Source of the DNA: a bacterium | GTDB taxonomy: Bacteria > Auribacterota > UBA3054 | Reading direction: 5' to 3' | Assembly (NCBI GenBank): GCA_017554565.1 | Contig: JAFZID010000059.1 | Coordinates: forward strand, 1 to 34,748 | DNA length: 34,748 nt | Shown: in pieces, positions 1 to 34,748 of the stretch | How the letters are laid out: each line of letters starts with the position of its first letter | How positions within the stretch are numbered: position 1 is the first letter of the stretch | Translations under genes and position numbers: made by a program | Notes under the pieces: generated by a model | The model's input: the letters and a program-made list of their open reading frames with translations, nothing else | Database searches by the model: none | Told to the model about the DNA's origin: nothing

Positions 1-1059
1 CAGCAGCACGTCCACCCCCAGCTTTTCGCACCATTTGCTCAAGGTCAGGAAATGCTGCCTGGCAAGGATCTCCGTGGGCGCCATCAGAACGGCGTTGTAG
101 CCGCTCTCCACCGCCATGAGCATGGCGGTGGCGGCCACCACGGTCTTGCCGCAGCCCACGTCCCCCTGCAGCAGGCGGTGCATGGGATGGTTGGAGAGCA
201 TGTCCTTCTTTATGTCGGTAAGGACGCCAAGCTGGCTCTCGGTGAGAGTGAAAGGCAGAATGTCCAGGAAGCGCTTTATTAGTCCTCCCGGCTCCAGGTG
301 ATGGGCCTCGTAATTCTCCTTCTGCAATATTCTTCTGGTCAGGAGTATCCCGAACTGCAGGACGAAAAACTCGTCCACCACGAGTCGGCGGGTGGCTTTC
401 GCCAGTTCCTCGTCGCTTTTCCCTCCGGGGAAATGCAGAGTCCTCAGGGCTTCGTTGATATCCATGAGCGCGTATTCCCTGAGAAGTTCCGGGGGAAGGT
501 ATTCCTTGAAGTCGGGCAGCGCCTCCTCGACGATCGCGGAGATGAGGGAGCGCATGCCGTTCCTTGAGCTTTTTTCCGTGGAATGGTAAACGGGAAGCCT
601 TTTCCCTTCGAAATCGTCGGGATGAAAATCATCCTCCAGATAGACAACGTCCGGATTGGAGAACTGTATTCCGAAGCCTCCGAAACGGGGTATCCCGTGG
701 AAAAGCACTTTGCCGCCTTCCTTGAAGCGGTCTTTCATCCAGGGCTGGTTGAACCATACTCCCTTGGCGTAGGAACCGGCGTTCTCGATGGTGACGGTGG
801 TGATCCTTTTGCGCTTCAGGGGGCTCAGTTCGCTTTTTATGCCGGCCACCCGGCCGTAGCAGACCGCTTCCTGATCAGCCTTGAGCTGGTCCGGCCGCAG
901 TATCCTGCGGTAATCCTCATAGCGGTAAGGGAAAAACGTCAGGGCGTCCCAGAGAGTGGCGACGCCGCATTTCCCCAGAATGGCCGCCCTGCGTTCGGTG
1001 ATCCCCTTGACGCAGGAGACGGGGCGCATGAGAGATTCGTAATCGCAGGTGGAGGACAT
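1..1059 (-). CDS. recG: ATP-dependent DNA helicase RecG, N-terminal part (runs off left edge)
   Basis: RecG remodels stalled replication forks and branched DNA. The 353 visible residues hold the N-terminal wedge/OB region (FFPYRYEDY near residue 50, the RecG hallmark) and the start of the helicase core: Walker A GDVGCGKT at about residues 299-306, preceded by the RecG-typical HRLLQ, and followed by motif Ia APTEILARQH. The remaining motifs (DEQHRFG, motifs III-VI) lie beyond position 1. The start at 1059 leaves 6 bases after the purN stop, so it is the last visible gene of the minus-strand run; no strong Shine-Dalgarno is seen and coupling to purN is likely. No internal stop was found on reading the frame. 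Identification is secure; only the full length is unknown. Confidence 0.95.
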   Translation of the reverse strand, partial: MSSTCDYESLMRPVSCVKGITERRAAILGKCGVATLWDALTFFPYRYEDYRRILRPDQLKADQEAVCYGRVAGIKSELSPLKRKRITTVTIENAGSYAKGVWFNQPWMKDRFKEGGKVLFHGIPRFGGFGIQFSNPDVVYLEDDFHPDDFEGKRLPVYHSTEKSSRNGMRSLISAIVEEALPDFKEYLPPELLREYALMDINEALRTLHFPGGKSDEELAKATRRLVVDEFFVLQFGILLTRRILQKENYEAHHLEPGGLIKRFLDILPFTLTESQLGVLTDIKKDMLSNHPMHRLLQGDVGCGKTVVAATAMLMAVESGYNAVLMAPTEILARQHFLTLSKWCEKLGVDVLL

Positions 1060-1065
1060 GAAAAA

Positions 1066-1677
1066 TCAGCTGATCCTGACCTTGCGGCCTTCGACGCTGA
1101 CGCGCCCCTCGGCCAGAAGGCTTATGACTTTGGGAAACCAGATGTGCTCCTGCTCCTGGATCCTGGCGTGAAGCGTTTGCGGCGTGTCGTCGTCCAAAAC
1201 AGGCACCGCGGCCTGGGCGATGATGGGGCCGGAATCCATGCCGGCGTCCACGAAGTGGATGGTGCAGCCCGCCAGCTTGGCGCCGTGATCCAGGGCCTGC
1301 TTCCAGGACTCCAGTCCCGGGAAAGCCGGCAGCAGCGCAGGATGAATGTTGACCACCTTCATGGGGAAGGCTTCCAGAAGTCCCTTTTTGACCATGCGCA
1401 TAAAGCCCGCCAGGATGACGTAATCGACCTTGTTTTCCCTGAGGACTTTTATGTACTCCTCTTCCTGGGGGCCCTCCAGCTTGGTCTTGAAATCGTCGGC
1501 GGGAAGATACATGGCCTTCAGTCCGAGACCTTCGGCTTTCCCGAGGATCTTAGCGTCCTTCACGTCGCTGATGACGACCGCGATCTCGGCTCCTTTGATC
1601 TCTCCTGTGGCTATCTTTTTGGCGATCTCCTCGAAATTGGTTCCGGCGCCGGAACCCAGCACGCCAAGTCTTATCAT
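1066..1677 (-). CDS. purN: Phosphoribosylglycinamide formyltransferase PurN
   Basis: PurN transfers a formyl group from 10-formyltetrahydrofolate to GAR in de novo purine synthesis (cytoplasmic). The 203-residue length is normal. It begins with the family LGSGxGTNF loop (residues 7-15), and carries the catalytic set Asn110 and His112 in NIHPALLPAFPG and Asp148 in DAGMDSGPI. A good Shine-Dalgarno (AAAGGAG) sits just before the ATG, inside the short gap after dapA. It lies between dapA and recG in a tightly packed run. One alternative would be another formyltransferase-fold enzyme (Fmt, ArnA), but the size and the motif spacing are those of PurN. Confidence 0.95.
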   Translation of the reverse strand: MIRLGVLGSGAGTNFEEIAKKIATGEIKGAEIAVVISDVKDAKILGKAEGLGLKAMYLPADDFKTKLEGPQEEEYIKVLRENKVDYVILAGFMRMVKKGLLEAFPMKVVNIHPALLPAFPGLESWKQALDHGAKLAGCTIHFVDAGMDSGPIIAQAAVPVLDDDTPQTLHARIQEQEHIWFPKVISLLAEGRVSVEGRKVRIS

Positions 1678-1689
1678 GGTTTTTCTCCT

Positions 1690-2568
1690 TTAGAGCGCGC
1701 CCAGGTCTCTGAGCGTTTTAGCTAAAAGTTCTTCCGTGGCCGGGCTGACCGGGACCAGCGGCAGACGCAGGTTGTTCTCGCATTTTCCGATCATGGCGAG
1801 GGCCGCCTTCACGGGGCAGGGGTTCGTTTCGGCAAAAAGCGCGCGGCTTATGGGGAAGAGCATTTTGTGCAGCTTTCTCCCCTCCTCCATGTCGCCCTTC
1901 AGGGCGGCGGAGGTCAGCTTCGCCATGAGTTCCGGCACCACGTTGGCCACCACTGAAATGGCGCCCACGGCGCCCATGGCCATCAGGGGGAAATTAAGGG
2001 AATCTTCTCCGGAGAGGACGTCCAGATCGCATTTCTGCATGATCTCGGAGGCCTGGTCAAGGCTGCCGCTGGCTTCCTTTATGCCCACGATGTTCTCTAT
2101 CTTGGCAAGCTCAGCCACCGTTTCCGGCTTGATGTTGACGCCCGTTCTGCCCGGAACGTTGTAGATGACGATGGGAAGCTTGGTGGCTTTGGCAAGGCTC
2201 TCGTAGTGCGCCGTCATGCCGGCTTGCGTCGGCTTGTTGTAATAAGGGGTGATGACCAAGGCGCCGTCGGCCCCCACGCTTTCCGCGTGTTTGATGAGCC
2301 TCAGGGACTCCTCCGTGCAGTTGCTGCCGCAGCCCGCCAGAACGGGGATCCGTTTGTTGACCGCTTTGACTACGGTGGCGATGACTTCGTCATGCTCGTC
2401 ATGGGTTAAGGTCGGACTTTCCCCCGTCGTGGCGCAGGGCACGATGGCGTTGGTCCCCGAGGCGATGTGCCATTCGACCAATTCTCTCACCACGCCGTGA
2501 TCCACGGAACCGTTCTTCCTGAAAGGCGTCACCAACGCCACGATAGACCCTTTAAAAATGCTGCGCAT
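1690..2568 (-). CDS. dapA: 4-hydroxy-tetrahydrodipicolinate synthase DapA
   Basis: DapA condenses pyruvate with aspartate semialdehyde, the first committed step of lysine and meso-diaminopimelate synthesis, and so feeds peptidoglycan. The 292 residues match the family. Visible active-site residues: Thr-Thr in CATTGES (47-48), Tyr110 in YYNKP, Tyr136 and Arg141 in IYNVPGR, and the Schiff-base lysine K164 in GIKEASG. The start has an AGGAGA Shine-Dalgarno. The gap to the NAD kinase gene is about 40 bases, with no lysine riboswitch visible there. Related aldolases (N-acetylneuraminate lyase, KDG aldolase) share the fold, but Tyr/Arg and the TTGE motif fit DapA. Confidence 0.94.
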   Translation of the reverse strand: MRSIFKGSIVALVTPFRKNGSVDHGVVRELVEWHIASGTNAIVPCATTGESPTLTHDEHDEVIATVVKAVNKRIPVLAGCGSNCTEESLRLIKHAESVGADGALVITPYYNKPTQAGMTAHYESLAKATKLPIVIYNVPGRTGVNIKPETVAELAKIENIVGIKEASGSLDQASEIMQKCDLDVLSGEDSLNFPLMAMGAVGAISVVANVVPELMAKLTSAALKGDMEEGRKLHKMLFPISRALFAETNPCPVKAALAMIGKCENNLRLPLVPVSPATEELLAKTLRDLGAL

Positions 2569-2609
2569 TTTTGCTTGTTTCTCCTGTATGTTTTTTTATT
2601 GTTTGGATT

Positions 2610-3512
2610 TTATTTGGCAGATTTATTCTGTTCGCTTTCCTTCAGTCCTCCCTGCCAGCCCATCTTCTTCCTCAGCTTCTGAGTGAAGGAATGCTGACGG
2701 GTGGTGATGAATTTGACGCTTTTCGCCAGGGAGACCGAAACGCGCTCGTTCATGCCCAGCGTCAGGACCTCCCTGCCGTCCGCGGAAATATGCACGTCCC
2801 TGCCTATGGTGACGTTCTCTATCTCTATTTCCGTTCCCTTGGGGAAGATCATGGGACGGTTCATAAGCGAGTGGGGGCAGACCGGCGTAAGCAGGAAGGC
2901 GTCAAGGCCGGGGTACATCACCGGGCCGCCGGCGGAAAGGGAATAGGCCGTCGAGCCGGTGGCGGTGCTGAATATGAGGCCGTCCACGGCGTAGGTCGTC
3001 AAATATTCGCCGTTGACCAGGACGCGCATCTCCACCACCCTGGCGTCCAGCCCGCGCACGAAGGCCAGGTCGTTCAGGGCGCGTTCCTCCTTCACGAATC
3101 CCTCCGGAGACGTGAAGCGGGCGGAGACGGTGGCCCTCTCCTCAATATCGAAACGCCCCTCCAGGATATTGTCCAGGGCGCCGGGGATCTCGGGGAAAGG
3201 TATCTCCGCCAGGAAGCCGAAGGATTCGCCGGGATTGATGCCCAGTATGGGAGTGCCGAGGTCCGTCAGCTCCCGGACCGCCGAAAGTATCGTTCCGTCG
3301 CCGCCTATGACGATGAGCCACTGGCAGCGGGAATTCAGTTCGGAGATCGTCGTGCCCTCCCTGCCGATGGAGATGGCGCTGGCCGATTCCAGCAGGAATC
3401 TCATCCCCCGCCTCTCCATCTCGGAGAGCAGAACTTCCAGGGCCTTGGCCGCATGGGGCTTGGTGGTGTTTATGATGACGCCGGACGTCGTGTCTTTGAT
3501 ATTGTTTTTCAT
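2610..3512 (-). CDS. nadK: NAD(+) kinase
   Basis: Phosphorylates NAD to NADP. The 300-residue protein has the diagnostic GGDGTIL motif (around residues 70-76), the substrate-loop ND of ALNDLAF, and the conserved glycine-rich STATGSTAYSLSAGGP segment followed by a beta-sandwich C-terminal domain. The tail, rich in Lys and Gln, extends slightly past the core. Its start codon overlaps the tlyA stop in an ATGA arrangement, so translation is probably coupled. The tlyA, nadK, recN neighbourhood is a recurrent one in bacteria, which supports the calls mutually. Confidence 0.95.
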   Translation of the reverse strand: MKNNIKDTTSGVIINTTKPHAAKALEVLLSEMERRGMRFLLESASAISIGREGTTISELNSRCQWLIVIGGDGTILSAVRELTDLGTPILGINPGESFGFLAEIPFPEIPGALDNILEGRFDIEERATVSARFTSPEGFVKEERALNDLAFVRGLDARVVEMRVLVNGEYLTTYAVDGLIFSTATGSTAYSLSAGGPVMYPGLDAFLLTPVCPHSLMNRPMIFPKGTEIEIENVTIGRDVHISADGREVLTLGMNERVSVSLAKSVKFITTRQHSFTQKLRKKMGWQGGLKESEQNKSAK

Positions 3513-4291
3513 GATCTTTGAGTTGCCAGAAGGAATTCATGGTTGCCGGCAGGTCCTATGATCGGACTTTCGCACTCCGACAAGATCCCGAAGCCCTGCT
3601 CAAGGAAAAAGTTTTTTATGTCGTTGAGAGCCTCGAGACGAACGTTCTCGTCCTTGACGACTCCCCCTTTCGAGAGTTTCTCCGGTCCCACCTCGAACTG
3701 AGGTTTCACCAGGACCACGGCGAAGCCCCGGGGCCTAAGGCAGGCTTTTATGACCGGAATGATAAGTTTCAGCGAGATGAAGGAAACGTCCGCCACCGCC
3801 AGGTCCGGGACCAGGGAAAGATCCCCGGGCTTCAGAAAGCGGGCGTTGGTCTTTTCCATGACCGTCACTCTTTCGTCGTTCCTTATCTTGTCATGCAATT
3901 GCCCATGCCCGCAGTCGATGGCGAAAACATGCTTCGCTCCCCTTTGCAGCAGGACGTCCGTAAAGCCGCCCGTGCTGGCGCCGATGTCCATGCAGACCAT
4001 GCCGGAGGGATCCAGTTTCGCGCAGTCGAGCCCGGCCGCCAGCTTGTAGCCGCCCCGGCTGACGTAGGGCATCTTTTCCCTGACATTGATCTTTAGCTCC
4101 TTGCCTTTGGAAACGAGGTAGGCCTCCCCGCTCTCGTTGTAGCGGAGGGACACCACAAGCCCCGGTTTCGCCGTCCTCATGCCGTTGATCTCCACTTCGC
4201 CGGCCAGAAGCGAACGTCTGGTCTGCTCTCGGGAGGCGAAATAGCCCAGGGAGGTAAGGGCCTGGTCAAGTCTCAAGGTTCCTTCAGCCAT
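3509..4291 (-). CDS. tlyA: TlyA family rRNA (cytidine-2'-O)-methyltransferase
   Basis: An S4 RNA-binding domain (LRLDQALTSLGYFASREQ, residues 6-65) is followed by an FtsJ/RrmJ-like methyltransferase domain with SAM loop DIGASTGGFTD and the Lys/Asp/Lys/Glu tetrad of 2'-O-methyltransferases (SRGGYKL, ADVSFISL, LVKPQFE, NHEFLL). Characterised TlyA proteins methylate 16S and/or 23S rRNA; some are annotated as hemolysins, which this sequence gives no reason to believe. 260 residues, the usual size. It abuts the oxidoreductase gene and overlaps nadK by four bases. Confidence 0.92.
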   Translation of the reverse strand: MAEGTLRLDQALTSLGYFASREQTRRSLLAGEVEINGMRTAKPGLVVSLRYNESGEAYLVSKGKELKINVREKMPYVSRGGYKLAAGLDCAKLDPSGMVCMDIGASTGGFTDVLLQRGAKHVFAIDCGHGQLHDKIRNDERVTVMEKTNARFLKPGDLSLVPDLAVADVSFISLKLIIPVIKACLRPRGFAVVLVKPQFEVGPEKLSKGGVVKDENVRLEALNDIKNFFLEQGFGILSECESPIIGPAGNHEFLLATQRS

Positions 4292-5248
4292 TTATTCTCC
4301 GGGCAGTTTCGCTCCCGGACGCAAAGTTTTAAGTTCAAGGAGATGTTTCTTTATGGCCTCTTCCACCATGGTCGCGACCTTCAGGGCGTTGCGGCCGTCC
4401 TCGCCGGTGACCTGCGGGGATTTGCCCTGCTTAACGCAGTCGATGAAACTCTGTATCTCGCTTTGCAGCGGCTGGTCGCCGGAGAAGTTGATCTCCTCCT
4501 CCACGATCTGCCATTCCTTGCGGTGTTTCAGCTTGGCTTTCTGTTCGACGTAGTCGAGGGAGATGTAGGCGTCGTCCTGGAAGAAGCGGATCTTGCGCAT
4601 TCTGTCGGCGCTGATCCTGGAAGTGGTTACGTTCGCCACGCAGCCGTTGGCGAAGGTAAGCCTCGCGTTGGCGATGTCGCTGGTCTTGGTCAAAACAGGA
4701 ACGCCCACCGCCTGGACGTCCACGACGTCCGATTTGACGAGGTGAAGTATGATGTCGATGTCGTGGATCATGAGGTCGAAGACCACGCTCACTTCCGTCC
4801 CGCGGATATTGAAGGGCGAAAGGCGGTGCACTTCGATGAAGATGGGATCTTTCAATATCTTCTGGATGCCGATGATGGCAGGGTTGAACCTTTCCACGTG
4901 TCCGACCTGCAGAATGAGGTTCCTTTCCTTCGCCAGTTTCAGAAGCTCGTCGGCTTCCGCGACAGTCGTCGTGATGGGCTTTTCCAAAAGCACGTGCTTG
5001 CCGGCCAGAAGAAGCTTTTTCGTCACTTCGTAGTGCAAGGGCGTCGGAACCACCACGTGCGCCGCGTCGATCATGGGGATGACGTCCTCGACGTTCGTGA
5101 AATAAGGGACGTGATAGAGTTCGCCGGTCTCTTTGGCGGATTCCGCCCTGGCGTCCACCACCGCCGCCAGTTCGACATTAGGATTTTCGTTGACGATCCT
5201 GGCGTGGATCTTTCCGAGGTGCCCCACGCCTATGACTGCTGTTTTCAT
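4292..5248 (-). CDS. Gfo/Idh/MocA family sugar-nucleotide oxidoreductase (possible GnnA-like)
   Basis: NAD(P)-binding Rossmann domain starts at residue 3 (AVIGVGHLGKIHARI), followed by the EKPITTTVAEA motif (catalytic-lysine region) and HVERFNPA, and a C-terminal alpha/beta dehydrogenase domain. 318 residues. Such enzymes oxidise or reduce sugar nucleotides. It sits directly downstream of lpxI (3 bases apart), and Gfo/Idh genes next to lpx genes recur in diderm bacteria; one characterised case, GnnA, oxidises UDP-GlcNAc for 3-amino lipid A. No GnnB aminotransferase is in the window, so a lipid A role is inference from position only. Start chosen at the ATG that gives the glycine-rich loop at the usual distance. 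Confidence 0.85.
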   Translation of the reverse strand: MKTAVIGVGHLGKIHARIVNENPNVELAAVVDARAESAKETGELYHVPYFTNVEDVIPMIDAAHVVVPTPLHYEVTKKLLLAGKHVLLEKPITTTVAEADELLKLAKERNLILQVGHVERFNPAIIGIQKILKDPIFIEVHRLSPFNIRGTEVSVVFDLMIHDIDIILHLVKSDVVDVQAVGVPVLTKTSDIANARLTFANGCVANVTTSRISADRMRKIRFFQDDAYISLDYVEQKAKLKHRKEWQIVEEEINFSGDQPLQSEIQSFIDCVKQGKSPQVTGEDGRNALKVATMVEEAIKKHLLELKTLRPGAKLPGE

Positions 5249-5251
5249 GTT

Positions 5252-6085
5252 TTATTTTTCTCCCAAGGAGCGGTTGACTCCCAGAATAGTTATTCCGCAT
5301 TTCATGGCCGCTTCCAGAGTTTTCTGCGGCTCTAAAAGAAAAGTTTTGCCGGCTTCCGCCGCCACGATCCTGGCGTTGGCCGCCTGCATGGATTCTATGG
5401 TGCCGGGCCCCAGACAGGGCACGTCGAACCTGAGGTCCTGATTGGGCTTGGCCATTTTCACCACCACGGCGTCCTTAGTGTATTCGCCGGATCTTCTGAT
5501 GCAGCGGTCCGTGCCTTCCATGGCTTCCACGCAGACCACCGCCTGGTTTTTGATGACCACGCTCTGGCCGATGTCGTGGCCGCCGGACACCAGCGCCAGC
5601 TTCACGCCCAGGGCGATGTCCTGCCACTGCTTTTCATCAGGTTCGGGGCCGCAAAGGACGCCCTCCGGCAGAAGGATCTGGGGACGGTAGTCTGTGGTCT
5701 TCTCTATCGTTATCCCTTCCCTGCCCAGCTCGTCGGAAATGGCCCCCAGCACGCTGTCCGCCCTTCTGTCCTTGACCTTCATGGCCAGCTTCATGAGCCG
5801 CCAGTCCAGCCTCAGGTCGGCGATGGTCATTTTGGGCGCCACGTTGCCAAGCATCACGGCTTTTGTTATTCCCTGCTTATGGAAGATCTTGATGAGCTTG
5901 CCCAGCTGGGTGACGGAGACTTCCTCGTAGTGGTCCGAAAGAGTTTTGACCTCCTCCAGGACGCCGCAGTTTTTGATGCCCACCGTCACGATCCTTTCGA
6001 GACCGTTGCTTTCCCTGGCGCGCAGGAATTCCAGCGGCAGCACTCCGCCGCCGGAAATGAGACCCATGGAATTTTCAGAAGCCAT
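5252..6085 (-). CDS. lpxI: UDP-2,3-diacylglucosamine pyrophosphatase LpxI
   Basis: LpxI hydrolyses UDP-2,3-diacylglucosamine to lipid X and UMP, the fourth step of lipid A synthesis in bacteria lacking LpxH. The 277-residue protein begins with GLISGGGVLPLEFLRAR, the N-terminal LpxI domain, and ends with the DUF1009 catalytic domain (DGTD-like EGTDRCIRRSG, then DVPCLGPGTIESM, then AEAGKTFLLE). This is strong evidence for an LPS-type outer membrane. It lies 2 bases after the cyclophilin gene and just before the Gfo/Idh gene, consistent with co-expression. Identification is firm by motif reading. Confidence 0.93.
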   Translation of the reverse strand: MASENSMGLISGGGVLPLEFLRARESNGLERIVTVGIKNCGVLEEVKTLSDHYEEVSVTQLGKLIKIFHKQGITKAVMLGNVAPKMTIADLRLDWRLMKLAMKVKDRRADSVLGAISDELGREGITIEKTTDYRPQILLPEGVLCGPEPDEKQWQDIALGVKLALVSGGHDIGQSVVIKNQAVVCVEAMEGTDRCIRRSGEYTKDAVVVKMAKPNQDLRFDVPCLGPGTIESMQAANARIVAAEAGKTFLLEPQKTLEAAMKCGITILGVNRSLGEK

Positions 6086-6087
6086 TT

Positions 6088-6648
6088 TTACTTGATGTAA
6101 ACTTTTTTCATGACCACGGGCTCAAGGGGACGATCCTGAAGGTTGACCTTCACTTTGCTGATCTTCTCGACCACGTCGTAGCCCTTGGTGACTTTACCGA
6201 AAGCCGTGTAATTATTGTCAAGATGCGGGCATTCCGCCACGCAGATAAAGAACTGGCTTCCGGCGCTGTCGGGATCCTTGGAGCGGGCCATGGAGACGAT
6301 GCCGGGAACATGCTTGGTGTCGTTGAACTCCGCCTTGATGGTGTAGCCCGGTCCGCCGGTCCCCGTTCCGTTGGGGCAGCCGCCCTGGATCATGAAGTCG
6401 GCGATGACCCTGTGGAAAATAAGGCCGTCGTAAAAGCCCTTGTTGGCCAGCTTGATGAAATTCCTGCAAGTCTCGGGAGCCTTGTCTTTCAAAAACTCGA
6501 ACTCCACCACGTCGCCGTTCTCGAACTCGATGACGGCCACGCTGCCGTCGCTTTCATCCGGCGTTTTGTCGCCTTTCGCCGCGCCGCTCTGGCAGGCGGA
6601 AAGGCTTCCCAGGGCAAAGAGGGAAAAGATCAATAAAAACCTGCGCAT
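6088..6648 (-). CDS. Lipoprotein peptidyl-prolyl cis-trans isomerase, cyclophilin type
   Basis: Catalyses proline isomerisation, here outside the cytoplasm: an N-terminal signal (MRRFLLIFSLFALGSLSAC) has a lipobox with the lipidated Cys at residue 19. The mature part is a single compact cyclophilin domain: FHRVIADFMIQGGCPNGTGTGGPGY carries the catalytic Arg and the FMIQGG core, followed by GIVSMARSKDPDSAGSQFFI and the C-terminal FGKV. Length 186. An AAGGAG Shine-Dalgarno precedes the start. A surface chaperone role for outer-membrane or secreted proteins is likely, but its location among nucleotide and LPS genes does not reveal a particular client. Confidence 0.92.
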   Translation of the reverse strand: MRRFLLIFSLFALGSLSACQSGAAKGDKTPDESDGSVAVIEFENGDVVEFEFLKDKAPETCRNFIKLANKGFYDGLIFHRVIADFMIQGGCPNGTGTGGPGYTIKAEFNDTKHVPGIVSMARSKDPDSAGSQFFICVAECPHLDNNYTAFGKVTKGYDVVEKISKVKVNLQDRPLEPVVMKKVYIK

Positions 6649-6674
6649 TGTTTATCTCCTTGATTGATTTAAAT

Positions 6675-8354
6675 TCATATGTCTTCCTCCCAGTTCCTGG
6701 CAAGAAGCTTCGCGGCGTAGGATTGCGCCTCCTTCTCGTTTCCGCCGAGCATCCTGGCTAATTCCGTTTTCCGGGAGGTCTTGTCAAGCTTGCGGATCCT
6801 GACGAAGGAATCGTTCCTTTCCACGCTTTTCTCCACGCTGTACTGGACGTCTCCGCAGGCCGCTATGACGGGCATGTGGGTGATGACGAAGACCTGGTGT
6901 TCTTTCCCCAGAAGCCTCATCCTTTTGCCGATGGAAGCCGCCACCGTGGCGCTTATGCCGGCGTCTATCTCGTCGAAGAACAGGATCTGCACGGCGTTGC
7001 CGCCCAGGGAGAGGCATTTCAGCGCCAGCGTCAGGCGGGAAAGCTCGCCCCCGGAGGCGATCTTCTGCAAAGGCATGAAGGGCTGGCCCACGTTGGCGAT
7101 CATGTATTCCACGCTCTCCGATCCCGTGCTCTGGATCTCCTCCTGCTTTTCCAATTCGACCTTGAAGCGCATGCCGCTCATGCCGAGGGGCGCGATCTCT
7201 TTTTCCAGGGCCTTCGAGAAGGCCGGGGCGGCCTTGGCGCGGGCCTTCGACAGTTTGCCGGCCTTATCTTCCAGCTCCGCCTGAAGCTTTGCGATCTCCT
7301 TTTCCAGGCTGGCTTTCCGCTCGTCGAAGGATCCGCCCTCCTCAAGGCGGGCCTTGATCCTGCCGGTCTCCTCCAAAAGCTCTTTCACGCCGCCGCCGTA
7401 TTTCTTTTTCAGATCGTTTATGAGGGCCAGTCTCTCCTGCACCCTTTCCAATTCCTCCGGTTCGGCGTTGATCCTGCCGAGGGATCTTTCGGCCTCGGAT
7501 CTCAACTCTTCCAAGGATCCGATGACGTTCAGGAATTGCTCTTCCCACTCCTCAGCGGGAGCGTAATATCCCGAGAGCTGCCTGAGGGAGCGGTTCGCCT
7601 GCTTCAGGCCGGAAAGGGGGCTGCCCTCCTCTTCGCTGAGAGCGCTTTCCAAAGAGCTCAAAAGCTCACGGATCTCCTCCGCGTGGGAAAGATTTTTTTC
7701 CTGTTCCAGAAGCTCCTCTTCCTCGCCTTCCCTCAGCCGGGCCTGCGAGATCTCTTCGACCTGGAAGCGCCAGAGCTCCTCCTGACGCATTAGCTCGCGC
7801 TCCCTGGCCAAGTGTTCGTCGAGTTCGTTTTGCAAAGCTTTGCGCCGGAAATAGAGTTCCGCCACCTCGCCGGCCAGTTCGCCAACGCCCGCGTAGTGAT
7901 CGAAGGAAAGGCGCTGCCAGGCCCTCTTCGTAAGGGACTGCTGGGCGTTCTGGGAATGGATGTCCACGGTCTCGGACATCAGTTCCAGAAGTTTTTTCAC
8001 GCTGACAAGGCGATCCGCGAAGAAAGCCGCGCCCCGGCCGTTGGAATTTATCTCCCGCCGGACTATGAGCGGCTCGTCGATGGAAACGTCGAAACCGTCT
8101 TCCAGAAGGGCGGCCACCCTGTCCTCGTCGACGCCCTTCTCAAATTCGAAAACTCCCTCCGCCACGGCCTTGTCGCAGCCGTGCCTGATCTGGGAGACGT
8201 CGGCTCTCTCGCCCAGAAGCAGCTGGATGGAACCCATGACGGTGGATTTGCCGGCGCCGGTCTCGCCGGTTATGGCCACGATCCCCTTGGGGAACTCCAC
8301 GTCTATGAGGCTCACCAGAGCCAGGTCCTTGATGCGCAGTCGCGTCAGAAACAT
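6675..8354 (-). CDS. recN: DNA repair ATPase RecN
   Basis: SMC-like protein of double-strand break repair. The 559-residue sequence shows Walker A GETGAGKST at residues 30-38, HSQNAQQSL (usual form HGQ.EHQ.L) after it, long heptad-rich arms from about 165 to 390, the ABC signature ASGGELSRL, Walker B ILFFDEIDAGIS and the His switch VITHMP. It lacks an obvious Shine-Dalgarno and is 30 bases downstream of the small exported-protein gene, so it may depend on that gene's promoter. It heads the repair and metabolism block that continues to recG. Confidence 0.95.
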   Translation of the reverse strand: MFLTRLRIKDLALVSLIDVEFPKGIVAITGETGAGKSTVMGSIQLLLGERADVSQIRHGCDKAVAEGVFEFEKGVDEDRVAALLEDGFDVSIDEPLIVRREINSNGRGAAFFADRLVSVKKLLELMSETVDIHSQNAQQSLTKRAWQRLSFDHYAGVGELAGEVAELYFRRKALQNELDEHLARERELMRQEELWRFQVEEISQARLREGEEEELLEQEKNLSHAEEIRELLSSLESALSEEEGSPLSGLKQANRSLRQLSGYYAPAEEWEEQFLNVIGSLEELRSEAERSLGRINAEPEELERVQERLALINDLKKKYGGGVKELLEETGRIKARLEEGGSFDERKASLEKEIAKLQAELEDKAGKLSKARAKAAPAFSKALEKEIAPLGMSGMRFKVELEKQEEIQSTGSESVEYMIANVGQPFMPLQKIASGGELSRLTLALKCLSLGGNAVQILFFDEIDAGISATVAASIGKRMRLLGKEHQVFVITHMPVIAACGDVQYSVEKSVERNDSFVRIRKLDKTSRKTELARMLGGNEKEAQSYAAKLLARNWEEDI

Positions 8355-8384
8355 TTCGGGAGGGCGGATGGAAAGTTGGGAAAT

Positions 8385-8846
8385 TTACTTGGCTTCCTCA
8401 GCCTCGGCGTTCTCCTCCACAGCCTTCGCTTCCGGAGGATTGTTGGGGATAAGGTCGTATTTCTCCACCGTGTCCATGGAATGCTTTATGTAATTGGACA
8501 GCCAGTCGGAATGCTCGGGGTAGAAATAACCGAGAGTCAGGGTGTCGAAGATGCCCTCGAGCAGGAACGGCGGGGCCAGGAAGGTTCCGATGACCGCTCC
8601 GCAGGTCAGGCTGGCGGGAATGGTGTAGGGAAGCGTCAGGGCCGAGCGCCAGTCGTCGTTGGCCACGTCCACGTTGATCACGGTGGAGCCTACGCCGCAG
8701 AGAAGGGGAAGAAAAACGGATTCGCAAATGGCCGCGGGACCGTAAATGAGATTCTGGCAGCTCCACTGGTTGGTGGAGGCGTTTTCTTCGGCCAGGGCCG
8801 AGCAGGCGATGAGAAGCGCCAGGGCGATGTGAAGAAGATTTTTCAT
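8385..8846 (-). CDS. Small exported protein of unknown function
   Basis: Not recognised. 153 residues with a Sec signal peptide (MKNLLHIALALLIACSALA, cleavage probably after ALA). The mature part has two short hydrophobic stretches (SVFLPLLCGVGSTVINV; SLTCGAVIGTFLAPPFLLEGIFDTLTLGYFYP) and an acidic tail rich in Glu and Ala. The pattern of Pro, Leu, Asp, Thr before a Tyr-rich turn faintly recalls small YceK-like envelope lipoproteins, but no lipobox Cys is present at the right place and the resemblance is weak. It has its own predicted promoter (8887-8895) and a clear GAGGAG ribosome-binding site, and is followed after 30 bases by recN. Confidence 0.7.
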   Translation of the reverse strand: MKNLLHIALALLIACSALAEENASTNQWSCQNLIYGPAAICESVFLPLLCGVGSTVINVDVANDDWRSALTLPYTIPASLTCGAVIGTFLAPPFLLEGIFDTLTLGYFYPEHSDWLSNYIKHSMDTVEKYDLIPNNPPEAKAVEENAEAEEAK

Positions 8847-8886
8847 GATTTGTTCTCCTCTTGTTATGAATTTGATTATTTTTATT

Positions 8887-8895
8887 ATTATATCA
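8887..8895 (-). promoter_or_regulatory. Extended -10 promoter of the 8846 to recG run
   Basis: On the minus strand the bases read TGATATAAT, a consensus -10 with the TGN extension. No convincing -35 is found 16-18 bases upstream. The predicted start of transcription is about 34 bases before the ATG at 8846, leaving room for the GAGGAG site. It may drive the whole run down to recG because no terminator is seen in between. Confidence 0.6.
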
Positions 8896-8979
8896 TAATC
8901 GCCCCGGCTTAAAACATTAAGGCTAAAATTCTTCCGAAGCCTCTCTTCAAAAGGCGAGGGGCTGCTTTTTTCCGGGCAT

Positions 8980-9004
8980 AAAAAAACGCGGTGGATGCCG
9001 CGTT
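8980..9004 (-). terminator. Rho-independent terminator after radA
   Basis: Read on the minus strand: a 7-bp stem (AACGCGG with CCGCGTT, 8985-8991 and 8998-9004) with a 6-base loop, followed directly by a run of seven T (8980-8986 complement). It starts 2 bases after the radA stop codon. Confidence 0.8.
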
Positions 9005-9006
9005 GA

Positions 9007-10410
9007 TCATTCCTGCGCTTTCTTGTTCTTCAGATCGGGCAGCGCTTCCCTGATGGCCTGGGCGGCGTCCGCGCAGCCCACCAGGGTCATGCCGTTCCAT
9101 TCGACTTCCGAGCGGCCTTTTTCCCTGAAGCTCTTCAGGTTGTGGGCCGGCATGATGCAGCGTTTGAAGCCCAGTCTGATGGCCTCCATGACGCGTCTTT
9201 CCACCTGGCTCACGGCCCGCACTTCGCCGCCCAGGCCCACTTCGCCCATGATGACGGTGTCCTCCGCCACGCAGACGTCGAAATAGGAGGAGGCCACCGC
9301 CGCCAGGAGCGCCAGGTCCATCCCGGGCTCGTCTATTTTAAGGCCGCCGGCGATGTTGACGTACACGTCGGTGGCGCTGATGGGGATGCCGATCCTTTTT
9401 TCCAGCACCGCCAGGAGCAAAAGAAGCCTGTTGGGATCGCAGCCCAGGGCTTTCCTGGCGGGCGTCCCGTAGGGCGCCTTGGCGCAGAGGGCCTGGACTT
9501 CCATCAGTATGGGGCGTGTGCCTTCCAAAGAAGTGCCCACCGCCGAGCCGCTGTTCTTGGTCAGGCGCTGGGCTAAAAATATCGCCGAGGGATTCTTCAC
9601 TTCCACCAGTCCCCTGCCGGTCATTTCAAAAACGCCGATCTCGTCGGTGGAGCCGTAGCGGTTTTTCACGCTGCGCAAGATCCTGTAGATATTGTGCCTT
9701 TCCCCTTCGAAATACAAGACCGTGTCCACCAGGTGCTCCATGACCCTGGGGCCGGCTATGGCGCCGGATTTTGTCACGTGGCCCACGATGATCACGATGA
9801 TCATCTCCTGCTTGGCGAAGCGCACCAATTCCGCGGTGCACTCCCTCACCTGGGCCACCGAGCCCGGGGCGCTGCTGATCTCGCCGTCGTACATGACCTG
9901 GATGGAGTCCACCAGAAGCACCGCCGGGCGGCGCTCCTTCGCTTCCTGCAAAAAAGCCGCCACGTTCGTTTCCGACATGATCCAGATGTTGGGATTGCTT
10001 ATCCCCAGCCTGTCGGCGCGCATTTTCGCCTGGGCTCTGGACTCCTCGCCGCTGACGTACAAAACTTCCGCTCCCGGCTTCGCCAGGGCCTGGGCGATCT
10101 GCAAAAGCAGCGTGGATTTTCCAATGCCCGGGTCGCCGCCTATCAGCAGGACCTGGCCCGCAACCAGTCCGCCGCCGCAGATGCGGTCGAATTCGCTGAT
10201 GTCGGTGGGATGGCGTTTCTCGCCGGCGGAGACCACTTTCATGAGCTGCTCGGCGGGCGAGGAGGAAACCACGACGGACTTCTCTTTCTTCTCTTCGCCG
10301 ATCTCCTCCACCATGGTGTTCCACTCGCCGCAGCCGGGGCACTGGCCCAGCCACTTGGGGCTCTGGGCGCCGCATTCCTGGCAGACGTAGATCTTCTTTA
10401 TCTTCGCCAT
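9007..10410 (-). CDS. radA: DNA repair protein RadA
   Basis: RadA is a hexameric ATPase that drives branch migration during recombination. The 467 residues contain the N-terminal C4 zinc finger (Cys10, Cys13, Cys24, Cys27 in YVCQECG and CPGCGEW), Walker A GGDPGIGKST, the RadA-specific KNRYGSTDEIGVF motif, and a C-terminal Lon-protease-like domain. Every diagnostic element is intact. It begins 3 bases after the stop of the QueE-like gene, so the two are almost certainly one transcript, and is followed by a terminator. Confidence 0.96.
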   Translation of the reverse strand: MAKIKKIYVCQECGAQSPKWLGQCPGCGEWNTMVEEIGEEKKEKSVVVSSSPAEQLMKVVSAGEKRHPTDISEFDRICGGGLVAGQVLLIGGDPGIGKSTLLLQIAQALAKPGAEVLYVSGEESRAQAKMRADRLGISNPNIWIMSETNVAAFLQEAKERRPAVLLVDSIQVMYDGEISSAPGSVAQVRECTAELVRFAKQEMIIVIIVGHVTKSGAIAGPRVMEHLVDTVLYFEGERHNIYRILRSVKNRYGSTDEIGVFEMTGRGLVEVKNPSAIFLAQRLTKNSGSAVGTSLEGTRPILMEVQALCAKAPYGTPARKALGCDPNRLLLLLAVLEKRIGIPISATDVYVNIAGGLKIDEPGMDLALLAAVASSYFDVCVAEDTVIMGEVGLGGEVRAVSQVERRVMEAIRLGFKRCIMPAHNLKSFREKGRSEVEWNGMTLVGCADAAQAIREALPDLKNKKAQE

Positions 10411-10413
10411 AGG

Positions 10414-11028
10414 TCAGTCCGCCTCTTTTTCCGCCTTAGCCAAAGCGTGGTCCAGCCTTTCCCCCAGGCGGTAGCTGTATTTCAGGCATTCCTTGGAAAG
10501 GAAGGAGAGATTGTCCAAATATTCCTCGAAGGTGGCGCCGGTGGGCACGAAAAAGATCCTGGTCCGGGGAATGCTGTGCTCCGAGAGGGCTATGAAAGTC
10601 TCCCTCAGGTCTATCTCGTCTTCGATGTAGATCCTGAGCTCCACCTCTTTCCCGGCCTGAAGGTAGTTTTCAATGTTTGACTTCGGCCAGGACAGCCTGC
10701 CGAAGGAAGCGGCGCCCCTGCAGTTGAGGTCGAGGGAAAAGAGGTCCGCCTCCAGGTCAAGGTATTCGCCGCCGTCGCTTTCAACGACGACGTGGCGGTA
10801 AAGATCCCTGATCCCTTCCGTCAGGACCTTCAGCTCTTCTATCTGAGAGGACAGTTCGCCGGTCAGGACCACGTAGCGCATAACGCTTTTCTCGGCGGTC
10901 TTCAAAAGCTCGTCCACCTTCATTTCAAAGCCGCCGCTCTCTTTTTCGCCAAAGCAGAAAAAGAGCGCGGGCATTCCCAAAAGCGTGCCCTTGGTTATCA
11001 GTTCCTCTTTGATCTCGATCAGTTTCAT
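10414..11028 (-). CDS. QueE-like protein lacking radical SAM motifs (probable non-radical paralogue)
   Basis: 204 residues whose length and landmarks parallel 7-carboxy-7-deazaguanine synthase (QueE): EI then GTLLGMPALFF (residues 14-24, cf. QGEGxLxGxPxxFxR), VVLTGELSSQ (53-62, cf. VVxTGGEPLLQ), VVVESDGG (80-87, cf. ETNG), DLFSLDLN (95-102, cf. the SPKL strand), and FFVPTGATFEEYL through LGERLD (159-193, cf. LMPEGTTxEELL...SPRLH). The segment that should carry CxxxCxxC is deleted to CFGEKESGG, and GGEP has become GELS. The only cysteines are 25, 103 and 181. It therefore cannot bind the usual cluster or SAM loop. A TTG at 11040 would add four residues; ATG at 11028 is preferred because the similarity begins there. 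Function unknown; co-transcribed with radA. Confidence 0.72.
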   Translation of the reverse strand: MKLIEIKEELITKGTLLGMPALFFCFGEKESGGFEMKVDELLKTAEKSVMRYVVLTGELSSQIEELKVLTEGIRDLYRHVVVESDGGEYLDLEADLFSLDLNCRGAASFGRLSWPKSNIENYLQAGKEVELRIYIEDEIDLRETFIALSEHSIPRTRIFFVPTGATFEEYLDNLSFLSKECLKYSYRLGERLDHALAKAEKEAD

Positions 11029-11064
11029 ACGCTCGCTCAAATAAAAAGTTTTTATTCTTGTCTA

Positions 11065-11073
11065 ATTGTAGCA
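11065..11073 (-). promoter_or_regulatory. Extended -10 promoter of the QueE-like/radA operon
   Basis: Minus strand reads TGCTACAAT. The predicted transcript starts about 30 bases before the ATG at 11028. The -35 region is poor, as in the other extended -10 promoters of this window. Confidence 0.6.
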
Positions 11074-11091
11074 AAACCGCAAAGGCTGAAT

Positions 11092-11112
11092 AAAAAAGGA
11101 AGGAGCCGCTCC
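11092..11112 (-). terminator. Weak terminator after the GT2-GtrA gene
   Basis: On the minus strand a short GC stem (GGAG, loop CGG, CTCC, at 11102-11112) is followed by a T-rich tract ending in six T (11092-11097 complement). Short stem, so only a tentative call; position between the end of one gene set and the promoter of the next fits. Confidence 0.4.
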
Positions 11113-11128
11113 CGGTTTCGCTAGATGA

Positions 11129-12232
11129 TCAAGCCCGTTTCGGTTTTCCCTTGAAGACGCTTTTGGAACGGAAAATAAGAAAATGCTGGATGGCGAAGCT
11201 CAGGAAGAACAGCGTGCCTTCCACCAAGATCTTGGCGATGATGGGATGAATCCCGAAATGCTTGAGGCCCCTTATGCCGAAATAGGAGGCGGTGAAGAGG
11301 AAGATCGCCAGCAAAAAGAAGAGAAAGGACTGTCTCAGCCAGTGACCCTTGGATCCGAAGACGGCTTCCTTGTCCAGGACGAAATTCACGCTGCAGCTGA
11401 TTATCCTGGCGGTAAGGAGGCTCCAGAGGATGGAGGTGCGCCCCAGGATCATCCTGTCCTGTCCCAGGGAAAGGATCATGACGGAAAAAATCAGGAAGTC
11501 TATGACGCTGCTTATGACGGAGGCGCCGATGAACTTGAAGAAGATGGCGTAGATCCGGATGGAGTCCTTGACGGGGTTGAAGTGGGAGCTGGGGTTGTTC
11601 TCTTCATAAACCGTGGTGATGGGGACCTGCTGGATCTTTCCCTGGCCGCAGCGGAAGAAACGCAGGAGCGCTTCCAGCTCGAATTCATAGCGGTCCGGCT
11701 TTATTTGAAGAGCCTCCTGCATGAAGTCCCGGGGATAAACTCTCAAACCCGTCTGGGTGTCCTTGAGAGCCGTGCCGGTGAAGAGTTTGAAAACTTTTTC
11801 CGTCAGGTTGTTTCCGAAGCGGCTGCGCCAGGGTATCTTCACCTCGAGCGTGCTGAAGTCCCGGACGCCCAGGACGTAGTCCGTTTGATGCTCAAGGAAA
11901 AACGCCAGGACTTTCCCGATGTCAACGGGAAGATGCTGGCCGTCCGCGTCCACCGTCACGGCGCCGAGAAGATCATTGCCTTCTTTTTCCAAAAGATAGC
12001 GGAAGGCGGTCTTCATGGAGGCGCCTTTGCCTTTGTTCTCCTGATGGCGCAGGAGCCGGCAGCCCTCGATTTTTTCGATCTCCGCGAAGGTCTCCTTCGT
12101 CCCCTCTTTCCTGGAGCCGTCGTCAACCACCACCACGCCTTTCAACTGGGATATTCTGACGACCTCCCTGACGAGTCCGGGAAGGGAAGGCAGCGGCTCG
12201 TAGGCCGGTATCACGGCGTAAAGCGACGGCAT
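11129..12232 (-). CDS. Family 2 glycosyltransferase fused to GtrA-like membrane domain
   Basis: Residues 1-225 form a DPM1-type GT2 domain: VIPAYEP start, VVVDDGS nucleotide-sugar motif, and DADGQH (the DxD metal site), with the YEFELEALLRF segment typical of polyprenyl-phosphate sugar transferases. Residues from about 235 to 355 give four hydrophobic helices with the GtrA pattern (FKFIGASVISSVIDFLIF, SVNFVLDKEAVF). The fusion suggests synthesis of an undecaprenyl-phosphate-linked sugar on the inner leaflet and its passage across the membrane for glycan modification. Its start is preceded by GGAG lying in the end of the upstream gene. The donor sugar cannot be told from sequence. Confidence 0.88.
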   Translation of the reverse strand: MPSLYAVIPAYEPLPSLPGLVREVVRISQLKGVVVVDDGSRKEGTKETFAEIEKIEGCRLLRHQENKGKGASMKTAFRYLLEKEGNDLLGAVTVDADGQHLPVDIGKVLAFFLEHQTDYVLGVRDFSTLEVKIPWRSRFGNNLTEKVFKLFTGTALKDTQTGLRVYPRDFMQEALQIKPDRYEFELEALLRFFRCGQGKIQQVPITTVYEENNPSSHFNPVKDSIRIYAIFFKFIGASVISSVIDFLIFSVMILSLGQDRMILGRTSILWSLLTARIISCSVNFVLDKEAVFGSKGHWLRQSFLFFLLAIFLFTASYFGIRGLKHFGIHPIIAKILVEGTLFFLSFAIQHFLIFRSKSVFKGKPKRA

Positions 12233-12235
12233 GCT

Positions 12236-13234
12236 TTATTTCTCCTTTTGCGCGCCGGAGGGCTCCGGCGTTTTTATGACCTCGTCCGCAGGATAGACCT
12301 GCACTCCGTGGAAATAGACTTTTCCGCGCTTTTTGCCCCTGCTGTGCTCGCAGCGCAGCGTCAGCGTCAGGTCGCAGTCGGCGTTGGGCGTTATTTTGGC
12401 GGAACCCCTCTGCCAGGCTCCCCTGGCGTTGCTGGAAAACTTGAGGTCTCCGCCGCGGCGGCCGCCGTCGTTATAGGAATAGCGGACGTTGGCAATGCGC
12501 TCCACAGGCCGGTTGTCGTCCATCAGGGCGTAGGCGCATACGACGTAGGGAACGCCTTTTTTTACTTTGACCGTCTGGGAGGCCGTGAGGACCACGTTGC
12601 TGGACTGAAGGAACATCAGAGTGGGGACTCCGCGTTTGTCGAAGCATCTGAAATCGTTTCCGTCCACGCCGGCCCAGAAGCTCGTCCCCTGGGAAAAGTC
12701 TCCGTTCGCCACCAGGTTCGTCACCAGATTCCCCTCCTCGGCGCACAATTCCGACTTGGAAAAAGGCTTGGCGCGCTTAAGGGAGAGGTCGCGGACGTCC
12801 ACGGGAGAATTTTTGCCCGCCACCAGCCTGAAGGAGCGTTTGTCGGCGTATTCGAAGATGGGGAAGCGGAACCGCACCGTCCGCCACTCGGAGTTGGTCA
12901 CGGCTATGACGGCGTGGGTGTGGTTGTCCATGCGGAAGGTCAGGCGGCCGTTGGGATTCTTGGCCCTGGCCTCGAAGCTTGCTTCGCACACTTCGCTTGG
13001 CGCGAGCCCCGAAAGGAAGAACTGGCAGATCTCCCCTCCCGGGACTATGGCCATATAAGCCATCTCGCCTTCCTCTTCCGGCGTCACTATCTTGGCGTCG
13101 CTGGCCTTGGCGTACTGCCAGAAAGCCTGTCCCCTGGCGAAGCGGCCGTTGGAAAGAAGATTGGGGCGGTAGAAGAAAACGTAGAGGGCGTAGAGCGCCA
13201 GTATTCCCGCGATGAGAGCCAGAGCTTTTTTCAT
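12236..13234 (-). CDS. Membrane-anchored protein with two carbohydrate-binding-like modules
   Basis: 332 residues. One N-terminal hydrophobic helix (residues 4-20) acts as signal or anchor. Two similar units follow: the first opens with LLSNGRFARGQAFW, the second with LVANGDFSQGTSFW, the opening typical of jelly-roll carbohydrate-binding modules of the CBM4/9 type; each continues as beta-rich sequence of about 140 residues. No catalytic motif was seen. A GGAGGT Shine-Dalgarno precedes the ATG. Its place between a polytopic membrane protein and a polyprenyl sugar transferase suggests it binds or presents a surface glycan. Function beyond binding is not supported. Confidence 0.65.
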   Translation of the reverse strand: MKKALALIAGILALYALYVFFYRPNLLSNGRFARGQAFWQYAKASDAKIVTPEEEGEMAYMAIVPGGEICQFFLSGLAPSEVCEASFEARAKNPNGRLTFRMDNHTHAVIAVTNSEWRTVRFRFPIFEYADKRSFRLVAGKNSPVDVRDLSLKRAKPFSKSELCAEEGNLVTNLVANGDFSQGTSFWAGVDGNDFRCFDKRGVPTLMFLQSSNVVLTASQTVKVKKGVPYVVCAYALMDDNRPVERIANVRYSYNDGGRRGGDLKFSSNARGAWQRGSAKITPNADCDLTLTLRCEHSRGKKRGKVYFHGVQVYPADEVIKTPEPSGAQKEK

Positions 13235-13237
13235 ATC

Positions 13238-14536
13238 TTACCTCCAGCTCCAGGTGAATATGAGGCGCTGCAGGTATAAAAGTCCGCAGTAGGCGTGCAG
13301 CAGGAACAAGCCCGCGGTCAGGGCCGCCGGCCAGCTCATCTTTGGGAAATTGTCCTCCTCGGAGAAGAAATTCAGTAGCGAGGCCAGAAACAGCGCCGCC
13401 ACGGCCACCGGGATCTGCCAGGTGAAGTTGAGATGCGTCCGGTGGACGGTGTCCTGGCTCAAGGTGTAGGCGATCACGAAGGAAATGAGCAAAGTCAGCC
13501 AGCCGAAGACCAGAAGTCCGTCTTTCTTCCTTTTGGAGACGAAAAAGGCGGCGGCGGGGAAAGCCAGGCCGCAGATCATCGTCAGGGGCTTGTAGAAGAC
13601 AAGGTACCAAAAAGTCTGCCAGGAGCCCTTGATGGCGGCGAAGCTGCTTCCCAGAAGGCGCTCCGCCATCAGATTGAGATTGCGGTCGAAGTCGATGTGA
13701 AGAAGATGGCTCTGGATGGCGAAGGGCAGGGAGATCATGACGTTGTCCCTTACGCTCTTGGTCACGGACTTCAGATAGAAGATCCCTATAAGGACCGGGA
13801 CCGCCACGAGGAGGGCGATCAGCAGACGCTTCAGGGTGAAGTTCAGTGAGAAATTACCCTCTTCGTCCGCCCTGAGGAAAGTGAGGGAAAGAAAGATCGC
13901 CGGAGCCCAGGCCAGGATATAGCTTGGTTTGGAGAACAAATTAAGGACCGCCAGGACCGCCAGGATCAGAAAATTTTTCAAAGACTTTTCCCTGACCGTC
14001 AGGCATCCGAAGTAAAAGAGCAGAAGCCCGAAGGGCATGACCGCCACCGTGGTGGGGTTGTGCCAGACGTTCATCCGCAGGACGTCCGCCTGCCAATATC
14101 CGGAGACCAGCTGCGGGAAAGCGATGATGTGACCGCCCAGGCAAAGCAAAACCACGGCGGCGCGCAAAACGAAAAGTTCCGCTCTCTCCTCCTTTCCCTG
14201 CCTGGAGAAATAATCTATCGAGATGCTTCTCAATACGATATATTTCAAGGCCAGCATCAGGGAGAGGAAGCAGACGTAGCCCAGGGGGAAATTTTTCCGG
14301 GAAAAGAAACCGAGAACATACGACGCTATCCTTGTCATGGCGTCGTAGGACGGGCGGAACAATTCCGACTTGTCGAAGATGACGATGGTCATGGACCGCA
14401 TGTGCCAGAACATGTCAACCTGGACGCGGTACATGGTATTGAAAATGAAAAGCCCGAAAAGAAAAAAGAGCAAAGCGATGACAACGTCGCTCCATTTCAG
14501 GCGGACTTTTTCATTACTGAAAAGATAACTTAACAT
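13238..14536 (-). CDS. Polytopic membrane protein, possible GT-C type glycosyltransferase
   Basis: 432 residues with about ten hydrophobic helices, starting with VVIALLFFLFGLFIF (residues 19-33). After the first helix comes RVQVDMFWHMRSM, with Asp and His at the outer face as in many GT-C enzymes that use lipid-linked sugars. A loop with HNPTTVAVMPFG and another with FSKPSYILAW are also typical of that superfamily's loose pattern. No family signature is definite. It heads a three-gene set with a CBM-like protein and a GT2-GtrA fusion, so a role in envelope glycan assembly is inferred. The ATG lies 8 bases from a consensus -10, predicting an almost leaderless mRNA. Confidence 0.65.
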   Translation of the reverse strand: MLSYLFSNEKVRLKWSDVVIALLFFLFGLFIFNTMYRVQVDMFWHMRSMTIVIFDKSELFRPSYDAMTRIASYVLGFFSRKNFPLGYVCFLSLMLALKYIVLRSISIDYFSRQGKEERAELFVLRAAVVLLCLGGHIIAFPQLVSGYWQADVLRMNVWHNPTTVAVMPFGLLLFYFGCLTVREKSLKNFLILAVLAVLNLFSKPSYILAWAPAIFLSLTFLRADEEGNFSLNFTLKRLLIALLVAVPVLIGIFYLKSVTKSVRDNVMISLPFAIQSHLLHIDFDRNLNLMAERLLGSSFAAIKGSWQTFWYLVFYKPLTMICGLAFPAAAFFVSKRKKDGLLVFGWLTLLISFVIAYTLSQDTVHRTHLNFTWQIPVAVAALFLASLLNFFSEEDNFPKMSWPAALTAGLFLLHAYCGLLYLQRLIFTWSWR

Positions 14537-14544
14537 ATTTAACT

Positions 14545-14573
14545 ATTATAGCAGTATCCGGCTTAAATTCCAA
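14545..14573 (-). promoter_or_regulatory. Promoter of the 14536 glycan gene set (near-leaderless)
   Basis: Minus strand: -35 TTGGAA at 14568-14573, 17-base spacer, -10 TATAAT at 14545-14550 preceded by TGC. The predicted first base is 14538, two bases before the ATG at 14536, leaving no room for a Shine-Dalgarno. Confidence 0.75.
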
Positions 14574-14662
14574 ATTGAAAATACGCGGCGCAAAAAAACG
14601 CCGCCCCGCCGCGGCCCCCTGCGCCGTTTCCTTTGACTATGAAGCGGGCCCAAGGTGAAAAG

Positions 14663-14671
14663 TGCTATAAT
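14663..14671 (+). promoter_or_regulatory. Extended -10 promoter of the aconitase operon
   Basis: TGCTATAAT. Predicted start near 14678, giving a 25-base leader with no Shine-Dalgarno but a three-codon mini-ORF (ATG CAA ATT TAA from 14682). A TTGACT at 14633-14638 is 27 bases away and too far to be its -35. Confidence 0.65.
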
Positions 14672-14702
14672 TAATAGATTAATGCAAATTTAAATTTTGA
14701 AA

Positions 14703-16643
14703 ATGAACGTAACTGAAAAAATACTTTCCGAACATTTCGTCTCCGGCGAAAAAACGCCCGGCGCTCCCGTAGCCATTAAGATCGACCAGACTCTTACCCA
14801 GGACGCCACGGGCACCATGGCCTACCTGGAGTTCGAGGCGCTGGGCAAGGAGAAAGTCGAGACGGAGCTCTCCGTTTCCTACATCGACCACAACACGGCG
14901 CAGATGGGGCCCAACAACATGAACGACCACCTGTACCTGCGCTCCGTGACGGGCCGCTTCGGGATAAAATGCTCGCTTCCTGGCAACGGCATCTGCCACC
15001 AGGTCCATCTGGAGCGCTTCGGCAAACCCGGGAAAACGCTGCTGGGCTCTGACTCCCACACCCCCACCGGCGGCGGCCTGGGCATGCTGGCCATGGGCGC
15101 CGGCGGCCTGGACGTGGCGCTGGCCATGGCGGGAAAGCCCTTCACCATCAAGTGGCCGAAGGTCATAGGCGTCAAGCTGACCGGCAGCCTGCCCGAGTGG
15201 GTGGCCGCCAAGGACGTTATCTTAAAGCTGCTCTCCATTCTCACCACCAAGGGCAACGTGGGCTGCGTGGTGGAATATTTCGGACCGGGCGTGGCCTCGC
15301 TTTCCGTTCCCCAGAGAGCCACCATCACCAACATGGGGGCCGAGCTGGGCGTGACCACCAGCCTTTTCCCCTCCGACGACAGGACCAAGGAATTCCTGGA
15401 GGCCCAGGGCAGAGGAAAGGATTTCAAAGAGCTTCTGCCCGACATGAACGCCTCCTACGACCGCGTCATAGAAATAGATCTCTCGACGCTGGAACCTTTG
15501 GCCGCCATGTCCCCTTCCCCGGACAACATCAAGAAGATCTCCGAAGTGGAAGGCACGAAAGTCCATCAGGTCATAATAGGCTCCTGCACCAACTCCTCCT
15601 ACCGCGACCTGACGCTGGCCGCGGCGCTTTTGAGAGGACGCAGAGTCCATCCCGACGTTTCCTTCCTCGTGGCTCCCGGCAGCCGCCAGGTCCTGCAGAT
15701 GATCGACCGGGACGGCTCCCTTTCCACTTTCATCACCGCCGGCGCCAGGAGTCTGGAATCCGCCTGCGGTCCCTGCATCGGCCAGGGTCTCTCCCCCGCC
15801 GAAGGCACCGTTTCCGTCAGGACCTTCAACCGCAATTTCTCCGGGCGCACGGGAACCCCCAACGACACCGTCTTCCTGACGAGTCCCGAGACCGCCGTCA
15901 TGGCCGCCATCTGCGGCGAGATCGTTGACCCCAGGAAGCAGGACGTCATCAAGTATCCTAAGGTCGAGGAGCCGGAGCGCTACGACGTGGACGACTGGCT
16001 CATCGTGCCGCCCCCCAGACGCAAGCCGGAAATATTCCGGGCCTCCACCATCGGGCGGCCTCCGGAGAACGAGCCGCTTCCGGAAAACATCAAAGGCGAG
16101 ATCCTCATCAAGCTGGGCGACAAGATCACCACGGACCACATCATGCCCGCGGGCGCTTTCCTGAAGTTCCGCTCCAACATTCCGAAATACGCCGAATTTG
16201 TCTTCAACTGCTTCAGCGAGGAGGGCAAACCCACCTTCGCCCAAAGAGCCCTGAAAGCCAAAGCGGAAGGCCGCCACGGCGTGATATTAGCCGGGCTTTC
16301 CTACGGCCAGGGCAGCTCCAGGGAGCACGCCGCCATCTGCCCCATGTACCTGGGCGTGAAAGTCGTGATGGCGCTCTCCTTCGAAAGGATCCACACCGCC
16401 AATTTGATCAACTTCGGCATCCTGCCGCTGGTCATAGGAAGCCCGGAGGACAAGGAAAAACTTGAGAAAGCGGAAAGCCTGGAGATCAAAGGCCTCCCGG
16501 AACAGCTGAAAAAGTCCTCCGCCATAGAAGTCCTGACCGACAAAGGCGAAAAGATAACGCTCTCCCACGCCCTGACGGAAAGGGAGGTGGAGATCGTTTT
16601 GGCGGGCGGAATAATGAATCTTTTCAAAAAAACCGAACAATAA
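14703..16643 (+). CDS. Aconitate hydratase, short form
   Basis: Interconverts citrate and isocitrate through a [4Fe-4S] cluster. 646 residues, the compact form with all four domains that is common in anaerobes and deep-branching bacteria. Cluster ligands are Cys295 (GSCTNSS) and Cys355/Cys358 (ACGPCIGQG). Other motifs: GSDSHTPTGGGLGMLA, TDHIMPAG and the C-terminal swivel domain GLSYGQGSSREHAA. The upstream TTG at 14697 is in frame, but the ATG at 14703 is preferred. A homoaconitase or 3-isopropylmalate dehydratase would usually be two subunits, so aconitase is favoured. First gene of a five-gene plus-strand set. Confidence 0.92.
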   Translation: MNVTEKILSEHFVSGEKTPGAPVAIKIDQTLTQDATGTMAYLEFEALGKEKVETELSVSYIDHNTAQMGPNNMNDHLYLRSVTGRFGIKCSLPGNGICHQVHLERFGKPGKTLLGSDSHTPTGGGLGMLAMGAGGLDVALAMAGKPFTIKWPKVIGVKLTGSLPEWVAAKDVILKLLSILTTKGNVGCVVEYFGPGVASLSVPQRATITNMGAELGVTTSLFPSDDRTKEFLEAQGRGKDFKELLPDMNASYDRVIEIDLSTLEPLAAMSPSPDNIKKISEVEGTKVHQVIIGSCTNSSYRDLTLAAALLRGRRVHPDVSFLVAPGSRQVLQMIDRDGSLSTFITAGARSLESACGPCIGQGLSPAEGTVSVRTFNRNFSGRTGTPNDTVFLTSPETAVMAAICGEIVDPRKQDVIKYPKVEEPERYDVDDWLIVPPPRRKPEIFRASTIGRPPENEPLPENIKGEILIKLGDKITTDHIMPAGAFLKFRSNIPKYAEFVFNCFSEEGKPTFAQRALKAKAEGRHGVILAGLSYGQGSSREHAAICPMYLGVKVVMALSFERIHTANLINFGILPLVIGSPEDKEKLEKAESLEIKGLPEQLKKSSAIEVLTDKGEKITLSHALTEREVEIVLAGGIMNLFKKTEQ

Positions 16644-16659
16644 AAGAAAATTGCAAAGC

Positions 16660-17037
16660 ATGTATCGCCTGAAAGTCCAATACGCATTCAGCGCGGCCCA
16701 TAAGGTCACGCTGCCAGACGGGACGGTGGAACGTATCCACGGTCACAATTGGAAACTGGAAGCCGTCCTTGCCTCCGAAACGCTGGATCGTTTCGGCATG
16801 GTGGCGGACTTCGAGGCGGTGAAAAGCATGCTGAAAGACAAGATAGGAACGAAACTTGATCACGCGTTCCTTAACGAGACCGGCCTCTTTCCCGAGAACG
16901 CCGCCACCTGCGAAAACGTCGCCAAATGGATCTACGGCGCGCTGGCGGCGGAAGCGGGGAATTTGAGAGAAGGCCTCGTTTTGGAAAGCGTAACGCTTTG
17001 GGAGTCTCCCGGCTGCGGAGTCACCTATTCCGAATAA
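16660..17037 (+). CDS. PTPS-III type 6-pyruvoyltetrahydropterin synthase homologue (folate synthesis, FolB replacement)
   Basis: 125 residues of the T-fold PTPS/QueD family. Zinc ligands are His14 (FSAAH) and His27/His29 (IHGH); the conserved Glu near the C-terminus is in LWESPGCG. The catalytic Cys found a few residues before HGH in QueD and PTPS is absent; instead Glu24 gives E-R-I-H-G-H, the ExxHGH signature of PTPS-III. That group is known to make 6-hydroxymethyl-7,8-dihydropterin directly from dihydroneopterin triphosphate, replacing FolB. So folate, not queuosine, is the more likely pathway. ATG at 16660 is chosen over an in-frame TTG at 16651 because family similarity begins there. It follows aconitase by 16 bases. 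Confidence 0.85.
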   Translation: MYRLKVQYAFSAAHKVTLPDGTVERIHGHNWKLEAVLASETLDRFGMVADFEAVKSMLKDKIGTKLDHAFLNETGLFPENAATCENVAKWIYGALAAEAGNLREGLVLESVTLWESPGCGVTYSE

Positions 17038-17052
17038 ACATAGGCGAAAACT

Positions 17053-18144
17053 ATGATCGACTACACCAAACCATCCCCCGGCATGAAGATCTCCGTCATC
17101 GGCGACGGAGCCTGGGGCACCGCCATCGCCCTGACGCTTTTGGAAAACGGCTACAGGGTCATGCTCTGGGGCGCTTTCCCGGAATACACCGAGGAAATGA
17201 AAAAAGAACGCATGAACTACAAATTCCTGCCCGGCATTCCCCTGCCGGAAAAACTGGAATTCACCAACAGCCTGGAAGAGGCTCTTAAAGACGCCCGCCT
17301 TCTGGTGATGGCCTCCCCTTCCCAGTTCATGCGCAGCGTCTCCCGTCAGCTGGGTGAAGCCATGAAGGAAGCGTATCCCATCGTCACGGTGGCCAAGGGC
17401 ATCGAGACCGACGGCATATTCCTTAAACGCATGAGCGAGATCATCGAGGAGGAGACCAAGTGCAAGCACGTCTCCTGCCTCTCCGGCCCCAGCCACGCCG
17501 CCCAGGTGGCGCGTAAGATGCCCGCCGCCGTGACCGTGGCCTCCAAGATCCCGCAGCTGGCGGCCTTCGTGCAGCAGGTCTTCTCCAACGAGCACCTGAG
17601 GGTTTACACCAACAGCGACATCATCGGCGTGGAGCTCTGCGGAACTTTGAAGAACATCATCGCCATCGCCGCCGGCGCCGTGGACGGATTGGAATTCGGC
17701 ACCAACACCAAGTCCGCCCTGGTCACCAGGGGCCTGGTGGAGATGATGCGCTTCGGCGTGGCCATGGGCGCCCAGGTGGAATCCTTCATCGGTTTGGCCG
17801 GCATCGGCGACCTCATGACCACCTGCAACATGGGCCGCAACTACACCTTCGGCATGAATCTGGTGAAGGGCATGAGCGTGGAGGAAGCGCTTAAGAGCTC
17901 CGCCGGCGTGGTGGAGGGCTACCGCAACGCCGAATGCGTTTACAAGCTGGCCAAGCGCTACAACATCAGCATGCCCCTGACGGAAGCCATCTACAGCGTC
18001 CTCTACGAAGGCAAAGACTTCCACGCCATCGTCCCGGAACTGATGACCAGAGACCTCAAATCCGAGAGCCACACCGGCAGCCCCATCCTGCGCTGGCTGA
18101 AACTCCAGGCTCTCCGCACCAGAATAACCCTGAAACTTAGCTGA
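17053..18144 (+). CDS. gpsA: Glycerol-3-phosphate dehydrogenase [NAD(P)+]
   Basis: Makes sn-glycerol-3-phosphate from dihydroxyacetone phosphate for phospholipid synthesis. The 363-residue protein has the Rossmann motif VIGDGAWGTAIA, the KGIET segment, SGPSHAAQVA, the catalytic lysine in ELCGTLKNIIAIA and the GLAGIGDLMTTC loop, followed by the helical C-terminal domain. The N-terminus carries ten residues before the usual MKxxVIG start; an ATG at 17083 is an alternative, but AGGCG ahead of 17053 slightly favours the longer form. Fifteen bases separate it from the PTPS-III gene. Confidence 0.94.
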   Translation: MIDYTKPSPGMKISVIGDGAWGTAIALTLLENGYRVMLWGAFPEYTEEMKKERMNYKFLPGIPLPEKLEFTNSLEEALKDARLLVMASPSQFMRSVSRQLGEAMKEAYPIVTVAKGIETDGIFLKRMSEIIEEETKCKHVSCLSGPSHAAQVARKMPAAVTVASKIPQLAAFVQQVFSNEHLRVYTNSDIIGVELCGTLKNIIAIAAGAVDGLEFGTNTKSALVTRGLVEMMRFGVAMGAQVESFIGLAGIGDLMTTCNMGRNYTFGMNLVKGMSVEEALKSSAGVVEGYRNAECVYKLAKRYNISMPLTEAIYSVLYEGKDFHAIVPELMTRDLKSESHTGSPILRWLKLQALRTRITLKLS

Positions 18145-18148
18145 TAAA

Positions 18149-18919
18149 ATGTCATTCGTCATAACCACCTACGTGCCCGACGGCATCGTCATGGCCGCCG
18201 ACAGCCGCATGACCGCCCTCGCCCAGGGCACCGCTCCCGACGGCCAGGCTCTGCCTGACGTCAACATCGTCATTTCCGACCACTGCGACAAGATCTTCTT
18301 CCTGGAGAACCAGGGCATCGGCATCAGCGCCTTCGGAGATCCCATGCTGGGCGGCAAGCCCGTCAGCCACGCAATCAGGCTCTTCGAAGAGGAAGCCAAC
18401 AATCCCGGCGACGGCATAATGGACGTGGTCAACAACCTCATGAGCTTCATGAGCTCCCGCTATCCCAACGCCAACACCTCCTTCCACGTGGCGGGCTACG
18501 CCATGGAGAACGGCGTCAGCGTTCCCCACGTTTACCACTGCCAGATCTCCCAGAACATCATCAAGAGATTGAATCTCAACGACCGCAACGGCGAAATAAA
18601 CTACGGCACCTCCTGGGGAGGCCAGGGCGACATCATGGCCCGCCTCATAAACGCCAGGGCGCTGGTTCCCACCAACGGCCCCCAAAAGGACGACAAGGTC
18701 CCCATGGCCGAGCTTCCCAATTTCCCCGTCAGATGGGACATCATGCCGCTTATCGACGCCATCGACTTCACCGAACTGGCGGTGGACATCACCATCCAGA
18801 TGCAGCGTTTCCAGATGCGTCCCCAGGATGTGGGCGGAGCCATCGACATGCTCCTCCTGACGCCCAAGGGCTCGGATTGGCTCTACAAGAAACAGTTCAC
18901 CGCGCATGATCGCGATTGA
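18149..18919 (+). CDS. Proteasome/HslV-like Ntn-hydrolase-fold protein with putative Ser nucleophile
   Basis: 256 residues. The N-terminus, once Met is removed, aligns without gaps with HslV and proteasome beta subunits: Ser in place of Thr1, then GIVMAADSRMT matching the Asp17 and Thr21 region. Later DKIFFLENQGIGISAFGD matches the Lys33 strand and the following sheet. The C-terminal GGAIDMLLLTPKG is like the GGxIDxLxI motif of stand-alone bacterial Ntn proteins. A Ser or Thr directly after Met can serve as the nucleophile without a propeptide. Substrate and oligomeric state are unknown; no HslU or other ATPase is nearby. Its 3' end overlaps the radical SAM gene by 14 bases. Confidence 0.7.
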   Translation: MSFVITTYVPDGIVMAADSRMTALAQGTAPDGQALPDVNIVISDHCDKIFFLENQGIGISAFGDPMLGGKPVSHAIRLFEEEANNPGDGIMDVVNNLMSFMSSRYPNANTSFHVAGYAMENGVSVPHVYHCQISQNIIKRLNLNDRNGEINYGTSWGGQGDIMARLINARALVPTNGPQKDDKVPMAELPNFPVRWDIMPLIDAIDFTELAVDITIQMQRFQMRPQDVGGAIDMLLLTPKGSDWLYKKQFTAHDRD

Positions 18920-19868
18920 CAGAAAGCTTTCCTCCCTCAGGGAAGCCGTTGCGAAACTTGAGCCCTTGCTCTCCCCCTGCCGGCTCTGCCCCAGGCACTG
19001 CGGAGCCAAAAGAGACAAGGGAGAGCAAGGAGTCTGCGAGCTGGACGACAAACTGAAGGTCTTCTGCTGCAACCTCCACTTCGGAGAGGAGCCTCCGCTT
19101 TCCGGCACCGGTCTAAATGAAAACCAAAAAGCCAAAGGCTCCGGCACGGTCTTTTTCTCCGGCTGCAACCTGCGCTGCGTCTTCTGCCAGAACTTCGCCT
19201 TCAGCCACAACGGCAACGGAAAATACATGACCCAGGAGGAACTTTCAGAAGAGATGCTGAAACTCCAGGAACGAGGCGCCAAAAACATCAACTTCGTGAC
19301 TCCCACTCCCCAGATAGTCCCCGCCCTGAAAGCCCTCCTGCTCGCTTATGAAAAGGGGCTCCGCCTTCCCCTTCTTTACAACTGCGGCGGCTACGAGGAC
19401 CTAGAAGTCCTTAAAGCCCTGGAGGGCGTAGTGGACATCTACCTTCCGGACGCCAAATACCAGGACGCGGAACTGGCCAAAAAATATTCCAGCGCCGCGG
19501 ACTATCCGGAAAAAAACATCCTGGCTCTCCAGGAAATGTGGCGGCAAATAAAAAATTTCGAATACGACGAGGAAGGCTACATGACAAGAGGCATGATCGT
19601 CAGGCACCTGGTGCTTCCCAACGCCCTCGGCAACAGCCTCGCCGTCATGGACAAAATAAAGGAAGTCTTTTCTGACGAAAAGGGAAAAGTTCCCTTCGGA
19701 CTCAGCCTGATGTGCCAATACTTCCCCACCTTCAAAGCGAAGGATTATCCCGAGCTCAAGGAACGCCTCACCTTCGAGGAATACTTGAAAACGCTGGAAA
19801 AACTTGACGAAATGGATTTTGAACTGGAGTTCGTCCAGCAGCACGACGACTGCGCGGAAGATTTTTGA
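18906..19868 (+). CDS. PflX-like radical SAM protein (COG1313 type)
   Basis: 320 residues. An N-terminal cysteine cluster (CRLCPRHCGAKR, then GVCELDD) is followed by the radical SAM motif CNLRCVFCQN (CxxxCxxC) and a partial TIM barrel with LYNCGGYED and DIYLPDAKY. This arrangement is that of PflX, a pyruvate formate-lyase-activase-like family whose substrate is not established. It overlaps the Ntn-hydrolase gene by 14 bases, has no Shine-Dalgarno, and is probably translated by coupling. It could be an activase for a glycyl radical enzyme encoded elsewhere; none is in the window. Confidence 0.85.
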   Translation: MIAIDRKLSSLREAVAKLEPLLSPCRLCPRHCGAKRDKGEQGVCELDDKLKVFCCNLHFGEEPPLSGTGLNENQKAKGSGTVFFSGCNLRCVFCQNFAFSHNGNGKYMTQEELSEEMLKLQERGAKNINFVTPTPQIVPALKALLLAYEKGLRLPLLYNCGGYEDLEVLKALEGVVDIYLPDAKYQDAELAKKYSSAADYPEKNILALQEMWRQIKNFEYDEEGYMTRGMIVRHLVLPNALGNSLAVMDKIKEVFSDEKGKVPFGLSLMCQYFPTFKAKDYPELKERLTFEEYLKTLEKLDEMDFELEFVQQHDDCAEDF

Positions 19869-19882
19869 TGCCAAAAATAAGC

Positions 19883-19888
19883 TAAAAT
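19883..19888 (+). promoter_or_regulatory. Possible -10 box before the flavodoxin gene
   Basis: TAAAAT preceded by AGC. No acceptable -35 is present. Position (32 bases before the ATG, with GGAGGAA between) fits a promoter, but read-through from the upstream gene is equally possible since no terminator is seen. Confidence 0.35.
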
Positions 19889-19919
19889 TAAAGCGTAGCT
19901 TTTAAATTCCGGAGGAAAC

Positions 19920-20516
19920 ATGAAACGCTCCCTCTTTTTCTCAACCATATTCTTCCTGATCCCCTTCCTCGCAGCCTGCCAGCAGGAAACGAAAGTTTCC
20001 CAAGCAAAATCCGAGCCTGCGGCCGAGGCCGCCAAGTCCCCGAAGATCCTGGTGTCTTTTTATTCCTGGAGCGGCAACACTCGCCGCGCCGCGGAGGTGA
20101 TCTCCAAGACCGCCCAGGCGGAACTCTTCGAGATCGTCCCCAAGGAAGCCTATCCCAAAGATTACAAGGAATGCATAGACAAGGCCAAGGAAGACATCGC
20201 CAACGGCGTCAAGCCTGAGCTCACGAGCCTTCCGGAAAACATAGCAAGCTACGACATAATCTTCGTGGGCACTCCCAACTGGTGGTCCACCATAGCTCCT
20301 CCCGTAAGGTCTTTCCTTGACTGCCTCAAGGATTACAAAGGCCTGGTGGTTCCCTTTGTGACCCACGGCAGCGGCGGGCTGGCCAACTGCGAGAAAGACA
20401 TCAGAAGCTCCATTCCCACTGTCAAAGTCTCCATCGCCGGCTCCTGGCCCGGCCGCTCCATCGAGAAGGCCGAAGCTTCTATTGCGGAGTGGACTAAAAG
20501 CGTCATAGGAAAATAA
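19920..20516 (+). CDS. Flavodoxin-like lipoprotein
   Basis: 198 residues. A signal peptide with lipobox FLAAC puts the lipidated Cys at residue 20. The remainder is a flavodoxin domain: SFYSWSGNTRRAAEVI (FMN phosphate loop), then VGTPNWWSTIAPPVRSFL, the FMN ring contact region, and VTHGSGGL. Flavodoxin-fold proteins normally work in the cytoplasm; this one is predicted to be exported and membrane-tethered, so it would belong to a periplasmic redox chain if it binds FMN there. GGAGGAA precedes the ATG at good spacing. The metallophosphoesterase gene begins 3 bases after its stop. Confidence 0.85.
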   Translation: MKRSLFFSTIFFLIPFLAACQQETKVSQAKSEPAAEAAKSPKILVSFYSWSGNTRRAAEVISKTAQAELFEIVPKEAYPKDYKECIDKAKEDIANGVKPELTSLPENIASYDIIFVGTPNWWSTIAPPVRSFLDCLKDYKGLVVPFVTHGSGGLANCEKDIRSSIPTVKVSIAGSWPGRSIEKAEASIAEWTKSVIGK

Positions 20517-20519
20517 GAG

Positions 20520-21623
20520 ATGTTTCCGGTCAACATATTCTCCGGGCTGGCGGCCCTCTACATCATAATAAGGGTGATCTTCCAGATCCCCGCCGGCTGG
20601 CTCTTCAAAGTCCCGCTTATAGTTCTTGTCATGGCCGCAGCCATGAAATTCCAGCTCATCCACCTTATCGGCGGCCCCCAGTTCTTCGCCCCCAAAGTCC
20701 CGGGCCTTCTCACCGCCATATCCGGAGTGTTGTACATCTCCGTTTACATTCTCTTTTTCCTGCTTCTCATAAAAGATCTCATTTACCTCCCCTGCTTCCT
20801 TTTGGGCCTCCGCTTCCCCCAGGGGTATCTCAACCTGGCTCTGACCGCGATCGCCCTCTCCATAGGCCTCCTGGGGCTTTACAACGCCCTCAAGGCTCCC
20901 GCGGTGAAAGAATACCATGTCAAGCTCAACGGCCTTCCCGAGGAAGCCAAAGGCCTCCGGGCCGCCGTGGTGGCGGACATCCACGCCGACAAGATCACCA
21001 AAGAAAGATCCGTCCGGAAAATCGTTGACCTGACCATGGCCGCCAAGCCAGACGTCATTTTGATCCCCGGCGACTTCGCGGACGGCGAAGTTGAGGAAGT
21101 CGGCAAAGAGCTCACGCCCCTGAAAGACCTCCATGCTCCCCTGGGAGTTTTCGCCGTCTCGGGAAACCACGAATATTACAACGGCTGGGCCGCTTGGAAA
21201 ACTTATCTTGAAAGCCTGGGCCTTCCCATCTTGGAAAATGAAAACAAAGAGATCAAAGATGGCCTCTTCATAGCCGGCGTCCCGGACACCGCCGCCAACC
21301 ACTTCGGCGGGACGAAGCCGAATCTGAACAGAGCCCTGGAGGGAACGGAAGGCAAATGCGTCATCCTCCTTGGTCACAAACCCACCTGGCGTCCGCTGGC
21401 TAAAGAGAAAAACGTCGCCCTCCTTGTTTCCGGCCACACCCACGGCGGAATGGTCTGGGGACTCCACAAAATCGTCGAGCGCTTCAACTGCGGCGCGGTC
21501 TCAGGCCTCTACTACAACGAGGACGGAACCGCCGTCTTCGTCACCAACGGCGCCAGCCTCTGGAACGGCTTCCCCACCAGGCTCGGCATCCCCGCGGAAG
21601 TCCCCATCCTGATATTGGAATAA
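20520..21623 (+). CDS. Membrane-bound metallophosphoesterase (YkuE/YaeI type)
   Basis: 367 residues. The first 120 hold four hydrophobic helices; the rest is a calcineurin-like phosphoesterase domain with the full metal-binding set: DIHADK (D-x-H), PGDFADG (GDxxD), SGNHEYY (GNHE), GHKP and SGHTHGG. YaeI and YkuE relatives hydrolyse phosphodiester or lipid substrates, so an envelope lipid such as UDP-diacylglucosamine or cardiolipin is possible but unproven, the more so as LpxI is already encoded in this window. Downstream is a strong terminator. Confidence 0.88.
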   Translation: MFPVNIFSGLAALYIIIRVIFQIPAGWLFKVPLIVLVMAAAMKFQLIHLIGGPQFFAPKVPGLLTAISGVLYISVYILFFLLLIKDLIYLPCFLLGLRFPQGYLNLALTAIALSIGLLGLYNALKAPAVKEYHVKLNGLPEEAKGLRAAVVADIHADKITKERSVRKIVDLTMAAKPDVILIPGDFADGEVEEVGKELTPLKDLHAPLGVFAVSGNHEYYNGWAAWKTYLESLGLPILENENKEIKDGLFIAGVPDTAANHFGGTKPNLNRALEGTEGKCVILLGHKPTWRPLAKEKNVALLVSGHTHGGMVWGLHKIVERFNCGAVSGLYYNEDGTAVFVTNGASLWNGFPTRLGIPAEVPILILE

Positions 21624-21650
21624 AGCAAAAAACAAAAACAAACAGAAAAG

Positions 21651-21680
21651 AACTGCGGCGGAAATTCCGCCGCAGTTTTT
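21651..21680 (+). terminator. Terminator after the flavodoxin/phosphoesterase genes
   Basis: An 11-bp stem (AACTGCGGCGG with CCGCCGCAGTT) with a 5-base loop is followed by T's to 21680. It lies 28 bases after the phosphoesterase stop. Confidence 0.9.
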
Positions 21681-21706
21681 CATATGTCTCATTTTTCTCG
21701 GATACA

Positions 21707-21755
21707 ATCTGACCTGATATTTATCCATTGTTATCAGACGCGATCTGATTTGATA
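21707..21755 (+). repeat. Repeated ATCTGA elements between convergent operons
   Basis: Two 13-base direct copies (21707-21719 ATCTGACCTGATA; 21743-21755 ATCTGATTTGATA) differ at two positions. The second is part of a perfect inverted repeat ATCAGA-N5-TCTGAT (21733-21749). No gene lies between the flanking terminators; no function can be given. Confidence 0.5.
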
Positions 21756-21756
21756 G

Positions 21757-21785
21757 AAAAAAAGGGAGGCGGTTCTGCCTCCCTT
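21757..21785 (-). terminator. Terminator of the aldo/keto reductase operon
   Basis: On the minus strand, AAGGGAGGC and GCCTCCCTT pair across a 6-base loop (21762-21785), followed by seven T's (21757-21763 complement). It faces the terminator at 21651, closing both convergent transcripts. Confidence 0.85.
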
Positions 21786-21807
21786 CTGCTTTGTGATTTG
21801 GTTTTTT

Positions 21808-23058
21808 CTAGCTGGTGAACTCTTTGTGCACGCGCTTGAGTTCTTCGGGGATGTTGATCTTCTGCGGGCATTTTTTCAGGCAGGCGCCGCATTCCACGCA
21901 GGCGTCGGCGCGGGATCCTTTTTCAAGCTGGAAATACTCGCGCTGCGACATCCACTTTACGAGGGAGGAGCGGTAGTTGTTGTACATCTTGAAGATGTCG
22001 GGAATGGCCACTCCCGCGGGACAGGGCGTGCAGTAACGGCAGGTGGTGCAGGGGATCTTCCCCTCCTCCTTCATGAATTCCTTGACCTTCACCAGAAGCT
22101 CTTTGCCTTCTTCGCCCAAGGGTTCTATGGGAGAGAAAGTCTTCAGGTTCTCTTCCACATGCTCCATGTAGGTCATGCCTGAGAGGATGGTGAGGACGTT
22201 GGGAAGCGAGGCGATGAACTCGAAGGCCCACTGGGCGGCCGTGGTGCCGGGCCTGGCGTTGGTCAGCATCTCAAGCGTCTTGGGCTGGAGATTGGCCAGT
22301 TCGCCGCCCTTCAGGGGCTCCATGACGACGACGGGAATACCGTGGCTCGTTAAGATCTCATACTGCTCCCTGGAGTAGTCGTCCCAGTCGAAGTAGTTCA
22401 ATTGGATCTGGGCGAAGTCCCAGCCGCCCTCGTCGGCGATGACGGCAAGGTCCTTGTTGTCGCCGTGGAAGGAGAAGCCCAGGTATTTCACCTTGCCTTC
22501 CTTTTTCATCTGGCGAGCGTATTCCAGGGCGCCCAGGTCCCTGACGTTCGGCCAGGCGCCGCCGTTCAGGGAGTGCAGGAGATAGAAATCGAAATATTCC
22601 GCCTGGCAGCGATCCAGCTGCTCCTGGAAGATACGTTTCGCGTCGTCTAAGCTTTTGACTTCCCAGACCGGCATCTTGTCGGCTAGGTTGTAGGATTCCC
22701 TGGGATACTTTTTCAAGGCCTCACCGGCGAATCTTTCCGACATGCCCTGGTGATAGACCCAGGCGGTGTCGTAGTAGTTGACGCCGCCAGCCATGGCTCT
22801 GTCGATGAGCTCCTGGGCTTTTTCCTTGTCGATCTCGGCTTGATTCCTGCGGTCCTTCAAGGGAAGCCTCATTAAGCCGTAGCCCAGAAGGGAAACGCCT
22901 TGGGCGATGTTGCCGAGTTTGCGTTTCGTTATTTCGCCTTTCTTTTTCTCGTTGCTGTCTGCTTTCACGTTGAGGGGTTCCTTTCCTTCTTTGCAGCCGC
23001 CCAGTGCCGCCAGAGCGGCGATCGCCAGGGAGCCTTTGATGAAATCACGTCTGTTCAT
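21808..23058 (-). CDS. Tat-exported lipoprotein aldo/keto reductase with C-terminal diferredoxin domain (copy 1)
   Basis: 416 residues. MNRRDFIKGS with lipobox ALGGC (Cys22) is a Tat lipoprotein signal. The aldo/keto reductase barrel has the complete catalytic tetrad: Asp97 and Tyr102 (DTAWVY), Lys128 (LADKMP), His162 (YLLHS), and the VVMEPLKGG and LSGMTYMEHVEENL segments of the COG1453 family. The C-terminal domain binds two [4Fe-4S] clusters (CTTCRYCTPCP and CVECGACLKKCP). Such proteins are normally cytoplasmic and use NAD(P)H; export implies electrons come through the ferredoxin domain. Last gene of a three-gene operon; 3 bases after the second copy. Confidence 0.88.
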   Translation of the reverse strand: MNRRDFIKGSLAIAALAALGGCKEGKEPLNVKADSNEKKKGEITKRKLGNIAQGVSLLGYGLMRLPLKDRRNQAEIDKEKAQELIDRAMAGGVNYYDTAWVYHQGMSERFAGEALKKYPRESYNLADKMPVWEVKSLDDAKRIFQEQLDRCQAEYFDFYLLHSLNGGAWPNVRDLGALEYARQMKKEGKVKYLGFSFHGDNKDLAVIADEGGWDFAQIQLNYFDWDDYSREQYEILTSHGIPVVVMEPLKGGELANLQPKTLEMLTNARPGTTAAQWAFEFIASLPNVLTILSGMTYMEHVEENLKTFSPIEPLGEEGKELLVKVKEFMKEEGKIPCTTCRYCTPCPAGVAIPDIFKMYNNYRSSLVKWMSQREYFQLEKGSRADACVECGACLKKCPQKINIPEELKRVHKEFTS

Positions 23059-23061
23059 AGT

Positions 23062-24285
23062 TTAGCCTTGAATTTCCTTATGGATGCGTTTAAGTTCTTT
23101 GGGAATGTCGATGCTCTGCGGGCACTTCTTCAGGCAGGCGCCGCACTCCACACAGGCTGTGGCCTGAGCGTCCTTGCCAAGCGCTTCGTAAGCCCTCCTC
23201 GTTTGGTTGATCCTGGCGCCGCGCCTGTAGTCGTTGTAGATCTTGAAGATGTCCGGGATGGCGACGCCGGCCGGACAGGGCGTGCAGTAGCGGCAGGTCG
23301 TGCAGGGCACGATGCCGCTTTCCTTGTAAGTTTTGAGAGCCGTTGCCAAAGTCTTCTCTTCTTCCTCGGAAAGCGGTTCGAGAGGAGAGAAGGTGGTGAG
23401 GTTTTCCTTCAAGTGCTCCATCTGCGTCATGCCGGAGAGGACCGTCAGGACGTTCTCCTTTTCCGCGATGTAGCGGAAGGCCCACTGGGCGGGCGTGGAG
23501 CCGGGCTTGGCCGTTTCAAGGACTTCCCTGGCGTCGGGCCTGAGCTTAGCCAGTTCTCCCCCTCTCAGAGGCTCCATCACGACCACCGGGATGCCTCTCT
23601 TCGTAGCTTCTTCATACTGCTCTCTGGAGAAGGTGTCCCAGTCGTAATAATTGGCCTGGATCTGGACGAAGTCCCACTTGGTGTAGTCGAGGATCTTGGG
23701 GAAATCCTTGTTGTCGCCGTGGAAACTGAAGCCCAGGCGTTTTATTTTGCCTTTGCCCTTCAGCGTCATGGCGAAATCCACCGCGCCGTTTCCTAGCGTC
23801 TTTTCCCAAAGCGGACCGTTCAGGTTGTGCAGAAGGTAGAAGTCGAAATAATCGACTTTGCATTTTTCAAGCTGCTTATTGAAGATCTCCTCCGCCTGCT
23901 CGCCGCTTTCAAGTAAACGCATAGGAAGCTTGCTGGCCAGATTGTAGCTGTCCCTGGGATGACGGGAGAGAGCTTCGCCGGCGAAAGTCTCGCTGAGTCC
24001 GTCGTGGTAGAACCAGGCGGTGTCGAAATAGTTGATGCCGCCTTTCAGGGCTTCATCGATGAGGGCGAAGCCTTTTTCTTTGTCGATCTCAGGACCATTG
24101 CCTACTTTCGGCATGCGCATGAGGCCGTAGCCAAGGAGCGAGATCTTCGCGCCGATCCCGGGGAATTCCCGGTAGGTCATGGTCCCCCGCATTTTGGGGG
24201 ACCCTTTTGCTTCCTTCTTGCAGCCGCCCAGGGCGGTGAGCGCCGCGATGGCCGCGGCGGTCTTCAGGAATTCGCGTCTGTTCAT
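23062..24285 (-). CDS. Tat-exported lipoprotein aldo/keto reductase with C-terminal diferredoxin domain (copy 2)
   Basis: 407 residues, a clear paralogue of its downstream neighbour over the whole length. Signal MNRREFLKTA with lipobox ALGGC (Cys22). Catalytic tetrad Asp88, Tyr93 (DTAWFY), Lys119 (LASKLP), His153 (YLLHN). C-terminal cysteine motifs CTTCRYCTPCP and CVECGACLKKCP predict two [4Fe-4S] clusters. The start codon overlaps the stop of the NapGH-like gene in an ATGA arrangement, so the two are translationally coupled. The central barrel differs enough from copy 1 that distinct substrates are likely; neither substrate can be read from the sequence. Confidence 0.88.
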   Translation of the reverse strand: MNRREFLKTAAAIAALTALGGCKKEAKGSPKMRGTMTYREFPGIGAKISLLGYGLMRMPKVGNGPEIDKEKGFALIDEALKGGINYFDTAWFYHDGLSETFAGEALSRHPRDSYNLASKLPMRLLESGEQAEEIFNKQLEKCKVDYFDFYLLHNLNGPLWEKTLGNGAVDFAMTLKGKGKIKRLGFSFHGDNKDFPKILDYTKWDFVQIQANYYDWDTFSREQYEEATKRGIPVVVMEPLRGGELAKLRPDAREVLETAKPGSTPAQWAFRYIAEKENVLTVLSGMTQMEHLKENLTTFSPLEPLSEEEEKTLATALKTYKESGIVPCTTCRYCTPCPAGVAIPDIFKIYNDYRRGARINQTRRAYEALGKDAQATACVECGACLKKCPQSIDIPKELKRIHKEIQG

Positions 24286-25637
24286 AAGGAGGCTCCTTGG
24301 TTCAGGTCGTCCAGGTAATATTGTATCTTAACGCCGGTGGTCTGCATGGCGCCGGTGGGACAGACGTTATGACATTTTCCGCAGCCCAGGCAGGCTTCAG
24401 CTTCCAGTTTCGGCGTGCCGTTGGCTCGAAGCGTTATGGCCGCGGTCGGGCAGGACGCGGCGCATTTGCCGCAAGCGCCTTCGCCCTGGAAGGGAATGCA
24501 TTTCTTTGCGTTGAAGGTTGCCTTTCCTATGACGAAAGATTTCTTTCTCTCGGGATCTATCTTTCTCAGCGCGCCGGTCGGGCAGATCGAGGAGCAAAGC
24601 GCGCAGTCGGTTGAGCAAGCTCCGCGCTTGAAATCAAGGCGGGGCGCGCCGAAGCCGGCGGGGCCCAAAGTCAGAACTTTCTGAGGGCATTTGGAGACGC
24701 ACAAACCGCAGGCGGTGCATTTGGCTAGGAAAGAGCTTTCCTCAATGGCGCCGGGAGGCCTCACCAAAAGCGCTTTTTCTTCCGGAGCTTTAAGCTCTTT
24801 TTTCGCGAGGAACCTAAACAGGCCGCCGCCAGCCAAACCAGCCGCGGCGCCGGCGGAAAGAGCAATAAGAAATTTTCTGCGCTCCAAATCAGGAGCTCTT
24901 TCTTTCTCCTGTTTTTTCCAAAGGAAGGAATAGGTCGGGCCGGTCCTGGGGCAGACCGTCAGGCAGTCCAGGCACATGACGCAGTAAGCTCTTTTCACTT
25001 CGTTCTTCTTCTGGTCGATGCAGCCCGTGGGGCAGACGTTCTCGCACTTGCCGCAGTGCACGCATTCATCGGGGATCGCTATCCCGAAAGCCGATATTTT
25101 GGCGATCCTGCTGAGAAGCAATCCCACGGGGCATATGCTGGTGCAGAAGATCCTGCCGAAAAGAAGCGTGATGACAAGAATCGCGGCAAAGAAAATGACG
25201 CCGAAGCAAAGGGGAGCCGTCAGCGCGCGGCCGAAGAGGGAATATGGATCGAGCAGACGGAAAACAAAGGCGGATCCGAAAACCATCGCGCCTATGAACA
25301 AACCGAGAATAAAACCGCCAATGATCGGATAGATCTTTTTCCTGCCCTTTTTTGTTAAGAGCGCGACGAAGCTCAGAGCGGAGCCCAAGGGGCACATGAA
25401 GGAACAGAAAAGGCGGCCGAAGATAAGCGTCAGAAGCGCTATGGTGAGAACTGCCGCAAGCGCGCTCAGTCCGAAGGAAAAGAACAAGCGCAGGACGGAC
25501 GGTCCCGCCTGGCACATGGGAAGAGTTTCCAAGAACTTAGCGGAGCCCAAAAAGACAACCGCCCCCAAGACTACCGTCAGGGCGGAAAGGAGGAGACGCA
25601 GGCCTCTCAGAAAGAAATACAAAGCGTTATATCTCAC
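24282..25637 (-). CDS. NapH-NapG-like fusion: membrane polyferredoxin with internal Tat-like segment
   Basis: 451 residues. Residues 1-180 hold about five membrane helices with two GRxFCxxxCPxG motifs, the NapH hallmark. Two ferredoxin motifs follow (CVHCGKCENVCP, CVMCLDCLTVCP). At 253-254 a twin-arginine sequence ERRKFLIALS precedes a hydrophobic helix, then four further cysteine motifs (CTACGLCVSKCP, CSTDCALCSSICP, a longer one with GACGKCAASCP, CLGCGKCHNVCP) resemble NapG. NapGH is known to pass electrons from quinol to periplasmic acceptors. GTG at 25637 is the start and coincides with the predicted first base of the mRNA. Confidence 0.82.
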   Translation of the reverse strand: MRYNALYFFLRGLRLLLSALTVVLGAVVFLGSAKFLETLPMCQAGPSVLRLFFSFGLSALAAVLTIALLTLIFGRLFCSFMCPLGSALSFVALLTKKGRKKIYPIIGGFILGLFIGAMVFGSAFVFRLLDPYSLFGRALTAPLCFGVIFFAAILVITLLFGRIFCTSICPVGLLLSRIAKISAFGIAIPDECVHCGKCENVCPTGCIDQKKNEVKRAYCVMCLDCLTVCPRTGPTYSFLWKKQEKERAPDLERRKFLIALSAGAAAGLAGGGLFRFLAKKELKAPEEKALLVRPPGAIEESSFLAKCTACGLCVSKCPQKVLTLGPAGFGAPRLDFKRGACSTDCALCSSICPTGALRKIDPERKKSFVIGKATFNAKKCIPFQGEGACGKCAASCPTAAITLRANGTPKLEAEACLGCGKCHNVCPTGAMQTTGVKIQYYLDDLNQGASL

Positions 25638-25643
25638 AATTTC

Positions 25644-25672
25644 ATTTTATAAAATTATTCGTTTCAGGACAA
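25644..25672 (-). promoter_or_regulatory. Promoter of the NapGH/aldo-keto reductase operon (leaderless)
   Basis: Minus strand: -35 TTGTCC (25667-25672), exactly 17 bases, -10 TAAAAT (25644-25649). Seven bases beyond the -10 the predicted first base is the G of the GTG start codon at 25637. Confidence 0.75.
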
Positions 25673-25728
25673 GAGCGTAATGATGTTACCCCTTTGAGCC
25701 GGCTAATTTGCGCGGTGCGCCGGATTTT

Positions 25729-25737
25729 TGCTAAAAT
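25729..25737 (+). promoter_or_regulatory. Extended -10 promoter of the LysM lipoprotein gene (leaderless)
   Basis: TGCTAAAAT at 25729-25737; seven bases separate it from the ATG at 25745, so the transcript should begin at or one base before the start codon. Confidence 0.7.
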
Positions 25738-25744
25738 ATTTGAT

Positions 25745-26389
25745 ATGAACACTGTTAAAATCACAATTATTGCCTCCGCAGCCATCCTGGGACTCCTCAT
25801 TGGCTGCCGAAAAAGTTCGGACGTCATGCTCTCCGCTCCCACGGAGCCGCCCGAAGCGATCCTGAAACCCGCCCTCCTTACCGCCACCACCATCAGCCCG
25901 GCGGTGGAGAAACCCATCAACGTGCCTGACTCCAAGGAAGGTCCCACCGTTACGGTGGCGGAAGGCAAGAAGACCGAGCCTGCGAACGAAAAAAAGCAGG
26001 ATGACGACGTGCTGCGCCCCGCCACCGCCGGCTTGAACGTCACCAAGGGCTCCGCCGTGGATACGAAAAATTATCTTCACAAGTGCGTCAGCGGCGATAC
26101 CACGGAAAGCGTCGCGGCGGCCTACGGCGTCGAGGAAAAGGACATCTGCCTTCTGAACGGCGTGCGTGTGGGCGCCAATCTCGCTTCCGGCAAGATCATT
26201 CTTCTCAGGAAAGACACTTCCGAGATAAGCCAGGCTCCGGACGTCACGACTTACACGGTGGTCCCCGGAGACACCTTCTCCAAGATCGCCAGGACTTTCA
26301 GCATCGCCCCCTCTGCTCTCATGAAAATGAACAGCACCAGCAACAGTTCATTGCAGATAGGCGACGTCCTTTACGTACCGCATAAATAA
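25745..26389 (+). CDS. Lipoprotein with two LysM domains
   Basis: 214 residues. The signal ends in lipobox LLIGC with Cys21. After a low-complexity Pro/Lys/Glu linker come two LysM repeats of about 45 residues: YLHKCVSGDTTESVAAAYGV and TYTVVPGDTFSKIARTFSI, each ending in the GxIILL/GDVLYV strand. LysM binds peptidoglycan or other N-acetylglucosamine polymers, so this is probably a wall-binding outer-membrane lipoprotein. No catalytic domain is present. The longer frame from 25694 would lack any signal, so ATG at 25745 is preferred, which also matches the promoter. Confidence 0.9.
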   Translation: MNTVKITIIASAAILGLLIGCRKSSDVMLSAPTEPPEAILKPALLTATTISPAVEKPINVPDSKEGPTVTVAEGKKTEPANEKKQDDDVLRPATAGLNVTKGSAVDTKNYLHKCVSGDTTESVAAAYGVEEKDICLLNGVRVGANLASGKIILLRKDTSEISQAPDVTTYTVVPGDTFSKIARTFSIAPSALMKMNSTSNSSLQIGDVLYVPHK

Positions 26390-26427
26390 CCTTATACCGA
26401 CCAACCATAAATTTTAAGGAAAACACT

Positions 26428-27528
26428 ATGTGTCTCAAGACCCCCCTGTATGACGTTCACGTCGCCATGGGCGCCAAGATGGCTCCCTTCGGCGGATGGG
26501 ACATGCCCATCCAGTACACCAGCATCGTGGAAGAGCATACGGCCTGCAGAACGAAAGCCGCCCTTTTTGACATCTGCCACATGGGCGAATTCTTCGTAAC
26601 AGGCCCCAACGCGCTCTCAGACCTCAACAAGCTCTTCACCTGCGAGCTCTCCACGCTGGCCATCGGCCGCTGCCGCTACGGATTCCTTTTGAACGAACAG
26701 GGCGGGACTCAGGACGACCTCATCACCTACCGCCTCAGCGAGGAGAAATTCATGGTGGTGGTGAACGCCGGCACCAGGGAGAACGACGCCAAATGGATCA
26801 GCGCGCACCTCTCTCCGGACACCAAGTTCGACGAAGCCTCCAGCCAGGTGGCGAAACTCGACCTCCAGGGCCCCGCTTCCGCGGAAGCTTTGCAGCCCAT
26901 CTGCGAATACGATCTCAAGGAGATGAAATACTACACCTTCGTGGAAACGAAAGTTTTGGGAAAAAGAGCCATCGTGAGCCGCACGGGCTACACCGGCGAA
27001 TACGGCTTCGAGATCTACATCGACGTGGAAATGTGCAAGCCAGTCTGGGACGCGCTGCTGGCCACCGGCATCCCGGTGCCCGCCGGCTTGGGCGCCAGGG
27101 ACACGCTTAGATTGGAATGCGGGCTCCCGCTCTACGGCCATGAGATGAACGACACCATGTCCCCCGTGGCCAGCGGCCTGACTTTCGCCATCGCCAAGGA
27201 CAAGGAATTCTACATCGGCAAAGACGTGGTCATGAAGGAACTGGCGGAAGGCACCCCGAGGAAACTCGTGGGATTGCAGCTCACCACCAAGCAGAGCGGC
27301 CGCAACGGCCAGAACGTTTTGTGCGGCGACAAAGTCGTCGGCACCGTGACGAGCGGATCCTTGGCGCCGAGCCTTGGCTACGCCGTGGCCTTCGCCTACG
27401 TTGACAAGGACTACTGCGAGATCGGCACGAAGCTGGCCATCGACAACGGCCGCAAGATGCTGGAAGCGGAAGTCGTTCCCACGCCCTTCTACAAGGACGG
27501 CACGGCCCGCCGCAAAACAACTGCCTAA
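26428..27528 (+). CDS. gcvT: Glycine cleavage system T protein (aminomethyltransferase)
   Basis: Transfers the methylene group from aminomethyl-lipoyl-H protein to tetrahydrofolate. 366 residues with the usual start PLYDVHVAMGAKMAPFGGWDMPIQY, the folate-site segments KAALFDICHMGE, and GYTGEYGFEIYI, and the C-terminal GTVTSGSLAPSLGYAVAF. An AAGGA site precedes the ATG. No gcvH or gcvP is nearby, and a terminator follows directly, so partners must be elsewhere. No glycine riboswitch fits in the 38-base gap upstream. A GcvT-like folate enzyme (YgfZ, sarcosine oxidase) is less likely given the intact motifs. Confidence 0.92.
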   Translation: MCLKTPLYDVHVAMGAKMAPFGGWDMPIQYTSIVEEHTACRTKAALFDICHMGEFFVTGPNALSDLNKLFTCELSTLAIGRCRYGFLLNEQGGTQDDLITYRLSEEKFMVVVNAGTRENDAKWISAHLSPDTKFDEASSQVAKLDLQGPASAEALQPICEYDLKEMKYYTFVETKVLGKRAIVSRTGYTGEYGFEIYIDVEMCKPVWDALLATGIPVPAGLGARDTLRLECGLPLYGHEMNDTMSPVASGLTFAIAKDKEFYIGKDVVMKELAEGTPRKLVGLQLTTKQSGRNGQNVLCGDKVVGTVTSGSLAPSLGYAVAFAYVDKDYCEIGTKLAIDNGRKMLEAEVVPTPFYKDGTARRKTTA

Positions 27529-27539
27529 ATTTCTTTTTT

Positions 27540-27570
27540 GAAGGCAGAGAAACCTCTGCCTTCTTTTTTT
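27540..27570 (+). terminator. Terminator after gcvT
   Basis: Perfect 10-bp stem GAAGGCAGAG / CTCTGCCTTC with loop AAAC, followed by seven T's (27564-27570). The next gene starts only 11 bases further on, so read-through or a hidden promoter must supply it. Confidence 0.9.
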
Positions 27571-27581
27571 GCCTAAAAAAT

Positions 27582-28826
27582 ATGCGACCCCATCTGTTTT
27601 CCCTGCTTGGACTCCTTTTGGTCACAGCGGCGCTTTTTTACAAAGTGCTGCTGCCCCTCTCCCCTGTCATCGCCAGCGACTCCCCCTACCACCAGATCGT
27701 AAGGAAAGCCCAGATCGCCGCCAAGCCCGGCGGCGTTATGTGGTCTGAGGACGGCTACCTGGGCAACGGGCACAGCGCCAACTATGAGCTTTATTCGCCC
27801 ATCAGGCGCTTCGTTCCCTTCCAGTATTACAACACGGCGCTTTTCCCCCTGTGCGTCTTTCTGGCGGGGCTGGGGCTCTACGCTTTCCTCATCGTCGTCG
27901 GCCTGAGAGCAAGGGCCGCCTTCGTCGGGGCCTTGGCGCTTATTTTGTCAGGGCATTTCATAACCTGCGTTTTTTCCGGGCACGCCGGGACCTTCATGAT
28001 GTGGGCGGTCTTCATGTGGGATCTCTTCGCCCTGACCTGCGCCGTAAAATTCCGCTCGATCATCGCCATGGTATGGGCCGGAGTATTTTCCGCTCTCGTC
28101 TTGCGCTACCAGTTCGACATAGGCTTCCTGCTTCTTATGATCCTCTTCTTCTGGTTTTTGATCCTCTGCTGGAAAGAAAAAGAAAAAAAGCAGTTTGGAA
28201 AGCTTATCGTTGGAACGATCCTCTCCCTGATCGTTTTCTGCGCCTTCGGCGCCCACGCCTTCTTCTACGTTCTGGGGATCTCCAACGATTCCGCCAGCAA
28301 CGCCGCTGTGACTGAAAGCGCGAAGGAAAGCAAACTGGAAAAATGGGACTGGGCCACCCAGTGGTCCTTCCCCGTGAGCGAAACAAGCTCCCTTTTGTTC
28401 CCGGGGATCTACGGCTGGGGCAACCAGGATGCCGAGGCTCCCTACTACGGCGCCATCGGGCGCTCCCTGAAGTGGCCCAAGGGCGGCCTGGAGAATTTCT
28501 CCATCAACACCCAGGGGGAAGGCGCGGCCATCCTTCTCCTGGCCCTGCTGGCGGTGTCGCTGCTCTTCTCTTCCTATAAGGACAAATGGTTCGTAATTTT
28601 CTGGCTCGCCGTGGCGATCGCGGGACTTTTGTTCTCCTACGGCCGCTACTGCGACATATCGCCCGGAAGCGAGACGGGCTTCGGACCCTACAGGCTCTTT
28701 TATCTCTTGCCCAAGATGTCGGACATGCGCAACCCCATAAAGTTCCTCTATCCCTTTATGCTGGCCGCTTCCGTCCTCTGCGCCCTGGGCTTCAACCATC
28801 TTTGCAGGGAGGAGAAAAATGCCTGA
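27582..28826 (+). CDS. YfhO-like membrane protein, N-terminal half
   Basis: 414 residues, around ten hydrophobic helices beginning at residue 3. The long loop with SETSSLLFPGIYGWGNQ and APYYGAIG, and the end MSDMRNPIKFLYPFMLAASVLCALGF, follow the pattern of the YfhO family of GT-C-like membrane proteins, which are linked to glycosylation of wall or lipid polymers. YfhO proteins are normally one chain of about 850 residues; this ends after the membrane half. No Shine-Dalgarno is seen, and the start is 11 bases past a terminator. Confidence 0.7.
   Translation: MRPHLFSLLGLLLVTAALFYKVLLPLSPVIASDSPYHQIVRKAQIAAKPGGVMWSEDGYLGNGHSANYELYSPIRRFVPFQYYNTALFPLCVFLAGLGLYAFLIVVGLRARAAFVGALALILSGHFITCVFSGHAGTFMMWAVFMWDLFALTCAVKFRSIIAMVWAGVFSALVLRYQFDIGFLLLMILFFWFLILCWKEKEKKQFGKLIVGTILSLIVFCAFGAHAFFYVLGISNDSASNAAVTESAKESKLEKWDWATQWSFPVSETSSLLFPGIYGWGNQDAEAPYYGAIGRSLKWPKGGLENFSINTQGEGAAILLLALLAVSLLFSSYKDKWFVIFWLAVAIAGLLFSYGRYCDISPGSETGFGPYRLFYLLPKMSDMRNPIKFLYPFMLAASVLCALGFNHLCREEKNA
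28806..28814 (+). promoter_or_regulatory. Strong ribosome-binding site for the second YfhO half
   Basis: AGGGAGGAG ends 4 bases before the ATG at 28819, inside the end of the first half gene. It shows that the second half is initiated separately and not produced by frameshifting. Confidence 0.8.
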
Positions 28827-30102
28827 GAAATTGAAAACGCTTTTCACTTCCCTGAATTTGGGCGAAAAGCTCTTCGCCCTGTCTTTCCTTGTTTTGATCC
28901 TCTGGGGGCTCTTTTTATTGGCGCCGGTAGTGACCGGCGGCTTCTCCGCTTCCATAAACAGGCAAAAAGTCGAAGGCCTCCGGAACCATCCCGCTTTGCA
29001 GAGCGAGATTGCCGCGCTCCTTAGAAGAGGCACTCCGCAGTCCGTCATCGACAAGCAGCTTTCCGCCATGGCCGCGGAGCAGACAAACGCCTGCACCCTT
29101 CAGCGGGAAAAAGCCATCCTCTGGGGCCTGGCGGCCCTGGTGATAGTCGGCTTGGCCATACTGACGCTCATAATAAAAAAAGACCTTCCCAAGGACAAGC
29201 GGAATCTGCTGTTGGGAGCGATCATAACCGTGATGCTCATCCAGGGCTTCACCATGGCCGTCCGCTACATCGAGCCCGATCCCCGGGATCTCTCCTGCCC
29301 GGACGGCATCAAGAAGCTCATGAAGCTGGACAAACTTTACCGCGTCCACGCCCTCAACAGAGCCCTCTACAACGCCTGGATCTCGGAATACTTCCCGCTC
29401 TATGACATTCCCTGCATCGACGTGCCGGCGGATTCCCGTCCCAGCGTCTGGCGGCGGCTTTTCTTCTACGATCCCAGCTTCTCCCTCCCGAGGCGCCTGT
29501 TATACGCCAACGTGCGCTATGTCCTGGCTTCGTCGGAAGAGCTGGACATGCTCTCAAGACAGGGCATGCCCCTGAAAAAGATCGGCAACTTCAACTATCA
29601 GGGCCAGCGCCAGACCATCGGGGAGCTACAGAATACTCTGCCCCGCTTCTTCGCGCCGCAGAGCATGGTCTCCCTTCCCAAGCTGGAGGAAGCCCAGGCC
29701 TTCATGAACGATCCCAAGGTCGATCCCAGAGCCGTCAGCGTTTTGCATTCGGAAAAAACCTTCCCCAGGGGCGAGGGCACCAACATTGTCACGCTTGTAA
29801 ATTTCAGCCCGGAAAAAGTCGAGCTGAAAGCGAATTTCAGCTTCCCGGGCTGCGTCGTTCTGGCCTGCGAGCCCCTTAGCGGCTGGTACGCCCTGGTGGA
29901 CGGAGAAAAGCAAACAGCGGAGCGCTGCAACCTGATGCAGCAGGCCGTTTCCGTCCCCGCAGGCGAGCATCTCGTCACCTTCGTTTACGATAAACGCGAC
30001 CTGAGCTCCGTAGTCTGCGACATCATGCACGTAGTCTTCCTGCCCCTTTTCGCGGTATTCACTTTAGTCGTTCTCTTTTTGAAAAAGAAAAATGCCCAAT
30101 AA
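28819..30102 (+). CDS. YfhO-like protein, C-terminal half
   Basis: 427 residues. Two N-terminal helices and one more near residue 130 precede a soluble, probably periplasmic region, and a final helix (410-425). The segment VLACEPLSGWYALVDGEKQTAERCNLMQQAVSVPAGEH matches the end of YfhO proteins (pattern S..Y.GW.a.VDG......N....V.vPAG.H.v). Together with the previous gene it gives about 841 residues, the expected size for an unsplit YfhO. The 8-base overlap with the upstream gene and the strong ribosome site imply coordinated synthesis. Confidence 0.68.
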   Translation: MPEKLKTLFTSLNLGEKLFALSFLVLILWGLFLLAPVVTGGFSASINRQKVEGLRNHPALQSEIAALLRRGTPQSVIDKQLSAMAAEQTNACTLQREKAILWGLAALVIVGLAILTLIIKKDLPKDKRNLLLGAIITVMLIQGFTMAVRYIEPDPRDLSCPDGIKKLMKLDKLYRVHALNRALYNAWISEYFPLYDIPCIDVPADSRPSVWRRLFFYDPSFSLPRRLLYANVRYVLASSEELDMLSRQGMPLKKIGNFNYQGQRQTIGELQNTLPRFFAPQSMVSLPKLEEAQAFMNDPKVDPRAVSVLHSEKTFPRGEGTNIVTLVNFSPEKVELKANFSFPGCVVLACEPLSGWYALVDGEKQTAERCNLMQQAVSVPAGEHLVTFVYDKRDLSSVVCDIMHVVFLPLFAVFTLVVLFLKKKNAQ

Positions 30103-31319
30103 AAGGCTTTTGATAGTCTCCTTCATTTTTCCGCCCCAGCTTCTGGCCCGCTCGCTTCAGCTTTTGAAGACCGCCAACGCCCTTGCGAAGCTGGGCTGGG
30201 ACATCACGGTCTATACCGCGGACTACCGGCTTTTGAAATACAAATGCGACGAGAGCCTTCTTGAAAAGCTGGATCCTTCGGTGAAGATCATCCCCGGCTA
30301 CACCTTCGAGAACTGGCTTCTGGCCAACCTGACCGCCAGCCTTTCCCTGGGCATGCCGGACGACAAATACCTCTGGAGATACCGGGGCGAAAAATATCTG
30401 AAGGAATTCCTCAAAACGGAAAAATTCGACGCCCTGGCTTCCTTCGGGCTGCAGTGGTCCTCCCACCTTCTGGCCGAAGAAGTCAAGAAATTCACGAATC
30501 TTCCCTGGCTGGCCCATTTCAGCGACCCTTGGGTGGAGAACGACTACCATCATAGAATCTGGCCCATAAGCGCCGTAAACCGCGCCCAGGAGCGTTCCGT
30601 GGCCGCTCTGGCGGACCGTCTCTGCTTCACCACGGAAAAAACGCAAGAACTGGTCCTGAAAAAATATTCTCCCGAGATCCGAAAGAAAGGCATGAGCGTC
30701 CCCCACTGCTTCGCTCCCGAGCTTTATCCGGAAGCCGAGCCTTTTAAGGAAGGGCTCCATCTCGTCCACGTGGGATCTTTTTACGGCAAACACAATCCCG
30801 TCAATTTCCTCAAAGCCGTAAGCGCTTTTTTGGAAAAGCAGCCCCGCTTCAAAAAAATATTGCAGTGCCACTTCGTGGGCCTCGGCCAGGGAAAATACGG
30901 CTCCCTGGCGGAAGAGCTGGGCGTCGGGGAGAATCTTGAGTTCATCCCGAAGGTCCCCTACTTCGAGAGCCTGGGTTGGATGAAACGGGCCACGGCGCTT
31001 TTTTTCCATCGACGTGGTCAAGAATTCCCTTTTGTCCAAACTGCCGGACTACGTGGGCGCCGGAAGGCCGCTTTTCGCGATTTCCGATCAGGGCAGCCCC
31101 ACCTGGACCTACGTGGAGAAGCTGCACGGCCTGACGGCCAGCCAGTCAGACGTTGAGGACATCGCGGAGAAACTGGAGCGCCTCGCCCTCTCCTGGGAGA
31201 AAGACAACGCCCTTCGGGAATTCAGCTACACCCCTACCGAAGCTTCCTTCTTCGATTCCCTCAACACCACGAAACAGCTTTCCGAAGCCCTGGAAGAACT
31301 GACGCGAAAAGAAAGCTGA
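30092..31319 (+). CDS. Family 4-like glycosyltransferase, frameshifted in a T run
   Basis: Begins with LLIVSFIFPPQLLARSLQLLKTANALAKLGWDITVYT, a GT-B enzyme of the GT4 type, with LVHVGSFYGKHNP and the C-terminal donor lobe. The frame opened at 30092 runs to 31156, but family-like sequence leaves it after ATALF near 31000 and continues in another frame as IDVVKNSLLSKLPDYVGAGRPLFA to the stop at 31319. The break coincides with a run of seven T (30999-31005); six would restore one frame of about 408 residues. It may be a sequencing error, a real mutation or slippage. Overlaps the YfhO C-half by 11 bases. Sugar unknown. Confidence 0.78.
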
Positions 31320-31341
31320 ACAACAAAGGAAAGGCAAAAGC

Positions 31342-31378
31342 AAAACGCCGTCCGTTTTTTTGCGGACGGCGTTTTTTT
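31342..31378. terminator. Bidirectional terminator between the glycosyltransferase and pcrA
   Basis: Stem of 13 bp (AAAACGCCGTCCG at 31342-31354, CGGACGGCGTTTT at 31363-31375) with an 8-base loop. T's follow on the plus strand and A's precede it, so it can serve both convergent genes. Confidence 0.9.
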
Positions 31379-31379
31379 A

Positions 31380-33395
31380 TCATTCTTCCTCGTCTGTTTT
31401 GAAAAGCGCCTTGAGCCTGGCGAAGGCCATCTCCGTTTCCTCCTCCGTGGCTTCCTCCCTCTCGCTGTCGTCGTGGATCTCAAGCAGATCGTCGTCGATC
31501 TCGCCGATGAAGCTGGAGGGTTCGCAGGCGATAGCCTGCCCGTAGCGGATCTTGTTGGCGGCGTAGCTTATGACAAGGTCTTCCTTGGCTCTTGTGATGG
31601 CCACGTAGAAGAGCCGGCGCTCCTCCTCCAGGTTGCCTTCCTGAACGGAGCGTTCGTGGGGCAGCACGCCGTCCTCCGCACCCACCAGGAAAACGTAAGG
31701 AAATTCCAGCCCCTTGCTGGAGTGGATGGTCATCATCTTGACCTTCCTCCTGTCCTGCATCTCCTTGTCGCCGTCCTCCTCCTCGTCCTCTTCCTGCAGG
31801 TGCAGCTGCTGGAGATAATCGGACAGAGTGGTGTTGCTCCCCTGGCTCTCGTAATAGCGGATGCTGTCTATGAGGGCGCTGACGTTGCCAAGCCTGGACT
31901 GCCGCTCGCTGGTCTCCAGTACCTTCAGCTCCTCCTCGTAGGCCAGATCTTCCCAAAGGTCTCCCACGAAACGGGCGAAATTCCCGGGCTGCATCAGGAC
32001 TTTGTAGCGCTCGATGAGATCGTGGAACTCCTTCATGGCCTCCCTGGTCGGGGCTTTTATCTCGCCGCATTCCTCGATGTGTCCCAGGGCGGTGTAAAGG
32101 TCCCAGTTGTTTTTAGAGGCGAATGCGGAAAGCTTGCTGAGGCTGGTGGCGCCTATCTTGCGGGGCGGAACGTTGATGACGCGGTTGATGGCCTCCTCGT
32201 CCTGCTGGTTCGTGAGAAGCTTGAGATAGCAGATGAAGTCCCGCATCTCCTTGCGGTCCATGAAACTCAAAGTTCCCTTCAAAACGTAGGGGATCCTGTT
32301 GCGGCGCAGCGCTTCCTCGAAGCGCAGGGCCTGGGTGTTCATGCGCATAAGGACGGCGCAGTCACCCCACTCCACGCCCTTGGCGTGAAGCGTGAACAGT
32401 TCGTCCGCAAGGATCTGCGCCTCCGTCTCCTCGTCCTCTGCGGCGTAAACTCTGATCTTGCGCCCGGCGTTCTTCGTGGTCCAGAGCTTCTTGCTTTTCC
32501 GGCGGCGGTTGTTTTTTATGACGCAGTTGGCGGCGTCCAGTATGGTCTGGGAGGAGCGGTAGTTCTCCTCCAGGCGTATGACCTTGGCCTCGGGAAAGGT
32601 CTTCTCGAAATCAAGGATGTTCCTGATCTGGGCCCCGCGCCAGCCGTAGATGGACTGGTCGTCGTCCCCCACCACGCAGAGGTTGCGGCTCTCCTTGGTA
32701 AGCAGGCGCATGATCTCGAACTGGGCCTCATTGGTGTCCTGGTATTCGTCCACCAGGCAGTAGCGGAAACGCTGGCGGTATTTTTCCAGGATATCCGGCC
32801 TTTCCTTCAATATGCGCAAAGGGAGATACAACAGGTCCTCGAAGTCCACGGCCCCGCATTTCTGCAGCGTCTCCCGGTAGTGATCCCAGACATGCGTCAC
32901 GGCCCAGTTGTCGTCCTCATCTTCGCATTCGGGATGGACCTTGTATTTCGCGTCCCTTGATCTCTGCATCTCCCAGAGGATCTTCTCCGGGTTGAATTTC
33001 TTGTCCGGCACCTTCAGCTGGCGCAAGCCTTTCCTTACCACGGAGAGCTGGTCGGCCTGGTCGTAGATGGTGAAGGCGGAGGGCAGGGAGAAATATTCCG
33101 CGTTCTCCCTCACTATGCGCAAGCCCAGGCTGTGGAAAGTTGAGATCTGCATGTCATAGGCCGCTTCGCCGGCCACCGCCCTTATCCTCTCCGCCATTTC
33201 CTTGGCCGCTTTGTTGGTGAAGGTCACCGCCAGGATGTTCGCGGCGGGGATACCCTTGTCCAGCATGTTGGCTATGCGGTAGGTGATGGTCCTGGTCTTC
33301 CCGGTGCCGGCGCCGGAAAGGACCAAGACCGGGCCTTCTATGGTCTCCGCCGCTTCCCGCTGCCTCGGGTTCAATTCCTCTAGGTCTATGCTCAT
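31380..33395 (-). CDS. pcrA: Superfamily 1 DNA helicase PcrA/UvrD/Rep
   Basis: 3'-5' helicase of repair and replication. 671 residues from ATG 33395. Motifs in order: Q motif LNPRQREAAE, Walker A GAGTGKT (28-34), VDEYQDTN, GDDDQSIYGWRGA, ENYRSSQTI, MTIHSSKGLEFPYVFLVG and VAITRAKEDL. The tail is strongly acidic. The alternative ATG at 33404 lies within the -10 box and cannot be used if that promoter is real. The gene looks leaderless (ATG 7 bases beyond TATAAT). UvrD, PcrA and Rep cannot be separated with certainty from sequence alone. Confidence 0.93.
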   Translation of the reverse strand: MSIDLEELNPRQREAAETIEGPVLVLSGAGTGKTRTITYRIANMLDKGIPAANILAVTFTNKAAKEMAERIRAVAGEAAYDMQISTFHSLGLRIVRENAEYFSLPSAFTIYDQADQLSVVRKGLRQLKVPDKKFNPEKILWEMQRSRDAKYKVHPECEDEDDNWAVTHVWDHYRETLQKCGAVDFEDLLYLPLRILKERPDILEKYRQRFRYCLVDEYQDTNEAQFEIMRLLTKESRNLCVVGDDDQSIYGWRGAQIRNILDFEKTFPEAKVIRLEENYRSSQTILDAANCVIKNNRRRKSKKLWTTKNAGRKIRVYAAEDEETEAQILADELFTLHAKGVEWGDCAVLMRMNTQALRFEEALRRNRIPYVLKGTLSFMDRKEMRDFICYLKLLTNQQDEEAINRVINVPPRKIGATSLSKLSAFASKNNWDLYTALGHIEECGEIKAPTREAMKEFHDLIERYKVLMQPGNFARFVGDLWEDLAYEEELKVLETSERQSRLGNVSALIDSIRYYESQGSNTTLSDYLQQLHLQEEDEEEDGDKEMQDRRKVKMMTIHSSKGLEFPYVFLVGAEDGVLPHERSVQEGNLEEERRLFYVAITRAKEDLVISYAANKIRYGQAIACEPSSFIGEIDDDLLEIHDDSEREEATEEETEMAFARLKALFKTDEEE

Positions 33396-33402
33396 AGGGA
33401 GC

Positions 33403-33411
33403 ATTATAGCA
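33403..33411 (-). promoter_or_regulatory. Extended -10 promoter of pcrA (leaderless)
   Basis: Minus strand TGCTATAAT. Seven bases (33396-33402) separate it from the ATG at 33395, so the predicted first transcribed base is at or next to that ATG. The upstream in-frame ATG at 33404 overlaps the box itself. Confidence 0.75.
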
Positions 33412-33434
33412 AAAGGCCTCCGGGCCCGGACAAG

Positions 33435-33489
33435 TAAAGCGGGAGAACGGCTTTAGACACGCTGTCTTTACGGCCCTTTCCGAAAGGGC
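33435..33489. repeat. Cluster of three palindromes upstream of the tldD promoter
   Basis: TAAAGC-N9-GCTTTA (33435-33455), AGACA-CGC-TGTCT (33455-33467), and GCCCTTT-CCG-AAAGGGC (33473-33489). All arms are perfect. The last ends 7 bases before the -35 box, an activator-type position. They may be operators; alternatively an RNA stem read from either strand. Confidence 0.5.
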
Positions 33490-33496
33490 TTCCGCT

Positions 33497-33525
33497 TTGA
33501 CAAAGATTCTGGCTTAGTGTAAAAT
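33497..33525 (+). promoter_or_regulatory. Near-consensus promoter of tldD
   Basis: -35 TTGACA (33497-33502), exactly 17 bases, -10 TAAAAT (33520-33525). Best match to the standard housekeeping sigma factor consensus in the window. Predicted first base near 33531-33532. Confidence 0.85.
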
Positions 33526-33530
33526 AAACA

Positions 33531-33575
33531 ATGGTATTCATCATTTTTAAACCCGCAGCGGCACCAACCATATGA
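33531..33575 (+). CDS. Possible 14-codon leader ORF overlapping the tldD start
   Basis: MVFIIFKPAAAPTI then TGA. Its ATG sits at the predicted transcription start and its stop overlaps the tldD ATG as ATGA. There is no Shine-Dalgarno before tldD. It may be a translated leaderless mini-cistron that couples to tldD, or chance. Confidence 0.35.
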   Translation: MVFIIFKPAAAPTI

Positions 33576-34748
33576 ACAGCATTTATCTTCCCCTCCTCCA
33601 AGACCAGCTAACCCGCCTGAAAGCTGCCGGCGCCGAATACGCCGACGTACGCTTCCACGAATACGACGACAGCGAATCCCTCTTTTTCCTGCAGGGAGAA
33701 TTGCGCAACTGCGAACAGTCGTCGAAATACGGCCTGGGCGTGCGAGTTTTGGTTGACGGCGCCTGGGGCTTCGCCTCGGCCTCCAACCTTAACGATCTGG
33801 ACTCCGTCTTTCAAAAAGCCTTCCGCTCCGCCAAGGAAGCCGCCAAGTGCTGCGAAAGGCCGGTGGAACTGGCAAGCAGGGACGTTTTGCAAAACGTGCA
33901 CTTCAAATCCCCCTGCCTCATCGACCCCTTCGACGTGCCCCTTAAGGAAAAAATAGAGTTTTTCAAGGAAGTGGACTCCGCGCTGCAAAAGGGCTTCGTG
34001 AAGCAGCGCTACGTCAGCTACGAATCCGAACACAGGCTTCTCCATTTCCTGGACAGCGAGGGTTCCTACGGCACCAGGGACATTCTGGACATCTTCGCGG
34101 GAATGCGCGTCGTCGGCATCGACGAGGACGGCCTTTCCCAGGAGAGGACCTACAATCTGACCTTGGATCCCTTCGGCACCAGAGGCTGGGAGCTCATGCG
34201 CGATCCGAAGTGCTTCATAGAGCACGCTCCCAGGATCGTCTCCGAGCTTGAGCAGGTCCTCCAGGCTCCCCTCTGCCCCAAAGACGTGCGCTCCGTCATA
34301 CTGAAACCCGGCATCATGTTCCTGCAGACTCACGAGGTCGTGGGCCACGCCCTGGAGCTGGACCGCATTTTGGGCTACGAGCTCTCCTTCGCCGGCGGAT
34401 CCTTCGTCACGCTGGACGACTTCGGGACGCTGCGCTACGGCTCCGACAAGATGAACGTGGCCGCGGACGCCACTCTACCCAATTCCCCGGGCAGCTTCGG
34501 CTTCGACGACGACGGCGTGCCCTGCCAGAACGTCACCCTCATCAAGGACGGCATACTGCAGAGCGCCCTCACTTCCAGGCAGACCGTCACGGAAGCCAAC
34601 TCCAAAGCCGGCCGCTTCATCTTCGAGAGATCCGGCGGCTCCAACAGAGCCATGGACTTCACCAGGCCTCCCATCGAGCGCATGACCAACATCAACATCC
34701 TGCCGGGCTCCGACGGCACTTTGCAGGATATCATCAGGACCACTGAAA
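33572..34748 (+). CDS. tldD: Metalloprotease TldD (C-terminus beyond right edge)
   Basis: 392 residues visible. TldD with TldE/PmbA forms a zinc protease that trims peptides such as microcin and antitoxin substrates. The N-terminal domain shows ADVRFHEYDD and the strand pattern GLGVRVLVDGAWGFASAS; the HExxxH metal motif HEVVGH is at residues 254-259. Later come LDDFGTLRYGSDKMNVAAD and the conserved FDDDGVPCQNVTLIKDGIL segment, normal for TldD. The start is fixed by an in-frame stop 8 codons upstream. The partner PmbA gene is not in the window but may follow. Confidence 0.9.
   Translation, partial: MNSIYLPLLQDQLTRLKAAGAEYADVRFHEYDDSESLFFLQGELRNCEQSSKYGLGVRVLVDGAWGFASASNLNDLDSVFQKAFRSAKEAAKCCERPVELASRDVLQNVHFKSPCLIDPFDVPLKEKIEFFKEVDSALQKGFVKQRYVSYESEHRLLHFLDSEGSYGTRDILDIFAGMRVVGIDEDGLSQERTYNLTLDPFGTRGWELMRDPKCFIEHAPRIVSELEQVLQAPLCPKDVRSVILKPGIMFLQTHEVVGHALELDRILGYELSFAGGSFVTLDDFGTLRYGSDKMNVAADATLPNSPGSFGFDDDGVPCQNVTLIKDGILQSALTSRQTVTEANSKAGRFIFERSGGSNRAMDFTRPPIERMTNINILPGSDGTLQDIIRTTE

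Follow-up and report, generated by a model that had tools for sequence, protein, structure and literature searches.

The gene at positions 10414–11028 (minus strand) of the window, the whole 34,748-nucleotide stretch of DNA analyzed here, encodes a 204-residue protein (ATG at 11028, stop codon at 10414–10416) that an earlier note took for a relative of the tRNA-modification enzyme QueE, the 7-carboxy-7-deazaguanine synthase, without its radical SAM cysteines. The locus raises the question of whether a QueE deprived of its chemistry is still a selected protein, and whether its position beside radA says anything about what it does.

Homology and active-site residues

Single-sequence searches with the 204-residue protein give no match in Pfam or in the PDB, and the sole NCBIfam match is the QueE model TIGR04349 (residues 31–163, E=0.02), far under the cut-off (14.6 bits vs. 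300), a narrow one that 0 of 14 control genomes passed. The homology is resolved by profiles built from relatives rather than by the single sequence. Orthologues with 51–99% identity are present in seven of the eight genus genomes, and matches at 22–30% identity in all seven genomes of the order's other families; in the phylum sample of 44 genomes, no relative was found at E≤1e-8 among the 29 genomes of the other orders, and viral contigs and plasmids contain none. The genus is a lineage of uncultured bacteria from the ruminant gut, with RGIG9765 from yak omasum and RGIG7520 from water buffalo jejunum among its members. The order-level matches are canonical QueE proteins, with QGEG, CxxxCxxC, TGGEP and the C-terminal LLWN..G all present. 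Comparison of the genus profile with a canonical QueE profile (hhalign) gives 99.8% probability end to end (E=4.5e-30, 188 columns, 23% identity), the canonical profile in turn retrieves the gene at E=5e-22, and the two sets align collinearly from the first residue to nearly the last, which confirms the proposed kinship. The likeness to canonical QueE (PDB 6NHL, 5TGS, 4NJG) thus spans the whole length, and canonical genes of the order occupy the same slot upstream of radA. Run against the PDB, the genus profile by itself finds nothing; once mixed with canonical QueEs it matches 6nhl, 5tgs and 4njg, a result that speaks only for the family of the mixture, and an AlphaFold2 model from three sequences (a shallow alignment) has a mean pLDDT of 40 and is too poor to use.

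Canonical QueE has the CxxxCxxC motif, an Mg-binding Thr, Gln, Glu and Arg substrate residues, GGEP and LLWN..G, whereas the genus protein has none of these. A single 14-residue deletion between residues 28 and 29 (10942–10947, minus strand), common to all seven orthologues, takes the Fe-S- and Mg-binding loop with all three [4Fe-4S] cluster cysteines and the following Asp/Thr. The cysteine columns are gapped in 7/7 and no orthologue has a CxxxCxxC, as the earlier note had read for this one; the loop region is shortened relative to every canonical QueE in the comparison and contains no cysteine. In the 204-residue protein, I, K and C stand where QueE has Q11, E13 and R25. Genus-wide, the positions matching Q13, E15 and R27, which bind the substrate in Escherichia coli QueE, and its Mg-binding T40 (PMC11142719) are I, K/S, C/A/V/T/S, and deleted; the single cysteine that had been remarked on, C25, occupies the substrate-binding Arg site and is not conserved. 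The reduced GGE motif was likewise read correctly: the SAM-contacting TGGEP is represented by a TGEL remnant (residues 56–59; 10852–10863, minus strand), and its position in the genus reads TGE-L, KGG-L/M/V or AGGDI, in no case GGEP. The C-terminal LLWN..G is lost throughout, final Gly included.

Seven residues invariant in 10 aligned canonical QueEs are kept genus-wide (G18, P20, F23, G57, E83, P162 and R187). The genus also has a segment of its own, EDEIDLRET (residues 136–144; 10597–10623, minus strand), with nine consecutive invariant residues, of which E136, E138, I139 and T144 are absent from all canonical QueEs compared. The explanation that the protein has no kinship to QueE, or that a frameshift or assembly error hides the cysteines, could draw on the weak single-sequence searches, but it is refuted for practical purposes by the profile comparison and synteny, and because seven separate assemblies have the same deletion with both flanks in frame; its probability is negligible.

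Descent and the radA neighborhood

The gene is followed, after a gap of 3 nt (10411–10413; 1 nt in the other genus clade), by the ATG of a complete radA (9007–10410, minus strand) with a zinc ribbon, a KaiC-like ATPase and a Lon-like C-terminus. The junction with radA pointed out in the earlier note recurs in the genus: the QueE-derived gene adjoins radA upstream in all six genomes with radA on the contig (gap 1–3 nt), the seventh contig ends at the junction, and the eighth genome (G005) has only part of radA, cut off where a contig ends, a break that explains its missing orthologue match. The two genes are co-transcribed and probably translationally coupled. A promoter belonging to the QueE-derived gene had also been proposed, and the upstream scan gave no sigma-70-type match.

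Five of the six order relatives that could be tested have canonical queE as the gene immediately upstream of radA, in the same orientation (L078, L080–L083); in the exception (G014) the two genes are on different contigs, and no radA was detected in G009. The canonical queE–radA gap is about 110–465 nt in four of the five, and a 104-codon frame within the 426-nt gap of L082 is probably spurious. In two order relatives (G010, G011) queC is just upstream of queE. In a tree, the seven genus sequences cluster together (support 100/99) among the canonical QueEs of the order, with a long stem branch (1.76 changes per column); the exact branching order with those QueEs is unresolved, and the long branches are flagged. 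Together, synteny and tree favor vertical descent over horizontal replacement, which is rejected, as is a paralogue beside canonical queE. The gene is thus shown to descend vertically, and in place, from canonical queE, whose copies in the order's other families are its positional orthologues, and the deletion common to both genus clades points to a single ancestral loss.

Because canonical queE already immediately precedes radA in the order's other families, the radA neighborhood is inherited, and a linkage that predates the loss of chemistry need not mean function. Adjacency to radA is by itself poor evidence for a repair role, and the link is weaker than the first reading had it; the suggested tie to DNA repair is not borne out, as the queE–radA arrangement is older than the non-radical form. 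What is new in the genus is the tightness of the junction (1–3 nt), which shows joint expression only.

Several other features are present in this neighborhood. A small protein without Pfam match (8385–8846, minus strand) is conserved, its gene separating radA from recN in every genus genome seen. Across about 6675–14536, proteins upstream of radA are 99–100% identical to those of L076 (G006), while RadA is 97%, a PPIase 84% and RecN 80% identical, and this abrupt step suggests recombination near radA. In the second clade a conserved protein of ~224 residues without Pfam match is encoded upstream of the QueE-derived gene (L072:8175–8849, L073:16885–17556, L074:8900–9577 and L075:10103–10780), where the window has a glycosyltransferase. 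A 256-residue protein without Pfam match (18149–18919, plus strand) is 96–98% identical in the two nearest genomes, a conservation above that of many neighbors.

The queuosine pathway in the genus

The canonical QueEs of the order relatives coexist with QueC, whereas genomes with the non-radical protein have none: searches of the genome contigs found QueC above cut-off in 0/8 genus genomes vs. 7/7 order relatives, and eight independent misses at 83–93% completeness are not credible. A canonical QueE elsewhere in the genome was also searched for, and the canonical profile finds none in any genus genome; the other weak matches inspected belong to glycyl-radical activases or to further radical-SAM proteins. 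Tgt and QueA are each present in 8/8 genus genomes. Strong matches to the YhhQ/QPTR family, which includes the E. coli preQ0/preQ1 transporter (PMC5372724, PMC11130926), occur in 5/8 genus genomes, with 0/7 strong and one weak match among the order relatives. With QueC and canonical QueE missing, Tgt and QueA universal, and the strong YhhQ/QPTR matches, the most economical reading is that the lineage appears to have moved from synthesis of queuosine precursors to their salvage, given the specificity we infer for the transporter. Precursor-using gut bacteria (QPTR/YhhQ salvage; PMC11130926, PMC5372724) likewise have Tgt and QueA, no QueC/QueE activity, and a YhhQ-family transporter. Such genomes are scored on whether QueE is present or absent, and none of the papers found describes a non-catalytic QueE that is kept under selection.

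The strong YhhQ/Vut_1 transporter genes are at L125–L128 (G001, G003, G004, G006 and G007), the family being absent or weak in the order, and the transporter was probably gained with the shift to salvage. No riboswitch was found in the window or at these transporter loci, where the only matches are to sRNAs, sub-threshold and taken as chance. The window also encodes a 6-pyruvoyl-tetrahydropterin-synthase (PTPS) family protein (16651–17037, plus strand) that is PTPS-III-like, with no catalytic Cys ahead of HGH (TVERIHGHNW, with a Glu nearby instead). A second genus copy (e.g. L057, L060, L061) has the Cys (KCSSLHGHDY), and both kinds of PTPS are also present in the order.

Selection and candidate roles

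The QueE-derived gene is under purifying selection for an altered protein and shows no relic decay, in keeping with its earlier description as intact and selected. Nei-Gojobori dN/dS is 0.152 for G000–G007 (dS 0.83), 0.134 for G001–G004 (dS 1.08) and 0.161 for G002–G004 (dS 0.53); between-clade pairs are near saturation and were not relied on. At similar closeness recN gives 0.09–0.18 and radA 0.04–0.07, such that the gene is recN-like and above radA. All seven orthologue frames are open at synonymous distances from 0.5 to saturation, and of simulated neutral 204-codon frames about 1% remain open after 0.25 changes per site.

On balance, the protein is probably a pseudoenzyme with a non-catalytic binding or regulatory role. 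The Fe-S/SAM/substrate site of QueE was lost before the genus diversified, with QueC also lost, and purifying selection has since maintained the remaining scaffold for a function at the protein level. It may act by binding or regulation, from the same mRNA and with the same timing as RadA, on a partner that may be RadA, a division protein or something else, through a surface that probably includes the invariant EDEIDLRET segment, and the role perhaps continues a second, non-enzymatic function of the ancestral QueE. It is rather doubtful that this second role was in RadA-dependent DNA repair or recombination and that the genus, on losing queuosine synthesis, kept only that, in a radical-SAM-derived pseudoenzyme acting as a dedicated RadA-coupled regulator of repair or division.

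The closest precedent for a QueE scaffold with a role not needing queuosine synthesis is that of E. coli, which is a cell-division inhibitor (PMC11142719, PMC4974570) and whose R27A variant is dead for queuosine synthesis and still blocks division (PMC11142719). However, E. coli QueE retains enzyme activity, whereas the genus protein lacks the radical-SAM residues, and filamentation by the E. coli protein needs an E45–W67 insert and C31/C35, all absent from the genus protein. A division inhibitor of the E. coli type would be found at the Z-ring and, at high abundance, would stop septation. In the open-access literature, we found no described QueE without its cysteines and nothing linking QueE with radA. 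With QueE chemistry and pathway gone and the protein still selected, evolution has in effect done the separation experiment, and a non-catalytic role of the QueE scaffold becomes directly testable. Genome surveys can mislead if a hit to the QueE family is taken as a sign of queuosine synthesis, or if the protein is assumed to be gone wherever the pathway is.

Other roles are less probable. The barrel cavity could have been re-purposed for a small molecule such as a pterin, deazapurine or nucleotide, as a sensor or for new non-radical chemistry, and residues conserved in canonical QueE are retained (G18, P20, F23, G57, E83, K/R132, P162 and R187) in a genus where two pterin-making PTPS-family enzymes remain. 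However, the substrate residues Q11, E13 and R25 and the C-terminal LLWN..G are gone with no new conserved catalytic set evident, and several of the lineage-specific invariant residues lie in one acidic segment that is more surface-like, which makes re-use of the cavity unlikely. Continued service in queuosine metabolism, e.g. in partnership with Tgt or the precursor transporter, would suit a genus whose genomes all have Tgt and QueA and often a YhhQ-family transporter, but tgt, queA and the transporter are not adjacent, being on other contigs or far off, and this role is improbable.

It is more improbable still that the gene is a decaying relic kept only for its translation to drive that of radA. 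The 1–3 nt junction would be expected of such a relic, and identity between the clades is about 50% (vs. 87% for RadA) with a long stem branch. Against this, dN/dS is about 0.15 even in close pairs, no frame has closed, and the run of nine invariant residues is at odds with a role in translational coupling, which would not preserve amino acids.
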